Assembly (NCBI GenBank): GCA_017860615.1 | Contig: JAGDMU010000007.1 | Span: 132,534-196,533 of the forward strand | Direction of reading: 5' to 3' | Length of the DNA stretch: 64,000 nucleotides | Source of the DNA: Pseudomonadota bacterium | Lineage (GTDB): Bacteria; Campylobacterota; Campylobacteria; Campylobacterales; Sulfurospirillaceae | In this document: positions 1 to 64,000 of the stretch, one piece after another | Layout of the letters: every line of letters begins with the position of its first letter | Position numbering within the stretch: position 1 is the first letter of the stretch | Notes under the pieces: model-generated | What the model saw: the letters and a program-made list of their open reading frames with translations, nothing else | Told to the model about the DNA's origin: nothing | Databases searched by the model: none | Translations under genes and position numbers: made by a program

Positions 1-62
1 GAGGGGAAGGCATCAAAGAGATTAGAGATTACGAAGCCGTTGTATGTGAGGCAAAACTATGA
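1..62 (+). CDS. C-terminal end of an unidentified upstream gene (partial)
   Basis: Reading frame 3 gives a short tail ending EAVVCEAKL and stopping at 60-62. The stop overlaps the next ATG in an ATGA arrangement, typical of translationally coupled genes. By comparison with the Wolinella methionine cluster it could be a ThiF/MoeB-like or sulfur-carrier gene, but 19 residues are too few to identify it. Confidence 0.55.
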   Translation, partial: GEGIKEIRDYEAVVCEAKL

Positions 63-454
63 TAAAAATGCCCCAAAGCGTGTACGATGAAATCGTCGCA
101 CACGCCTTAAAAGATACACCCATTGAAGCGTGTGGTTATCTTGCTGGGATCAATGGCGAAGTGAAGTATGCCATCCCTATGAAAAATACGGATGCAAGCA
201 ATGAGCACTTCAGCTTTGATCCGCAAGAGCAGTTTGATGCGTTTAAAAAGACGCAAAAAGAGGGGTTGAGACTTATTTCTGTTTATCACTCTCACCCAGA
301 AACACCTGCTCGTCCGAGCGAAGAGGACATTCGTTTAGCGTATGACCCCAATGTGAGTTATGTTATTGTTTCATTAGCAGGAGAAACGCCTGATATGAAG
401 TCATTTATTATTAAAAATAAAACGGTTGAAAAAGAAGAAATTGAAATTATTTAA
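59..454 (+). CDS. JAMM/MPN (M67 family) metalloprotease, HcyD/Mec-like
   Basis: Zinc peptidase of the JAB1/MPN family, 131 residues. The metal motif is visible: an early Glu in EACGYLAG, then HSHP about 50 residues later, followed by the S-x-x-D of PSEED. In bacteria, small members act on sulfur-carrier proteins, for example Mec of Mycobacterium and HcyD of Wolinella succinogenes, which trims a ThiS-like carrier to expose its Gly-Gly end for thiocarboxylate formation. Sulfite reductase, siroheme synthase and MetY follow, which fits protein-thiocarboxylate-dependent homocysteine synthesis. The start at 59 overlaps the upstream stop and has a GAGG-type ribosome site. The family is clear; the HcyD role is inferred from context. 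Confidence 0.85.
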   Translation: MIKMPQSVYDEIVAHALKDTPIEACGYLAGINGEVKYAIPMKNTDASNEHFSFDPQEQFDAFKKTQKEGLRLISVYHSHPETPARPSEEDIRLAYDPNVSYVIVSLAGETPDMKSFIIKNKTVEKEEIEII

Positions 455-467
455 AGTCCTGAAGAAG

Positions 468-580
468 GCAGCTTCAAAATAAATCCTCTTGCAACACGGT
501 TGAGACACGATGGGAGCCCGAAACGCTCCGCTTATTCGTCCCATCGGCTCAAAGTGTTTTATTCGGATTTTTTCTACGCG
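468..580 (+). repeat. Structured imperfect-palindromic intergenic element, copy A
   Basis: This 113-base stretch fills most of the gap between the JAMM protease and sulfite reductase. Its centre folds as GATGGGA (509-515) with TCCCATC (539-545), flanked by TTGAG (500-504) with CTCAA (548-552), then AACAC with GTGTT, then AAATC with GATTT, and it ends near a run of six T. A second copy lies in reverse orientation at 4198-4313 with roughly four fifths identity. One base pair changes on both sides between copies, as expected of a conserved folded structure. It could be a MITE-like or REP-like repeat, a terminator or a small RNA. Confidence 0.8.
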
Positions 581-626
581 CCCTCTTCATCAAAACGTTT
601 ACCTGTAACAACAAGGAGTTACGATT

Positions 627-2912
627 ATGAGCAGATATGAAATCCCCCAAATGGTCTATGATGACCTTGAAACATTTAAAAAAAACCATGCCGATTTTTT
701 AGCGGGAACTTTAGATGAGCTTACCTTTAAAACGATGCGTGTTCCTTTTGGTGTGTATGAACAACGCGAAGCCAACACCTTTATGGTGCGCATCAAACTC
801 GCTGGTGGTATTGTCACCCCAAAACAGCTTTTAACATTGGCTGATTTAGCGCAGAAGTACGCGCATGAAGCGATTCATATCACCACGCGCGGTGGCGCAC
901 AGCTTCACTATGTCAAAATTGAAGACATCATCGACATTATCACAACCTTGCACAGCATCGACCTTAGTGGTCGTGGTGGTGGTGGCAATACTGTCCGTAA
1001 CGTCATGGCTGACCCACTGGCTGGCACAGCACAAGATGAAGTGTTTGATGTTTCCCCCTATGCCCTAGCCATCACCTCTAAAATGTTAGAGCAAAAAGAC
1101 TCATTTGCGCTGCCTCGCAAATTCAAAATTACCTTTAGTGGCTCAGAAGCCGATCGTGGTTATGCAACCATTCACGATGTGGGCTTTATCGCTAAGATTC
1201 AAGATGGCGTTAAAGGCTTTAAACTCTTTACCGCTGGTGGTATGGGTGCGAAGTCTCGTTTGGGAACCTTGTTGCGTGACTTTGTACCAGACACCGAAGT
1301 CTTTTTATACTCACAAGCCATCAAACAAGTGTTCGATAAATACGGCAACCGTAAAAACAAACATGCCGCACGCCTTCGTTTCTTGTTTGAAGATTTAGGT
1401 CTGGAAGAGTTTAACAAACTCCTTGAGGTTGAGCTTGAAGCGGTCAAAGCCAAAGGTGACTGGGAGATGCCAATCACTGAGATTGAAAGAGCACAAGGCG
1501 ACACAACACATGAACCTTTTACTGTTCCAGAGAACATAAAAAAATGGTGGAACCGTTATGTATACGCCCAAAAACAAGAGGGTCTTTACGGATGTAAAGT
1601 GCCTGTACATTTAGGTGACATTCATTTTGAAAACGCTCGCGCTCTTGCCAATGCCCTACTTCCATATGGAGAAGATGTCATTCGCTTTACAGGTGATCAA
1701 AACCTTTACATCAGAAACCTAACAGCACCTCAAATGGCAAGTTTACACGACATCTTGCAAAAATTTTCTGTGGAAGTCTCTAAACCAACGCTCTTTGGTG
1801 ACATGGTTGCGTGTACAGGTGCGGCAACATGTCAGCTCGGCATCGCGCGTCCTCGTGGGGCAGTCGATGCGATTCAAAAACGTCTCAATAAACTCATCGA
1901 TGAACGTGACTATGACGCCCTTCAAGGCTTTAAAATCCATTTATCGGGTTGTCCAAACAGTTGTGGTAAACACCTCATCGGCGACCTTGGTTTCTTTGGA
2001 AAAGTCCAACGCAATGAGGGCTACTCTTACCCAGCTTACAACGTGGTAGCAGGCTCACGCACATCAGGTGATGGCAGTGTTTATGCCCAAAAAGCGGGCG
2101 ATGTTGCAGCCTTCCATGTACCTGCTTTTGTTGAAGAAGTGCTCGATACGTGGCTCAAACACGTCAAAGCGTACAAAAGTTTTGCAGACTGGATCGATGA
2201 TTGTGGACTTGCTATCGTCACCGAAATCAGCAAAAAATACGTCGATATCCCATCGTTCAAAGAGGACAAAAACCCTTACTTTGACTACGATGCGGTAGAA
2301 CTCTTTTCGTTAAAAGGAAGAGGAACAGGTGAGTGTAGTGCAGGTATGTACGACCTCATCGAAGCCGATAAAAAAGCCCTCAAAGAGGCACTTGAGAAAG
2401 AAGAGAAAGATTATGAGCTTATCCGTTTACTCTCTGCTCGTATGCTTTTGGTCACACGTGGCGAAGATGCACGCGATAAAGTAGGCGTTCTAAAAGCCTT
2501 TAAACAGCACTTCATCGACACAACGCTCCTCAATGCTTACTTTGGCACGATGTTAGAGGGTGATGCGGATGAAAAATCGATTGAACTGGCTGAAGAGGTC
2601 ATCAAACTCTATGAGAGTATGGATCACACCCTTAAATTTGCCAAAGAAAAAGAGTTAGCGGCTGCTGCAAATGCTGTGCATGAAGAAAAAGCGGTTCATT
2701 TTAAAGACCTAAGCGGTGTTGCGTGTCCTATGAACTTTGTTAAAACCAAAATGGAACTCTCAAAAATTGGAAGTGGCGAAGTTTTGGAAATTTTACTCGA
2801 TGATGGTGCACCCATCGATAACGTACCAAAATCCGTTGCGGGTGAAGGTCATAAAGTCGAAGCAACCACCAAAGAGGGCAATGGCTGGCGTGTAAGGATC
2901 GTGAAAAAATGA
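627..2912 (+). CDS. Siroheme/[4Fe-4S] sulfite (or nitrite) reductase with C-terminal TusA-like domain
   Basis: NirA/CysI-type hemoprotein of 761 residues that should reduce sulfite to sulfide by six electrons in the cytoplasm. The two ferredoxin-like halves are visible, with a basic, glycine-rich substrate segment (STTRGGAQ-like ITTRGGAQL) near residue 90. The cluster-siroheme motif is ACTGAATC followed by GCPNSCGKH, giving C-x5-C and C-x3-C. The last 70 residues (about 690-761) look like a TusA/SirA domain with DLSGVACPMNFVK, which carries the conserved Cys-Pro but not the second Pro. A nitrite reductase would look similar; the following siroheme synthase and MetY favour sulfite. The ribosome site is AAGGAG. 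The downstream cysG-like gene overlaps by 4 nt. Confidence 0.9.
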   Translation: MSRYEIPQMVYDDLETFKKNHADFLAGTLDELTFKTMRVPFGVYEQREANTFMVRIKLAGGIVTPKQLLTLADLAQKYAHEAIHITTRGGAQLHYVKIEDIIDIITTLHSIDLSGRGGGGNTVRNVMADPLAGTAQDEVFDVSPYALAITSKMLEQKDSFALPRKFKITFSGSEADRGYATIHDVGFIAKIQDGVKGFKLFTAGGMGAKSRLGTLLRDFVPDTEVFLYSQAIKQVFDKYGNRKNKHAARLRFLFEDLGLEEFNKLLEVELEAVKAKGDWEMPITEIERAQGDTTHEPFTVPENIKKWWNRYVYAQKQEGLYGCKVPVHLGDIHFENARALANALLPYGEDVIRFTGDQNLYIRNLTAPQMASLHDILQKFSVEVSKPTLFGDMVACTGAATCQLGIARPRGAVDAIQKRLNKLIDERDYDALQGFKIHLSGCPNSCGKHLIGDLGFFGKVQRNEGYSYPAYNVVAGSRTSGDGSVYAQKAGDVAAFHVPAFVEEVLDTWLKHVKAYKSFADWIDDCGLAIVTEISKKYVDIPSFKEDKNPYFDYDAVELFSLKGRGTGECSAGMYDLIEADKKALKEALEKEEKDYELIRLLSARMLLVTRGEDARDKVGVLKAFKQHFIDTTLLNAYFGTMLEGDADEKSIELAEEVIKLYESMDHTLKFAKEKELAAAANAVHEEKAVHFKDLSGVACPMNFVKTKMELSKIGSGEVLEILLDDGAPIDNVPKSVAGEGHKVEATTKEGNGWRVRIVKK

Positions 2913-4177
2913 GTACCTTAGGCATTGCACTCACGCCGAAACGCATGCTTTTGATCGGTGCTGGAAAAGTCGCCGCACAGAAAGCCAGAGTGCTTGATAG
3001 TCTTGATTTTGCGTACGAAATCGTTGCAGAATCAAGGCTTGATGCCTATTTCGAGTCAAAAGAGTTACGCCTTAAACCTTTTGAAGATGCCGATGCAAAG
3101 GGCTTTGAAGTGATTATCGATGCGACTGGGAACGAGCATGTGACCAAGCGTCTTGTAGCGCTTAAACCACTGCATCATTTCTGGCTCAATGTCGTCGATG
3201 TTCCAGAGCTCTGTGATTTTTACTTTAGCGCCCTTACCCGTCGTGGCGATATTCAAGTCGCTGTCAGCAGTGGCGGGAGTTCTCCAACACTCGCACAAGT
3301 GATCCGCGACAAAATCGAGCGCCTTTTACCGCGTGAGTTAACCTCTTTGATAGAACGCCTCAAAAATGAGCGTAAAAAACCTAATCGTGATCTTGAAAAA
3401 TTGAAAACTATCGCCAAAGAAGGTGTTGGAAAAGTGTTCCTCATCGGCTGTGGAACAGGCTACGTGGGCAATCTCACCTTAGATGCGTTAAATGCGTTTG
3501 AGCTTTTAGATGTTGCTTTGGTGGATGCTTTAGTCTCTAAAGAGATTCAAGCCCTTATTCCCGCTTCATGTAAAGTCGTCGATGTGAGCAAAAAAAAGGG
3601 ATTTCACTCTAAAACACAAGATGAGATCAACGCGCTCTTACTCGAATACGCCAAACAAGGCTTGGTTGTCGGACGCCTTAAAGGCGGTGACCCACTTCTG
3701 TTTGGTCGGTTGGGTGAAGAAAAGCAGGTTTTGGCGCAACATGGCATCGCTTTTGAAGTCATCAATGGAGTCAGTTCCGCGTTTCGCTCGTGTACGGTCT
3801 CAGGTATTGTGCCAACCATTCGCGACATTTCTAAAGGGGTGAGCATCGTCTCTGCACACCTGAGAGAAACGCTGTTTAACGATGAATGGATACCGCTCAT
3901 TCGTCAGCCTTTGCACACCGTTATCGTGTTAATGGCACACAGTTTTGCGAAAAAGATCGAAGATGCCATAGCCAAAGCAGACATCGATCCTGATCTTCCT
4001 GCTGCGTTTGTCTCGAAGATTGACCTACCAGATCAGATCACCATAGTGGGAACTGTGAGAAAATTGGATAAAATGGCAACATTATGTGCCACACCTGCCG
4101 TGCTCATCATCGGTGAGTGTGTCGCAAAAGAGAACATAGTACCAGCCGAGAATAGCGGCAAAATCATTTACATATAA
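2909..4177 (+). CDS. cysG: Siroheme synthase, fused precorrin-2 dehydrogenase/ferrochelatase and uroporphyrinogen III methyltransferase
   Basis: Makes siroheme, the cofactor of the reductase encoded just upstream. The N-terminal part (about 1-150) is the Met8/CysG dehydrogenase-chelatase fold with a nucleotide motif LLIGAGKVAAQKA and SSGGSSP. The C-terminal part (about 170-415) is a SUMT methyltransferase with GCGTG and GRLKGGDPLLFGR. At 422 residues it is somewhat shorter than the enterobacterial CysG of about 457. Its ATG overlaps the reductase stop (ATGA), so the two proteins are probably made together. Confidence 0.9.
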   Translation: MSTLGIALTPKRMLLIGAGKVAAQKARVLDSLDFAYEIVAESRLDAYFESKELRLKPFEDADAKGFEVIIDATGNEHVTKRLVALKPLHHFWLNVVDVPELCDFYFSALTRRGDIQVAVSSGGSSPTLAQVIRDKIERLLPRELTSLIERLKNERKKPNRDLEKLKTIAKEGVGKVFLIGCGTGYVGNLTLDALNAFELLDVALVDALVSKEIQALIPASCKVVDVSKKKGFHSKTQDEINALLLEYAKQGLVVGRLKGGDPLLFGRLGEEKQVLAQHGIAFEVINGVSSAFRSCTVSGIVPTIRDISKGVSIVSAHLRETLFNDEWIPLIRQPLHTVIVLMAHSFAKKIEDAIAKADIDPDLPAAFVSKIDLPDQITIVGTVRKLDKMATLCATPAVLIIGECVAKENIVPAENSGKIIYI

Positions 4178-4197
4178 AAAAGTAAATCAGCTTAAAC

Positions 4198-4313
4198 CGC
4201 GTAGAAAAAATCTGCACGAAACACTTTAAGCCGATGGGACAAAAAAGCGTGAGCGTTTTGGGGCTCCCATCGTGTCTTAACCGTGTTGAGAAAAGATTTA
4301 TTTCGGAAGCTGG
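4198..4313 (-). repeat. Structured imperfect-palindromic intergenic element, copy B (inverted)
   Basis: Reverse-complement copy of the element at 468-580, filling the gap between cysG and metY. The GATGGGA/TCCCATC core is unchanged. The adjoining pair TTGAG/CTCAA of copy A is TTAAG/CTTAA here (4226-4230 with 4276-4280), a matched change on both arms. Outer AACAC/GTGTT and AAATC/GATTT pairs are kept. The copies face each other across 3.6 kb holding exactly the sulfite reductase and siroheme synthase genes. Confidence 0.8.
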
Positions 4314-4341
4314 TTTATAAAAAGTTAAAGAAGGATATTTT

Positions 4342-5586
4342 ATGGGATTTACCACCAAAGCATTGCATACACAACCTTTAGCAAAAGATGCCCATGGCGC
4401 AATGCGCTTCCCCATCTACCAAAATTCTGCTTTTGAATTTGAAAAAGCAGAAGACTTGGAAGCGGTGTTTAAAGGCTTCAAATACGGTCATGTTGAACAC
4501 AAAATCAGAACCGTCAGTGGAGCGCTGGGTGTTCTAGCCACCGCAACAGGCATGGCTGCCATCTCAAACATGCTGTTTGCATTGCTTAAAAGTGGCGATA
4601 ATATCATCACAACCAAGTACCTCTTTGGCAATACCCTCTCTCTCTTCCAAACGCTTTTGAGTGATTTTGGTGTCGAGGTACGCTATGTTGATTTGAACAA
4701 TTTGGATGAAATCAAAGCGAATATTGACGCTAAAACACGCCTTCTTTTTTGTGAAAGCATCAGCAATCCGCATCTGATCGTGCCTGATTTTACCGCCATC
4801 AAAAGCCTTTTAGCAGAGAACAATGTTCCGCTCATCGTCGATACCACAGCAACGCCTTGGAATCTCTTTGATGCGAAAAAACACGGCGTGGATGTTGAGA
4901 TCGTCTCCGCTACCAAATACATCTCAGGCGGCGGACACGTACTAGGTGGTCTTATCGTCGATAATGGAACGTATAACTGGGGTAACCATGCAACGCTTGC
5001 ACCTTACACCCGCAAATTTGGGCCTAATGCGCTCATCTTACGCCTTCGCAAAGAGACCTACCGCAACCTTGGCGCAACACTCTCGCCTCAAAGTGCGTAC
5101 TTACTCTCCTTAGGTCTTGAAACGATGGATTTGCGTGTCAAACGAAGCTGTGATAATGCCCTAGCTGTGACAAAACATCTTCAAACCAAACCTGAAATCA
5201 TCAACGTTTCTTACCCCTTTTTAGAAGACTCGACTTCGTATGAAAATGCGAAAAAACACTTTAGCGCGGGTGGCGGCATCGTCAGTTTTAGCTTTGGAGA
5301 CAAAGCCAGCGCTTACGCCTTTTTAAATCGCCTAAACATCATCAAACGAGGCACCAACGTTCAAGACAATAAATCGCTTATCATCGCAACCTACCACACG
5401 ATTTACGCGGAGTATTCGACGGAGCAAAAAGTGAGTTTTGGACTAACCGAGGGGATGATACGCCTTTCTGTAGGTATCGAGGATTTAGAAGACTTGATTG
5501 CCGACATTGACCAAGCCCTAGCGCATGAAGAGCCTTTGGTGATGAACGAAACAAGTCCAGAACAAACATATACCTTTGATGTATAA
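4342..5586 (+). CDS. metY: O-acetylhomoserine sulfhydrylase (MetY type, PLP enzyme)
   Basis: Cys/Met metabolism PLP enzyme of 414 residues that adds sulfide, or protein-bound thiocarboxylate sulfur in the Wolinella system, to O-acetylhomoserine to make homocysteine. The PLP lysine is Lys192 in SATKYISGGG, and the glycine-rich ATGMAAISNML segment lies near residue 70. Small OAH sulfhydrylases and cystathionine synthases share the fold; the sulfite reductase and JAMM protease upstream support the MetY assignment. AAAGAAGGA precedes the ATG. The end is followed by a small stem-loop at 5594-5608. Confidence 0.85.
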   Translation: MGFTTKALHTQPLAKDAHGAMRFPIYQNSAFEFEKAEDLEAVFKGFKYGHVEHKIRTVSGALGVLATATGMAAISNMLFALLKSGDNIITTKYLFGNTLSLFQTLLSDFGVEVRYVDLNNLDEIKANIDAKTRLLFCESISNPHLIVPDFTAIKSLLAENNVPLIVDTTATPWNLFDAKKHGVDVEIVSATKYISGGGHVLGGLIVDNGTYNWGNHATLAPYTRKFGPNALILRLRKETYRNLGATLSPQSAYLLSLGLETMDLRVKRSCDNALAVTKHLQTKPEIINVSYPFLEDSTSYENAKKHFSAGGGIVSFSFGDKASAYAFLNRLNIIKRGTNVQDNKSLIIATYHTIYAEYSTEQKVSFGLTEGMIRLSVGIEDLEDLIADIDQALAHEEPLVMNETSPEQTYTFDV

Positions 5587-5593
5587 AAATGGT

Positions 5594-5608
5594 GCCCAAT
5601 TTTTGGGC
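5594..5608 (+). terminator. Small stem-loop after metY
   Basis: GCCCAATTTTTGGGC forms a 6-bp stem with a 3-base loop just after the metY stop. No T-run follows, so it may be a weak terminator or a message-stabilising hairpin. Confidence 0.35.
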
Positions 5609-5670
5609 TAACACGAAACGTAAAGACTTTTACTCTTTAGACGTCGAATTGTAAATAAAAGAGAATATAA

Positions 5671-6690
5671 ATGAAAATTGCACTACTCATGAGTGGAGGG
5701 ATTGACTCAAGTTACTCCGCTTATCTGCTTAAACAAGAAGGTCATGAGGTTGTGGGGATTTACCTCAAACTTCATGAAGATGAGAAAAAACACGCGGTTA
5801 ACATCGCCAATATTGAAAAAGTAAGCCACCATTTGGGCATTGAAACGCATATTATCGATGCAAAAGCCCTTTTTAAAGAGCATGTGTATGACTATTTTGT
5901 GCGCTCCTATGAGCAAGGCTTAACGCCCAATCCATGCGCCTTTTGTAATCCTAGAATGAAATTTGGCTTCGCTTTTGAGAAAGCGATGGAGATGGGCTGT
6001 GAAAAAATTGCCACAGGGCATTATGCACGCATAAAAGAGGGTCACATTCAAGAAGCGTATGACATGAGTAAAGATCAAAGCTACTTCCTTTTTGGTCTTA
6101 AAAAAGAGGTGATTGAAAAGATTCTTTTCCCACTCGGTGGCATGAAAAAAGAGGATATTAAACCTATTGCCCTTGAAAAATTGCCTTGGCTTGGAACCTT
6201 AGAGACCTACAAAGAGTCGCAAGAGATCTGCTTTGTCACCGACACCTACATTGAAGTGTTAAAAAAACACCTCAATGTCGATCAAAAAGGGGTCGTCAAA
6301 GATACCGATGGTAAAGTCATCGGTGAGCACAAAGGCTACATGCACTATACCATCGGCAAGCGCAAAGGCTTGACCATCAACGGTGCACATGACCCACATT
6401 TTGTCGTTGGCATTGATGCTAAAACCAATACCGTTGTCGCAGGTACCAAAGAAGAACTTTTGCAAAAACGCGTTGTGGCACAAAACTTCTCTTTACCAGC
6501 AGATTTTAAAGAGGGAACGTATGGTGTGAAAGTGCGCTATCGCAGCCCACAAGCAAAAGCACATGTAAAAATCGAGGGTGATAAAATCATCGCGGAGTTA
6601 GAAACAGGCGTTTACGGTCTTGCAAGCGGGCAAGCGCTTGTGGTCTATGCGGATGATTTAGTCCTAGGCGGCGGCTGGATCGAAACGTAA
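5671..6690 (+). CDS. mnmA: tRNA-specific 2-thiouridylase MnmA
   Basis: Adenylates and thiolates U34 of tRNA-Lys, -Glu and -Gln. The N-terminal PP-loop SGGIDSS (residues 8-14) binds ATP. The two catalytic cysteines are visible: the first in NPCAFCNP (family form NP-x-x-x-C) and the second in ESQEICFV. The C-terminal part has the beta-barrel region (KVRYR, GGGWI ending). The 339 residues compare with about 360 for the family. It may share the sulfur supply of the genes upstream but has its own leader. Confidence 0.9.
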
Positions 6691-6698
6691 GTATTTTT

Positions 6699-6724
6699 AA
6701 GAGCAGGTAAAACTGCTCTTCCCC
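6699..6724. terminator. Bidirectional terminator between mnmA and a TauE/SafE gene
   Basis: AAGAGCAG / CTGCTCTT (6699-6706 and 6713-6720) is a perfect 8-bp inverted repeat with a 6-base loop, placed between convergent genes. Confidence 0.7.
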
Positions 6725-6728
6725 TCTC

Positions 6729-7496
6729 CTATAAAAAACCTACGATCAATAAAAAAGCCACAATCCCAAGCATCCACGCCACAATAAAATGGATAAACTC
6801 AATACTCACTTTTTTCAAAAAAAACTTCCCAATCATTGTTCCCACAAAAGCACTGAGCGTTGCGATAAGAATCAACTGCCACTGCGCAAGTGCGCTTTCC
6901 CAATGCTTAGCATACAGACTTAAACGAGAGAGATCAACGATGAGAGCGATACTCACACCTGTGGCTAAAAAAACCTCTTTGGAAAGAGCATTTTGGGTTA
7001 AAAAAAGGCTACGAAAAGCCCCTTGATGACCACTCAGCCCACCAAAAAAACCACTCAACACTCCTCCTAACCAAAGTTTTTTGAAGGCTTTTGGAACGTG
7101 AAGGGTTGTGCTAGACTCAACAACTAAAAAAAGCGCTATCACCAAACCAATGATGCATTTAAGGGGTGTGATCGTAAAAGTAAAATCAAAAAGCGTATAC
7201 GTAAGTCCCCATTTCCACTCACTTAAAAGCTCTAAAAACCATGCACCCAAAAAGGCAAAGATAACCGCAGGAACGCCAAAACGAACTAAAATGGAAAAGT
7301 TGCTGTAACGCGCAAGAAGCGCACATTTAAGAAGATTGTTGGAGAAATGAACGATCGCTGTAATGGCGATGGCAATGGGAAGCGGAAAAAAGAGCGCGAT
7401 AATGGGCATAAGCAGAGTACCCAATCCAAAACCTGAAAAAAAAGTCAAAAGCGAAGCACTCAAAGCAACGCCTGCAACAAGCAGTGTCTCCATCAA
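6729..7496 (-). CDS. TauE/SafE-family sulfite exporter-like membrane protein
   Basis: Integral membrane protein of 255 residues with about eight hydrophobic segments. It carries the duplicated pattern of the TauE/SafE (TSUP) family: GFGLGTLLMPI near the N-terminus and GGLSGHQGAFRS in the second half. Family members export sulfite, sulfoacetate or other organic anions, but substrates are rarely known. The nearby sulfur genes make a sulfur anion plausible, though this gene is convergent with mnmA and not in that operon. It lies 26 nt downstream of the membrane cytochrome gene and could be co-transcribed with it. Confidence 0.75.
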   Translation of the reverse strand: MMETLLVAGVALSASLLTFFSGFGLGTLLMPIIALFFPLPIAIAITAIVHFSNNLLKCALLARYSNFSILVRFGVPAVIFAFLGAWFLELLSEWKWGLTYTLFDFTFTITPLKCIIGLVIALFLVVESSTTLHVPKAFKKLWLGGVLSGFFGGLSGHQGAFRSLFLTQNALSKEVFLATGVSIALIVDLSRLSLYAKHWESALAQWQLILIATLSAFVGTMIGKFFLKKVSIEFIHFIVAWMLGIVAFLLIVGFL

Positions 7497-7522
7497 AAAC
7501 CTTTACAATGCAAAAGAGGGAA

Positions 7523-8230
7523 TTACCCCTCTTTTTTCCAAATATTAGCCAACACCAAAACGCTCATAAGCAGTATCGAGCCTACCATTAAACCACCCAT
7601 CGCAAAGATAAGATAAACAAGTTCTGGTACAAACTTAGAAAACCACCATGAAAAAATATCTAAAAATGCCCCGCCAAAAGAGCTTAAAATGAGCACACTT
7701 CGCACACTCTCTTTATACGTAGTATAGGCGAACATTAAACTAATTAAAATTAAAAATGTCGAAATACCAAACATATGAATATGCGCTTGTTTGGACATCT
7801 TTGACCACGAATAACCCGCTTCCGTGTGTGTCATGACCTGCTCATAGGTATCAAACGGCATTGAGGGGATAGCTCGGCTCATTTTAGAAGTTTTGCTATG
7901 GCAGTTGGCACAATCATTCTGAATGATCTTCCACGCATCCTCATAGAGTTTGCCCTCTTTTTTAGAACCCTCTTTGATCCAATTGTGCACGGTGTCAATG
8001 TCTGAATCGTCTGTTACCTCTTTATACATGCTCCCCTTCATCGCGGAGACGATGGAAGGCATTGTGTATTTGTTTTGAATCTGTGAGATGGTGGGTATAT
8101 TAAGCCCTTCTTTTTGACCAGAGAGTTCAAGCCCTAACAAAATCACCGATGAAATGGTCGCCGTTATCACAAAGAGCAAAAACAGCGAAATCGCTGTTTT
8201 TGCTGGTGTGTTGAGTTGTTGAATCGACAC
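7523..8230 (-). CDS. Membrane-anchored monoheme c-type cytochrome with C-terminal membrane domain
   Basis: The 235-residue protein has a first membrane segment at about 13-33, a periplasmic region with one heme c site NDCANCH (Cys107, Cys110, His111), and three further hydrophobic segments from about 145 to the end. It should pass electrons at the periplasmic face of the membrane. The GTG start at 8230 follows AAAGGAG at 5 nt. It lies 12 nt downstream of a gene for a periplasmic heme-binding protein and is probably co-transcribed; a two-component system is divergently encoded next to them. I do not recognise a named family, and the redox partner is unknown. Confidence 0.7.
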   Translation of the reverse strand: MSIQQLNTPAKTAISLFLLFVITATISSVILLGLELSGQKEGLNIPTISQIQNKYTMPSIVSAMKGSMYKEVTDDSDIDTVHNWIKEGSKKEGKLYEDAWKIIQNDCANCHSKTSKMSRAIPSMPFDTYEQVMTHTEAGYSWSKMSKQAHIHMFGISTFLILISLMFAYTTYKESVRSVLILSSFGGAFLDIFSWWFSKFVPELVYLIFAMGGLMVGSILLMSVLVLANIWKKEG

Positions 8231-8242
8231 ACGCTCTCCTTT

Positions 8243-9310
8243 TTACTTGAATCTAAGCTCTATACTTCCATCATGGAACACATGGTTGATTTGAGAGTTA
8301 TCAAATGCCGCTACACCAAAGAAATAAGGCTTTTTAAGATCGCTAAACTGGACATCTTGTTCCACATCTTTAGGTGCTGTTGTGACAAGAGCTCTTTTCA
8401 TCACAAGTGTCCACTTACCATCTTTCCACACAGCATTGGTCTCGATATCACCTGCTGAACCATTATGCTTGGTTACAATTGGACCTGGAATTTTATCGCC
8501 TGCTTTAAAGGTATCAACAAAGGGAACTTTGTTCTCATCTTTAATGGAACCTATTGCGTTGTCTTTTGGATCTTTGTTCATGAAGGCAGGTCCTGTTTTG
8601 GCTTCATTGATGTTATTTTTATAGCCACCTTTCTCTTGAGCATCACCTTTTCTACCCCACTCTTTATTGAGCTTTGGATCATTGGTACTGTCCACATATT
8701 GGTCATGTGTTTGGTTAAATGGCAAGCCACCTCTTACCCCTTTCCAGTGCCACATGTCGATCGTCTCACCTGCATTATTGGTGTACTTTCGACCAGCAGA
8801 AGTGTCAGAGAAGCCATTATTCATACCCTCTTTTGTGATATGACAGGCAATCGCACACCCTTTTTTCTCAAAACCTTTGGTGTTGATATTCCAAAAGAGC
8901 GCTGCTTTATCTTCATAGTAGGTATTGTCATGTCCTGTTTGATCAGGAGCTTTTAGCTGTTTCCACGAACCATCTTCTTGTTTGACCCATGGTTGCCTCT
9001 CAACACTGTAGGTTGGATCTTCATATTGGAGTTTGATATAGATATTTTTATCATCATACAGTGATTTCACCACCGCTGTTGATTTCGCCATACCTTTGTA
9101 ACCTTCTGGTTTATAAGGCGTTTCTGTAAGTGGAACAGTAACCTCTTTTGCTTTCGCCCAAGCAGCATCGCCTGCGTCCAGTGTTGCAGGGGTACCTTTG
9201 ACACTCTCTAACTTATAATCAGCCGCAAATGCACTCGATGCTAATAACATCGTACTTGCCATAACAACTGATAGCCCAGCAGTTGAAATTTTGTGTGAAA
9301 ATCCCTTCAT
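8243..9310 (-). CDS. Periplasmic ethylbenzene-dehydrogenase-like heme-binding protein with CxxxCH motif
   Basis: The 355-residue protein has a clear Sec signal peptide ending SSAFA (about 1-29). The mature part resembles the heme-binding domain family related to the gamma subunit of ethylbenzene dehydrogenase (PF09459). A single possible heme c site is GCAIACH (Cys152, Cys156, His157), with three residues between the cysteines instead of two; no ordinary CxxCH is present. ATG at 9310 follows AAGGAG. It heads a likely operon with the membrane cytochrome downstream and is divergent from an OmpR-type regulator. Substrate and partners are not evident. Confidence 0.7.
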   Translation of the reverse strand: MKGFSHKISTAGLSVVMASTMLLASSAFAADYKLESVKGTPATLDAGDAAWAKAKEVTVPLTETPYKPEGYKGMAKSTAVVKSLYDDKNIYIKLQYEDPTYSVERQPWVKQEDGSWKQLKAPDQTGHDNTYYEDKAALFWNINTKGFEKKGCAIACHITKEGMNNGFSDTSAGRKYTNNAGETIDMWHWKGVRGGLPFNQTHDQYVDSTNDPKLNKEWGRKGDAQEKGGYKNNINEAKTGPAFMNKDPKDNAIGSIKDENKVPFVDTFKAGDKIPGPIVTKHNGSAGDIETNAVWKDGKWTLVMKRALVTTAPKDVEQDVQFSDLKKPYFFGVAAFDNSQINHVFHDGSIELRFK

Positions 9311-9367
9311 GAAAACTCCTTTTTGGTAATTGTGAAGTGAAGTATCACATTGTTTTATTTCGTCAAC

Positions 9368-9384
9368 ATTAACGCTTTATTAAT
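9368..9384 (+). promoter_or_regulatory. Possible response-regulator box (11-bp direct repeat)
   Basis: ATTAAC-GCTTT-ATTAAT gives two ATTAA half-sites 11 bp apart in the 107-base gap between the heme protein (minus) and the OmpR-type regulator (plus). This spacing is usual for OmpR/PhoB-family sites. The region is very AT-rich, so chance is a real alternative. Confidence 0.3.
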
Positions 9385-9417
9385 TTTTTTTAATATTTCT
9401 TTAGCTACGATGAAAGC

Positions 9418-10089
9418 ATGAAACTTTTAATCATTGAAGATGACCCAAAAATTATTGCTTTTGTTCAAAAAGGACTCCAAGAGGAGGGCTTTATCGTCGA
9501 TACTGCGGGTGATGGTGAAGAGGGACTTTACCTTGCTGAGCAGTATTCGTATGACCTTCTTATTATTGATTGGATGTTACCAAAACTTGATGGTTTAAAG
9601 ATGTGTGAAAAACTTCGTGAGAAAAAAGACCATACGCCTATTTTGATGCTCACCGCTAAAACCAGTGTGGAAGAACGCATCACAGGGCTTGGCTGTGGAG
9701 CCGATGACTACTTGGTTAAACCTTTTGTCTTTGCTGAACTCGTAGCACGCATACGCTCCTTGCTTCGCCGTTCATCGTATAATTTCAACGAATGCTTGAG
9801 TCTTGACACTCTTGAAGTCAATGTCTCCAAAAGAGTCGTGACACGTTCGCAAAAGCCCATTTCACTCACCTCTAAAGAGTTTGATATCTTGGTTTATCTA
9901 TTGCTCAACCAAAACAATATCATCACTCATACCCAACTGCAAGAGAAAATTTGGGGCATCAATGAGGCAACATCAAGCAATATCATTAACGTTTTTATTC
10001 ACCATTTGCGTCATAAAATCGATATGGAAGGTGAGAAGCCTCTCATTAAAACCATTCGTGGTTCTGGCTATAAAATAGAGTCTTGTTAA
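9418..10089 (+). CDS. OmpR/PhoB-family response regulator
   Basis: The 223-residue protein has an N-terminal receiver with the acidic pair ED at 7-8, phosphoacceptor Asp51 in LLIIDWMLP and Lys in YLVKPF near 101. It has a C-terminal winged helix (about 130-223) with SLTSKEFDILVYLL and IRGSGYKIE. It is paired with the histidine kinase that starts 2 nt after its stop. Position suggests it controls the divergent heme-protein operon at 9310-7523. The input signal is unknown. Confidence 0.9.
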   Translation: MKLLIIEDDPKIIAFVQKGLQEEGFIVDTAGDGEEGLYLAEQYSYDLLIIDWMLPKLDGLKMCEKLREKKDHTPILMLTAKTSVEERITGLGCGADDYLVKPFVFAELVARIRSLLRRSSYNFNECLSLDTLEVNVSKRVVTRSQKPISLTSKEFDILVYLLLNQNNIITHTQLQEKIWGINEATSSNIINVFIHHLRHKIDMEGEKPLIKTIRGSGYKIESC

Positions 10090-10090
10090 G

Positions 10091-11512
10091 ATGGACATTA
10101 TCCTCTTTGTTTACGGTCTCTCCTTTTTTATCTTAGGCGTTTTGGTTCTGTTTGTACGCACCAAAGAGAGTGCTATTTTCTTTGCTCGCAAAATCTGGCT
10201 ACTCGGCGTTTTTGCGCTCCTGCACGCTTTTGTAGAGTGGGTTTTTCTTTACATGTATCTCTACCCCGAGTATGAACCACTTTTAAGCCCGATAAAATTT
10301 ATTTTACTGCTCCTCTCGTACCTCTTTTTATTTGAATTTTCACGTTTTATCGTCCGAGAAAGCTTTAAAGAGGAGAGTTCCAAGCTTCACTTTCTGCACA
10401 CGCTCTATGCCGCACCTGTTATTTACATCATCAGCCTTTCCAGCCTGTTAACCCTGATTTTGATTCATCCTTCCTTAGATGATGCCATTGCTGCCATTCG
10501 TTACACGTACGGCTTTTTTGGCTCCCTATTTTTAGGCATTGGACTGTACTATTATGGGGAATCTCTGAAGAAAAGCGAATACGTCGAACGCCTCAAAATC
10601 TACTTTAAAGTTCCAGGTATTGCCTTTATCTGCTACGCCCTTTTAGCGGGCATTGCTGTCTCACCTACACATTATTTTCCTGGAAACATCATCAATACTG
10701 CATGGTTTTTAGACACCATTGGCATTCCTGTGCAGTTTTTTCGTGCTCTGTGTGCTTTGGTCATCACCATCTGTTCTATCAAAGCATTGCAAATTTTTAG
10801 TGATGAAACGCATCTCAAAATGATAAAATCCATCAAACAGATCAAACGTTTCTCTTCCGATGTCTCCCACGAACTCAAAACGCCCTTAACCGCGATGAAA
10901 GGTGAAATCGAAGTTGCCCTCAAAGAGCCTAGAAGCCAAGAAGAGTACCAAAAGATTTTGTACTCCAATCTTGAAGAGGTCGATACATTGCAAAGCATCG
11001 TCAAAAACCTTTTGATGCTCACCTACCTTGAAAAAGAGTCACTTAAAAATAAATTCACACAACAAAATTTGGACGATGTACTTCTCAAAGCTATCGAAGA
11101 TCTTATCATCGTTGGATCTCAGAAAAACATTATCTTTGAAATGACAGAGCTGGAAAGTGTCACTGTCATCGGTGATGAGATTTTGCTGAAAACAGTTTTT
11201 TCTAACCTCATTGAAAATGCGATCAAATACAGTCCATACCATACCACCATCTTTATTTCACTCACTGCTGCAAATCATATGGCACATTTTCGGATTGAAG
11301 ATGAAGGCAATGGTATTGATGAAGAGAAGCTCAACCTCATCTTTGAGCGCTTTTACCGTGCGGATGACTCACGCTCAAAGCAGATAAAAGGATTTGGACT
11401 GGGATTATCGATTGTTCAGCAGATTGTCGATGTGCATGATGGCAACATTACCGTCAAAAACCGAAAGCCTCAAGGGCTTACAGTGGAAGTAACGCTCCCA
11501 CTAGCTCCCTAA
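10091..11512 (+). CDS. Sensor histidine kinase with multi-helix membrane sensor domain
   Basis: The 473-residue kinase has about seven membrane segments across residues 1-235, with little periplasmic sequence, so the signal may be sensed within or at the membrane. A HisKA domain follows with His260 in SSDVSHELKTPL, then HATPase_c with NLIENAIKY, DEGNGI and GFGLGLSIV. It lies 2 nt after its response regulator. Its 3' end overlaps by 12 nt the convergent C_GCAxxG_C_C gene. Confidence 0.9.
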   Translation: MDIILFVYGLSFFILGVLVLFVRTKESAIFFARKIWLLGVFALLHAFVEWVFLYMYLYPEYEPLLSPIKFILLLLSYLFLFEFSRFIVRESFKEESSKLHFLHTLYAAPVIYIISLSSLLTLILIHPSLDDAIAAIRYTYGFFGSLFLGIGLYYYGESLKKSEYVERLKIYFKVPGIAFICYALLAGIAVSPTHYFPGNIINTAWFLDTIGIPVQFFRALCALVITICSIKALQIFSDETHLKMIKSIKQIKRFSSDVSHELKTPLTAMKGEIEVALKEPRSQEEYQKILYSNLEEVDTLQSIVKNLLMLTYLEKESLKNKFTQQNLDDVLLKAIEDLIIVGSQKNIIFEMTELESVTVIGDEILLKTVFSNLIENAIKYSPYHTTIFISLTAANHMAHFRIEDEGNGIDEEKLNLIFERFYRADDSRSKQIKGFGLGLSIVQQIVDVHDGNITVKNRKPQGLTVEVTLPLAP

Positions 11513-11944
11513 AAGCAGTTCAACCTCTTTTGCAGCATACGCTACATAAAGATCACACTTACACGTTTTGCAATTGCCCTCTTTAAACTTGACACCCGCG
11601 TCAGGCGAAGCAAGGGAAAAACCCAAAAGTGAAGCGCATTCACACGCACCAAAAGCCTCTTCAAAATGGTGTTTGAAAATTTGAACATTCTGATAGAGTG
11701 GATCTTTGGACGCACTCGCATCTTGACGACCTTGAAGCAGTGAAAGTGCCATAACACCACCACTAAAAGCCCCACAAAGCCCCTTTTCTGTGCGTGCCAT
11801 TCCACTGCCAAATCCTGAAGCAATGGCAGGAATGAGCGGTGAATCAATCCCATGTTTTTCAGCGACTGCCTTTAAAACGGCTTCACTGCATACATACCCA
11901 TTTGAAAAAAACTCCAATGCTTTTTGTTCTATGCTGTCATTCAT
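11501..11944 (-). CDS. C_GCAxxG_C_C-family cysteine-rich redox protein
   Basis: Small protein of 147 residues with the family pattern: VCSEAVL, then KGLCGAFSGGVMAL, then ACECASLLGF, then GNCKTCKCDLY near the end. Members are thought to bind metal or flavin-linked redox partners, but functions are poorly defined. A longer frame reaches 12031, but GGAGATTACC directly before the ATG at 11944 and the typical family start favour the shorter form. The longer form would also run 77 nt into the upstream cyclase gene. Confidence 0.75.
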   Translation of the reverse strand: MNDSIEQKALEFFSNGYVCSEAVLKAVAEKHGIDSPLIPAIASGFGSGMARTEKGLCGAFSGGVMALSLLQGRQDASASKDPLYQNVQIFKHHFEEAFGACECASLLGFSLASPDAGVKFKEGNCKTCKCDLYVAYAAKEVELLLGS

Positions 11945-11954
11945 GGTAATCTCC

Positions 11955-13388
11955 TTAAGCAACAACCACTTGATCTTTGCCTGCTTTTTTGGCTTCATAA
12001 AGCGCATTATCAACTTTATAGACCAATCCATCTTGGCTCTCTAAACTGCTGAGTTCTCCTAAGCCTATGCTCACAGTAAGCGGCTTTTGTAACAGCTCCA
12101 TGAGCACTTTATCTTCTCTGATCGCATGGCAAATTTTTTGTGCAATCTCTAAAGCATTTTGATGTGGCACATCGACCAACAGAAGTGCAAACTCTTCACC
12201 GCCCCAACGTGCAATCATATCAGAAGTGCGAAGTTCCACTCTTAAAATTTCAGCCACTCGGATGAGTGCATCATCGCCAATCAGATGACCAAAGGTATCA
12301 TTGACCTCTTTAAAATCATCAATGTCAATGAGTAAAAGTGTGAGCCTACTCACCCCTTTTTTGTAAAGTTTATAGAGTTTTTCAAAGTGCTCATTGAATT
12401 TTCTGCGATTTGCAAGCCCAGTGAGAGCATCTTCACTGGCAAGTTGAACCAGCTGTTTTTGGTAAATATTGATCGTATAAAGGATGATCAATGTCACTAA
12501 AACCGTCACGAAAATCGAGGCAAACAAATTGCTATAAAACGTCTTTTTAAGCTCATCAAGATACTCTTTTTTATTGATCTCAACAAAAAGATGCAGTTTG
12601 AGTTTTTCGATATATTTGGTATTGAGCAGGTATTCGCCGTCTTTGTCTTTATACTCAAATTGGGTCTGCTCACTTTTATAAATAGCCTCTTGGATTTTAT
12701 TTAAGCCTTCAATATTAGCGATATTACCACGTTTATTGAGCCCTTTTGAAAAGAGGGTTAACTCCCCTTTTTGATCCACAAAATAGACATCGTATTTGTA
12801 CTTCGTTTTAAAAGAGCTGAGCATCTCTTCGATATTCAAAAGCCTCACACCCACACCCGTTGCACCGATCATCTCTTTTTTATAATTCATCACTTTGTAG
12901 TTGATAAACATGACCAAAAAATCGCCTAAATTGGCATTGTGATCTAAGTTGATTTCATACGGCTCGCTCTGCTCTTTAAAACGAAAATACCACGCATCAG
13001 CGCTATTTTCCTTATTGATCACATCAATGAGCCCTCTTGGATGGTAATAGTTTTTTGTTTTATCGGAAACCAAAAAGGTGGTAAAGACATCATACTTCTG
13101 CTGAATTTCAGTGAGATAACGCACAATGCCATTCATATCTGTCTCACCTTCCATAATCCAATCACGCAAAAAAGTGTCATTGGACATCAAGGATGAAACT
13201 AAAAGTGGCTCAATCATACGCTGTTGAATCTCCGTATAGATATTGTCAACCGAAAGAGGTAAAGAAGTGTTTTGCAGTTGCGCTTGGGTATCGCGCACAT
13301 TTTTCATGTAATTGATGATGGAGCCTGTAATCGAGACGCCTAAAAGCAACCCTGCTATGATGAGTACAACTTTTGTTTTTAATCGCAT
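11955..13388 (-). CDS. Membrane diguanylate cyclase with extracytoplasmic Cache-like sensor
   Basis: The 477-residue protein has a membrane helix near residues 8-28, a large periplasmic sensor region of about 250 residues resembling a dCache domain, a second helix around 285-305 and a GGDEF domain from about 320. The active-site form is GGEEF in ARWGGEEFALLL. An inhibitory RxxD site (RTSD) lies a few residues before it. It should make cyclic di-GMP in response to an extracellular ligand. Eleven nt separate it from the small cysteine-rich gene downstream. Confidence 0.9.
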   Translation of the reverse strand: MRLKTKVVLIIAGLLLGVSITGSIINYMKNVRDTQAQLQNTSLPLSVDNIYTEIQQRMIEPLLVSSLMSNDTFLRDWIMEGETDMNGIVRYLTEIQQKYDVFTTFLVSDKTKNYYHPRGLIDVINKENSADAWYFRFKEQSEPYEINLDHNANLGDFLVMFINYKVMNYKKEMIGATGVGVRLLNIEEMLSSFKTKYKYDVYFVDQKGELTLFSKGLNKRGNIANIEGLNKIQEAIYKSEQTQFEYKDKDGEYLLNTKYIEKLKLHLFVEINKKEYLDELKKTFYSNLFASIFVTVLVTLIILYTINIYQKQLVQLASEDALTGLANRRKFNEHFEKLYKLYKKGVSRLTLLLIDIDDFKEVNDTFGHLIGDDALIRVAEILRVELRTSDMIARWGGEEFALLLVDVPHQNALEIAQKICHAIREDKVLMELLQKPLTVSIGLGELSSLESQDGLVYKVDNALYEAKKAGKDQVVVA

Positions 13389-13517
13389 TGCTTCTCCTTA
13401 TGAGTGGCGATTATAACACAAAACAGTCGAATGCTTTGTCAAAAAAAATAACCAATCGAATCAATTTTACATAAAAATATTTTTTACTTATTTAAATAAA
13501 TTTATATATTTTTATTA

Positions 13518-13563
13518 AAAGTAAAATAAAAGTTACAAATAAGTTATATACGACTGTTAGAAT
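13518..13563 (+). promoter_or_regulatory. Likely porin promoter with three 11-bp-spaced half-sites
   Basis: AAAGT, AAAGT and TAAGT begin at 13518, 13529 and 13540, exactly 11 bp apart, followed by TAGAAT (13558-13563) as a possible -10 box. This layout resembles OmpR/PhoB-type activation sites overlapping a poor -35 region. The porin gene starts at 13600. Confidence 0.4.
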
Positions 13564-13599
13564 GCTCTGTCTTTCAAATCTTATGTAAGGATAGAAAAA

Positions 13600-14856
13600 A
13601 TGAAATTAATTCAATGTAGCTTGGCGGTCATCATGACAGTTGGTGCATTAACCTCGCTTAATGCTGCGGATACACTTGCCGATGCTTTTAAAAATGGCAA
13701 AGTCAGTGGAGCACTTGAGGCTTGGTACTGGGATAGAGGGTATGCAGGCAGTAAAAGTGCAGATCTCTTCAATACAGGTATCAAACTTTCCTATGAAACT
13801 GCTCCCCTCTATGGTTTTACAGTAGGAGCAACATTCCAGTCTTCGCACTCGCCCTTTGCATCGGAAGAGGCTAAGACCGTTTATAAAGGTGACCAATACG
13901 GACCTGGTGAAGTTTTATCTGAAGCATACTTAGCCTATACCTTTGGAAAAACAACAGCAAAAGTTGGTCGTCAATATATTGCAACGCCTCTTATTGCATC
14001 AAGCCCATCACGAATGATCAAACAATCATTTGAAGGTGCAACCCTTGTTAATAAAGATCTTCCACAAACAATGCTTTTTGCAGGCTACATTGATAAATAC
14101 CAAAATAGAACAGATACCACAGGCAGTGTTGCAGACTTTACCGATAACTTCTGGATCGCCTCTCCTCTTCCTGGTGCCACATCAGCCGTTGCTGGCAATA
14201 CAAAAGCTTGGAATACCCTTGATGGAGATGCTTACAGTTTAATGGCGGTTAACCAATCTATCCCCTATCTTAAACTCACAGGTCAGTGGGTAGGTATTAC
14301 TGATCTTGCAGACATCTATTACGGTGAAATTGCGTTTAGTGGCAAAATGAATAGCTTTAGTTATGGCCTTTCAGGTCAATATGAAGTAACGGACTTTGAC
14401 AATGCAATAAATGCAAATGACTCAGGCTACTATGGTTTAAAAATGAATCTTGGTGTCGGGGCCTTTAATACCTATGTTGCTTACTCCGAAATTGGCGAAG
14501 ACACTACAGCGATTCCTGGTGTTGGTGGCGGACCTTACGGAACAATTTATACAAGCCAAGTCTGGTACACTCCAGGTACCTTTAATGCAGGGACAAAAGC
14601 TTATGCTATCGATGCAAACTATAATTTTAAAGCGTTCGGTCTTCTCGCAGGTATCCGCTATTCTAATGTTGATATTCCTACAGGAAACGGCACTGCTGCC
14701 GCTTATGAAATAGACTACACAACTCTTTATCTCAACTACAAATTTGCAGGCGCCATGAAAGGTCTTGCCATAGATGTAGGCTATGAGGATGGCGATTTTA
14801 GTAAAGCAAATTCAGATACCAGTGAATTTAGAATTAACGTTAATTATAACTTTTAA
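13600..14856 (+). CDS. Outer-membrane porin of the Campylobacterota OprD-like type
   Basis: The 418-residue protein has a Sec signal peptide (cleavage after LNAA near residue 24) and an amphipathic beta-strand pattern through the mature part. It ends in YNF, as expected for BAM substrates with a C-terminal aromatic residue. It should form a channel for small anions or peptides. AAGGATAGAAAAA precedes the ATG. The rhodanese lipoprotein begins 14 nt after its stop codon, suggesting one message and perhaps a shared sulfur substrate. Confidence 0.8.
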   Translation: MKLIQCSLAVIMTVGALTSLNAADTLADAFKNGKVSGALEAWYWDRGYAGSKSADLFNTGIKLSYETAPLYGFTVGATFQSSHSPFASEEAKTVYKGDQYGPGEVLSEAYLAYTFGKTTAKVGRQYIATPLIASSPSRMIKQSFEGATLVNKDLPQTMLFAGYIDKYQNRTDTTGSVADFTDNFWIASPLPGATSAVAGNTKAWNTLDGDAYSLMAVNQSIPYLKLTGQWVGITDLADIYYGEIAFSGKMNSFSYGLSGQYEVTDFDNAINANDSGYYGLKMNLGVGAFNTYVAYSEIGEDTTAIPGVGGGPYGTIYTSQVWYTPGTFNAGTKAYAIDANYNFKAFGLLAGIRYSNVDIPTGNGTAAAYEIDYTTLYLNYKFAGAMKGLAIDVGYEDGDFSKANSDTSEFRINVNYNF

Positions 14857-14870
14857 TGAAAGGACCTACC

Positions 14871-16148
14871 ATGTATAAAAAAATGAGTTTAGCACTTATT
14901 GCAGTAACGTTTTTAATGACAGGTTGTGCAACGGCAACTCAAACATCAACCAAAATTGATTCTTCCATCAAAGCAGAAGATATGCCTTATGATGCAAGCA
15001 AAGTTGATATTGCAAGCCTTAAAGAACCTTTGCCTCGTGTCGTCAAATACCTTGAAGAAAAGAATATTCCTTCCAGTATGCTTGTTGATTATAAGTATGT
15101 TAGAGATGCCATTGGAAATGGTACTCAAAAAGGAGCGAAGGCGCTTTTACTGGATGCACGCCCTACGAAGAGCTACCTTGTTATGCCAGGCATCCCTGCA
15201 AGCCTCAATGTTCCAGGAACTGCGCAAGATGCATTTGACTCAGCGTACCCTCAGATTGAAAAACTTCCTAAAAATCACCCTATATTAGTCCATGGTGGCG
15301 GGTACCAATGTCTTTATGGACCTCGTTTGGTCACCTTTCTTCAAGCGAAAGGATTTACAAATATCAAACTCTATCTAGGCTCAACACCAGAGTATATCCA
15401 ACAGCCTGATGGCTATAAAGATATTACCGTCTACATGGCTAAAGGCATGTTTACGAAAAATGAAGCTGTTTTCCTTGATGCAAGACCTCTTGCGATGTTC
15501 CAAAAAGAGACGATTGTTGGGGCTCATTATATGAATGATACAGAGTTCGAACAACTCAAAGGTCGTTTACCCGCCGATCTTAAAACACCTATTGTCACGT
15601 TTTGTGCAGGACTAGAATGTGAAAAATCACACAATCTTGCGAAAGAACTCAAAAAGATAGGCTATAAAAATGTCAGTACTTTCTCAGGGGGTCTTCCTGC
15701 ATGGAAAGAGTTAAAACTTCCAACCACTGGTGGAGCTAAAGCAGAAGCGCCTAAAATTGCCGTTGCTGATAAATTCTTAGAAGGTGTAAAACTGGGCTTA
15801 GATGAAGGAACGGTTGATGGAGAATGGTACAAAGCAGCCATTCTGAGTGGCAAACTTGCACCGAATATTGCAGTCATTGATGTACGAACACCTTCTGAGT
15901 ACAAAAGTGGGCATCTTCCTAGCGCTCTGAATGTAGAAGCAGGTGATTTAAAAGCTGAAGCATTCTTTGCAAAACTTCCACCAGGTAAAGTGATCGTATT
16001 TAGCTGTGCAACGGGAGGTCGTGCTATGGAAGCATGGATGAAACTTAATAAAGCAAAACTTGCGGGAAAAGCACTGTTCTTTGATGCCAATATCAAATGC
16101 AGTGCCGATGGAAAATGTGATATTAAAGTGAATGAACCATTAGGTTAA
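14871..16148 (+). CDS. Lipoprotein with three rhodanese domains
   Basis: The 425-residue exported protein has a lipobox FLMTGC (Cys19). Three rhodanese-like domains follow. The first has the loop CLYGPR (C-x4-R), the second FCAGLECEKS, which lacks the usual Arg, and the third SCATGGR (C-x4-R). Domains one and three therefore keep a typical sulfur-transfer loop. It probably handles thiosulfate, polysulfide or another sulfane compound in the periplasm. A frame start at 14856 exists, but ATG 14871 has AAAGGA 6 nt upstream. A terminator follows at 16156. Confidence 0.8.
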   Translation: MYKKMSLALIAVTFLMTGCATATQTSTKIDSSIKAEDMPYDASKVDIASLKEPLPRVVKYLEEKNIPSSMLVDYKYVRDAIGNGTQKGAKALLLDARPTKSYLVMPGIPASLNVPGTAQDAFDSAYPQIEKLPKNHPILVHGGGYQCLYGPRLVTFLQAKGFTNIKLYLGSTPEYIQQPDGYKDITVYMAKGMFTKNEAVFLDARPLAMFQKETIVGAHYMNDTEFEQLKGRLPADLKTPIVTFCAGLECEKSHNLAKELKKIGYKNVSTFSGGLPAWKELKLPTTGGAKAEAPKIAVADKFLEGVKLGLDEGTVDGEWYKAAILSGKLAPNIAVIDVRTPSEYKSGHLPSALNVEAGDLKAEAFFAKLPPGKVIVFSCATGGRAMEAWMKLNKAKLAGKALFFDANIKCSADGKCDIKVNEPLG

Positions 16149-16155
16149 CGTATAG

Positions 16156-16186
16156 GTAAGCCTCTTTCAAGAGGCTTACACTTTTT
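16156..16186. terminator. Bidirectional terminator between rhodanese lipoprotein and degenerate regulator
   Basis: GTAAGCCTCTT (16156-16166) and AAGAGGCTTAC (16169-16179) form a strong hairpin followed by CTTTTTT on the plus strand, between convergent genes. Confidence 0.8.
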
Positions 16187-16737
16187 TACTCTGGCTTATC
16201 CCTACAAATATGATAGCCTAAGCCTTTCGTACTTTCAATGAGCTTACTCCCACACTTATCGCGAATACGTTTAATGTGCATCCTCACCGTTGTACAATTA
16301 ACAAATTTTTCATCGGAGAGAATCTCAGCAATCTCTTCAACCGCACAGGATCGACAAATATTTTTCACAAGATATTGGATAATCTTATTCTCTTTTGAGG
16401 TGAGCGTAATGACCAAATTGTTTTTCGAAAGCCGATATTTATTCAGATCATATACAAATTTATTTTTAAGATAAATAATGTTTTCATCGGTATCAAAATG
16501 ACAATGTCTTGCCGATTGAAGAATAATCTTGTTTTCTCGAATCTGTTTGGTGAGCTCCAATGCTTCAAAATCAGGTGCTTCAATCGATAAAATAACGACA
16601 TCATAACTCTTTTTATAGATAGCATCAAAGACCGTTGATGCGTCTTTAAAGACCTCAAATACACATGCAAAAGGGGCAAAATGATGCAAAATTTTTGAGG
16701 TTAAAACCGTATCGTTGAGCAGGAGCAAGATACGCAT
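16186..16737 (-). CDS. OmpR-like regulator with degenerate receiver domain
   Basis: The 183-residue protein has a short, altered receiver-like half (1-90). Where a phosphoacceptor Asp should stand the sequence reads VVILSIEAPD, and the usual acidic pair is replaced by LLLND. The C-terminal half (about 95-183) is a plausible winged helix (LTSKENKIIQYL, STKGLGYHICR). It is therefore unlikely to be controlled by ordinary phosphotransfer. It ends the minus-strand arsenic region, 2 nt after the small thioredoxin gene, so it may be co-expressed with that set. Its target is unknown. Confidence 0.65.
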   Translation of the reverse strand: MRILLLLNDTVLTSKILHHFAPFACVFEVFKDASTVFDAIYKKSYDVVILSIEAPDFEALELTKQIRENKIILQSARHCHFDTDENIIYLKNKFVYDLNKYRLSKNNLVITLTSKENKIIQYLVKNICRSCAVEEIAEILSDEKFVNCTTVRMHIKRIRDKCGSKLIESTKGLGYHICRDKPE

Positions 16738-16739
16738 TT

Positions 16740-16970
16740 TTATCCTAAAAGGGTAACGATTTCATCCACACTTAAAAGCTTACCGCTGCTGAGCACTTTG
16801 CCATCTACCACCAATGCAGGTGTTGATGTCACACCGTACTCCATGATTTTCATAATATCTTCTACTTTTTCAATCTGGGCAAAAATTCCTTTTTGAGCTA
16901 CCGCTTTTTTAGTCGCTTCCGTTAATGCTTGGCATTTTGAGCATCCTGTTCCTAAGACTTCGATTTTCAT
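16740..16970 (-). CDS. Small thioredoxin-like protein (MTH895/redox-active disulfide family)
   Basis: The 76-residue thioredoxin-fold protein has the active site GCSKC at residues 9-13 and the cis-Pro region STPALVV. No signal peptide is present, so it is cytoplasmic. Genes of this family frequently accompany ArsP-like permeases and ArsR regulators. It overlaps the rhodanese gene by 4 nt. It may supply electrons to an arsenic or sulfur reductase; the partner is not known. Confidence 0.8.
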   Translation of the reverse strand: MKIEVLGTGCSKCQALTEATKKAVAQKGIFAQIEKVEDIMKIMEYGVTSTPALVVDGKVLSSGKLLSVDEIVTLLG

Positions 16971-17428
16971 TTTTTCTCCTTGTTTACTTTGTACTCTTCT
17001 AAAAACTCTTTAGCATTTTCACCACGTAAAAAATCTGCTGTTTTCAAAAGCCCATCATTGAGGTATTTCGCGTTATAGCCATTTTGCACCAGAAAAAGTC
17101 TGGCAAGGTTTGACCTGTCATTATGTGGACACGCCGTAATAATGAGTTTATCTTTTGGCAATTCATGAAGGCGTTTTGGCAGTTCATTTAAAGGAATATT
17201 TTTAGCAAAATTCATATGCCATACCTCAAACTCTTCCGCAAAGCGGACATCCACCAAAATAGCTTTTCCCTCTTCTACAAGGGCTAGCATATCGGGAGTT
17301 TTGATTTTCATATTTTCGCGCTCTTTATAATCAAATTTTGAAAGATACTCATCAAAACTCACTTTTTTAAGCTCCGCCGCATTGATCAAACCTACCATTG
17401 CTAACACGATTAAAATCATTTTCTTCAT
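16967..17428 (-). CDS. Exported single-domain rhodanese
   Basis: The 153-residue protein has a signal peptide MKKMILIVLAMVGLINAA and one rhodanese domain. The active-site loop is ACPHNDRS, a C-x5-R variant. It probably works in the periplasm on sulfane or thiol compounds. The gene sits between the ArsP-like permease (9 nt) and the small thioredoxin (overlap), so it is part of the same operon. Confidence 0.75.
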   Translation of the reverse strand: MKKMILIVLAMVGLINAAELKKVSFDEYLSKFDYKERENMKIKTPDMLALVEEGKAILVDVRFAEEFEVWHMNFAKNIPLNELPKRLHELPKDKLIITACPHNDRSNLARLFLVQNGYNAKYLNDGLLKTADFLRGENAKEFLEEYKVNKEKK

Positions 17429-17437
17429 TTTTCTCTC

Positions 17438-18397
17438 CTATAAAAGTGCATTAAACAGATATCCAACACCCATAATACCCACCGCCACGATGCCAAAAAA
17501 AGTCGCAATAAGCTTTACATGTAAGATGCGTTTCAAGATCATTGCTTCAGGCAAACTCAGCGCCGTGATCGCCATCATAAAACTAAGAGCCGTACCAAGG
17601 AGCATTCCTTTAGACGTCAAAACCTCGATTAAAGGCATGACACCTGCCGCGTTAGAGTACATCGGAACTCCAAGAATTACAGCTAAAGGCACGCTATACC
17701 ACGTATTACTTCCTGCGTATTTCACGATAAATTCGGTTGGAATGTAGCCATGAATAAATGCTCCAATGCCCACACCAATCAGCACATAAAGGTAAATTTT
17801 TTGCAAAATATCCATTGTATAATTCCACGACTCTTTGACTCTTTTTTTCATCGTGAGTTTAATCTCGACATCTTCCAAATCACCACTCATAGGAACGACT
17901 GGAATCAGTACGTATTTTTCCATACCCAGACGACCTACTACAAAACCACCAATAATGGCGACTAAAAGCCCAAATCCGATGTAAAGTGCCGTGATTTTCC
18001 AGCCAAAAAGTCCAAACAAAAGGGCAATGGCAATCTCATTATTCATAGGAGACGAGATAAGAAAACTAAAGGTAATGCCAAGCGGAATGCGCGCTTGCAT
18101 AAACCCTAAAAACAGAGGAATGGCAGAGCAACTGCAAAACGGCGTGATAATGCCAAAAAGAGCCGCTAAGATATTGCCTGTAAATTCACTTTTACCTTGC
18201 AGATAGACTCTGACTTTTTCAGTGTTAAAGTACGTTCGTAAAAAACTCACCGCAAAAATTATCAGTACCAACAACATATAGATTTTGATGGTATCATAGA
18301 TAAAAAAGTGAATGGCACCTCCTGCTTGCGATGTTTTATCCATTCCAAACAGATCCACTACCAAAGCATCAACGATTCTTTCCCACCAATCAAACAT
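17438..18397 (-). CDS. ArsP-like permease (PF03773 family)
   Basis: Membrane protein of 319 residues with about eight to ten hydrophobic segments. The family signature PFCSCSAIPLF is present, with the cysteines in a membrane segment, followed by SFLISSPMNNE and a second half GVPMYSNAAGVMPL. ArsP of Campylobacter jejuni exports trivalent organoarsenicals, and related permeases may move other metals. Its place in an arsenic operon supports metalloid export but not the exact substrate. A frame start at 18433 exists; ATG 18397 with AAAGGATAC 5 nt upstream is preferred. Confidence 0.8.
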   Translation of the reverse strand: MFDWWERIVDALVVDLFGMDKTSQAGGAIHFFIYDTIKIYMLLVLIIFAVSFLRTYFNTEKVRVYLQGKSEFTGNILAALFGIITPFCSCSAIPLFLGFMQARIPLGITFSFLISSPMNNEIAIALLFGLFGWKITALYIGFGLLVAIIGGFVVGRLGMEKYVLIPVVPMSGDLEDVEIKLTMKKRVKESWNYTMDILQKIYLYVLIGVGIGAFIHGYIPTEFIVKYAGSNTWYSVPLAVILGVPMYSNAAGVMPLIEVLTSKGMLLGTALSFMMAITALSLPEAMILKRILHVKLIATFFGIVAVGIMGVGYLFNALL

Positions 18398-18475
18398 GAC
18401 AGTATCCTTTATTGTAAAAATCAGCACTCTCAAACAACTTTGAGGCCCTATTGCTCACTAGCAGCTTAAGGGGCT

Positions 18476-19009
18476 TTACTCTTTTGCTTGTTTTTCCAAT
18501 CCATCAAAAAACGTTTCCAAGTTGGAAGGTAATTCATAGCCTATTTTAGGCTTTTGTAACTCTTTATGTTCTGTATAGACCTCTTTTAAAATAGCATTGA
18601 TAATCATGGCTTTAGGGGGTTCATTATAGTCCGTACCCTCATAATGCCATACTCTGCAATCAACACTATCGCCACACAGATCACCGCAATCCTGACACGT
18701 AGATTCGTGAACATTCATTGCTATATCATTGCCATTGACGCGAATGGTTGGCGAGCTGATAAATTCATGTTTAATGGCTAATTGCTTGGTATTAATATTG
18801 ATTTTATTGACGATGATCTCATAGCCAGCAGCATCTAAAACATTCGCCACTTCATCGATAGCAAGATCAAGATTGTTTTGGGCACCTTGACATCTTGTGC
18901 AAACACTGAGATCCAGATAGAGAAAATCTATCGTAATATGCTTTTTTTCATGATTTACGCTACAACAGGAGTGATCACTGCTACAGCATTTTGTGGAATC
19001 ATTTGCCAT
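18476..19009 (-). CDS. DUF2703-family cysteine-rich cytoplasmic protein
   Basis: The 177-residue protein has a cysteine-rich N-terminus (CCSSDHSCC), then LDLSVCTRCQGA, which aligns with the thioredoxin-like CxxC of DUF2703 proteins. A later cluster reads STCQDCGDLCGDSVDC. Twelve or so cysteines suggest thiol chemistry or metalloid binding. Members often occur in ars operons, but the reaction is undefined. ATG 19009 has AAAGGAT upstream; the gene overlaps the thioredoxin lipoprotein gene by 11 nt. Confidence 0.75.
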   Translation of the reverse strand: MANDSTKCCSSDHSCCSVNHEKKHITIDFLYLDLSVCTRCQGAQNNLDLAIDEVANVLDAAGYEIIVNKININTKQLAIKHEFISSPTIRVNGNDIAMNVHESTCQDCGDLCGDSVDCRVWHYEGTDYNEPPKAMIINAILKEVYTEHKELQKPKIGYELPSNLETFFDGLEKQAKE

Positions 19010-19454
19010 TGGTATCCTTTAGAATGTTTTGCGCTTTAAGCTTGGCGATGAGTTGCTCATAAGTAACTGCACCGATGTGTCTTTCAAACTCAGCCCCTTT
19101 AGCATCGAGGTACACTTGGGTGGGGATCATCTGTATTTTATAATCGCGAATCGCTTGTTGTTCATTGCGAACCTCAATAAAATAGATCGCACTTTGTGGA
19201 TATTCTTTCTTGACACGATAGAGGAGTTTTCCCATCTCAACACACGAAGCACAACTGGTCGAACCAAACTCTAAGAGCATGGGTGTTGCGCCTATCTGCG
19301 AGACGATCTGTGCGTAAGGGGTTGCTTCTAAAGTTGCCGAAATCTCTTGCGTCTGTTTCAAAGGAGATGCTACAGGCGTTTTGGATTCTACTTGTGCTTC
19401 ACCACACCCGACCAAAAGAAGTGTTAACACCGCTAAAATAATCTTTTTCTTCAT
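18999..19454 (-). CDS. Thioredoxin-fold lipoprotein (TlpA-like)
   Basis: The 151-residue protein has a lipobox LLLVGC and a thioredoxin fold with active site TSCASCVEM (CxxC) and cis-Pro in MIPTQVY. It should sit on the periplasmic face as a thiol-disulfide exchange protein. The neighbouring CcdA-like membrane protein, 8 nt upstream in the operon, is the natural source of its electrons. In this arsenic operon it may keep a periplasmic component reduced or act with the ArsP-like permease. Confidence 0.8.
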   Translation of the reverse strand: MKKKIILAVLTLLLVGCGEAQVESKTPVASPLKQTQEISATLEATPYAQIVSQIGATPMLLEFGSTSCASCVEMGKLLYRVKKEYPQSAIYFIEVRNEQQAIRDYKIQMIPTQVYLDAKGAEFERHIGAVTYEQLIAKLKAQNILKDTNGK

Positions 19455-19462
19455 CTTTTTTC

Positions 19463-20170
19463 CTAAAATACACGGTACGTTTGGTAGAGAAAATAAACGC
19501 CAATTCCCACTAAAACCATAACAAAAAAGCCGTTAATGACACGGCTCGCCTTGTTTATCCTGCGACTTGAAACGACACTTTGCGTAAATCCCAGTGACGT
19601 CCCAGCCACCAAGAGCAACATACCATGTCCTAGCGCAAATGCCAAAACAAGGGCATACGAATAGACCCAACCACTCTGACTTGCAATGGTAATGATGGCA
19701 ACCAAAGGAGCAGACGCGCATGGTGTGCTCACCAGTCCAAATATAAGCCCGATGATCACCGCGCCCAAAAGTTTGAACTTTAAAAACTTACGTGCAACCT
19801 TTTCTTTGTCGAAGCCTTGAATCCATCCAAGGGCATAGGCAACCACGGTAAATGTCGCAAGGGAAGCTAGCAGATACGCCCAAAATGGGGCAAGGGAGAG
19901 CATCATGCCCATCTTGGAAACCAGAAGCATCAACAATGAAAAACTGATGACCAACCCCAAAACAAACAGAAGAGAGTATTGATAAATAAAGACTTTTTTC
20001 TGCTTTGGAGTGAGATCGCCAGAAAGCCCCAAAGCACTCCCTGCAAGCAGAGGTAAGGTGATGATGGAGCACGGAGCCAAAGAGGTCAAAAGACCAATGC
20101 CAAACGAAGCCACAATCGCCCACACCCCAAACTGCGAGGTCATTTCAATGAGCATCTGCTCCACATTCAT
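19463..20170 (-). CDS. CcdA/DsbD-type membrane thiol-electron transporter
   Basis: The 235-residue protein has six membrane segments and the paired prolyl-cysteine motifs of CcdA: LAPCSIITLP in the first half and STPCASAPLVA in the second. CcdA accepts electrons from cytoplasmic thioredoxin and passes them to periplasmic thioredoxin-like proteins. The next gene encodes such a lipoprotein, so the two probably form a relay. Its ATG overlaps the arsC stop upstream by 4 nt, tying it to the arsenate reductase message. Confidence 0.85.
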   Translation of the reverse strand: MNVEQMLIEMTSQFGVWAIVASFGIGLLTSLAPCSIITLPLLAGSALGLSGDLTPKQKKVFIYQYSLLFVLGLVISFSLLMLLVSKMGMMLSLAPFWAYLLASLATFTVVAYALGWIQGFDKEKVARKFLKFKLLGAVIIGLIFGLVSTPCASAPLVAIITIASQSGWVYSYALVLAFALGHGMLLLVAGTSLGFTQSVVSSRRINKASRVINGFFVMVLVGIGVYFLYQTYRVF

Positions 20171-20565
20171 GAGAGTTTTTCTTTAATAATCGGTAAAAGT
20201 TCGGCTTCAATCGCCTTATACGTGAGAATAAATGCCCCATAATCTTTGCCATCAGGATCGGAAAATCCTACATGAATTTTAGGAATAGGTTTAGGAAACA
20301 TCGGGCAGGTTTCATGAGCATGATCGCACACCGTCACCACCAAATCAAAGTCAAGATTGATCACTTCATCCAAGGCTTTAGAGTGATACGAATCGTTCCA
20401 AATACCCTCTTCCTCTAAGACTCTTTTCGCATAAGCGTTCACTTTACCACTCGCACGTACACCCGCACTGTAAGCCTCAATGCCTTCTAATTTGGCATTG
20501 ACCAGTGCTTCGGCGATGATGCTTCGACAACTGTTTCCTGTGCATAAAATCAGTACTTTTTTCAT
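20167..20565 (-). CDS. arsC: Arsenate reductase ArsC, thioredoxin-coupled low-molecular-weight phosphatase type (copy 1)
   Basis: The 132-residue protein reduces arsenate to arsenite in the cytoplasm. The anion loop is CTGNSCRS (Cys8, Cys13, Arg14). The relay cysteines are in VCDHAHETC with the seven-residue spacing of the pI258-type enzymes (Cys10, Cys82, Cys89 there). A longer frame starts at 20607, but AAAGG lies 7 nt before ATG 20565. It heads the ccdA-trx-DUF2703-permease set and has a likely ArsR site 55 nt upstream. Confidence 0.88.
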   Translation of the reverse strand: MKKVLILCTGNSCRSIIAEALVNAKLEGIEAYSAGVRASGKVNAYAKRVLEEEGIWNDSYHSKALDEVINLDFDLVVTVCDHAHETCPMFPKPIPKIHVGFSDPDGKDYGAFILTYKAIEAELLPIIKEKLS

Positions 20566-20574
20566 AATGAAACC

Positions 20575-20586
20575 TTTACATGTAAA
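20575..20586. repeat. Iterated palindrome TTTACATGTAAA (upstream of arsC)
   Basis: A 12-bp perfect palindrome just upstream of arsC. The 10-bp core TTACATGTAA also occurs at 17515-17524, 27241-27250 and 31622-31631, three times inside coding sequence. Confidence 0.6.
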
Positions 20587-20619
20587 CCATTGAATGAATG
20601 GTAGCATAAAATTATCTTT

Positions 20620-20639
20620 ATATCAAGATATATTGATAT
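20620..20639. promoter_or_regulatory. Likely ArsR operator upstream of arsC copy 1
   Basis: ATATCAAGATATATTGATAT is a near-perfect inverted repeat (ATATCAA-N6-TTGATAT). The same 18 first bases occur at 22334-22351 upstream of arsR. The shared palindrome before two ars transcription units fits binding by the ArsR encoded between them. Confidence 0.65.
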
Positions 20640-20658
20640 ATTATATTTCTAAACGCTT

Positions 20659-20694
20659 GTAAGCTTCTCGGGCATTATCACCCCAGAAGCTCAC
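20659..20694 (-). terminator. Stem-loop after arsB
   Basis: GTAAGCTTCT and AGAAGCTCAC arms (20659-20668 and 20685-20694) can form a long hairpin with an inner GGG/CCC pairing. No strong T-run follows in the minus direction, so it may end or process the arsR-arsB message only partly. Confidence 0.45.
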
Positions 20695-20705
20695 AGGCTT
20701 CCTTT

Positions 20706-21956
20706 TTAAAGTGTTAATAAAACCAAAAAAAGCACAGGTGGCGTGATGATAAGCCCAAATTTAGAGTATTGCCAAAAACTTATTTTCACCCCTTTTTTTG
20801 CCAAAACATGCAACCATAAAAGCGTTGCCAAAGAGCCAAATGGGGTCATTTTAGGTCCAAGATTACATCCGATAATATTAGCATAGGCTAAAGCGGTATT
20901 GGGGATGTCGTGCAAAGCAATGTCCATAATCATAACCGTTGGCATATTATTCATCACCGCACTCAAAATAGCAGCGATAAATCCTGTTCCTATAATAGCA
21001 ATCGTATCACCTCTGGTATTTAGATCTTTAAGAATAATAGCTAGATAGTCAGTCAATCCTGCATTTTTAAGCCCATAAACCACAATGTAAAGCCCGATGC
21101 TAAACCACACCACTTGCCATGGAGCAGAAGTAATAATACGCTTAGGATGCACCACTTTAAACGCATTGGCAATCAGTAAAAAAAGTAATGCTCCACCCAA
21201 TGCAAAGACTGAAATAGGCAAATGATACGCATCACCAATAAAATAGCTTCCTAAAAGCAATGCCAAAAAAAGCCATGCTATATAAAACAACGGTTTGCTT
21301 TTTAGCGCTTCATCGGGATGTTTCAGAAGCGATACATCCACATGAGCAACGATATCTTTGCGTAAAAAAAGCCATAAAAAAACAATCGAGATAAGCGTAC
21401 TGGCAACAAATGGCACAAACATCACACTTAAATACTGTGCAAACCCGATATGAAAATAGTTTGCAGTGACAATGTTCGTAAGATTTGAAAAGACAAACGG
21501 CAACGATGCAGAGTCACTGATAAACCCACCCGCTAACAAAAAAGCGACAATGGTTTTAGTGCCTAATTTCAAAAGACGCATTTTTGCCAGTAAAATCGGT
21601 GTCAAAATAAGCGCTGCACCATCATTGGCAAACAAAGCAGAGATGAACGCACCTAAAATAAGTGAGTTGACAAACATCACATGGCCATTACCTTTGGAAA
21701 GCTTTGTCATCCAAATCGCACACCACTCAAAAAAGCCAATCTCATCGAGCACCATAGAGAGAATAATAATGCCGATAAATGCTAAGGTTGCATCCCAAAC
21801 AATGCTTGTTACCACAAGCACATCTGCAAAGCTCACAACACCCACCACCAACGCAACTAGAGCGCCTAAAACAGCCGTCGTGCCAATTTGCAAACCACGT
21901 GGTTGCCAAATGACACACACCAACGTGGCTAAAAAAAGAAGCGCCGCTAAAATCAT
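20706..21956 (-). CDS. arsB: Arsenite efflux permease of the ArsB/ion-transporter superfamily
   Basis: The 416-residue membrane protein has about eleven to twelve hydrophobic segments. ArsB features include GIIILSMVLDEIGFFEW, then FANDGAALILTPILL, and later NNMPTVMIMDIAL and GCNLGPKMTPFGSLATLLWL. It exports arsenite or antimonite from the cytoplasm. Its ATG overlaps the arsR stop (ATGA), so the repressor and pump are translated together under ArsR control. Confidence 0.88.
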   Translation of the reverse strand: MILAALLFLATLVCVIWQPRGLQIGTTAVLGALVALVVGVVSFADVLVVTSIVWDATLAFIGIIILSMVLDEIGFFEWCAIWMTKLSKGNGHVMFVNSLILGAFISALFANDGAALILTPILLAKMRLLKLGTKTIVAFLLAGGFISDSASLPFVFSNLTNIVTANYFHIGFAQYLSVMFVPFVASTLISIVFLWLFLRKDIVAHVDVSLLKHPDEALKSKPLFYIAWLFLALLLGSYFIGDAYHLPISVFALGGALLFLLIANAFKVVHPKRIITSAPWQVVWFSIGLYIVVYGLKNAGLTDYLAIILKDLNTRGDTIAIIGTGFIAAILSAVMNNMPTVMIMDIALHDIPNTALAYANIIGCNLGPKMTPFGSLATLLWLHVLAKKGVKISFWQYSKFGLIITPPVLFLVLLTL

Positions 21957-22267
21957 GCGAGTTCTTTACATGCAGGACAATTTTGAGGTAGGTTTAACTC
22001 GAGGTAACTTATCTCCTCCAAACATGCCAAACGAAAACGATCCATCGGTGAGCGAATGGCGTAATACGCCCATTTCCCACGCCGATCGACTTTTAAAAAC
22101 CCTGCATCTTTGAGGATTTTAAGATGTCTTGAAATGCGTGATTGAATCATATTAAACGCACTTTCAATCTCACATACGCACACTTCACCATGTTGTGCGA
22201 TAAATGCTAAAATTTGAACCCGTGTTTCATCGTTGAGTGCCCCAACGGTTTTTAAAAAAACATCCAT
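21953..22267 (-). CDS. arsR: ArsR-family arsenite-responsive repressor
   Basis: The 104-residue winged-helix repressor has a recognition helix region MIQSRISRHLKILKDAGFL. Just before it lies EVCVCEIESAF, whose paired cysteines match the ELCVCDL metal-sensing motif of ArsR, so it should release DNA on binding arsenite. Two more cysteines lie in NCPACKE at the C-terminus. A frame start at 22294 exists, but AAAGGTGAC precedes ATG 22267. The palindromic site at 22334-22353 lies upstream. Confidence 0.88.
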   Translation of the reverse strand: MDVFLKTVGALNDETRVQILAFIAQHGEVCVCEIESAFNMIQSRISRHLKILKDAGFLKVDRRGKWAYYAIRSPMDRFRLACLEEISYLELNLPQNCPACKELA

Positions 22268-22333
22268 AATGTCACCTTTATGATTACGATACATTCAAAA
22301 ATATGGCAAGGAGTGTAACACAATATCTCTTTT

Positions 22334-22353
22334 ATATCAAGATATATTGATTT
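22334..22353. promoter_or_regulatory. Likely ArsR operator upstream of arsR-arsB
   Basis: ATATCAAGATATATTGATTT, nearly identical to the site at 20620-20639, lies 67 nt before the arsR start and downstream of the arsC copy 2 stop. Confidence 0.65.
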
Positions 22354-22402
22354 AAAAGAGACGTATAAGGCCAAAGTTAAAATGCATTTTTAATCTATAC
22401 GT

Positions 22403-22834
22403 TTAGTATTGAGGTTCAATCATCTCAATAAACGCTAGTACCGCTTCTTTAATCTCTTCTTTGACCGCTCTGGTTTGCGCTATATTCTCTTCATACGTTC
22501 CCATAAAACCACTAGGATCTTTAAAGCTCCAACGAATACGACTCGTTTGACCAGGAAAAATAGGACATCGTTGGCTATTGCCTTCATCACATACCGTAAT
22601 GACATAATGAAATAAATTTCCCTCTTTAAACAAATCAAACACCGATTGTGTTTTCTTCCCTGTTATATCAATACCCTCTTCTTTGAGAACTTCAACAGCC
22701 AAAGGGTTTAAAATACCAGGCTCCAAACCTGCACTTTGAACACTAAATATCTCTCCACCGTATTTTTTGAGCAATGCTTCTGCCATTTGACTTCGTGCAC
22801 TGTTGTGAATACATACAAATAAAACTTTTACCAT
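22403..22834 (-). CDS. arsC: Arsenate reductase ArsC, low-molecular-weight phosphatase type (copy 2)
   Basis: The 143-residue protein belongs to the same superfamily as the copy at 20565 but is clearly different in sequence. The anion loop is CIHNSARS (Cys8 and Arg14). A second cysteine pair lies in VCDEGNSQRCP, eight residues apart rather than seven. A tyrosine phosphatase role is less likely here because of the arsR, arsB and aio neighbours. It is divergent from aioBA across 316 bases and 135 nt upstream of arsR. Confidence 0.85.
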   Translation of the reverse strand: MVKVLFVCIHNSARSQMAEALLKKYGGEIFSVQSAGLEPGILNPLAVEVLKEEGIDITGKKTQSVFDLFKEGNLFHYVITVCDEGNSQRCPIFPGQTSRIRWSFKDPSGFMGTYEENIAQTRAVKEEIKEAVLAFIEMIEPQY

Positions 22835-23150
22835 AAATACTCCTTCTTCAAAGTTTTTCTAAATACATTTGTAACAGACAGATAACTTTATAGAAGATGA
22901 TTTACAAAATGGTTACAATCTTATTATTGTGTAAAAATGTAACTCAAATATTACATCGCAAATATGACGAAAAAAAGATATCTTAAAATATACAACGCTG
23001 TATACGAATTATGATACTTGTTTACTCTATTGAGAAGCTTCTCAATAATTTTTTTATAACAAATATTTATACTTTAACTTTTGCTTTTTAGATTTTTTTT
23101 AGAGAAAACGCTATAGCCTAAATAGGACAACACACTATAAGGAGAAACAT
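22835..23150. promoter_or_regulatory. Divergent control region between arsC copy 2 and aioBA
   Basis: This 316-base AT-rich gap has no gene. It holds TGTAAC-AGACA-GATAAC (22870-22886, half-sites 11 bp apart), a further GGTTACAAT (22911) and TGTAAC (22938). It also has the inverted repeat TATACA-ACGC-TGTATA (22989-23004) and a 20-bp palindrome before a T-run (23028-23056). I see no GG-N10-GC sigma-54 promoter on the aio strand. AAGGAGAAACAT precedes aioB. Confidence 0.45.
23028..23056 (+). terminator. Perfect palindrome plus T-run in the aioBA leader
   Basis: TATTGAGAAGCTTCTCAATA (23028-23047) is a perfect 20-bp palindrome followed by ATTTTTTTT. It looks like an intrinsic terminator or attenuator 95 nt before the aioB start. 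An operator is the other possibility. Confidence 0.45.
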
Positions 23151-23636
23151 ATGGTGAACGTAGAAGAGAAACATACCAGACGAGAATTTTTAAAATTCTC
23201 AGCTTTAGGACTTGGTACAATAGCGGCTACTCCAGCACTCATTGCAGGTGATGCACCGCCTTCAATGTCTGTGTATGGAAGTTACACAAAAAACAGAGTT
23301 GGCTCATTAGCACAACTCAAAAAAGCAGGTGAAATCGATTTTTCTTATCCTGATGGCAATGCTTTGTGTAAAGCTGTGTATGTAAATAATGAAGTCAAAG
23401 CGTACAGCATTATCTGCACCCATAAAGGCTGCCCAACCATTTACAACAAAGAAAAAGCGCTGTTTGAGTGTCCCTGTCACTTCACAAAATATGACGCAAA
23501 AAAAGATGGACAAATGGTCATCGGTCATGCGACAGGAGCGCTTCCACGTGTTCTTTTAGAAATTAGTGGCGATGACATTTTTGCTATTGGTGTCGATGGG
23601 CTCATCTTTGGTCGCATCAACAATAACGTAGGTTAA
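23151..23636 (+). CDS. aioB: Arsenite oxidase small subunit, Rieske [2Fe-2S] protein
   Basis: The 161-residue subunit starts with a twin-arginine signal (TRREFLKFSALGLG, about residues 9-22), so the folded enzyme is exported by Tat. The Rieske ligands are Cys89, His91, Cys107 and His110, in ICTHKGC and CPCH. Cys94 and Cys109 can form the disulfide seen in the Alcaligenes enzyme, and all spacings match that protein. It passes electrons from the molybdenum subunit to a periplasmic acceptor. aioA begins 10 nt after its stop with its own AAGGAG. Confidence 0.93.
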   Translation: MVNVEEKHTRREFLKFSALGLGTIAATPALIAGDAPPSMSVYGSYTKNRVGSLAQLKKAGEIDFSYPDGNALCKAVYVNNEVKAYSIICTHKGCPTIYNKEKALFECPCHFTKYDAKKDGQMVIGHATGALPRVLLEISGDDIFAIGVDGLIFGRINNNVG

Positions 23637-23646
23637 GGAGAAAAAC

Positions 23647-26118
23647 ATGGCACTAACTTTAAACGATAGACTACCCATTCCTCATAAAAATGCTGAAGTT
23701 AAAAATGTTACCTGTGAGTTTTGTATTGTCGGTTGTGGCTACAAAGCTTACAAATGGCCTCTTGGCACAGAGGGAACCTATAAAAATAATGCGCTAGGCC
23801 TTGATCTTTCACAGCAACAGCCTACTTATGGCGACTGGTGTAGTGAACGGATGTTTAACACGATACAAGATCGAGATGGCAAAAAATACAATCTTATGGT
23901 TATTCCTGATAAAGAGTGTATGGTCAACATTGGTCAAAACTCTGTTCGTGGTGGTATGATGGGTGTTTCAACCTTCAATGCGGCAAGCCCGACCAAAGAT
24001 AGACTCAAAGAGCCTCAAATCTTTAGAGGTGGTATGCTCATGGAAACATCATGGGAAGAAGCAACAACCATCATCGCAAAAGTGTACAAAAAAATCATTG
24101 ATAACGATGGTGCTGATGAAATTTCACATAAAACCTTTGACCACGGCGGTGGTGGCGGCGGCTTTGAAAACACATGGGGAACAGGCAAACTTTTTCACAC
24201 GGCTATTGGCACCGCATCGGCTTCGATTCACAATCGCCCTGCGTATAACTCTGAAGTGCATTCAAGCCGTGAAATGGGCGTTGGTGAACTTAACAGCAGT
24301 TATTATGACACCAGTATCTCCGATACGATGCTTGTCATTGGGTGCAATCCTTATGAGTGTCAAACCAATCTTTTTAACATTCATATGCAAGCCAATCTTG
24401 ATGGCAGTAGCATAGAAAATAAAAAGAAAGAGTATGACAAAGGTGAAAGTGTCAGCAAAGGAAAGATCATTTTTGTTGACCCAAGACGCACAGCATCCAT
24501 TACCAATGCCATAGCGATTGCAGATAAAGAGAATGTCCTTCATCTCCAAATCAAACCTGGTCAAGATATTACGCTTATGAATGCCCTTGTAAGCTACATT
24601 ATAGAGCAAGGGTGGGAAGCTAAAGAGTTCATCAAAAACCATACAGAAAACTTTGATGCGATGTATAAAGTCAATAAAATCTCCTTAGAATATGCCTCTT
24701 CTATCACAAACATTAGTGTCGCTGACATCAAAAAAGCAGCCGAATGGATCGCAAAACCAAAGCCAAGCGGACATCGTCCTCGCAATGCGATTTACTATGA
24801 AAAAGGCATCATTTGGGGAATTAAAAACTACGAAAATGTCGCTTCCATCGTCAATCTTGGACTTGTAACGCACAGCGTGGGTCGTGTGGGAACAGGAATA
24901 TGTCGCGCAGGCGGTCACCAAGAAGGCTATACGAGACCTGAGTATACTGGACCAAGTAGGCAAAATCTTGCCGTCATTGATACCGACATTATCCAAGGTA
25001 AATACCTTGTCTATTCGATCTGGGGAACCAACCCTTTTGGTCAGTCTATCGCGACACAACGCCTCAGAAATGCGGTAAATAAGCGCAGTCAAATCGTCAA
25101 AGATGCGATCAATGGTTATCATGGAAACAACCTTGATGAACTCTGCGATATTATCTACAACGCGTGTAAATCAGGCGGTCTTTTTGTTGTCGATATCGAC
25201 ATCTACCCAACGCAATCGAGCGAGCGAGCGCACATTGTATTGCCAGCTGCAACAACCATGGAGATGAACCTCACGTCTATGAGTGGAGAGCGTAGAATGC
25301 GTCTGTCTGAAAAAGTGATGGATGCGCCTGGTAGTGCCAAACCAGACTGTCTCATTGCCGCCGATATTGCCAATGCGCTTAAAGCAGAGTACCTCAAATC
25401 TGGCAATAAAACCATGGCAAAACGTTTTGAGGGCTTTGAGTGGAAGAGCGAAGAGGACGCCTTTATGGATGGCTTTGCGGGACAAGGTTCTAAAATGGCA
25501 AGCCAAGGTGGACCAACAGGAACCCTTGCGAACTATAAACTGCTGCGTGATGCAGGCAATAACGGCGTTCAACTTCCTATTGTCAAAGTGGACAATGGCA
25601 AGCTTATCGGTACACGCCTTAACTACGCCGATGGTAAGTTTGGCACCAAATCGGGTCGTGCGACGTTCTTACCAACCCCTCAACCTGCTATGCCAAAACA
25701 GGTTGCAAAACAAGTGAAACGCTACAAATATTGGGTCAATACAGGGCGCATCAATGAAGTATGGCAGTCAAACTACCACACAGGTCGTCTTGAATTTACC
25801 GCCAAACGATGGCCGATGGCTCCGCTTGAAATTCACCCCAATGATGCTAAAGAGCTGGGCGTTACGAGTGGTGATATTGTTCAACTCAGTAACGATTATG
25901 GCTCCACACGAGCGATCGCTATTGTAACGGATGCGGTGCGTAAAGGCGAAGTTTTTGGTGCTTTTGGTTTCCAAAATTCCATCATCAACGACCTCTGCAC
26001 CGATTATGTCGATCCTGATACCAAAATTCCTTTCTACAAAGGAACTGCGGCCAATATCGTTAAAGTAGGACGAAGTGAAGGGCTTATCAAAGATATGACG
26101 TTTGCAGAACGCGCTTAA
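23647..26118 (+). CDS. aioA: Arsenite oxidase large subunit, molybdopterin [3Fe-4S] protein
   Basis: The 823-residue DMSO-reductase-family subunit should oxidise arsenite to arsenate in the periplasm. The cluster motif is CEFCIVGC (Cys23, Cys26, Cys30). The fourth position is Ser99 in QNSVRGG, as in Aio enzymes with a [3Fe-4S] centre. Family arsenite-site residues are present: His195 and Glu203 in HNRPAYNSE, and Arg420 and His424 in CRAGGH (419 and 423 in Alcaligenes). No signal peptide is present; it should be carried out with AioB. It is distinct from arrA in the same window. A terminator follows. Confidence 0.95.
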   Translation: MALTLNDRLPIPHKNAEVKNVTCEFCIVGCGYKAYKWPLGTEGTYKNNALGLDLSQQQPTYGDWCSERMFNTIQDRDGKKYNLMVIPDKECMVNIGQNSVRGGMMGVSTFNAASPTKDRLKEPQIFRGGMLMETSWEEATTIIAKVYKKIIDNDGADEISHKTFDHGGGGGGFENTWGTGKLFHTAIGTASASIHNRPAYNSEVHSSREMGVGELNSSYYDTSISDTMLVIGCNPYECQTNLFNIHMQANLDGSSIENKKKEYDKGESVSKGKIIFVDPRRTASITNAIAIADKENVLHLQIKPGQDITLMNALVSYIIEQGWEAKEFIKNHTENFDAMYKVNKISLEYASSITNISVADIKKAAEWIAKPKPSGHRPRNAIYYEKGIIWGIKNYENVASIVNLGLVTHSVGRVGTGICRAGGHQEGYTRPEYTGPSRQNLAVIDTDIIQGKYLVYSIWGTNPFGQSIATQRLRNAVNKRSQIVKDAINGYHGNNLDELCDIIYNACKSGGLFVVDIDIYPTQSSERAHIVLPAATTMEMNLTSMSGERRMRLSEKVMDAPGSAKPDCLIAADIANALKAEYLKSGNKTMAKRFEGFEWKSEEDAFMDGFAGQGSKMASQGGPTGTLANYKLLRDAGNNGVQLPIVKVDNGKLIGTRLNYADGKFGTKSGRATFLPTPQPAMPKQVAKQVKRYKYWVNTGRINEVWQSNYHTGRLEFTAKRWPMAPLEIHPNDAKELGVTSGDIVQLSNDYGSTRAIAIVTDAVRKGEVFGAFGFQNSIINDLCTDYVDPDTKIPFYKGTAANIVKVGRSEGLIKDMTFAERA

Positions 26119-26127
26119 AAGCGCTAC

Positions 26128-26150
26128 GGAGTAGCTTAAGCTACTCCATA
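26128..26150. terminator. Bidirectional terminator after aioA
   Basis: GGAGTAGCTTAAGCTACTCC (26128-26147) is a perfect palindrome in the short gap between the convergent aioA and outer-membrane protein genes. Confidence 0.7.
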
Positions 26151-26152
26151 AT

Positions 26153-27259
26153 TTAAAAATACCAATACAGTTTTGTCCATAGTGTATCTTGCACCAGTTT
26201 TGAGCCGTATTCAGAGCCTATTTGTCCATCGTTCATATTGTACGAAATATCCAAAAGCATATTATTTTTAAAGCTATACGTTGCACCAAAAGAGTTTTGC
26301 ATCGACTTATCTTCGAGGTTGTAGATATTTTTATAGTACAGAGACCCATACAGCCAATCAAAGGGCTCTTTTTGCGAAAACTTGTTCATAAAATATTGAT
26401 GATCGTAAAAAGGTTCTGATTTACTGCTCTGATTTTTTTGGTAAAAATACTCGCTGGTAATACTGAGTTCAAACTCGGTTAAATATTTCAACCCCACCAA
26501 ATAAGCATAATCATCCGCGCCTAATGTTTTAGCAAACTCCCCATGCACTTCAATGTTCGCTTGCACATTTTTAGAAAAATCCAACCCTATTTTATCGCTC
26601 TGCTCACTGCGATGATAGTAGATAAGATCAATATCTGTATCATACGCCAGAAAATAGGCTTTAAAGCCGACATGATTTTGCTCTTCTTGACTAAAATCAC
26701 TGTTCATATGGTCATTGCTTTGCATCACAATGAGATCCAACGAAACATTTCGCACATCACCATCGTAGCTTTTATTGTATCGATAATTCGCCATCACATA
26801 CCCTTCACGCGAAGCATCAGGATCGTTTGGATCTTTCTTTCGATCAAAAAAAGCGATGGGATTGACGAAATAGCCTTTACCCCATTTAGGCGCTTTTTTA
26901 CCGACCTCTATAAGATTATTTTGGTCAAACTTATACTGTACGAAGAGTTGTGCAATAGTGTAAGCATCACTGTACTCTCCATCGACATCGTTGTAATTCA
27001 CCATCACTTCAGAGTCAAGTTTAATGGCATCTTGAAAGTAAGCAAATTTTACATCCCCTTCACTGCCATAGCTCTTCATACTCTCTTTATTTTTGGTATG
27101 AAACAGAGGTGAGTCTTCATTTAAGCCTTGAAGTTTATTTTCACCTTTGAGATAACCACTCAATGTATAGGGTTTGACCTCGATGGCATCAAGGTCAAAA
27201 TCGTAATCTCCTGCATTGCCCAAAACTGCTGCAAAAAGAATTACATGTAAAGCTTTCAT
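26153..27259 (-). CDS. Outer-membrane beta-barrel protein of unknown substrate
   Basis: The 368-residue protein has a signal peptide (MKALHVILFAAVLGNAG) and a repeating amphipathic strand pattern. It ends KLYWYF, with a terminal Phe typical of outer-membrane barrels. Its ATG directly follows the stop of the restored LolA-like frame (TAG then ATG), so it belongs to the ABC/FtsX/LolA-like operon on this strand. I do not recognise a named family; a channel or receptor for the product moved by that system is plausible. Confidence 0.65.
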   Translation of the reverse strand: MKALHVILFAAVLGNAGDYDFDLDAIEVKPYTLSGYLKGENKLQGLNEDSPLFHTKNKESMKSYGSEGDVKFAYFQDAIKLDSEVMVNYNDVDGEYSDAYTIAQLFVQYKFDQNNLIEVGKKAPKWGKGYFVNPIAFFDRKKDPNDPDASREGYVMANYRYNKSYDGDVRNVSLDLIVMQSNDHMNSDFSQEEQNHVGFKAYFLAYDTDIDLIYYHRSEQSDKIGLDFSKNVQANIEVHGEFAKTLGADDYAYLVGLKYLTEFELSITSEYFYQKNQSSKSEPFYDHQYFMNKFSQKEPFDWLYGSLYYKNIYNLEDKSMQNSFGATYSFKNNMLLDISYNMNDGQIGSEYGSKLVQDTLWTKLYWYF

Positions 27260-27866
27260 CTATTTTCGAAGCTCTTGAACTTTGCCAATGTTTTCGATGG
27301 TAAACACCTCATCGGCAAACTCACGCGCTGTTATTTTGCCAAACACCATGATGGACTTGTAGCCTTTATAAAGTGGCTGTTGGTGTCACTGTTTTTTTAT
27401 CGACTTCCATCAACAATTTATCATAAGCAACCGTATCGTTTTTAGCTTTGAGATCCAAAACAATCGTAGCACCCTCATCTGTTTGGCTTTTGATATCATA
27501 CTCAGCCGAGAAATCGAGTTGCATAATATCGCTGTTATTAAACACACCGCCCACCACACTTTGCATAGACGTAATGCGAATGGGCTTGCCCACATCGGGC
27601 AAATAAAGCCACATATTTTCATCCAATCTCAGTGTACTCCTGCCTTTTTCACTGTCAGGCTGTAAGAACAACGAAACAATTTTATCTTTGCCTTTTTTGA
27701 TCTGATACAGCAAAAACTCTTTTTTGCTCCCATCAGGCTCAATGTTAATGAGTTTTTTATAGCTATCCGCAGAACTAGGACTGAGCTTTTTATCCACTTG
27801 TTCTAAAATGCTCTCCGCTCCAAAGAGTGCTAGCGTTGTAAGTAAAAAAAGTATGATCTTCTTCAT
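27260..27866 (-). pseudogene. LolA-like outer-membrane lipoprotein-sorting protein, frameshifted
   Basis: The first frame (27866 down to 27366) gives a signal peptide MKKIILFLLTTLALFGAE and 166 residues of a LolA-like fold (WLYLPDVGKPIRI, AEYDIKSQ), then stops early. A second frame continues as QQPLYKGYKSIMVFGK and ends ENIGKVQELRK with a stop at 27262-27260, flush with the next ATG. One base lost near 27375-27390 would account for this. The intact product would be about 200 residues. Whether the shift is real or a sequence error cannot be told from the sequence alone. Confidence 0.7.
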
Positions 27867-27875
27867 GGTGTTCTC

Positions 27876-29071
27876 CTAATAGGTACGTAACGCTTCAACA
27901 GGATCAAGTCGTGAAGCTTTGATGGCGGGAGATATGGACGCAACGAGTGAGATAAAAATAACGATGATACTCACACTAAGTATCTCACTTAACCCTAAAC
28001 TTGGTGTTAAAATAAGACCGCTTTGTTGCCCGATGCTATAGGTAATTTTGACAATGTTGAGAAGATAAACAATCCCCAAAGAGAGGATGCTTCCCACAAC
28101 CGCCCCAAACACACCGAGCATCAAGCCTTCACATAAAAAAAGTTTGACGATGGTCAGAGGAGGTGTGCCCATAGCCGCAATGGTTCCTATTTCTCTAACA
28201 CGCTCAAATACACTCATAATCATCACATTGAGGATGGAGATAAGGACAATAGAGATAAGAATGATTTGAATCGAAATATTCATAACATCAATCATTTTAA
28301 TGATGTTGTAAAAAGGAGAGAGTTGCTGCCATGTATGAATTTCTAAAGCAGGTTTGCCCTCTTTGTTGAGCTTTTCTAAAATAGGTTGTAGTGATTTTTC
28401 TGCCTCTTTTAGCTTTTCTACGTTTTTCAGTCTAATGACAATTTCGCTGACTTCCAGTTCATTATTCATACGAAGTGCCTTCTTCGCATCTTCGATGTGA
28501 ATGTACCCATCTCTTCCTCCTGGTCCCATGACTTGCCCCACGATACCTGCAACTTTAAGGTTAATGCCATTGACGGAGCCATTTTTGTTATTGGCAACCA
28601 AGACGATGGTATCGCCTATTTTGACATCCATACCTTTGATATCATATCCGAAATTCGACTTTCAAGGAGTGGCAACGTTGGAAATTCATCTTCAGGATCA
28701 ATCGCATTGAGTCTGATGTTGGTCGTACTGGTAAAGTTTGAAAACATTGCACCAAACTTGATGCGATAGCTGTAACTCTCTATAAAAGGATTGGACTCTA
28801 GCTTTGATTCGATAAACTCAACCATTTTGGCATTGAGGTTTTTATCGAGAGGGAGGTTATCGACAGAAGCCACATACCCTTTTTTGTGTATCTGAATATG
28901 CCCCATTAAAGAATCGGTAATCTGCCCAACCGTGTAACTTTTAAAGCTTCCTGACATTGCCGTGTAGATAAGTACAAAAATGACACCTATTGTAATAAGT
29001 GAAGCCGTTAAAAGCGTTCTTCGATAGTTTCGTTTGAGATTTCGATACGAAATTTTAAGGATATTGTTCAT
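27876..29071 (-). pseudogene. FtsX/MacB-type ABC permease, frameshifted
   Basis: Two overlapping frames together make one permease of about 398 residues. The upstream frame (29071-28616) holds the first membrane segment and the start of the extracytoplasmic domain, ending ESRISDMI. The downstream frame (28631-27876) continues with MDVKIGDTIVLV and three membrane segments of the FtsX domain (VFERVREIGTIAAMG). The frames join naturally as GYDIKGMDVKIGD if one T is restored in the short T-run at 28651-28653 (AAA on the plus strand). The start overlaps the ATPase stop by 4 nt. Confidence 0.75.
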
Positions 29072-29754
29072 TTGTTCATCCTTTGATCGGCTACAATTTC
29101 ACCATCAACAAGGGTGATAAGTCTGTCCACATTGGAGACTATTTTTTCATCATGGGTTGCAAACACAAACGTCGTTTGATGCTCTCTTTGAATTTTTTTC
29201 ATCAGCTCAATAATCATATGAGCTGTTTTAGTATCAAGATTCGCCGTAGGTTCATCCGCAAAGACAATTTTAGGATTGGTCACGAGTGCTCTTGCTATGG
29301 CGACGCGTTGCATCTGACCGCCTGAGATTTTATCAGGGGTTTTATCTTTGTGCTCTAACATCCCAACCTCCTCAAGTAATGTAAGTACCCGTGATTTTCG
29401 CTCTTCTTCAGGAAGGTTTTGGATCATAATAAGGGGATATTCAATATTTTCATACACACTCAGCACAGGAATAAGATTGAAACTTTGAAAGATAAAACCG
29501 ATGTTTTCACCCCTAAAATTTGCCATCTTTGTTCTGCTCATCCCTGTAATGGGTGAGCCATTAATGGTAATTTCACCCTTGGTTGGGGTATCAAGGCAAC
29601 CGAGCATATTTAAAACCGTACTTTTCCCACTTCCGCTAGGACCAACTAAAGAGATAAATTCCCCCTCGTTAATCTCTAAAGACAAATCTTTGATAACTTC
29701 TTGACGTATCTCGCCTGTCTGATAGACTTTTTTGAGATGATGTGCTGTGATCAT
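29068..29754 (-). CDS. ABC transporter ATP-binding protein, LolD/MacB type
   Basis: The 228-residue ATPase has Walker A GPSGSGKST, signature ISGGQMQRVAIARAL, Walker B KIVFADEPTA and an H-loop in FATHDEK. It belongs to the group that works with FtsX-type permeases in lipoprotein release or periplasmic efflux. With the permease, LolA-like protein and barrel protein downstream it makes a four-gene envelope system placed between aio and arr. GGGGGAAGGG precedes the ATG. Confidence 0.88.
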   Translation of the reverse strand: MITAHHLKKVYQTGEIRQEVIKDLSLEINEGEFISLVGPSGSGKSTVLNMLGCLDTPTKGEITINGSPITGMSRTKMANFRGENIGFIFQSFNLIPVLSVYENIEYPLIMIQNLPEEERKSRVLTLLEEVGMLEHKDKTPDKISGGQMQRVAIARALVTNPKIVFADEPTANLDTKTAHMIIELMKKIQREHQTTFVFATHDEKIVSNVDRLITLVDGEIVADQRMNK

Positions 29755-29797
29755 ATCCCTTCCCCCTTTATGTCATTTGTAAAAGTATAAGGCGACT

Positions 29798-29816
29798 ATG
29801 TTAATGCGATGTTAAT
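29798..29816 (-). promoter_or_regulatory. Possible response-regulator box upstream of the ABC operon
   Basis: On the minus strand ATTAACATCGC is followed by ATTAACAT, two ATTAAC half-sites 11 bp apart, overlapping the arrR stop and 44 nt from the ATPase start. It resembles the repeat at 9368-9384. Confidence 0.25.
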
Positions 29817-31194
29817 CACTATCATCTTGGTAAAGATTAAACGTTTTCAACTGTTTTTTAAGTGTATTGCGTGAAATATCGAGTAGGGTGGAAAGCTGTG
29901 TGATATTTGGGCAGAGCGAAAAGCTTACCTGTAAAAAGGTTTTTTGCATCATTTGCTCTAATTCATGCGCTTTTTCAACACCTTCTTTCTCTAAAAAATC
30001 ACGACAAAATTGCTCTAAATTTTGCTTCTCACACGGCAATGCGTCTTCAAACTCTTTGATGTCATCCGCTTTGATCATAGCATCATTGGCATTTAAACAA
30101 GCACTGTAAATTATATTGCGGAGCTCTCTAATATTGCCTCTCCAATGATGCCGTGCAAGTTTAACCAACGCCTCTTCGGAAATGGATGTAATGGTCGTTT
30201 TAAGATCACGGTTAGCTTTAGCGATGAAATGCTCGCACAAAATAGGAATATCTTGAATACGCTCTTGAAGCGTTGGCATCGTGATGGTGAGCATGGAGAG
30301 GCGAAAATAAAGGTCTTCACGAAAACTCTTTTGTTGGCTTTGTTCTTTGAGATTGGCGTTGGTCGCACTGATGATGCGCCCTTCAAACGTGATCTCTTTA
30401 GCACCTCCCACACGCCTAAACTTTTTCGTCTCTAAAAAACGCAATAGTTTGCTTTGAAGCTCGATGTCAAGTTCCCCTATCTCATCCAAAAAGAGCGTGC
30501 CCTCCCCTGTTTGCTCGGCGTACCCGATGTGCTGTTTATCGGCACTGGTGAACGAGCCTTTCTCATGCCCGAAAAGCTGACTCTCAAAAAGATCTTTAGG
30601 AATGGAAGCGCAATTCACGGCGATAAAAGGGTGCTCACTTCGTTCTGAATTGGTATGAATGAGACTGGCTATCAGCTCTTTGCCTGTGCCTGTTTCGCCG
30701 TAAATGAGCACGGAGAGGTCATTGTTCGCTGCGATACCGATCTTTTTATAGATCTCTTTCATCGTCTCGTACGAACCTACAAACGCCTCTTCTCCTTGTT
30801 TTATAGGCTTTTTAGCACTCTTCTCTTTGCTGGAAGTGTCTGCATATTTCCCCACCAACTCTAAAAGTTGCACCTCATCAAAAGGCTTTTGCAAAATATC
30901 TTTAATGCCAATTTTAGACGCTTCAATCATATTAGTCGGTGTCGTATACGCTGTCATCAAGATAATGGGAAGGTTGAGTCCTGCTTTTTTAAACTGCTTA
31001 ATCAAATCAATGCCCGTAAGATTTTCGCTGAGCATCACATCGACGATTAAAAGCTCAACACCTTGCTCTTCAATCATTAAAGAGAGTTCAAACTCTTCGC
31101 CGTTAAACTGCAACGGTGTGTGTTGATTGCGCTGTAAAATTTTAGCAACCGAATAGCGAATCTCTTGTTGGTCATCAATAATGGCGATTTTCAT
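29812..31194 (-). CDS. arrR: Sigma-54-dependent response regulator (ArrR/AioR type)
   Basis: The 460-residue NtrC-family activator has a receiver with phosphoacceptor Asp52 (LLIVDVM) and Lys103 (LQKPF). The AAA+ domain has Walker A GETGTGKE (166-173) and Walker B LFLDEIGEL, and a Fis-type helix-turn-helix closes the protein (LLDISRNTLKKQL). The sigma-54-contacting GAFTGA loop reads GSFTSA (213-218), an uncommon form. A frame start at 31224 exists, but ATG 31194 overlaps the kinase stop and has AGGA upstream. It should activate the -24/-12 promoter before arrC. Confidence 0.88.
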   Translation of the reverse strand: MKIAIIDDQQEIRYSVAKILQRNQHTPLQFNGEEFELSLMIEEQGVELLIVDVMLSENLTGIDLIKQFKKAGLNLPIILMTAYTTPTNMIEASKIGIKDILQKPFDEVQLLELVGKYADTSSKEKSAKKPIKQGEEAFVGSYETMKEIYKKIGIAANNDLSVLIYGETGTGKELIASLIHTNSERSEHPFIAVNCASIPKDLFESQLFGHEKGSFTSADKQHIGYAEQTGEGTLFLDEIGELDIELQSKLLRFLETKKFRRVGGAKEITFEGRIISATNANLKEQSQQKSFREDLYFRLSMLTITMPTLQERIQDIPILCEHFIAKANRDLKTTITSISEEALVKLARHHWRGNIRELRNIIYSACLNANDAMIKADDIKEFEDALPCEKQNLEQFCRDFLEKEGVEKAHELEQMMQKTFLQVSFSLCPNITQLSTLLDISRNTLKKQLKTFNLYQDDSD

Positions 31195-32558
31195 GCTGCT
31201 TCCTGACATGGGATATACAGACAAAACGTTGTCTGCTCGTTTTCGCTTTCAAACTCGATGTAGCCGTTGGAGAGATAGACAATTTTATAGATACTAAAAA
31301 GCCCCAAACCTGAACCCTCTTTTTTAGTGGTAAAAAAGGGTTTAAACAGATTGGCTTTGGTTTTTTCATCCATTGTTTCGCCACTGTTTTTCACACACAA
31401 GATGGAAAATCCTGCTTGCTCGGCCCTCTTCCATGTGATCTCAATCGTACTGAGTTGAAACGCTGCATCAATGGCGTTATTCAGTAAATTGATTAAAATA
31501 ATTTCAATGGCATTCGCCCCCATTTTAACGCTCAAATCCTCTTCCACGATGCTCTGAATCGTTAAATGTTTTTTATTCAAAAAAGAGCGCAATAGGGCAA
31601 TAGATTCTTCAACAAATGGCTTTACATGTAAAGGTTTTTCGTACTTAAAATCAGCGGGTTTGGCAAGAGCCAAAAAGTCCACAACCTGATGATCGATGCG
31701 CGCTAATGCTCCATGAATGATGGGCATATCTTCTTTATCGGGCAGTTGGGCAGGGGAAAGCAACAACTTTAAAGGTTGCAATAAATTTTTCACCTCATGC
31801 GCAAAAGAGGAGCTTATTTCTCCCAAAATAATAAGTGAGTGTGAAATGCGAGCGTTCTTCTCCTCTTTTTCGATAGAGTCTCGCAGCTCATGCATTAATT
31901 GCGTTGTTTTTTCGATGATGCGGGTAATCTCATCGTTCTCTTTGCCTTGATAAATCGTAATGTCATCCCATCGTTTCTCGATGATTGCGGTTGCATTATT
32001 TGCGAGCAAATGAAGCCTTCCAAGCAGTCTTCCCATAAAAATATTGGCAATAATGAGTGAGAGTAACGCCACTAAAAGAAGCAGAACAAACTGCGCTAAA
32101 AAGGTGTCTTCCAACATACTCAAAAGTGTTTGGTTTTTCACTTTAAGCACAAAAGAGCCAAAGGTTACCCCATCTTGTTCAAAAGGGACAACATTGTAGG
32201 TGTCAAATTCTTTAAAGATGTCACCAATACGATAGTTATCCGTGTCAGTATGTGCCACAATAACATTATGAGTGTCAATAAATCCCGAGCTTTCAATCAT
32301 ACTACTGGAACTCAGCGTTTTGAGAAATTTGTAAAGCTCCCATTGGTTGTGGGTAAGGATAAAATCGCTGACAAATGCTTTGTTGGAATTAATGTTGGTC
32401 TTAATCAGCTCATCAATGATCTGATTGGTATGGTTTTTATGAATGTCTATGTTGATAATAATCGAAACAGAAGAGATCGCAAAAACAACCCAAAAAATAA
32501 GTGTGGCAAGTTTGACTTGAACAGAGAGTGCTAAAAGATAGTCAATGAGTTTTTTCAT
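31191..32558 (-). CDS. arrS: Sensor histidine kinase (ArrS/AioS type)
   Basis: The 455-residue kinase has membrane helices near 17-36 and 153-173, bounding a periplasmic sensor of about 115 residues, then a HAMP-like linker. The phosphorylated His is His254 in SFAHEVKNLLQPL. The ATPase domain has NLLNNAIDAA and GSGLGLFSIYKI. It overlaps both neighbours by 4 nt (arrX upstream, arrR downstream), so the three are made as a unit. Ligand-bound ArrX probably acts on its periplasmic domain, as AioX does on AioS. Confidence 0.88.
   Translation of the reverse strand: MKKLIDYLLALSVQVKLATLIFWVVFAISSVSIIINIDIHKNHTNQIIDELIKTNINSNKAFVSDFILTHNQWELYKFLKTLSSSSMIESSGFIDTHNVIVAHTDTDNYRIGDIFKEFDTYNVVPFEQDGVTFGSFVLKVKNQTLLSMLEDTFLAQFVLLLLVALLSLIIANIFMGRLLGRLHLLANNATAIIEKRWDDITIYQGKENDEITRIIEKTTQLMHELRDSIEKEEKNARISHSLIILGEISSSFAHEVKNLLQPLKLLLSPAQLPDKEDMPIIHGALARIDHQVVDFLALAKPADFKYEKPLHVKPFVEESIALLRSFLNKKHLTIQSIVEEDLSVKMGANAIEIILINLLNNAIDAAFQLSTIEITWKRAEQAGFSILCVKNSGETMDEKTKANLFKPFFTTKKEGSGLGLFSIYKIVYLSNGYIEFESENEQTTFCLYIPCQEAA
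31620..31633. repeat. Iterated palindrome CTTTACATGTAAAG inside arrS
   Basis: A 14-bp perfect palindrome, read as Leu-His-Val-Lys in the arrS frame. It is the longest of four copies sharing the core TTACATGTAA in the window. Confidence 0.6.
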
Positions 32559-33427
32559 TGTCTCTGTTCAATGGCTTCAAGCATTTTGGCTACATTGGAA
32601 AAATCTTGGCCAGAGGGAAGGTCAAAGCGATCCAAGGAGAGTTTTTCCAAGATACTTTTACCATAAGAGTCTAAGTGCATCGTTGCAAAGGCATGTTGTA
32701 ACATATCAAACTGCTTTTGAGGCAATGAACTTCTCGCTACAATAGGGGAATTGGTATAAGGGCCTAAAACTTGAATAATTTTAAGTTGCTCGATTTGTTC
32801 TGGATGCTTCTGCGCAAAACGCGTATAGACAATATTATCCACACTTGCACCATCCACAAAACCATCAATCACCGCTTTAATAGACTCACCATGCTCATAG
32901 GTGTAAATATAGGATTTGAAAAACGTTTTAGGATCCATTCCATGACTAAGCATATAATAGCTAGGTGCTGTTGCTCCTGAATTGCTTTCAGGATCGGTAA
33001 AGGCAAAAATAGCTCCTTTAAAATCTGACAATGAGTTGAAACGACTATTTTTTTTCGCGATAATATAGGAGTAATACTGATCACTCCCATCAAAAATAGG
33101 AATCGCTAAAATTTTTCCCGTTCCCTCTTTGTCCAATTTAGTATAACTTGAGTTACACACATACGCTATATCTACTTTATGCTCTTTAATGAGCGTATTC
33201 ATCTCTGCATAAGTTTTTGAGAAGCGTATTTGCACATCAAAATCAGTGATTTTATGCTCTAAATACTTCTCCCAATCCATAAAATTTTTGAGATCATCTT
33301 TAAAAACAGTGCCTGTAAGACCAAGGACAATTTTTTCTTTGGCATAAAGTGAAAAAGGTAACAAGAGTAGCAAAAAAAGCATGGTAAATTTTTGAAAGGC
33401 ACTGGTCAAAATTTGATCGTTTTTCAT
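32555..33427 (-). CDS. arrX: Periplasmic arsenic-oxyanion-binding protein (ArrX/AioX, PhnD-like family)
   Basis: The 290-residue protein has a signal peptide (ending FSLYA, about 1-29) followed by a PhnD-type solute-binding fold (VDIAYVCNSSY, TDPESNSGATAPSYYML). AioX binds arsenite through a cysteine, and ArrX homologues bind arsenate. The mature protein here has one cysteine, Cys91 in AYVCNSS, in the region where AioX carries its ligand. The choice of arsenite or arsenate is therefore open. A frame start at 33487 would run into the sigma-54 promoter; ATG 33427 with AAGGAG upstream is preferred. Confidence 0.82.
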   Translation of the reverse strand: MKNDQILTSAFQKFTMLFLLLLLPFSLYAKEKIVLGLTGTVFKDDLKNFMDWEKYLEHKITDFDVQIRFSKTYAEMNTLIKEHKVDIAYVCNSSYTKLDKEGTGKILAIPIFDGSDQYYSYIIAKKNSRFNSLSDFKGAIFAFTDPESNSGATAPSYYMLSHGMDPKTFFKSYIYTYEHGESIKAVIDGFVDGASVDNIVYTRFAQKHPEQIEQLKIIQVLGPYTNSPIVARSSLPQKQFDMLQHAFATMHLDSYGKSILEKLSLDRFDLPSGQDFSNVAKMLEAIEQRQ

Positions 33428-33480
33428 CTTTTGAAGGCTCCTTTTTTCTCTTGAAATCCATATTTTAGGGCTTTTGAACG

Positions 33481-33497
33481 TTGGCATGATAATTGCA
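33481..33497 (+). promoter_or_regulatory. Sigma-54 (-24/-12) promoter for arrCAB
   Basis: TTGGCATGATAATTGCA matches the RpoN consensus, with GG and GC elements exactly 10 bases apart. It lies about 50 nt before arrC and directly beside the gene set for a sigma-54 activator. Transcription should begin near 33507. Confidence 0.8.
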
Positions 33498-33500
33498 GTT

Positions 33501-33513
33501 AGTACATTGTACT
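33501..33513. promoter_or_regulatory. Palindrome over the predicted arr transcription start
   Basis: AGTACA-T-TGTACT is a perfect inverted repeat at the predicted start. An outer pair TTTTGAAC (33472-33479) and GTTCAAAA (33523-33530) brackets the promoter. Either could bind a second regulator. Confidence 0.4.
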
Positions 33514-33549
33514 TGAAGAAAAGTTCAAAAAACTTTAAAGGAGTCCATG

Positions 33550-34386
33550 ATGCAATTATTGTGGGATGTACGGGTCTCGCTCGATCTGTTTTTGGGTGGT
33601 TTAGGTGTAGGTGCCTTTCTCGTGGGGGTTATACTTTACTATGTCGATGTAAAAAATTACGAGGGTTTTGTCAAAAAATCATTTGTGATTGCACCGCTTT
33701 TGGTGATAGCAGGATTGCTACTGCTGCTTACAGAACTTGGTCGTCCATTGAACGTGATTAAAACGATTTATGCGGTTAATCCAACATCGTTTATGTCAAT
33801 CGGTATTTTTTTACAAAGTGCATTTGTAGCCGTTGCGCTTCTTATTGCCTTTAAAGCTCTTACAAGCGGTGTTTCATCTCTTAGCTCAAAAATCATTTAT
33901 GCAGGTGCAATCCTTGCTGGTTTGGTTGGATTGTATCATGGATTCTTGCTCTCCGGCATTGCAAAAGAGCCATGGAATAACGCCATTCCTGTGATTTTCT
34001 TCATCTCATCCATTCTCGCAGGATCGTCTTTAATGATTCTTCTCAATTTAGATAGTTTGGAAAATCTTGTGGCACGTTTTAAACTCCCCCTCATCATCAA
34101 TATGATTTTAACCCTTGAGTTAGCGGCTGTTTTTGCATGGGTTTACAATTTAGCATTAACAACAGCATCTTCTAAACATGCCTATGATGTGCTTATTAGT
34201 AGCTTTAGCATGGAGTTTTGGGTACTGAGTATCTTAATCGGGCTCATTGCACCTTTAGTCATTTTTACATTGGTCATTTTAAATAAATTATCCCTCAAAG
34301 CAGTCGCCATTCCAACCTTTTCAATTATTGTTGCGGGAAGTTTTTTCCTCAAAAACTTAGTTGTTTATCTTGGTCAAGCAGTATAA
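33550..34386 (+). CDS. arrC: Arsenate reductase membrane subunit, NrfD/PsrC-type quinol dehydrogenase
   Basis: The 278-residue protein has about eight membrane helices in the NrfD/PsrC pattern (LFLGGLGVGAFLVG, LLLTELGRPLNVI, YHGFLLS). It should oxidise menaquinol and pass electrons to the iron-sulfur subunit ArrB. It is first in the arrCAB operon, as in several anaerobes, whereas Shewanella ArrAB lacks such an anchor. Two adjacent ATG codons exist at 33547 and 33550; the second has AAAGGAG at the better distance. Confidence 0.87.
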   Translation: MQLLWDVRVSLDLFLGGLGVGAFLVGVILYYVDVKNYEGFVKKSFVIAPLLVIAGLLLLLTELGRPLNVIKTIYAVNPTSFMSIGIFLQSAFVAVALLIAFKALTSGVSSLSSKIIYAGAILAGLVGLYHGFLLSGIAKEPWNNAIPVIFFISSILAGSSLMILLNLDSLENLVARFKLPLIINMILTLELAAVFAWVYNLALTTASSKHAYDVLISSFSMEFWVLSILIGLIAPLVIFTLVILNKLSLKAVAIPTFSIIVAGSFFLKNLVVYLGQAV

Positions 34387-34396
34387 GGAGTCAATG

Positions 34397-36952
34397 ATGA
34401 GTATTAACAGAAGAGATTTTCTCAAAACAACCGCAGGAACAGCAGCCGTCGCTTCAACCCTCTCTATTTTTCCTGAAGTTGTTGAAGCCAAAACAGGTGA
34501 ATTAAAGTATGAAGGTGAAGCAGGTAAATGGGTTTCAACAACCTGTCAAGGATGTACAAGTTGGTGTCCAATCCAAGGCTTAGTTGTTGATGGTAAAGTC
34601 ATCAAAGTCAGAGGCAATCCAAACTCTCCAAGTGGCGGACGTATCTGCCCACGTCCACACTTAGCATTGCAACAAGTGTACGATCCAGATCGTGTTAAAA
34701 CACCACTCAAACGTACCAATCCTAAAAAAGGAAGAGGGATAGATCCTAAATTTGTACCTATTTCATGGGATGAAGCGATCAATACCATCGCCGATAAAAT
34801 TATGGAACTCATCAAAGCAGGTGAAACCCATAAATACATGTTGATGAGAGGTCGTTATACCAATCTTAATGAAATTATGTACAACACCTTTCCAAAATTG
34901 ATTGGAAGCCCAAACAATATCTCGCACTCTGCCTTGTGTGCTGAGAGTGAAAAATTTGGTCGTTACTATACAGAAGGTTTTTGGAACTACGCAGATTTTG
35001 ATTTAGACAATACACGTTACATTTTAGGATGGGGTGCTGATTGGGTGGCATCAAATCGTCAAACACCATGGTTTATGCACCAATTTGGAAAAGTGAAAGA
35101 CAGAGCTAAAATCACTACGATTGATCCACGCCTTTCAGCAACCGCAGCAAAATCACATCGTTGGTTACCCGTTATCCCAGGGGAAGATGGAGCACTTGCT
35201 ATTGCTATTGCCCATGTGATTTTAAGTGAAGGCAAATGGAATAAAAGCTTTGTGGGTGATTTTGCCGATAAAGTCAATTATTTCATCCCAGAAAAAGAGG
35301 TTCCAACTGAAATTGAGCTTGATGGCAAAGTCATTCCTGTTGTCTTTGAAGAAAAACATACGCATGGTGTGATTGCATGGTGGAATTTAGAGTTAAAAGA
35401 CAGAACACCTGAGTGGGCAGAGAAACTCACAGGCATTAGCGCTAAAGAGATTCGTGAAGTGGCTCGTGAATTTGCGGAAGCTGGCAGTCGGGCTATCTCT
35501 TGGGTAACGCCAGGTACGGCAATGCAACCTCGTGGCGCGTATGCTTCCTTAGCCGCACACGCACTGAATGGTTTGGTAGGATCAGTTGATGCAGTAGGTG
35601 GAATATTACAAGGAAATTCTGTCCCCTCTGTAGCGGCACCTGATGTTAAGCCTTATCTTTCTGAAGAGATTGCCAAAGCCCTTAAAAATAAAAAGATTGA
35701 CCAAAGAGGTACCAAAGGTTTTCCTGCCATTAACCAAAAAAGTGGTGGTGGCGTTGTAACCAGTCGTGTTGCACAAGCCATGATGGATAAAAATCCATAT
35801 GACATCAAAGTAGCCATTGGATACTGGAACAACTGGGTGTTTTCAACAAATGGTGCCAATGTTTGGGAAAAAGCGATGGAGACATTGCCATTTTTTGCGC
35901 ATGTTACGACGAACATTGCGGAGATGACGATGTATGCGGATATCGTTTTGCCTGCTAAAATGCATCTCTTTGAGCGTTTTGGTTTTGTAACGAATAAGCA
36001 AAACTTACACGGCTATATGTCCATTCATCAACCACTTGTTAAACCGTATGGTGATGCAAAAACCGATGAGACGGAAGTACCGTTTTTACTTGCACAAGCA
36101 CTTGCTAAAAAAGGTTACGATGCACCACTTCGCTATTTCCAAGATAACTTCAAAGATCCACAAAGTGGCAAAATACCGGAAACTTCTGAGGAATTTGATC
36201 TTTTTGCTGTCAAATATTTTACGAAAGCTATTTGGAGTGGAGAGAGTAATGAAAAAGGTGACACCATCAATAGTTGGGAAGAGCTCTTAGATAAAGGTGT
36301 CTGGAAAACGAAGAAATTCAAACCTGGCAAAAAGATCGACAACTTTAAAACCGAAACGAAAAAATTTGAGTTTTACAGTGAAACACTCAAAAAAGTGATG
36401 ATCGAACACGCTGAAAAAAATAAAATCACCGTTGATGAAGCATTTGAACATGCTAATTATACCTGTAAAGGTGAGGTGAGTTTTGTTCCTCACTATGAGC
36501 CAGCTGTAAGGCACGGCGATGAAGCGACCTATCCGTTTATCTTCTCAGAACATCGTTCACGCCTTAACCGTGAAGGACGCAGCCAAAATAGCCCTTGGTA
36601 TTACACCACAAAAAATGTTGATCCAGGTGATGAGAACGAAAAAGATGTTACCAAAATCAATCCACTGGATGGTAAGAAACTGGGACTCAAAAATGGTGAC
36701 AAAATCCGTATTAGCTCTATCCAAGGCAGTCTTGAGAGTGAAGTCAAACTATGGGAAGGTACACGCCCTGGCGTTGTTATCAAATGCTATGGTCAAGGAC
36801 ACTGGGCATATGGTCGCGTTGGTAGTGAAGTTTTTGGCTCGAAACCAAGAGGTGGAAACAATAACCAAATACTCATTCATGAATACGAGCGCCTTAGTGG
36901 AACGAACCCAAGAGCGGGTGGTTTTGCTCGTGTAAAAATCGAAAAGATATAG
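34397..36952 (+). CDS. arrA: Respiratory arsenate reductase catalytic subunit
   Basis: The 851-residue molybdopterin enzyme reduces arsenate as terminal electron acceptor in the periplasm. A Tat signal (NRRDFLK, residues 4-10) and the [4Fe-4S] motif Cys50, Cys53, Cys57, Cys84 (CQGCTSWC, RIC) open the chain. The ArrA-specific RGRY motif is Arg153-Tyr154. Cys181 is the likely molybdenum ligand, and Lys186 and Tyr198 complete the set. These match Shewanella ArrA Arg165, Tyr166, Cys193, Lys198 and Tyr210 (from memory) with a constant shift of 12. Polysulfide and thiosulfate reductases lack this pattern. The start at 34397 has AAGGAG; a frame start at 34361 is inside arrC. Confidence 0.93.
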   Translation: MSINRRDFLKTTAGTAAVASTLSIFPEVVEAKTGELKYEGEAGKWVSTTCQGCTSWCPIQGLVVDGKVIKVRGNPNSPSGGRICPRPHLALQQVYDPDRVKTPLKRTNPKKGRGIDPKFVPISWDEAINTIADKIMELIKAGETHKYMLMRGRYTNLNEIMYNTFPKLIGSPNNISHSALCAESEKFGRYYTEGFWNYADFDLDNTRYILGWGADWVASNRQTPWFMHQFGKVKDRAKITTIDPRLSATAAKSHRWLPVIPGEDGALAIAIAHVILSEGKWNKSFVGDFADKVNYFIPEKEVPTEIELDGKVIPVVFEEKHTHGVIAWWNLELKDRTPEWAEKLTGISAKEIREVAREFAEAGSRAISWVTPGTAMQPRGAYASLAAHALNGLVGSVDAVGGILQGNSVPSVAAPDVKPYLSEEIAKALKNKKIDQRGTKGFPAINQKSGGGVVTSRVAQAMMDKNPYDIKVAIGYWNNWVFSTNGANVWEKAMETLPFFAHVTTNIAEMTMYADIVLPAKMHLFERFGFVTNKQNLHGYMSIHQPLVKPYGDAKTDETEVPFLLAQALAKKGYDAPLRYFQDNFKDPQSGKIPETSEEFDLFAVKYFTKAIWSGESNEKGDTINSWEELLDKGVWKTKKFKPGKKIDNFKTETKKFEFYSETLKKVMIEHAEKNKITVDEAFEHANYTCKGEVSFVPHYEPAVRHGDEATYPFIFSEHRSRLNREGRSQNSPWYYTTKNVDPGDENEKDVTKINPLDGKKLGLKNGDKIRISSIQGSLESEVKLWEGTRPGVVIKCYGQGHWAYGRVGSEVFGSKPRGGNNNQILIHEYERLSGTNPRAGGFARVKIEKI

Positions 36953-36966
36953 GTGAAGGATAAACA

Positions 36967-37665
36967 ATGGCAAAAAAATATGGAATGATTATTGACCTCC
37001 ATCGTTGTGTAGGATGCGGTGCATGTGATCTTGCATGTAAAAGTGAAAATAATACACCTGTTGGAATCGATTGGGCGAGCCATAAGATCGAAACATATGG
37101 GGTATTTCCCAAAGTGACCTATACCCATACACCAACGCTGTGTAACCACTGTGAAGATGCACCCTGTGTGAGAGTCTGCCCAACCCATGCAATGCATAAA
37201 ACAGAGGAAGGATTTGTCGTACACGATCCGAGTATTTGTATTGGTTGTAAAAGCTGTATGTTGGCGGATCCTTATGGTGTTATCTTTTTCAATAAAACAG
37301 ATGCCTTTAGCGATTATGTATCCGACGATAGTAGTATTGTCAAAGGTGGAACATTCTCGAAAAAAGAGCTTAGTGACAAAGCAAAAGCACCCTTTCCAAA
37401 CTTTAATGCGGCACGAGGTGCTGGTGGCTATGAGGCTATACGTCGCAAAGGTACGGTTGAGAAATGTACCTTCTGTAACCACAGAGTCGCACAAGGACTT
37501 TCCCCTGCTTGTGTTGTGGCATGTCCAGCTGACGCACGTATATTTGGTGATCTCAATGATGAGAAAAGTCAAATTGCAACAACGCTTAAAGCACATAAGC
37601 CAACGGTATTGCTTCCTGAAAAAGGCACAAATCCTAAAGTGTTTTATATCAGAAGCTACAATTAA
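36967..37665 (+). CDS. arrB: Arsenate reductase iron-sulfur subunit, four-cluster ferredoxin type
   Basis: The 232-residue subunit carries electrons from ArrC to ArrA. Cluster motifs read CVGCGACDLACKSEN, CNHCEDAPCVRVCP, CIGCKSCMLADPYG and CTFCNHR with CVVACP. In the third motif the fourth cysteine, normally before Pro, is Asp (LADPYG). That cluster may thus be [3Fe-4S] or have an oxygen ligand. No signal is present; export should occur with ArrA. A strong terminator follows directly, closing the operon. Confidence 0.9.
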   Translation: MAKKYGMIIDLHRCVGCGACDLACKSENNTPVGIDWASHKIETYGVFPKVTYTHTPTLCNHCEDAPCVRVCPTHAMHKTEEGFVVHDPSICIGCKSCMLADPYGVIFFNKTDAFSDYVSDDSSIVKGGTFSKKELSDKAKAPFPNFNAARGAGGYEAIRRKGTVEKCTFCNHRVAQGLSPACVVACPADARIFGDLNDEKSQIATTLKAHKPTVLLPEKGTNPKVFYIRSYN

Positions 37666-37666
37666 C

Positions 37667-37712
37667 ATATAGAACCCTCCCTCGTTGGAGGGTTCTATAT
37701 AACATATTTTTT
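37667..37712 (+). terminator. Terminator of arrCAB
   Basis: ATATAGAACCCTCC (37667-37680) and GGAGGGTTCTATAT (37687-37700) form a 14-bp perfect stem with a 6-base loop, followed by a T-rich tail. Confidence 0.9.
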
Positions 37713-37781
37713 CGTCATATTTAGCTTTTATTTACAGTGTTTTGGTAGGATTTCGCATCTTACACATCAAAAGGTTTTTAG

Positions 37782-38219
37782 ATGAAAAAACTGCTTTTAA
37801 CCAGCTTTTTGTTAGGCTTTTTTATGACGCTATTTGCAGAATCACTTCCGCCCGTGACTGTTTATAAGTCTAAATATTGCGGTTGTTGTGGTGAATGGGT
37901 GAAACATATGGAAAAAAATGGCTTTAAAGTGACTGTGGTTGAGACCGAAGCACTCAATGAAGTGAAAATCAAACACAATGTCCCTGCTCCACTCGCTTCA
38001 TGTCATACTGCTATTATTGGTAATTTTATCGTCGAAGGTCACACGCCTGCAAGTAGCATTAAGCGTTTTCTTAATGAGGCACCTAAAGATGCCATCGGCT
38101 TAGCCGTTCCCGGTATGCCACTTGGTTCTCCTGGAATGGAGCAAGGCAATATGAAACAACCTTATGATGTTTTAGCCTTTGACAAACAAGGAAATACCGT
38201 TGTTTTTGAAAAATTTTAG
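37782..38219 (+). CDS. DUF411-family exported metal-binding protein
   Basis: The 145-residue protein has a signal peptide (cleavage near LFAES, residue 21) and a DUF411 core: TVYKSKYCGCCGEWVKHM, HNVPAPLASCHTA and GLAVPGMPLGSPGME. Members often lie by copper or other metal-handling genes and are thought to bind metal through the CGCC motif. Its position after the arr operon is suggestive only, since a terminator separates them. The cytochrome gene that follows overlaps its end. Confidence 0.82.
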   Translation: MKKLLLTSFLLGFFMTLFAESLPPVTVYKSKYCGCCGEWVKHMEKNGFKVTVVETEALNEVKIKHNVPAPLASCHTAIIGNFIVEGHTPASSIKRFLNEAPKDAIGLAVPGMPLGSPGMEQGNMKQPYDVLAFDKQGNTVVFEKF

Positions 38220-38505
38220 TCTCTTTGCCCTCGTGGGACTTTTGCATATAAACCTTTGGAGCGCGAGCAATGAAGTACTGTATAACTCCTGTCGTTTTTG
38301 CCATGGAGAAAAGGGTGAAGTGACTTATTTAGGGAAAGTCGAGCCTATCAAACGACTCGATAAAACCTCACTCATCGTTCTTTTGCAAAGTTATAAAAAA
38401 GGGGAGATTGATCAAATGGGGCTTGGAAAACTAATGCAAGCCCAAATAGCGAATTTCAGTGATGCCGATATTGAGCAACTCAGTCAGTATATCGCTTCGT
38501 TTTAG
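38200..38505 (+). CDS. Small periplasmic c-type cytochrome
   Basis: A short exported cytochrome of about 101 residues with a signal sequence (NFSLFALVGLLHINLWSA) and one heme site SCRFCH. A Met in the QMGLGKLMQAQ region could be the sixth ligand, and DADIEQLSQYIASF closes the class I fold. It resembles the c553 type. The start is uncertain: no ATG fits. TTG 38200 has AAGGA 7 nt upstream; TTG 38206 is the alternative. Translation is likely coupled to the DUF411 gene, which it overlaps. Confidence 0.75.
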   Translation: MFLKNFSLFALVGLLHINLWSASNEVLYNSCRFCHGEKGEVTYLGKVEPIKRLDKTSLIVLLQSYKKGEIDQMGLGKLMQAQIANFSDADIEQLSQYIASF

Positions 38506-39509
38506 GCACCTAAAAGTGGGTTGTAACGCGCTTCTTCGAGCGCACGCCCTGCCCCTAAAATAATGTTTTGCAGAGGATTTTTCACAGCATTCACTTCGAT
38601 CTCTAGTTTAGAAGAAATATAACGATCAAGCCCTTGAAGCATCGATGAACCACCTGTGAGTAAAATACCTTGATCGTAAATATCTTGTGCAAATACAGGA
38701 GGAAGTTCTGAGAGCATACTGTGTGTGAGTGTAACCATTTTATCCGCAAGTGGTAAAATAGCTTGGTGTACATCTTTAGAGCTTGCAACAAAGCTTTCAG
38801 GAAGGCGTGAGATCAGATTTTTCACATTGATCTTCATCGTTTTTTCTTCTTTTTCAAAGAGATTTCCCAGCTCTTTTTTCAAACGTTCCGCATCGCTTTG
38901 AGAGATAAGAATACGCTTATATGCTTTAAAATACTCAATAATTGCCTCATCAAGATCATTGCCCGCAATACGAAGTGATTTGGACATAACGATACCATTG
39001 CACGAAAGTAGTGATATATCGCTTACACCAGCACCTATATCAAGCACTAAAACACCTTGAGGTCGCTCAATCGCTTGTTCTGAACCAAGAGCAGCAGAGA
39101 AAGGATCTTTGATGAGCATGACTTCGCGTGCTCCACCGTTCTTACACGCTTCTACCACAGCATTGCGCTCCATCATATTGAGATCACTTGGAACACTTAC
39201 CACAATAGTCGGTTTAAAAAATCGACTTTGTGCAATACGCGCAATGACCTCTTTGATATACGCTTTTGCCACCGTTAGGTTGGCAATAGCACCTTTGGAG
39301 AGCGGATGCATCACCTCAATATGTTTAGGGTTTTTGCCCCACATTCGTTTTGAGCTTGCCCCACAATCCACAAAAGAGCTTCGCTTGCTATCAAATGCAA
39401 TGGAAGTAGGCTCATCTAAAATAATGCCCCTACTTGGTTGATACACAAGCGTATTATTGGTTCCAAGATCAATCGCAAAGGCGTTGGAAGAACGAAAGAG
39501 AGAAAACAT
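38502..39509 (-). CDS. mreB: MreB-like actin-fold protein
   Basis: The 335-residue protein has actin-fold nucleotide motifs: AIDLGTNNTLVY (phosphate 1), VLDIGAGVSDISLL (phosphate 2) and ILLTGGSSMLQGL (adenosine). It should form membrane-bound filaments that guide cell-wall growth. MreB usually sits beside mreC, which is absent here; the next gene on this strand is a TerC protein overlapping by 1 nt. It may therefore be a second MreB paralog. Confidence 0.8.
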   Translation of the reverse strand: MFSLFRSSNAFAIDLGTNNTLVYQPSRGIILDEPTSIAFDSKRSSFVDCGASSKRMWGKNPKHIEVMHPLSKGAIANLTVAKAYIKEVIARIAQSRFFKPTIVVSVPSDLNMMERNAVVEACKNGGAREVMLIKDPFSAALGSEQAIERPQGVLVLDIGAGVSDISLLSCNGIVMSKSLRIAGNDLDEAIIEYFKAYKRILISQSDAERLKKELGNLFEKEEKTMKINVKNLISRLPESFVASSKDVHQAILPLADKMVTLTHSMLSELPPVFAQDIYDQGILLTGGSSMLQGLDRYISSKLEIEVNAVKNPLQNIILGAGRALEEARYNPLLGA

Positions 39510-40252
39510 TACGCCTCTTTTTTAACCGCTGGTTTTTTAGCTTTTTTCTTACGGCTATAAATATTAATAGACTCAACAGCCAAAGAAAATGCCATAGCAA
39601 AATAGACATAGGCCTTTGAGATATGAAACTCTAATCCCTCAGCAATAAGCGTAACACCTACTAAAATTAAAAATGAAAGGGCTAAGATCTTGATGGTCGG
39701 ATTGGCATCGATAAAATTTGAAATGCCTTTACTTGCAAACATCATGACGCCTACAGCAATCACGACCGCTAAAATCATAACGATGATGTCATTTGCCATA
39801 CCCACAGCGGTAATAACCGAATCCAATGAAAAGACGATATCTAAAATGGCAATTTGAATGAGCGTATTGAAAAAACCACGAGAACCTTTTTTGAGCTCTT
39901 TTTCTTCTTCACCTGCTTCTTCAATGTCTTGGTGAATTTCAGTGGTTGACTTAGCGAGTAAAAAAAGTCCGCCCACGATCAAAATAAGATCACGTCCTGA
40001 AATCTCTTGCGCAAAAATGGTAAAAAGCGGTGTCGTAAGCTTCATAATCCAAAAAAGTGAAAGCAACAGCAAGATACGGGTTATCATCGCAAGAGCGAGT
40101 CCAAAAATTCTTCCTTTATCTCTTTGGTGTTGCGGTAAACGACCTACTAAGATCGCAATAAAGATAATATTGTCAATGCCAAGTACGATTTCTAAAGCCG
40201 TCAGCGTCAATAATGCCATCATAGCTTCAAGGGTAAATAACGATTCTAACAT
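39509..40252 (-). CDS. TerC-family integral membrane protein
   Basis: The 247-residue protein has about seven membrane segments with the TerC pattern TALEIVLGIDNIIFIAIL and a second half AILDIVFSLDSVITAVGM, each with a buried acidic residue. Members move manganese or other divalent metals, or support protein export to the membrane. A charged EEAGEEEKELKKGSRG loop separates the halves. The gene overlaps mreB-like by 1 nt and heads the pair. Confidence 0.85.
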   Translation of the reverse strand: MLESLFTLEAMMALLTLTALEIVLGIDNIIFIAILVGRLPQHQRDKGRIFGLALAMITRILLLLSLFWIMKLTTPLFTIFAQEISGRDLILIVGGLFLLAKSTTEIHQDIEEAGEEEKELKKGSRGFFNTLIQIAILDIVFSLDSVITAVGMANDIIVMILAVVIAVGVMMFASKGISNFIDANPTIKILALSFLILVGVTLIAEGLEFHISKAYVYFAMAFSLAVESINIYSRKKKAKKPAVKKEA

Positions 40253-40340
40253 CTCATTTTTTCCTAATCTTTTTGTTTTGATTGTATCTATTTTTGGGTA
40301 TAAATCTTCTTAGTAAATCATCTTGTTAAGCTAGGTAAGT

Positions 40341-40346
40341 TATAAT
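40341..40346 (+). promoter_or_regulatory. Likely -10 box for mqnA
   Basis: TATAAT lies 26 nt before the mqnA ATG, with AAGGAG in between. No clear -35 is seen, which is common in Campylobacterota. Confidence 0.5.
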
Positions 40347-40371
40347 TTACGAGGTCAAATAAGGAGTCGCT

Positions 40372-41043
40372 ATGGTTTTTGGAAAGATAGATTATATCAA
40401 TCTTCTTCCGTTTCATGTTTTTCTCAAAAAGTCTTCACTTCCTAATACGTTTAAACGTTCATGTGAACATCAAAAAGACGTTCCTTCTGTTATCAATCAT
40501 AAACTACGTAAACGCAAGGTCAACGCTGCTATTATCTCAAGTATTGAGAGTAAACGTCCCTCTATCAAACCACTCAATATTGGGATAATTGCACAAAAAA
40601 ATGTTAAAAGTGTCATTTTAAAAAAAGGGCTTTCTAAAAAAGATCCCGCTTCTGCAACGTCCAATATGCTTGCTCGCGTTTTAGGGCTAGAAGGTGAAGT
40701 TTTCATCGGTGATCGTGCCTTAAGACTCTTTCTTCAAGAGCCTTCAGCGTACATTGATCTAGCACAAACATGGAATGATAAATACCATCTTCCGTTTGTG
40801 TTTGCAAGACTTTGCGTCAATGCGCATGAACATTTTTTTGCCAGACTCGCTCAAAAATTTGTTCAACGCCCTATCAAAATTCCTCGTTACATTTTGCAAC
40901 AATACGCATCCAAGCGCGATATTTCGATGCATGACATTCGAGATTATCTCAAACTCATCAGCTATACTATTGGCAAAAAAGAACAAAAAGCACTCTTTAT
41001 TTTTTTGAAAAAAGCAAATCAGTTAAAGAAAACGAACACCTAA
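40372..41043 (+). CDS. mqnA: Chorismate dehydratase MqnA (futalosine menaquinone pathway)
   Basis: The 223-residue protein resembles the MqnA/MqnD solute-binding-like fold (GKIDYINLLPFHVFL, AAIISSIES, GDRALRLF, DLAQTWNDKYHLPFVFA). It converts chorismate to 3-enolpyruvylbenzoate, the first step of the futalosine route. Menaquinone made this way would be the electron donor for ArrC and similar enzymes. gdhA begins 8 nt after its stop. Confidence 0.85.
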   Translation: MVFGKIDYINLLPFHVFLKKSSLPNTFKRSCEHQKDVPSVINHKLRKRKVNAAIISSIESKRPSIKPLNIGIIAQKNVKSVILKKGLSKKDPASATSNMLARVLGLEGEVFIGDRALRLFLQEPSAYIDLAQTWNDKYHLPFVFARLCVNAHEHFFARLAQKFVQRPIKIPRYILQQYASKRDISMHDIRDYLKLISYTIGKKEQKALFIFLKKANQLKKTNT

Positions 41044-41051
41044 GGAAAACA

Positions 41052-42407
41052 ATGGAACGCTACATTGAAACCGCTTTAAAAGCCACTAAACACAGTACCC
41101 CAGGACAAAGTGAATTTTACCAAGCCGTTAAAGAAGTTTTAATATCCCTAGAGCCCCTCTTAAAAGCTGAACCAAAATACGCTCATTACAATATCGTTGA
41201 GCGTATTGTCATCCCCGATCGCCAAATCATTTTCCGCGTTCCATGGATAGACGATGCGGGCAAAATTCGCTCTAATATAGGCTATCGCATTCAATTTAGT
41301 AACTCCATTGGACCTTACAAAGGCGGTCTTCGTTTCCACCCTAGTGTTAATTTAAGTATTATCAAATTCTTAGGTTTTGAGCAAATTTTTAAAAACTCTC
41401 TCACGGGTCTTGCCATTGGTGGTGGTAAAGGAGGCAGTGATTTTGATCCAAAAGGTAAAAGTGAAGGTGAAATTATGCGCTTTTGCCAATCTTTTATGAT
41501 TGAACTCTCCAAATACATCGGCGAAACCATCGACGTTCCAGCAGGAGACATTGGTGTTGGTGGTCGTGAAATTGGATTTATGTTTGGGACATATAAACGT
41601 TTAACAAATCATTATGAAGGCATATTGACAGGAAAAGGTTTAAATTGGGGTGGATCGCTCGTACGTACTGAAGCAACAGGTTTTGGCTCAGTTTATTTTG
41701 CTGAAAACATTCTCAACAAAAGAGGAGAGACGATTAACGGAAAGATTTGTACCGTTTCAGGTTCAGGAAATGTTGCTATTTATACCATCCAGAAGCTGCA
41801 TGAGCTTGGAGCTATCCCTGTGACATGCAGTGATTCTAAAGGTATGATTTACGATCAAAATGGCATCGATCTTTCATTGCTTAAAACCATCAAAGAAGTG
41901 AACAGACAAGCATTAACAGAATATATTAAAGTACACCCTAATGCCAAATACATTCCTATCGAAGCCTACCCAGCAGGGACAAATGCCGTATGGAGTATTC
42001 CTTGCTTTGCAGCATTCCCAAGTGCAACCCAAAATGAACTAGGTCTTGAAGACATCAAAATACTGCATAAAAACGACTGTCAGTTAGTGAATGAGGGGGC
42101 AAATATGCCATGTACTCTTGAAGCGATTGATTTTATAGTAGCCCATGGTATTGCCTTTGGTCCAGCTAAAGCTGCCAATGCAGGCGGTGTCGCAACAAGC
42201 CAACTTGAAATGAGCCAAAATGCAAGTATGCAAAAGTGGACGTTTGGTGAAGTGGACGCGAAATTACAAAACATTATGAAACATATTTTTGATCTTTCAT
42301 ACGACACATCCAAAGAGTTCCAACAAGAAGGAAATCTACTTTTAGGTGCCAATATTGCAGGATTTAGAAAAGTAGCTGACTCGATGATCGAGCAAGGAGT
42401 CGTGTAG
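41052..42407 (+). CDS. gdhA: Glutamate dehydrogenase, NADP-type
   Basis: The 451-residue hexameric-type enzyme aminates 2-oxoglutarate. Key segments are GPYKGGLRFHPSVN, GGGKGGSDFDPKGKS with the active-site Lys, DIGVGGREIGFMFG, and the Rossmann motif SGSGNVAIYT. Length and motifs fit the NADP-dependent class (about 447). AAGGAAAAC precedes the ATG. A terminator follows. Confidence 0.93.
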   Translation: MERYIETALKATKHSTPGQSEFYQAVKEVLISLEPLLKAEPKYAHYNIVERIVIPDRQIIFRVPWIDDAGKIRSNIGYRIQFSNSIGPYKGGLRFHPSVNLSIIKFLGFEQIFKNSLTGLAIGGGKGGSDFDPKGKSEGEIMRFCQSFMIELSKYIGETIDVPAGDIGVGGREIGFMFGTYKRLTNHYEGILTGKGLNWGGSLVRTEATGFGSVYFAENILNKRGETINGKICTVSGSGNVAIYTIQKLHELGAIPVTCSDSKGMIYDQNGIDLSLLKTIKEVNRQALTEYIKVHPNAKYIPIEAYPAGTNAVWSIPCFAAFPSATQNELGLEDIKILHKNDCQLVNEGANMPCTLEAIDFIVAHGIAFGPAKAANAGGVATSQLEMSQNASMQKWTFGEVDAKLQNIMKHIFDLSYDTSKEFQQEGNLLLGANIAGFRKVADSMIEQGVV

Positions 42408-42408
42408 T

Positions 42409-42432
42409 AAAACGGGGTGTGCCCCCGTTTTA
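42409..42432. terminator. Terminator between gdhA and upp
   Basis: AAAACGGGG and CCCCGTTTT arms around TGTGC form a GC-rich stem with T-tracts on both sides, between convergent genes. Confidence 0.85.
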
Positions 42433-42454
42433 TATCTAAAAATTAGAAAAAAAT

Positions 42455-43087
42455 TTATGCGCCTAATGTATTAAAGACTCTATCACCTGCATCTCCAAGA
42501 CCAGGAACAATATAGCCATTTTCATTAAGACCATCATCAATACATGCCGTATAAACAGGGACATCAGGATGAATTTCGTGAAACTTTTTAAGCCCTTCAG
42601 GTGCTGATACAAGGCATAAAAAGCGAATATCTTGAACACCTTTGGATTTGAGGAAATTCACTGCATCAATCGCTGTTCCACCTGTGGCAAACATCGGATC
42701 GATGATGATCGCTGTACGTTCAACATGATCCGAAGGAAGTTTTGCATAGTAAAATTCTGCTTCAAGCGTTTTTTCATTACGTTGAAAGCCTAAGAAACCA
42801 ACACTCGCATCAGGAATAAGTTTAAAAACACTGTCCAACATGCCAAGAGCAGCCCGAAGAATCGGGCAAATCATAATCTTAGCATCCAGCTTTTTAGCAT
42901 TTGCCACTGCGACAGGAGTTTGAACCTTAACGTCTCTGAGTGGTAAATCTCTGGTTGCCTCAAACAGCATGAGATAAGAGATCTCATCGACTAAAAGTCG
43001 AAACTGAAATGGCTCCGTTCTTTCATCCCTTAAAATCGAAAGTTTATGCTCGATAAGCGGGTGTTTGATGACATGGACATTTTTCAT
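42455..43087 (-). CDS. upp: Uracil phosphoribosyltransferase
   Basis: The 210-residue enzyme makes UMP from uracil and PRPP. The PRPP loop is IIIDPMFATGGTAIDA and the uracil region is YIVPGLGDAGDR. Length matches the family. It starts directly after the malic enzyme stop on the same strand. Confidence 0.93.
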   Translation of the reverse strand: MKNVHVIKHPLIEHKLSILRDERTEPFQFRLLVDEISYLMLFEATRDLPLRDVKVQTPVAVANAKKLDAKIMICPILRAALGMLDSVFKLIPDASVGFLGFQRNEKTLEAEFYYAKLPSDHVERTAIIIDPMFATGGTAIDAVNFLKSKGVQDIRFLCLVSAPEGLKKFHEIHPDVPVYTACIDDGLNENGYIVPGLGDAGDRVFNTLGA

Positions 43088-44371
43088 TTATTTGCGCTCT
43101 GCATCAATAATTTCTTGAAGATCTCTTTTGTACAAATTGATATCAAAATCTTTCACACGTGCAACACCATCTTTAATCGCAGCTTCAGCAACAGCAGCAC
43201 TCACCCAGACAAGCACACGTCTATCAAACGGTTTTGGGATGATGTAGTTGTAACCAAATTTAGGGTCTTCGCCAGGATATGCCGCTTTGACATAATCAGG
43301 CACTTCTTCTTTTGCAAGTTTTGCCAAAGCAACAGCTGCTGCCATTTTCATACCTTCAGTGACTTTGGTTGCTTTAACATCGAGTGCACCTCTAAAAATA
43401 AAAGGGAAGCCTAAAACATTGTTGACTTGGTTTGGATAATCACTTCTACCTGTTCCCATCATAACGTCATCTCTTACCGCATGTACTTCTTCTGGTAAAA
43501 TTTCAGGTGTTGGATTTGCAAGCGCAAAAATGATTGGGTATGGATTCATGGATTTCACCATCTCCGCACTTACAACGCCAGGAGCGGAAAGACCAAGGAA
43601 CATGTCAGAGCCTCTCATTGCATCTTCGAGTGTTCTATCACTTGTCTCAAGTGCAAATTCGGCTTTGTATTTGTTAAGATCAGATCTTCCAGAGTGAATA
43701 ACACCTTTAGTATCAATCATAACGATATGTTTTGCGCCTAATAGTTTATACATTTTTGCACACGCGATACCAGCAGCACCAGCACCAGAGACAACAATTT
43801 TCATGTCTTCAATTTTTTTACCACTGATTTCAAGAGCATTGATAAGACCTGCACTTGTAATCATCGCTGTACCGTGTTGGTCATCGTGCATAACAGGAAT
43901 ATTAACACATGCTTGAAGTTTTTCTTCAATATCAAAACATTTTGGTGCTTTAATATCTTCTAGATTAATACCACCAAAAGTAGGAGCAAGTGCTTTACAA
44001 ATCTCTACAATTTTATCAGCGTCATGCTCATCAAGCTCAATATCAAATGCATCAACATTTGCGAATTTTTTGAAAAGTACCGATTTGCCTTCCATAACAG
44101 GTTTTCCAGCAACTGCACCAATATCGCCAAGGCCAAGAACCGCAGTACCATCTGTAATAACAGCAACAAGATTGCCTTTATTCGTATAGGTATACGCTAA
44201 TTCATTATCTTTTTCAATCTCCAAACATGGATGGGCAACACCTGGTGTGTAAGCCATAGAAAGATCTCGTGCTGTATCACAACGTGTTTTAACACTAATT
44301 TCAATCTTTCCACCTACGTGGTATGCTAAAGATTCTTCTTTCGTTACTTTTCCCTTATTACTCACTCGCAA
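43088..44371 (-). CDS. Malic enzyme (malate dehydrogenase, oxaloacetate-decarboxylating)
   Basis: The 427-residue enzyme converts malate to pyruvate and CO2. It has the malic domain ([33 protein letters not shown]) and an NAD-binding domain ([25 protein letters not shown]). It lacks the phosphotransacetylase-like extension of MaeB. Coenzyme choice cannot be read with certainty. The gene overlaps gltX by 14 nt. Confidence 0.9.
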
Positions 44372-45758
44372 CTCCTTTATAAGATATTAATTTTTGGATT
44401 CTTTTTACCACGTTTTCATAACCAATAATTTCTAAAACTTCAAAAATGGAAGGACTTACAGAACTGCCAACCATTGCAATACGAATGGCTTGGGCAAGAT
44501 CTTTAAGTTTTAAACCTCGCTCTTCTAAAAATGTTTTGGTAAATGTTTCAAATTCACTCGCATTACAGAGTTCATTTGCACTCTTTAATGCTTCAAGATA
44601 GTGCTCTAAAACAGCCAATCCATCAGCTGTTAAAAACTTTTCAACTGCTTTTTCATCGTAACACATTGGAGCTTCTAAAATCTGTTTTGCTAAGCTTGCA
44701 AACTCTACAAGTGTTTTTGCACGATCACGAAGTGCGTCAATCAGTAACTCTTTTTTGCCATGAGACGAAATATCCAGATCAAAAAAGCGTAACTCTTCAA
44801 TTAAACGCTCATAACTTGCTTGTTTAATATAATGTGCATTGAGCCATACAAGTTTTTCTTGGTTGTATGCAGAAGCTGATTTGTTGATATTATTTGGATC
44901 AAACAGCGCTTTCATCTCTTCAAAAGAAAAAATTTCTTGATCACCATGACTCCAACCCAGACGAATGAGGAAATTGAGCAATGCTTCTGGTAAATAACCC
45001 TCTCGTTTATACTCCATAACATCCACAGCTCCATCGCGTTTAGAGAGCTTTTTACCCTCAGGATTGAGGATCATCGGAACATGGTAAAACTTAGGGATGT
45101 CAAAACCAAGTGCTTGATATAAAATGATCTGTTTTGGAGTGTTTGAAAGGTGGTCATCACCACGAATAACTTCATTAACACCCATAAGAGCATCATCAAT
45201 CACAACCACAAAATTATACGTTGGTGTACCGTCACTTCGTGCAATAATAAAATCATCGAGCATATCACTCGCATTAAAGGTTACTTCACCTTTGACGCCA
45301 TCCACAAATGAAACAACGCCACTCGCAGGCGCTTTGATACGAATTACAGGTGCAACGCCCTCTGGTGGTGTACCTGTAAAATCACGGTATCTGCCATCAT
45401 AACGTGGACGCTCTTTACGTGCCATTTGCCCTTCACGAAGTTCGTCGAGTTCTTCTTTGCTCATATAACATTTATAAGCTTTGCCTTCTTCTAAAAGCTT
45501 TTTCACATAACTTTTGTAAAGATCAAAACGCTCAGACTGATAAACAATCTCACCTTCATGCGCTAATCCAACCCATTTAAACGCTTCAACAATGGCATCA
45601 GCGGCTTCTTTAGAGTTTCGTGCGAGGTCTGTATCTTCAATACGAAATAAAAACTTTCCACTGTTTCTTTTTGCCCAAAGATAACTGTAAAGAGCTGTTC
45701 TAAGCCCTCCAATATGCAAATATCCTGTAGGACTAGGGGCAAAGCGTGTCACAACCAT
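44358..45758 (-). CDS. gltX: Glutamyl-tRNA synthetase
   Basis: The 466-residue class I synthetase has the HIGH motif in [16 protein letters not shown] and KMSKS-equivalent KLSKRDG. Many Campylobacterota carry two GltX proteins, one charging tRNA-Gln for the amidotransferase route; which one this is cannot be decided here. It is first of a gltX-malic enzyme-upp run. Confidence 0.93.
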
Positions 45759-45956
45759 GACTGTACCTTCACTATTTTTGATGAGTTATGTATAAATTAT
45801 GTATCATTTTGTTACGCGGTAACTAAAAATTCTACGAGAGCGAAAGGAAAAACATTTTTTTAATTTTTTTTGTCTAAAAACATGTTATCATTCGTAGCTC
45901 TTATTTTTAATACAACACGATTATATAGCTATTTTTCTTAAAACAAAGGACTATTG

Positions 45957-46808
45957 ATGAAGATTAAACTAAAGGTGTTAACTTTTGTAACTTTGAGTGC
46001 GACCCTTCTTTTTTCACCAGCATCTGCTGGAACAATTGATGGCGTTTCAGTGATTATCAATAAAGAACCCATCACACTTTATGATGTTTTCAAGTACTCT
46101 CAGCGCTTTAACATCTCTAAAAAAGAGTCTTTAGATATTTTGGTAAGACAAAAATTGGAAGATTCTGAAATCAAAAAACTGGGCATTTCTGTCGATAACT
46201 TTGAAATTGATCAGTATATTGAAAACTTAGCGATTAGTAACAATATGAACCAATATGATTTTCTTAACATGATTCGTTCAAAAAATATTGAAATTTCTGA
46301 ATACAAAGAAGATCTTAAAAAGAAACTTCAACGCGATAAACTGTATAAAAAAATTATCAGTACTAAAATGCAACAAATGGGTGATGGCGAACTTCAAGCC
46401 TATTATAATGAAAACCTCAATGAATTTTCTCAAGCAGCCGCTTTTGATGTGACTATCTACACCAGCGCAAACCAACAAAGCCTTGCAGCCATTCAAAGTA
46501 ACCCAATGAGCGCAGTCGGTGATGTTCAACTGCAAGAAGGTAGAATTGAAGCAGGAAAAACCGATCCAAAATTATTAGCAATTCTCAACAAAACAGCTCA
46601 AGGTAAATTTTCTTCTATTAACAAATCAGATTCAAACTATGTGATGTTTTTTGTCAAAGAAAAACACAATGTTCAAAGTGTCTCTTTTGCAGATGCAAAA
46701 AACTACATCTACTCAAAACTGGGTGAAGGAAAAGAGCAAAAAGCAATTGAAGAATATTTTGAAAAACTCAAATCTTCTGCAAATATTCAAGTTGTAAGAG
46801 CACCATAA
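45957..46808 (+). CDS. Periplasmic peptidyl-prolyl isomerase/chaperone, PEB4/SurA-like
   Basis: The 283-residue exported protein has a signal peptide (ending SPASA, about residue 23). A SurA N-terminal region (DGVSVIINKEPITLYDV) and a parvulin-like domain (FDVTIYTSANQ) follow, arranged as in Campylobacter PEB4. It helps outer-membrane proteins reach the BAM machinery. A TTG frame start at 45954 exists, but ATG 45957 has AAAGGA 7 nt upstream. The 198-base gap before it holds divergent promoters for gltX and this gene. Confidence 0.85.
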   Translation: MKIKLKVLTFVTLSATLLFSPASAGTIDGVSVIINKEPITLYDVFKYSQRFNISKKESLDILVRQKLEDSEIKKLGISVDNFEIDQYIENLAISNNMNQYDFLNMIRSKNIEISEYKEDLKKKLQRDKLYKKIISTKMQQMGDGELQAYYNENLNEFSQAAAFDVTIYTSANQQSLAAIQSNPMSAVGDVQLQEGRIEAGKTDPKLLAILNKTAQGKFSSINKSDSNYVMFFVKEKHNVQSVSFADAKNYIYSKLGEGKEQKAIEEYFEKLKSSANIQVVRAP

Positions 46809-46827
46809 GTTAAAAGGTAAAGAAGTT

Positions 46828-46855
46828 AAGGTCGCCACATAGTGCGACCTTTTTT
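46828..46855. terminator. Terminator between PEB4-like gene and accC
   Basis: AAGGTCGC (46828-46835) and GCGACCTT (46844-46851) with a T6 tail form a strong hairpin between convergent genes. Confidence 0.85.
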
Positions 46856-46857
46856 AA

Positions 46858-48153
46858 TTAGTAGCGTGAAAGATAGTTTGTATCAAACTTGTTTTCGATA
46901 AAATCTTTGTTTTCCATCATATGCAAATGAAAATCTCTTACCGTTTTAATACCTTCAATTTGTAACTCACTCAAAGCTTGTTTCATTTTTGCAATAGCAC
47001 GTGTACGGTCTTCACCCCAAACAATAAGCTTTCCAATCATAGAATCATAATGTGGTGGTACTGAGTAGCCCTGATATGCATGGGAATCCATACGAACATT
47101 ACGACCACCGGGGATGATATACTTGGTGATTTTACCTGGGCTTGGAATAAACTTAACAGGATCCTCAGCTGTAATACGGCATTCAATCGAGTGTCCACGG
47201 AATGTCAGTGCGCTTTGATCAAAAAGTTTATCACCCTCAGCTACGCGAATCATCCACTCAATAATGTCGATACCACTTACCATCTCACTGACACAGTGTT
47301 CAACTTGAAGACGTGTGTTCATTTCCATAAAATAAAAGTTTTTATCGGCATCTAAAAGAAACTCAAACGTACCAGCATTTTCATAGCCAATATATTTGGT
47401 TGCTTTAACCGCTACTTCATGTAGGCGTGCTCTTGTTTTATCATCAAGTGCAATGGCAGGAGACTCTTCGATGAGTTTTTGATGACGACGTTGCATCGAA
47501 CAGTCACGCTCACCAATATGTACCACATTACCAAATGAATCGCCAATAACTTGCACTTCAATGTGGCGAGGATTTTTAATGTATTTTTCCATGTAAAGCG
47601 TGCCATCGCCAAACGCACTGAGTGCTTCGCTCTCAGCAGCAAGGAATGATTTTTCCAAATCTTCCATCTTCTCAACCACGCGCATACCACGTCCGCCACC
47701 GCCCGCACTGGCTTTAACGATAACAGGAAGTCCGATTTGCTCAGCCAATTTTTTCGCTTCTTCAACACTCTCAAGTGCACCTTCGCTACCGAGGATAACG
47801 GGAACACCTGCTTTTTTCATCACTTCTTTGGCTTTTGATTTATCACTCATTAAAACCATAGAGTCAACAGAGGGTCCAATGAATTTAATGTTGTGATGTT
47901 TACACACTTCAACAAAAGTTTGGTTCTCACTTAAAAAACCATACCCTGGGAAAATGGCATCACAACCACTGATCTCAGCCGCACTAATGATTGCAGGAAT
48001 GCTCAAATAACTCTCAGATGACTTTGGTCCACCAATACAGATACTGGCATCGGCATGTTGAAGATAGAGTGCATCTTTATCCGCAGTGGAATAAACCGCA
48101 ATCGCTTGTTTCCCCATCTCTTTGATGGTTCTTATTGCACGAAGGCACCGCAA
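46858..48153 (-). CDS. accC: Biotin carboxylase of acetyl-CoA carboxylase, N-terminally truncated
   Basis: ATP-grasp subunit that carboxylates biotin on AccB. Visible motifs are KASAGGGGRGMR, HIEVQVIGD, RDCSMQRRHQKLIEE and MNTRLQVEH. The frame begins RCLRAIRTIKEMGK, which normally follows about 15 residues of the type IANRGEIAL. Those residues, a ribosome site and an ATG are all missing. The only candidate start is TTG at 48153, and an in-frame TAG lies eight codons before it. The break lies at a 9-base TTTGCGGTG shared by the end of accB and this point of accC, so about 50-80 bases seem lost. Real deletion or assembly collapse. Confidence 0.85.
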   Translation of the reverse strand: MRCLRAIRTIKEMGKQAIAVYSTADKDALYLQHADASICIGGPKSSESYLSIPAIISAAEISGCDAIFPGYGFLSENQTFVEVCKHHNIKFIGPSVDSMVLMSDKSKAKEVMKKAGVPVILGSEGALESVEEAKKLAEQIGLPVIVKASAGGGGRGMRVVEKMEDLEKSFLAAESEALSAFGDGTLYMEKYIKNPRHIEVQVIGDSFGNVVHIGERDCSMQRRHQKLIEESPAIALDDKTRARLHEVAVKATKYIGYENAGTFEFLLDADKNFYFMEMNTRLQVEHCVSEMVSGIDIIEWMIRVAEGDKLFDQSALTFRGHSIECRITAEDPVKFIPSPGKITKYIIPGGRNVRMDSHAYQGYSVPPHYDSMIGKLIVWGEDRTRAIAKMKQALSELQIEGIKTVRDFHLHMMENKDFIENKFDTNYLSRY

Positions 48154-48601
48154 AGATTGGCATATCGTATTCTACTGGCTGACCATCTTCAACAAGGATT
48201 TCTAAAATTTTACAGTCAAATTCTGCTTCAATTTCATTCATGATTTTCATCGCTTCAATAATACCGATTGGTTGACCTTTACGGATCACATCGCCCACTT
48301 TTGCAAATGGAGCAGCACCAGGTGCTGGAGATTTGTAGAAAGTTCCGACCATTGGTGATTTGATGCTTAAACCAGCAGGAGCGGCATTAATACTCGCTTC
48401 GCCACCAACTTGAGCAACAGGTGCAGGAGCTGCTATTGGTGCAGCGCTTGGGGTATGTACAACAGGGGCTGCTGCATAGGCAACAGGACCATCAAAACCT
48501 TTTTGCAACTCAATGCTAAAATCACCCTCTTTGATTTTCAGTTTTGTGATATCACTTTTATCAAAAATACGTATTAACTCTCTGATCTCATTTTTGTCCA
48601 T
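48077..48601 (-). CDS. accB: Biotin carboxyl carrier protein AccB with altered C-terminus
   Basis: Carries biotin for acetyl-CoA carboxylase. The biotin attachment site EAMKIMNE is present, after an Ala/Pro-rich linker and an N-terminal helix (IRELIRIFDKSDI). The family normally ends soon after VEYDMPIFAV. Here the frame runs on for about 20 residues (PSCNKNHQRDG and on) that are an out-of-frame reading of accC. The authentic stop seems lost in the same event that removed the start of accC. Functional status of the tail is unknown. Confidence 0.88.
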   Translation of the reverse strand: MDKNEIRELIRIFDKSDITKLKIKEGDFSIELQKGFDGPVAYAAAPVVHTPSAAPIAAPAPVAQVGGEASINAAPAGLSIKSPMVGTFYKSPAPGAAPFAKVGDVIRKGQPIGIIEAMKIMNEIEAEFDCKILEILVEDGQPVEYDMPIFAVPSCNKNHQRDGETSDCGLFHCG

Positions 48602-48629
48602 TCGGTTTCTCCTAAATATTTGCCATTTT

Positions 48630-48656
48630 TTGGCATGACATAAAATGTGTTATAAT
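48630..48656 (+). promoter_or_regulatory. Possible dcd promoter
   Basis: TATAAT (48651-48656) with TTGGCA 15 bases upstream, 46 nt before the dcd start. It is not a sigma-54 site because the GC element is missing. Confidence 0.45.
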
Positions 48657-48702
48657 ACCATACTAAAGATATACACTCACTTAATAATGTAAAGGTACTT
48701 TT

Positions 48703-49263
48703 ATGGGTCTAAAAGCAGACAGTTGGATACGAGAGAAATCGCTCAAAGAGCGTATGATAGAGCCTTTTTGCGACGGTCAAGTCGGCAAAGATGTGGTAAG
48801 TTATGGCGTGAGCAGTTATGGGTATGACATCCGTGTGGGACGTGAATTTAAAATTTTTACCAATGTCAATTCAACGGTAGTTGACCCTAAAGAATTTGAC
48901 GATAAAAATGTTATCGATTTTGAGGGTGACATCTGTATTGTTCCACCAAACTCTTTTGCATTGGCACGTACGGTTGAATACTTTCGCATTCCTAAAAATG
49001 TTTTAGCCATTTGTTTAGGTAAAAGTACGTATGCACGTTGTGGAATCATCGTTAATGTGACACCATTTGAGCCAGAGTTTGAAGGTCACATTACCATTGA
49101 AATTTCAAATACAACACCATTGCCTGCAAAAATTTATGCCAATGAAGGCATCGCACAAGTGCTTTTTTTAGAGGGTGATACACCATGTGAAACCACTTAC
49201 AAAGACAAACACGGTAAATACCAAGGTCAAACAGGTATTACGTTACCACGTATTTTAAAATAA
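48703..49263 (+). CDS. dcd: dCTP deaminase
   Basis: The 186-residue trimeric nucleotide hydrolase makes dUTP from dCTP. Typical segments are [42 protein letters not shown] and [13 protein letters not shown]. Length matches the family (about 186-190). It is followed at 7 nt by an acetyltransferase gene. Confidence 0.92.
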
Positions 49264-49270
49264 CCTCTTT

Positions 49271-49909
49271 ATGGCTTTAAAAGTACACGCTTTAGAGCAA
49301 AACAATCCACATGAGTTTGATGGCTTTTACGCCATCTACTCTACCGCTTTTCCTCCATCAGAACAGAAATCTCGCGATGCACTTTTGCACATGATTCACG
49401 CCTCATTCTATACGATCTATCTCGCCTATAATGACGAAAAAATTGTTGGATTTTGCATTATGTATCATCCTGATAATGAAGATTTTTTCTTGTTAGAATA
49501 CATGGCTGTTGATGAAACACAACGAGGCATCGGGCTTGGTTCAACGCTTTTACAAAGTAGCATCGAGCACCTTTTTAACACCTGTGGAATACGTGCACTT
49601 CTCATTGAAATTGACTCGCCTGAAAAGAGCTCACATGAGCAAGAAATTCGTAAAAAACGAGAGCAGTTTTACCGTCGTTTAGGCGCTTTAAAAATTGATC
49701 CGTTTGATTATATCTTAGCGCTTCAAAGCAGTGAAGAACCTCCTCCTATGGAGCTTTTGGTCTATCATCCCCGCATGAAAGAAGTCCCTAAAGAAATACT
49801 GCACCACTGGCTTGAAAAGCTGTATGTGGATGTTTATGGATGCGCCCGAAATGATCCACGCATTGCACAAATGCTTGATCATGCACCCCCGATTTTAAAC
49901 CTCATCTAA
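49271..49909 (+). CDS. GNAT-family acetyltransferase
   Basis: The 212-residue protein has a GNAT core: LLEYMAVDETQRGIGLGSTLLQSSIEHL is the acetyl-CoA loop region, near residues 75-105. The C-terminal third is an extension without a recognised domain. The substrate cannot be inferred. It is probably co-transcribed with dcd and the next small gene. Confidence 0.75.
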   Translation: MALKVHALEQNNPHEFDGFYAIYSTAFPPSEQKSRDALLHMIHASFYTIYLAYNDEKIVGFCIMYHPDNEDFFLLEYMAVDETQRGIGLGSTLLQSSIEHLFNTCGIRALLIEIDSPEKSSHEQEIRKKREQFYRRLGALKIDPFDYILALQSSEEPPPMELLVYHPRMKEVPKEILHHWLEKLYVDVYGCARNDPRIAQMLDHAPPILNLI

Positions 49910-49921
49910 AAGGAATTGTTG

Positions 49922-50377
49922 ATGGAGATTTTTTTAAGCGACGAATACGAAACCCTCTGGACGGCGATTAGCTCCATTATGGGCATCATAGCAACGACTT
50001 TAGCCATTTTTGCGCTGATTTACTCGATGCGAACCTATCGTAAAACCATGCAAATCGTCCACTATGGAGAGATTGATAAAATGTACTTTGAAATCCTCAA
50101 AGAAGCCCTTGCTAAACCTCATTTGGTACGAAAAAGCAGTGAACGAAGTGCAGAACAAGAGGTCGAGTATGACATTTATGCATTTATTGTCTGGAATTTT
50201 TTAGAGTCTATCTATGATCGTTGTATGCTCGATACGGACTTGCAAAAAACATGGTTTCCCATCATAGAGGCCGAGCGTAAAATTCACCTTGCGTGGATAC
50301 AAGAGCATGACAATAGAACGAAATTTAAAACAGAATTTTTGAGTTTTATTGAAAAAGGCACGTTTGAAGTAGCCTAA
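49922..50377 (+). CDS. Small membrane-anchored protein of unknown function
   Basis: The 151-residue protein has one N-terminal membrane helix (about 12-34, SSIMGIIATTLAIFALIYSM) and a soluble, charged remainder rich in Trp and Glu. It resembles the DUF4760-like group in layout, but I cannot name it with confidence. A TTG frame start at 49916 exists; ATG 49922 with AAAGGA 7 nt upstream is preferred. Confidence 0.6.
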   Translation: MEIFLSDEYETLWTAISSIMGIIATTLAIFALIYSMRTYRKTMQIVHYGEIDKMYFEILKEALAKPHLVRKSSERSAEQEVEYDIYAFIVWNFLESIYDRCMLDTDLQKTWFPIIEAERKIHLAWIQEHDNRTKFKTEFLSFIEKGTFEVA

Positions 50378-50389
50378 AAAAGCTACTTC
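50366..50389. terminator. Terminator overlapping the end of the small membrane protein gene
   Basis: GAAGTAGC (50366-50373) and GCTACTTC (50382-50389) arms lie between convergent genes and include the last codons of the plus-strand gene. Confidence 0.65.
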
Positions 50390-51555
50390 TCCACTCTCAA
50401 CAACAAACCATTCAAATAAAACGATGCAGAGGCATTGATAAGACACGGATGGTCACTATCTTGTTGCATTTGCTCTAAAAGAATGTATTGCACTTTCAGA
50501 TCGTGTGATACTTCCATAGCGATGTCTAAAAGCTCTTTTTTACCCACATGAAATGAGCAAGAAAAAAGCGCAATTAAACCGCCGTCTTTTACCGCTTTGG
50601 TGGACTCCATCAAAAGGTGTTTGAAGCCTCGTTTTGCACCACTGGCTTGCTCTTTGGTTTTGGCGAAAGATGGTGGGTCAAGCACGATGAGATCAAAGCT
50701 ATTTTTATACTTTTTCTCTTTCATAAAGGTAAATGCATCAGCCACATAGGTTTCATACGTTTCCATGGCATTGGCGTGTAAGTTGACTTTGGTTTGCTCT
50801 ATGGCTGCTTCGGAGATGTCCACAAAGATAGCATTTTTAGCACCTTTGGCAAGGGCAGAGATGCCAAAGCCTCCCGCATTACAGCAGATGTCAAAGACTG
50901 TGTCTCCCGCTTTGATGTAACTCGCGCAGATGGCTCTGTTTTTACGCTGATCTAAGTAAAAGCCTGTCTTTTGGGCATCTTCGATGTCCACTAAAAAGTT
51001 CAAACCATTCTCTTTGAGTTCAAATTCTTTAGAAGGTGTACCAAAAAGTGTGCCATTTTTACGCTCTAAGCCTTCGATTTCACGTGAGTGCTCATCGGAC
51101 TTCTCAACGATCCACGAAGGATTGACCAGTTGTTTGAGTGTGCTGAGGATGAGCTCACGAAAGGTTTCCATACCAGCGGTGTTGATCTGAATGGAGAGCG
51201 TATCGCCATACTTGTCGACAATAAGCCCTGGCAAGAAGTCTGCTTCGGAGTGGATGAGGCGCACGGCATTGGTTTGAGACAAAAGTGCCTCACGCTTTGC
51301 GATGGCTCTTTTGATGCGCTTATGGAAAAACTTTTTACCAATCTCTTCTTTGCCAAAGCTAAGGATACGCGCGAAAATCGCACATTTTGGGTTGACATAG
51401 GCGGTTCCTAAAAAGCCATCTTTTTTGGAAAAGAGTGCGACGACTTCACCGCTTTGAAACTCCTCTAAAGCAGAGTCAATTTCGTTGGCATAAACCCATG
51501 GGGTAAAGCGTCTTAGTTTGGGAACAACGGAGTGTTTGATATAAACTTTATTCAA
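50383..51555 (-). CDS. RlmI-like 23S rRNA (cytosine-C5) methyltransferase
   Basis: The 390-residue class I methyltransferase has an N-terminal PUA-like domain (about 1-75), a central domain and a SAM domain with VFDICCNAGGFGISALAKGA and catalytic-type motif LDPPSFAKTK. RlmI methylates C1962 of 23S rRNA; paralogs exist, so the exact site is inferred. The start overlaps the following hydrolase gene by 8 nt. Confidence 0.85.
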   Translation of the reverse strand: MNKVYIKHSVVPKLRRFTPWVYANEIDSALEEFQSGEVVALFSKKDGFLGTAYVNPKCAIFARILSFGKEEIGKKFFHKRIKRAIAKREALLSQTNAVRLIHSEADFLPGLIVDKYGDTLSIQINTAGMETFRELILSTLKQLVNPSWIVEKSDEHSREIEGLERKNGTLFGTPSKEFELKENGLNFLVDIEDAQKTGFYLDQRKNRAICASYIKAGDTVFDICCNAGGFGISALAKGAKNAIFVDISEAAIEQTKVNLHANAMETYETYVADAFTFMKEKKYKNSFDLIVLDPPSFAKTKEQASGAKRGFKHLLMESTKAVKDGGLIALFSCSFHVGKKELLDIAMEVSHDLKVQYILLEQMQQDSDHPCLINASASFYLNGLLLRVEK

Positions 51556-52330
51556 TGATTTTTCCTAATATAGTTTGAAGTTCGGTGGTAAAGGCGGGGT
51601 GTTCGAGAATCTTGCCATGTGTGGTATTGGTAAGAATAATATGTAAAGGCTTTGTTGGCATCGCTTCTAATAATTTTTCAAAATGATACCGTGGAATAGT
51701 AGCATCATTTTCCACCTCAACTACCGCTATTTTCGCTTTAATCAAAGGCACGTAATTCACGCTTTCAAATTTATTTTTGAGTAAAAGATCGATCGGGAAG
51801 AAAGGGTACTTCAGCTTTGCCATAGAGAGAATCGAATCGTAAGGCGTGAGTAAAACCAAACCATCGACCACCCGCTTACTTGCAAGGTACGTTGCCACAC
51901 CTGTGCCTAAACTTCGACCTATCACAACGACTTTTCGACCTTTGGCATAGGTATCGTAAATTTTGAGAGCATCTTCAAAAAAGGCCTCTTCACTTGGCGT
52001 TCCAGTACTTCCAACATACCCTCGGTAATTAAATGCAACAATATCATAGCCTTTCAATGCTTTAACATGTAAAACAAAGCGCGTCGCATCATCGGCATTG
52101 CCACCAAAATAGAGAATAAGCCCTGCGTCGCTCTCTTGATCTTTGCGCAAAACGCCATCAAGCACAACATTTTCTTTTACAGCCAAAGTGAGTGGTTCAA
52201 TGTTTTCACCACTGACTTTGGCCTCTTTTTCGATCAATTTTGCAGGGAAAAGTTGATCATTTTGCGTGAAGTACAAATATCCCACGGCGACCAAATAGAG
52301 TCCAATGACTCCAAGTAAAAGTTTTTTCAT
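51548..52330 (-). CDS. Membrane-anchored alpha/beta hydrolase
   Basis: The 260-residue protein has an N-terminal helix (about 2-20) and an alpha/beta hydrolase fold. The nucleophile elbow is GRSLGTG (Ser near 144), an oxyanion-side GGNADD lies earlier, and a catalytic His is likely in TTHGKIL. It belongs to the BEM46/YfhR-like group of uncertain substrate. It overlaps its upstream neighbour by 4 nt. Confidence 0.8.
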   Translation of the reverse strand: MKKLLLGVIGLYLVAVGYLYFTQNDQLFPAKLIEKEAKVSGENIEPLTLAVKENVVLDGVLRKDQESDAGLILYFGGNADDATRFVLHVKALKGYDIVAFNYRGYVGSTGTPSEEAFFEDALKIYDTYAKGRKVVVIGRSLGTGVATYLASKRVVDGLVLLTPYDSILSMAKLKYPFFPIDLLLKNKFESVNYVPLIKAKIAVVEVENDATIPRYHFEKLLEAMPTKPLHIILTNTTHGKILEHPAFTTELQTILGKIIE

Positions 52331-52914
52331 AAATCTTCCTTCTTCAAAAATACGGTGAAATCACCTTCCATGTAACCCTCATAGATTTCCACATCGTACG
52401 CAAAATCATTGACGTGTGCTTCGATCTCTTCGGGTAAAAAATAGTTAAAATGACCCTCTTTTTCTTCGCCCCTGAGCAGATTAAACACAAACCCTTTTTT
52501 GGAGGCTTCAAAGCAACGGCGAATAAATAAAAACGTCTCAAAGCGGTTCAAAATATTCATCGAACCACTCGCCACGTAAAAGTCTGCGAGTTCAAGATCA
52601 TCGTTTAAAATATCTTTATGCACACAATGTTGTTTGGTACGTTTTTTTGCCACAAAAATAGCTTCAGTAAGCATATCGTACCCCACGTATTTACGAGGGA
52701 GAGAACCTTTTTGCTGGAGATAGAGATAAAGGTCACCAAAACCACACCCTGCGTCAATAACCGTGCTGGAAGGCAAATGTGCTTCCAAAAGTTCGTGGAT
52801 CACTTCAAAGCGTGTGTGCTGTGACTGTTTGGAGTTCCAGTTCAAACCCTTGGCCGTACAGCCATAGCGTTTAATGGCATTTTCATAAAAGGTTTTATTG
52901 TTGATACGTGGCAT
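52327..52914 (-). CDS. Class I SAM-dependent methyltransferase
   Basis: The 195-residue protein has motif I VIDAGCGFGDLYLYL and a post-I acidic residue in YVGYDML. No substrate domain is seen. It is first of the methyltransferase-hydrolase-RlmI-like run, coupled by short overlaps. Confidence 0.8.
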   Translation of the reverse strand: MPRINNKTFYENAIKRYGCTAKGLNWNSKQSQHTRFEVIHELLEAHLPSSTVIDAGCGFGDLYLYLQQKGSLPRKYVGYDMLTEAIFVAKKRTKQHCVHKDILNDDLELADFYVASGSMNILNRFETFLFIRRCFEASKKGFVFNLLRGEEKEGHFNYFLPEEIEAHVNDFAYDVEIYEGYMEGDFTVFLKKEDL

Positions 52915-52936
52915 AAAAAGAGGTTAAAAAAGAAGG

Positions 52937-52959
52937 GGCACTTTTAAACTAAAAGTGCC
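52937..52959 (-). terminator. Terminator at the end of the flagellin-like gene
   Basis: GGCACTTTTA (52937-52946) and TAAAAGTGCC (52950-52959) form a 10-bp stem with a 3-base loop. The last codons of the gene lie in the stem, and a T-rich tail follows in the minus direction. Confidence 0.85.
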
Positions 52960-53663
52960 GAAATGCTTTGCTGCATCATGCTATTTTGATGGACTTGCGC
53001 AAGAACCGAGCTGGTCAGTTTGATCTCATCACTCTTCATTTGTGTTATTTTTTGATCCAGTGGTGTCTCAGCAATTTGTGAATTTGCACTGCTTAAATTT
53101 GTGATAGCCGTCAGAGAATTGGTTATGTTACTGCTTGCAGAGTTGATCTGATCGCTTGCCGTTTGCATGAGCGTGCTTAGGTTTTCTCTAAAATTTGCAA
53201 TACCTTCTTGATCATCCACAGAGAGTTCGTTTAACCCTGTTACATCAAGTCCGTAGTTGCTTGAAAGCATATTTTGACCATTGTACGTTGTTTGCTCTGC
53301 AATGTCTTGCATAGCGCTGTTAATCGCATCGAACTCTTCTTTTAACATCGCTTTTTGATCACTGCCTAAAGAAGCGCTGTTGTAACGAACAGAAAGATCA
53401 TTCAGTTTTTCAGCACCTGATTGGATGGCTTGCAAAGAAGAGTCAGCAATTTGGTACATACTGATGGTTTCATTGGCATTTTGAACATTTTGAGTTAAAG
53501 AAGAAATTTGAGAAGAAAGTGCATCGGAGATAATAAGACTCGCACTGTCTTTTCCACTCAGCTCTTTTGTCGCTGCGATTTTTTCTAAAACTGTGTCTGT
53601 ATTGGTTTTATTTTGGGTGATCGTGTTGAGTATTTGTGTGTTACCACTGCTCGATATTTTCAT
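52944..53663 (-). CDS. flaC: Short flagellin-like protein (FlaC type)
   Basis: The 239-residue protein has the conserved flagellin D0/D1 N-terminus (AATKELSGKDSASLIISDALSS and SLQAIQSGAEKLNDLSV) and C-terminus but no central variable domains. Campylobacter FlaC (249 residues) has the same form and is secreted through the flagellar export system. TTYNGQNML is shared with flagellins. It has a near-consensus sigma-70 promoter and its own terminator, so it is a single-gene unit beside the pse operon. Confidence 0.8.
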   Translation of the reverse strand: MKISSSGNTQILNTITQNKTNTDTVLEKIAATKELSGKDSASLIISDALSSQISSLTQNVQNANETISMYQIADSSLQAIQSGAEKLNDLSVRYNSASLGSDQKAMLKEEFDAINSAMQDIAEQTTYNGQNMLSSNYGLDVTGLNELSVDDQEGIANFRENLSTLMQTASDQINSASSNITNSLTAITNLSSANSQIAETPLDQKITQMKSDEIKLTSSVLAQVHQNSMMQQSISALLV

Positions 53664-53692
53664 CAGATGCCCCCTGTCTTAAAGATGTCTTT

Positions 53693-53722
53693 ATTATACT
53701 ACTCCTATGATACTATTGTCAA
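53693..53722 (-). promoter_or_regulatory. Sigma-70 promoter of the FlaC-like gene
   Basis: On the minus strand TTGACA (53722-53717) and TATAAT (53698-53693) are 18 bases apart, both perfect consensus. No sigma-28 or sigma-54 flagellar promoter is seen. Confidence 0.75.
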
Positions 53723-53746
53723 TTAGACTTCTTTCATGACCCTTGA

Positions 53747-55919
<2,173 letters not shown>

Positions 55920-55923
<4 letters not shown>

Positions 55924-56609
55924 ACATCGCCATCATCCCAGCACGCGGTGGAAGCAAACGGATTCCCCGCAAAAATATCAAAGAATTTTGTGGCAAACCA
56001 ATGATCGCTTATAGCATTGAGGCGGCTCAAAAAAGCGAACTTTTTGATAAAATCGTTGTGAGTACTGATGATGATGAAATTGCTACAGTAGCGCAATACT
56101 ACGGTGCTGATGTATTACAAAGACCCAAAGCGTTAGCCGATGATATAACACCAACCATTCCTGTGATTGCTCATGCCATTGAGACACTCAACATGAAAAA
56201 CCTGCACAGTGTCTGCTGTCTCTATGCCACCGCTCCTTTTGTACAACCAAAGTACCTTCAAGAAGGCTATGAAAAACTGAAATCCACGCAAAGTGCGTAT
56301 GTTTTTAGCGCCACAACCTATGCTTTTCCCATTCAAAGAGCCATCAAGCTCAAAAATGATCGTGTCGAGATGTTTTCTCCTGAAAATTTTGCGGTACGCT
56401 CTCAAGATTTAGAAGAAGCGTACCACGATGCAGGACAATTTTACTGGGGAATGCCTGAAGCGTGGTTAGAAGAAAAAATTATCTTTGCACCGCATTCAAC
56501 GGCTATTGTACTGCCTCGCCATTTAGTCCAAGATATCGATACTTCTGAAGATTGGGTACGAGCAGAACTCATGTATAAAGCACTTTATGAAAACGCTGAT
56601 ACGAAGTGA
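55920..56609 (+). CDS. pseF: PseF, CMP-pseudaminic acid synthetase
   Basis: The 229-residue cytidylyltransferase activates pseudaminic acid as the CMP sugar. The nucleotide motif is IIPARGGSKRIPRKN. GTG 55920 overlaps the pseC stop (GTGA) and has AAAGGA 8 nt upstream; the alternative ATG 55911 lies too close to that site. It overlaps pseG by 23 nt. Confidence 0.9.
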
Positions 56610-57450
56610 TAGCTCCAGCACGATAGGACTTGGGCATATCATGCGAGACCTCGTGTTGGCTCAAAGTTTACAAGGCGAAATCATCTTTGCGTGTCAAGCC
56701 CTCAAAGGCGCTATGATAGAGCGTATTCCCTACGAAGTCAAAATTTTGAAATCCAATGACGTAGAAGAGTTAATCACACTCATTCAAACGTTAAAAATCA
56801 ATTTTTTAATCATCGATCATTATGAGATCGATGCTCTTTATGAGCAAACAATCAAAGAGGCAACGGGTGTTACGATTTTGAGTTTTGATGACACCTACAA
56901 AGCTCATCATTGCGATATTTTACTCAACCACAACCTTTATGCTGATGCTAAACGCTATGAAAATTTAGTACCTAAGCATTGTGAACTTCGCTTGGGATCT
57001 CCCCTTATTCGGGATGAATTTAAAGAGGAGAAGCGTCAAAAGCGTGAAAAAATCTACGATGTGCTTATTGCTATGGGTGGAAGCGATAGTGCAAATCTGA
57101 CCCCAAAAATTATTGAAGCATTGCCCAAAGCACTGCACATTGCCATTGTAACAACCACTGCCAATGCGCATCTCCTAGCACTTCAACATTACATTGAAGA
57201 TAAACCAAACATCGCATTGCATATCAACTCTTCCGAAGTAGCAAAACTGCTCCACCAAAGCCGCTTTATGGTTACCACACCCAGCGTTATGGTGCACGAA
57301 GTACTCTTTATGGAGCTACCCTTCATTGCAATTAAAGTGGCAAGCAATCAAGACGATATGTTTCATTACTTAAGCCAACACAACTACCCTGTTTTAAAGG
57401 AGTGGAATGCCTCTTCATTTGCGCAACTTTACCACACTTACGCCCACTGA
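56587..57450 (+). CDS. pseG: PseG, UDP-sugar hydrolase of pseudaminic acid synthesis
   Basis: The 287-residue GT-B-like enzyme removes UDP from the diacetylated sugar. Features are SSTIGLGHIMRDLVLA near the N-terminus and VLIAMGGSDSANLTPKI in the second half. Length is close to that of Campylobacter PseG (about 274). The end overlaps pseH by 44 nt. Confidence 0.88.
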   Translation: MKTLIRSDSSSTIGLGHIMRDLVLAQSLQGEIIFACQALKGAMIERIPYEVKILKSNDVEELITLIQTLKINFLIIDHYEIDALYEQTIKEATGVTILSFDDTYKAHHCDILLNHNLYADAKRYENLVPKHCELRLGSPLIRDEFKEEKRQKREKIYDVLIAMGGSDSANLTPKIIEALPKALHIAIVTTTANAHLLALQHYIEDKPNIALHINSSEVAKLLHQSRFMVTTPSVMVHEVLFMELPFIAIKVASNQDDMFHYLSQHNYPVLKEWNASSFAQLYHTYAH

Positions 57451-57880
57451 GAGCGCTATGGTTTTACGCTGGCGAAACACTGAGAAGGTGCGCTCTTTTA
57501 TGTATAATGACACACCTATCAGCGCCGAAGAACATACAGCCTTTCTCGCTTCTCTTCATCACAGAGAGGACAAACGTTACTTTCTTGTCTTTAGGGATGA
57601 TGAGCCGCTGGGAGTGGTTGACCTAACGCACATAGATGAAGATTCTGCTATCATAGGACTTTATGCCAGTCCTGAACAAGAAGAGCACGGCATTGGGTCG
57701 CTATTGATGCAATGCTTGATATCGTATGGATTTGAACAATTGCATCTCAAAAGGCTTTATGCAGAAGTCTTTGCAGACAATAGAAGCGCTAAAAGGCTTT
57801 ATGAAAAATTTGGCTTTTGCGAAAAAGAACGCAAAAGTGTCAATGAAAAAGAGGTTATTGGCATGGAGTTACACGCATGA
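57407..57880 (+). CDS. pseH: PseH, N-acetyltransferase of pseudaminic acid synthesis
   Basis: The 157-residue GNAT enzyme acetylates N-4 of the UDP-amino sugar. Family features are LRWRNTEKVRSFMYND near the N-terminus and YASPEQEEHGIGSLLM for acetyl-CoA binding. Despite the 44-nt overlap with pseG, AAAGGAG lies close before the ATG and the start matches known PseH proteins. Confidence 0.88.
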   Translation: MPLHLRNFTTLTPTESAMVLRWRNTEKVRSFMYNDTPISAEEHTAFLASLHHREDKRYFLVFRDDEPLGVVDLTHIDEDSAIIGLYASPEQEEHGIGSLLMQCLISYGFEQLHLKRLYAEVFADNRSAKRLYEKFGFCEKERKSVNEKEVIGMELHA

Positions 57881-58920
57881 AAATCGGTCATTTTGATTTA
57901 GAAGGCACACAAACGCTGATTATTGCCGAACTTTCCGCAAATCATGGTGGCAGTTTAGCAATCGCTAAAGAAACCATCCAAGCCGCTAAAAAAGCAGGTG
58001 CAGATGCGATAAAGCTTCAAACCTATACCGCCGATACGTTAACACTTAAGTGTGATAAAGAGGACTTCATTGTCAAAGGTGGTACGCTTTGGGATAACAA
58101 AACTCTGTATGAACTCTATCAAGAAGCCTACACACCGTGGGAGTGGCACGAAGCGCTTTTTGCCTGTGCCAAAGAGGAAGGGTTACTCTGCTTTTCGACC
58201 CCATTTGATAAAAGTGCTGTCGATTTTTTAGAGCAATTTGACCCCCCAGCCTACAAAGTGGCCAGTTTTGAAGTGACCGATTATGACCTTGTACGCTACA
58301 TTGCTTCCAAAGGGCGACCTATTATTGTCTCAACAGGCGTTGCGACACTGAGTGAAATCGAAGATATTGTGCGTATCTGTCAAAAAGAGGGAAATTTGGA
58401 GATCATTCTGTTGCAATGTACCTCATCCTACCCTGCACCTTTAGAGGGGGCTAATCTTTTAACGATTCCTGATTTAGCCAAGCGTTTTGGAGTGATAGCA
58501 GGTTTTTCAGACCATACCTTGGGGATTACTGCACCAATTGCCGCAGTAGCTCTTGGTGCGAAAGTGATTGAAAAACATTTTATTTTAGACAAAGCTATTG
58601 GTGGGGCAGATGCTTCTTTTTCACTGGATGCAACGGAATTTGAGACGATGAGCAAAGCAGTGCGAGATACTGAAAAACTGCTTGGAAAGCCTACGTATTA
58701 CACGGAAACAAAAGCCATTAAAGGACGAATGTTTTGCCGTAGTCTTTATGTGACACAGCCTATCCAAAAAGGAGAGGCGTTTACCGCAGAAAATCTTCGC
58801 TCCATCCGCCCAGGCTATGGGTTACACCCAAAGCATTTAGGAGCCATTTTGGGTAAATGTGCCGCTACGGATATAGAGGTTGGAGAAGCCCTTAAATGGG
58901 AGATGATTGCCCTAAGCTAA
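57877..58920 (+). CDS. pseI: PseI, pseudaminic acid synthase
   Basis: The 347-residue NeuB-family enzyme condenses the hexose with phosphoenolpyruvate. It has the barrel domain (ELSANHGGSLAIAKETI, CFSTPFDKSAVDFLE, GFSDHTLG, IEKHFILD) and a C-terminal SAF domain (about 285-347, RSLYVTQPIQKGE). It ends the pse operon, with its stop overlapping a convergent gene by 9 nt. Confidence 0.92.
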   Translation: MKIGHFDLEGTQTLIIAELSANHGGSLAIAKETIQAAKKAGADAIKLQTYTADTLTLKCDKEDFIVKGGTLWDNKTLYELYQEAYTPWEWHEALFACAKEEGLLCFSTPFDKSAVDFLEQFDPPAYKVASFEVTDYDLVRYIASKGRPIIVSTGVATLSEIEDIVRICQKEGNLEIILLQCTSSYPAPLEGANLLTIPDLAKRFGVIAGFSDHTLGITAPIAAVALGAKVIEKHFILDKAIGGADASFSLDATEFETMSKAVRDTEKLLGKPTYYTETKAIKGRMFCRSLYVTQPIQKGEAFTAENLRSIRPGYGLHPKHLGAILGKCAATDIEVGEALKWEMIALS

Positions 58921-59976
58921 GATAGCTTGGCAAATGGCATCTACATCGACATTCATAGCGCCAAAAACACTCTGTGCTCTCTCATCGTAGCGCTGCGCTA
59001 GCATACGCGGTACTGCTTCTAAGAGTTCTTCTTTCGTATTGACCCACTCCATCAAACCTTGATCAATCTGGTATTTGTCATAATGGCTGATAAAACTACG
59101 TGTCGAGATCGTCGGTGTACCAAAGTAGCACGCTTCCGTGTTCAGTGTACCTCCTCCTCCAATAAACAGATCAGCATAGGCTAAAAGATGCTGAATCTCA
59201 ACTTTCTCTTCTAACACCGTCACAAAAGGGAATTGCTCTTTCAAATAACGACTCTCGTAGCGAGGGATAATAACGATGTTTGCCTTTGATAGCTGGGCAA
59301 TCTCTTGCATCGCATCGTACAAAATGGGATACTGTTTATCGACATAACTTGCCTTGTACTCCTCTTCACGGATGACAATCAAAGGCTTTTTAAGATCAAG
59401 TTGATATGGGCTTAGAATCTGCTCAACACTCTTCATATCGGGTTTAAAATCTTTAAGCCAAATCACGGGATCGATAAATTGATACGAGAAAATTTGCTCA
59501 TCATCGAGTGAAAAACGGCGAAATATATCATCAGGGACCACAAAAGGTTTAATCACACGTGCAGAGAGAGGTAATGTGAGTCTGGCTTGTGGCAATGCTT
59601 TTTTGAAATTCTCTTTGTGGTCTGATAGAGGGATGTCATAAAAATTCACCACAGGAATACCTAGACCAAACGCCACACGGTTGGCATCGACAGAGCAAAG
59701 ACACACCAAACGGTCAATATCGTAAAGACTGACAAATTCCATTAGTGCTTTTTGACGCTCTATTGAGGCGTGCAATTTATCTTTTAAACACGCTCCTCCA
59801 AACTCTCCACGGTTGGTAAAAGGGATGTTATGTAATCGTAGTAATTCTACAACTTCACTGTAACCTTCGCCTTCACGTGCTGTAATGAGCGTCTTTCGCC
59901 CTTTTTTTTCAATGTGCTTGATAATGGGGATAAAAAAGAGTACCGATTTTGGAGTCACCAAATCAAACCATATCAT
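58912..59976 (-). CDS. DUF354-family protein, GT-B-like
   Basis: The 354-residue protein resembles the DUF354 group in archaeal and bacterial glycan clusters. It has an N-terminal IWFDLVTPKSVLFFIPII region, a central IVIREEEYKA strand and a nucleotide-type FIGGGGTLNTEACYFGTPTIST loop typical of UDP-sugar binding. It is probably a glycosyltransferase or epimerase for surface glycan. It overlaps the next gene by 14 nt. Confidence 0.7.
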   Translation of the reverse strand: MIWFDLVTPKSVLFFIPIIKHIEKKGRKTLITAREGEGYSEVVELLRLHNIPFTNRGEFGGACLKDKLHASIERQKALMEFVSLYDIDRLVCLCSVDANRVAFGLGIPVVNFYDIPLSDHKENFKKALPQARLTLPLSARVIKPFVVPDDIFRRFSLDDEQIFSYQFIDPVIWLKDFKPDMKSVEQILSPYQLDLKKPLIVIREEEYKASYVDKQYPILYDAMQEIAQLSKANIVIIPRYESRYLKEQFPFVTVLEEKVEIQHLLAYADLFIGGGGTLNTEACYFGTPTISTRSFISHYDKYQIDQGLMEWVNTKEELLEAVPRMLAQRYDERAQSVFGAMNVDVDAICQAILA

Positions 59977-60658
59977 TCATCTCTCCTTTGACAAAGCAGA
60001 TTCCTAGTTTTTTCATATCGACACAGCGTTCAAAAAATGAATCATGGCAAATCTTTTCCCATGCCTCTTTCATCCCATCCGACCACGAGATATCATCAAA
60101 AACCACTACGGCTTTTGGACTCAAATAAGGTTTTAACATCTCCAAATAGTGTAACGTCGCCTCTTTGTCGTGATGACCATCGATAAAGGCAAGATCAACT
60201 TGTAACAAGGCTTCTAATATAGCAGGTAAGACATCTTGGAAACGACCAATGTATTGCGTGATGTTTTTGCACCCTGCTTCTTCGATATTCTCTTTCGCCA
60301 ACGCTGCAACATTAGGATCACCCTCAACGGTATAAATCATCGAGTCACGACACGCTTTTGCCATATAAATGGCTGAAAAACCACAGCATGTTCCAAGTTC
60401 CAAAACCTTTACAGGACGATGCTTTTGCACCAAATAGTAAAGTCTCTGCGCCCATTCGCCTTTGAGTCCAATGGATGAAAGCTGTGCAATCGTCGTCTCT
60501 TTGGGTACACCTTGGTACATCTCTTCATGACTTCGTGTAGCCTCAGGATCTCCCGCACCGTAATCCACAAGAGCTATCACTTCATTTTGTGCTTTTCGCT
60601 TCGTACGAATGGCTTCAATGAGCTCAAAAATAGTATGGTCGTGAGATGTTAGTTGCAT
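59963..60658 (-). CDS. SAM-dependent methyltransferase of a glycan cluster
   Basis: The 231-residue class I methyltransferase has motif I VLELGTCCGFSAIYMA, acidic YTVEGDPN and DLAFIDGHHDKEA with the metal-dependent O-methyltransferase look. ATG 60658 has AAGGAT upstream. Neighbours suggest a sugar or glycan substrate, but none is shown. Confidence 0.75.
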   Translation of the reverse strand: MQLTSHDHTIFELIEAIRTKRKAQNEVIALVDYGAGDPEATRSHEEMYQGVPKETTIAQLSSIGLKGEWAQRLYYLVQKHRPVKVLELGTCCGFSAIYMAKACRDSMIYTVEGDPNVAALAKENIEEAGCKNITQYIGRFQDVLPAILEALLQVDLAFIDGHHDKEATLHYLEMLKPYLSPKAVVVFDDISWSDGMKEAWEKICHDSFFERCVDMKKLGICFVKGEMNDMV

Positions 60659-60666
60659 GGTTATCC

Positions 60667-62457
60667 TTATAAATAGAGCTTATTATACCATCTGCAAAAG
60701 AGATAAAGCGACCAAACATGTTGTTTGAAACGCCCTTCTTTGCCTTCATGGTACAAAAATGTCACAAATGAGGGATCAAACAGACCGCTTTGATGGCTCA
60801 CACGTAACATGAGTTCTAAAACTTCATCGCCGTATTCATCGTACAGCCACTCAATAAAGGGCGAACTAAACCCTTTTTTCTTGCGATCAATTATAGAAGA
60901 AGGAATATACTTTTGCGCAATCTGTTTCAAAAGGTATTTATTGGTGTTTCCTGCTCTTAGCTTGGGAGGTAAAGCAAGACAATAGTCCACCAAACGATAG
61001 TCTAAAAACGGTGCTCTAAGCTCTAGTGAGTGTGCCATCGACATACGATCAATCTTGCTCATCAACACTTCAGCAATCCAAATGCGAATATCTTGCTTCG
61101 ACATCCATGCAAATACTTCATCCTTTAAGACACTGTTTTTACGGATATCCAAACTTTCTTTACCAATGAGTTTTTCAAACTGCCTGTGTGTAAATGTTTC
61201 GGCTGTCGTATAAAAAGGATGTTGATCGTTTGTAATGCGTTGTAAATATTCAAAATTACGCGATAAATTAGGATTGTGTTCCAAATAGCTTTTTAAAAGC
61301 ATTTTGCTCTGAGATGAAAGCTCTGTGTGCATTTGATAGTACTTTGCCATCTCAAAATAGTTGTCATACCCTAAGAATATCTCATCACTTCCCTCACCAC
61401 TGAGGCAGACTTTAATGCCTGATTGATGCACCATTTGTGAGAGCAAATACGTTGGCATACACGCGGTATCGCCCATGGGTTCATCCAGATGCGTAAGCGT
61501 GTTCTCAATTGTATCAATGTAAGTTTTTTTGTTGATGCGAAGCTCATGGTGATGTGAGCCGATATGCACCGATGCCTCTTTAGCTTGGTCTAATTCATCG
61601 TAATGCAAATACTCATCATACCCAATGGAAAACGTATGAATTTTCTTACCCGAAGCTTTCGCATAAATGGAACTGACCAAAGAGGAGTCGATGCCCCCTG
61701 AAAGCAGTGAAGCAACCTCGACATCACCTACTAAACGCTTTTGTACCGCATCAAGAAGAAGCTCTTCAATTTTGGCTAATGCTTCGGCTTCTCCTATACC
61801 TAAAAGTTCTTTTTTCCCTACTTCGTAGTAGCGTTTACATGTCAAAACACCTTTAGCATATGTCGCATATGTTCCTGCTTCAAGCTTATGAATCCCTTCA
61901 AAAAATGTGTGAGGAGGAAGGGTGCTTTGAAATGAAAAATAGCTTTGAAAGCCCTGCATATTCATAGCAGGTGTTGTCTCTAAGAGCGCTAAAATGGCTT
62001 TGATTTCACTTGCGACCATTAGCCCTTTACTCTGGCTAAAATACAGAGGCTTTTTACCAAAACGATCTCTCGCCATAAAAAGCTCTTGGCTCTTTCGATC
62101 GTAAAGACAAAACGCAAACATACCATTGAGTTTTGAAAGCATGGCATGACCGAGTTTTTCATAAAGCTTTATGAGCACTTCTGTGTCACTCGTTGTTTTA
62201 CATGTTAGGGCATATTCACGTTTGAGCGCTTCAAAATTATAAATTTCACCATTAAAAACAAGTGCGTAACGCTCATCTATCATCGGCTGGTTAGATCTAG
62301 TATCAAGGTCAATGATGGAAAGCCTTGTATGCCCCATCAACACCTCTTTTTCACCCCATATACCTTGTGCGTCAGGTCCACGATGAGAGAGTGTATATAG
62401 GGCTTTCTCAAAGCTCTGTTTGCTGTGATGACCGATGGCTGTTAAGATTCCGCACAT
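60667..62457 (-). CDS. asnB: Asparagine synthase (glutamine-hydrolysing) family protein
   Basis: The 596-residue enzyme has an N-terminal class II glutaminase with catalytic Cys2 (MCGILTAIG) and HRGPDAQG. The synthase domain has the PP-loop LLSGGIDSSL (about 250) and LSGEGSDEIFLGY. In surface-glycan clusters such proteins often amidate sugars or peptides rather than make free asparagine. Its neighbours here favour that, without proof. It overlaps the glycosyltransferase gene by 16 nt. Confidence 0.85.
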   Translation of the reverse strand: MCGILTAIGHHSKQSFEKALYTLSHRGPDAQGIWGEKEVLMGHTRLSIIDLDTRSNQPMIDERYALVFNGEIYNFEALKREYALTCKTTSDTEVLIKLYEKLGHAMLSKLNGMFAFCLYDRKSQELFMARDRFGKKPLYFSQSKGLMVASEIKAILALLETTPAMNMQGFQSYFSFQSTLPPHTFFEGIHKLEAGTYATYAKGVLTCKRYYEVGKKELLGIGEAEALAKIEELLLDAVQKRLVGDVEVASLLSGGIDSSLVSSIYAKASGKKIHTFSIGYDEYLHYDELDQAKEASVHIGSHHHELRINKKTYIDTIENTLTHLDEPMGDTACMPTYLLSQMVHQSGIKVCLSGEGSDEIFLGYDNYFEMAKYYQMHTELSSQSKMLLKSYLEHNPNLSRNFEYLQRITNDQHPFYTTAETFTHRQFEKLIGKESLDIRKNSVLKDEVFAWMSKQDIRIWIAEVLMSKIDRMSMAHSLELRAPFLDYRLVDYCLALPPKLRAGNTNKYLLKQIAQKYIPSSIIDRKKKGFSSPFIEWLYDEYGDEVLELMLRVSHQSGLFDPSFVTFLYHEGKEGRFKQHVWSLYLFCRWYNKLYL

Positions 62458-63599
62458 TCCCTATTTTCCTTTTGTATCACACTTTCAATAAGTTCTATCC
62501 ATTTTTTTTGACACACTTCATAACGATACACTTGAATGATTTTTTGAGCACCTTGCCCAAGTTGTGACCTGAGCATTGGCTCATTTTCAAAACGTACTAA
62601 TGCGTGAGAGAGGGCTAATGTATCACTTCGATCAATATATAAAATTCCCTCTTTCCCATCAAATTCGCTCCATGAAGGCTCAAATTTGTACGCTACAACA
62701 GCACATCCAAGGCTTAATGCTTCTAATAAAGCATTTGGCATTCCCTCATAATGCGATGAGAAGATAAACCCTTTGCATTTTTGCATGTACTTGTACGGGT
62801 TGGCATCAAATCCGATAAAAAAAATGCGTTTTTGCAACCCATACTCCGCGACTAATGCTTCTACCCTAGCTCTGTCTTTGCCATCACCCACAAACACCAA
62901 TGCACTTTGAAGTTTTGAGCTTGCTTGTGCATAAGCGTGTACCAGTTCATCTTGGGCTTTTTGCGTTGTATCAAACCGTCCAACATGCAGGAAAAATTCA
63001 CCCTCATAGGGAATAGGTTCTTGTGCTAATAAAAGCAACTTTTCCGTCTCAATGCCATTGGCGATGCTCAAAGACTCAATGCCAAGCATTCCAAGCTCAA
63101 CTCCAACACCGTGACTCACAGAGACAACCGCATGTGCTTTTGGGTAAAGCGCTTTGATCTGTGTTTCATAAAAAGAGCGTGGCAAAAGATGAATCAAACG
63201 ATCTTTATAGCCGTACTCCAAACTCACACGGGAAGAGACGATGGCTTTGGTCTGCGATGGTAAGGCTTGAAGGGTGCACAAACTGTTGTAATCTTCAAAA
63301 GCAATTACCACATCAAATGAAGCTTTTTCAAGTAGATTGCCCAATTCAAGGGAGCGTGCATCAAAGAGCATCTGCCCTATCTGTTCTAACTCCACGCTCT
63401 CTTTACCTGTAAGAGTGAGGGAGTGATGGGAAAGGGTTATGATCGAAATATGATTATCAAGGGGATAGGCTATTGCTTTCTCTTCAAAAAGAATCATCGT
63501 AACAGCATATATTTTTGCCAAGGTATTGGCAAGCAGTGCGACATTTTTTTGCACCCCGCCTAGGCAAAGATTGTGCGTGATAAAAGCTATTTTTTTCAT
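62442..63599 (-). CDS. Glycosyltransferase family 4 protein
   Basis: The 385-residue GT-B enzyme has acceptor-side ITHNLCLGGVQKNV at the N-terminus and the donor-binding EX7E region SSHYEGMPNALLEALSLG. A frame start at 63635 exists, but ATG 63599 overlaps the upstream stop (ATGA) and gives the usual start. The product is probably a surface polysaccharide or flagellar glycan. Confidence 0.85.
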   Translation of the reverse strand: MKKIAFITHNLCLGGVQKNVALLANTLAKIYAVTMILFEEKAIAYPLDNHISIITLSHHSLTLTGKESVELEQIGQMLFDARSLELGNLLEKASFDVVIAFEDYNSLCTLQALPSQTKAIVSSRVSLEYGYKDRLIHLLPRSFYETQIKALYPKAHAVVSVSHGVGVELGMLGIESLSIANGIETEKLLLLAQEPIPYEGEFFLHVGRFDTTQKAQDELVHAYAQASSKLQSALVFVGDGKDRARVEALVAEYGLQKRIFFIGFDANPYKYMQKCKGFIFSSHYEGMPNALLEALSLGCAVVAYKFEPSWSEFDGKEGILYIDRSDTLALSHALVRFENEPMLRSQLGQGAQKIIQVYRYEVCQKKWIELIESVIQKENRECAES

Positions 63600-64000
63600 G
63601 ACTTTTTTCGGGCAATCACAAAAAAATTGGGACAAAAATGCTTTGCAGGAATGAGATCAATCAGTAATCCTAAAAGGTTATTACCTATAAAAACACCTAA
63701 AATAAAAGGGAGCAACAAAGTATTGCGAAGAAAGCGAACACACGCCAATTTTTCCCAAATAAACCCATTAATAATCGAAAAAAGTGTCGTACCAAGATAC
63801 CCTTGATAGTGCCATTCAACAACCTCTAAGCCATACTTCTGAAGCAATGTGCGAAGTCCATACTCACTAAAACGATGAAAATCATATGGCGTAGCATGGG
63901 CTTGATAGATGAAAGGTACGGAGAGCAACATTACGCCCGCAGGCTTTAGAACACGGACTGCTTCACTTAAGGCTTTTTCATACTCAAAAACATGCTCTAA
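63596..64000 (-). CDS. SAM-dependent methyltransferase (partial, continues past the window)
   Basis: The frame is open to the edge at 64000. It reads LEHVFEYEKALSEAVRVLKPAGVMLLSVPF, the C-terminal half of a type 11 methyltransferase, followed by HATPYDFHRFSEYGLRTLL. The C-terminal 50 residues hold a hydrophobic segment. The N-terminus with motif I lies outside the window. Confidence 0.8.
   Translation of the reverse strand, partial: LEHVFEYEKALSEAVRVLKPAGVMLLSVPFIYQAHATPYDFHRFSEYGLRTLLQKYGLEVVEWHYQGYLGTTLFSIINGFIWEKLACVRFLRNTLLLPFILGVFIGNNLLGLLIDLIPAKHFCPNFFVIARKKS

Follow-up and report, generated by a model that had tools for sequence, protein, structure and literature searches.

Near the start of the window, the whole stretch of 64,000 nucleotides analysed here, genes for a NirA-type reductase and a CysG-type siroheme synthase are bracketed by two copies of an imperfect palindrome in opposite orientations, and the question that this locus raises is what such a pair is doing there. 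The first-pass annotation had offered four readings: a MITE-like repeat, a sulfur-related RNA, paired terminators, or arms allowing inversion of the enclosed two genes. The relevant features are as follows.

59-454: JAB/desampylase-like gene
460-468, plus strand: left site-specific outer arm of copy A, TGAAGAAGG
468-580, plus strand: element copy A, a hairpin flanked by the JAB/desampylase-like and NirA-like genes
507, plus strand: bulged A of copy A
517-519, plus strand: CCC bulge of copy A
582-589, plus strand: right site-specific outer arm of copy A, CCTCTTCA
627-2912: NirA-type sulfite/nitrite reductase
2909-4177: CysG-type siroheme synthase
4182-4197, plus strand: left outer arm of copy B, limits approximate
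4198-4313, minus strand: element copy B, in opposite orientation, flanked by the CysG-like and MetY-like genes
4273: T corresponding to the bulged A of copy B, which lies on the minus strand
4304-4319, plus strand: right outer arm of copy B, limits approximate
4342-5586: MetY-like gene
5671-6690: MnmA

The inverted relationship and the palindromic character of each copy are as first described, with the identity somewhat higher than the 80 percent or so then estimated: by DNA similarity the full-length copies match with 85% identity across 112 of 113 bases (E 1e-28), and the inverted arm pairs 529-580/4198-4249 and 477-523/4257-4303 are each 87% identical. The paired region is slightly longer than first annotated, with the outer arms reaching to about 460-589 and 4182-4319. 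The compensating change of TTGAG/CTCAA to TTAAG/CTTAA is present in the sequence as GTTGAG...CTCAAAG in copy 1 and GTTAAG...CTTAAAG in copy 2. Each copy folds well beyond its shuffled versions on either strand (z -3.95 to -5.11, equalled by 0 of 200 shuffles). The NirA-type reductase carries a fused C-terminal TusA sulfurtransferase domain at residues 694-760.

These copies are members of an uncatalogued family of hairpin repeats, about 110 bases long and thinly scattered in many Campylobacterota; no family in Rfam matches the element. The genome of the window, a Sulfurospirillum relative, holds only these two copies, whether by DNA similarity, model R1 or model R2. DNA similarity alone detects it in 17 of the 44 genomes of the taxonomic family, all in one genus, model R1 in 28 of the 44, and covariance model R2, built from 47 diverse rows, in 41 of 397 Campylobacterota genomes belonging to 15 of 68 genera, with 1-9 copies each. 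The named records hit in a pattern scan belong to Sulfurospirillum, Nitratiruptor and other Campylobacterales, except for one match put down to chance; the match at L095 was judged to be chance.

Covariation, the analysis originally suggested for the pair, was found across the family: 25 of 33 stem pairs are altered on both sides and 91.6% of cells remain paired, a level reached by 0 of 500 shuffles, though these counts lean towards structure, since the rows were aligned to the model itself and 2 of the 47 repeat, from the opposite strand, copies that were already included. On one strand the unpaired positions are nearly invariant, the bulged A at 96% and the CCC at 96-100%, as are one G and one A in the internal loop of that same strand. 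A hairpin working in a transcript should favour G-U pairs, and that preference is seen on neither strand, which fits a hairpin kept as DNA: on the modelled (bulge) strand there are 30 G-U pairs vs 45 A-C mismatches, and in the Sulfurospirillum copies, counted on the gene-sense strand, 30 vs 41, while a tRNA control from the same loci gives 13 vs 2 (Fisher p about 0.001, for rows that are not independent). The hairpin thus appears to be maintained as DNA and not as a leader RNA.

In Sulfurospirillum the element occupies site A before nirA, site B before metY, site C before rdgB and site D before metX, a further copy lies within an ORF, and there are more near recQ, rpe/argJ and uraA/dxr; in other lineages it is found at priA/ispG, ispG/dnaB, mnmG, dnaE, cdsA, cydB, metE (the MetE-like site being that of family f7) and more. 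Apart from the few genes formally tested, these gene names are by-eye readings of translations. The nirA, metY and metX sites, together with the MetE-like gene, are what recommend a sulfur- or methionine-responsive RNA, a riboswitch or attenuator standing before nirA, metY, metX and metE, as the first-pass annotation had proposed in general terms. So many of the sites have no connection with sulfur that a sulfur-regulon reading was dropped, and sister species carry the element at the same site in opposite orientations; the fixed orientation to the gene that would be looked for in a riboswitch or leader RNA is lacking at sites A, B and D. With no Rfam match and no wobble signature of the RNA type, a sulfur-responsive RNA is very improbable, and the element is not particularly linked to sulfur genes.

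Paired intrinsic terminators are suggested by the strength of the hairpins and their place at the boundaries of genes. The terminator scan, however, gave hits at the level of shuffled sequence, the sole hit in copy A is without a real T-tract, and the GC-rich stem followed by a T-run that characterizes an intrinsic terminator is not seen in the element; nirA and metY are moreover co-directional with the genes upstream of them. Termination is accordingly most unlikely to be the role of the pair. Copies are mostly intergenic, chiefly between co-directional genes and sometimes between convergent or divergent ones, as is expected of intergenic repeats.

Empty orthologous sites A and B were found among relatives, so the element is polymorphic at these sites. 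For 27 of 30 copies the nearest relative is the same-site copy of another species, which indicates that the insertions are older than these species and that any reorientation has been local. Site A is retained in 15 of the 19 Sulfurospirillum genomes that have nirA, which suggests that the element may be useful to the host as well.

At sites A, B and D of Sulfurospirillum the same neighbouring genes are found with the element in one orientation or the other. Between the genome of the window (G000) and its sister G021 the cores are 97% identical yet flipped, and when the orientation at site A is placed on the nirA tree at least 5 changes are needed, a scatter about as great as for shuffled labels, although recombination of nirA could inflate this count. 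The element of Sulfurospirillum stays at its site, and its core repeatedly flips. The outer arms are paired, and they are unrelated between sites and, at site A, even between clades; that they are left unchanged is as expected if inversion runs across the paired arms. Flip-flop at hairpins, in which the region between inverted arms turns repeatedly in place, is documented in chloroplast DNA (PMC6824564); the repeated in-place flip is common to both systems, the difference being that a short loop turns there, and here the turning unit is a structured core about 100 bp long. Quite another kind of inversion, phase variation in which the two copies serve as arms to turn the whole nirA-cysG block, had been suggested by the two 85% identical copies lying inverted in the window. 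Several relatives carry the two copies in direct orientation, and in every locus read the enclosed genes keep the same order and direction relative to both neighbours, with both junctions unchanged. There is no sign of block inversion, and the chance that it occurs is slight in the extreme.

One site lies within a coding sequence. In G033 and G026 the element forms an in-frame insert of 34-35 residues, in opposite orientations, in a nucleosidase-like ORF (a weak phosphorylase-superfamily match, under the curated cut-off), six homologues of which have no insert. At the other extreme is a prophage of G211 with at least 9 copies ahead of its genes, including those for terminase, portal, head and baseplate proteins; several are in tandem with a period of 111-114 bp, and all the copies read are in the sense orientation of the next gene. 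This prophage lies at L239, 5486-18162, and its tandem arrays of the hairpin unit sit immediately upstream of structural genes. A phage origin of the element was considered and not upheld, the prophage unit being unmatched in phage records and three patterns having no match in IMG/VR.

The main rival to a DNA element is RNA processing that works in either orientation, that is, an intercistronic RNA hairpin such as an RNase III processing site or an mRNA-stabilising site between co-directional genes. Both strands do fold well, copies mostly lie between co-directional genes and near the next start codon, and Correia and ERIC insertions affect transcripts in such a way (PMC10969869); a start codon 17-50 nt downstream of the element, as in several cases, and the uniform sense orientation in the G211 prophage would fit a 5'-UTR role. 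The stems nevertheless have no excess of G-U over A-C, some copies are between convergent or divergent genes or within an ORF, and the bulge sequence is kept, though flipping would swap in its complement in RNA. An RNA hairpin is therefore regarded as an unlikely, if serious, explanation.

The pair are probably best understood as two insertions of long standing from a dispersed family of non-coding palindromic repeats, of the RPE or MITE type, recognised as folded single-stranded DNA and with a core that inverts at the hairpin; of the original suggestions it is the MITE-like repeat that survives. Such a repeat would have spread as non-autonomous mobile DNA, a single strand folding into the bulged hairpin that a trans-acting enzyme would recognise. 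The resident hairpin would stay near-palindromic and would flip by template switching or by recombination across the arms, much as in the hairpin-associated small inversions of chloroplasts.

The family is new in detail, is not specific to sulfur, and is of a general kind already known. Rickettsia palindromic elements are dispersed palindromes of about 100-150 bp that can sit in frame in protein genes (PMC10969869), as the present element does at one site; by description they differ from it, the present element being mostly intergenic and low in copy number, with a core that is shared across the phylum and has conserved bulges specific to one strand. ERIC, Correia and other MITEs are likewise small non-coding intergenic palindromic repeats, present or absent among relatives, but here there are no shared terminal inverted repeats, the paired arms varying by site. 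No distinct terminal sequence was seen, and the outer arms differ at every site. Comparison with empty sites A and B and the ORF site gave no clear target-site duplication, the limits being ambiguous in a short palindromic context. Integron attC sites are comparable in being imperfect palindromes whose extrahelical bases are conserved on a single strand, but neither cassette arrays nor attC core sites were noticed here.

REPs are 21-65 nt long, occur in many copies and have a 5' GTAG/GTGG foot (PMC6006769). The hairpin with conserved mismatches, potentially readable as single-stranded DNA, resembles the REP/RAYT system. The foot has no true counterpart here: CGCGTAG is confined to the minus strand of part of the copies at sites A and B, and GTAG is absent at sites C and D and in other genera. 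A Y1 transposase gene is present in 23 of 24 genomes, usually as one copy each, flanked by its own 22-nt inverted repeat, which is unlike the element, and no element match was found in the 12-20 kb around six Y1 genes. On both grounds Y1 is not supported as the partner, and mobilisation by a Y1/RAYT enzyme was set aside. The Y1 (PF01797) gene lies at L207, 6491-7264, and in L208-L212, upstream of a gene that reads as gyrA; the inverted repeat AGGGGTCAGGGCTAAACTTTTA flanks it in at least 5 of 6 genomes, and a similar motif occurs elsewhere in the genome (L035). It is conceivable, and put forward only tentatively, that an unrecognised folded-ssDNA enzyme, neither Y1 nor an integron integrase, takes the element as its substrate and spreads it through both chromosomes and prophages of Campylobacterota.

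Two other repeats were met in the course of this analysis. The palindrome TTACATGTAA is found 238 times in the genome of the window, vs 4 for a reversed control, and in the window itself at 17515, 20576, 27241 and 31622. Most congeners have about 1000-1500 occurrences, certain other genera within the family have hundreds, and genomes beyond the family have 0-6; TTACATGTAA is a highly iterated palindrome like the cyanobacterial HIP1. It is near about 6 of 10 Sulfurospirillum element sites and also within the empty ORF site; since the intergenic density of TTACATGTAA is high, this proximity is at best suggestive, and targeting by the element was set aside. A second structured repeat, GCACCAAAGGTGCGCGGGC...GCGTAGCTTTTAGAGC..., was observed in L128, L133, L156 and L178-L202, often at about 20 or more per genome and sometimes in tandem; it has no match in Rfam, and in five genomes it occupies site B within similar outer arms.

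The element adds to the Campylobacterota a phylum-wide repeat family that is missing from Rfam. Its strong covariation without the wobble signature of RNA is a caution for RNA discovery based on covariation, and its conserved bulges suggest a specific binding partner, which could be looked for. Its in-place flips, seen between copies of 97-98% identity, make it possible to measure how fast and by what mechanism hairpins drive inversion in bacteria.
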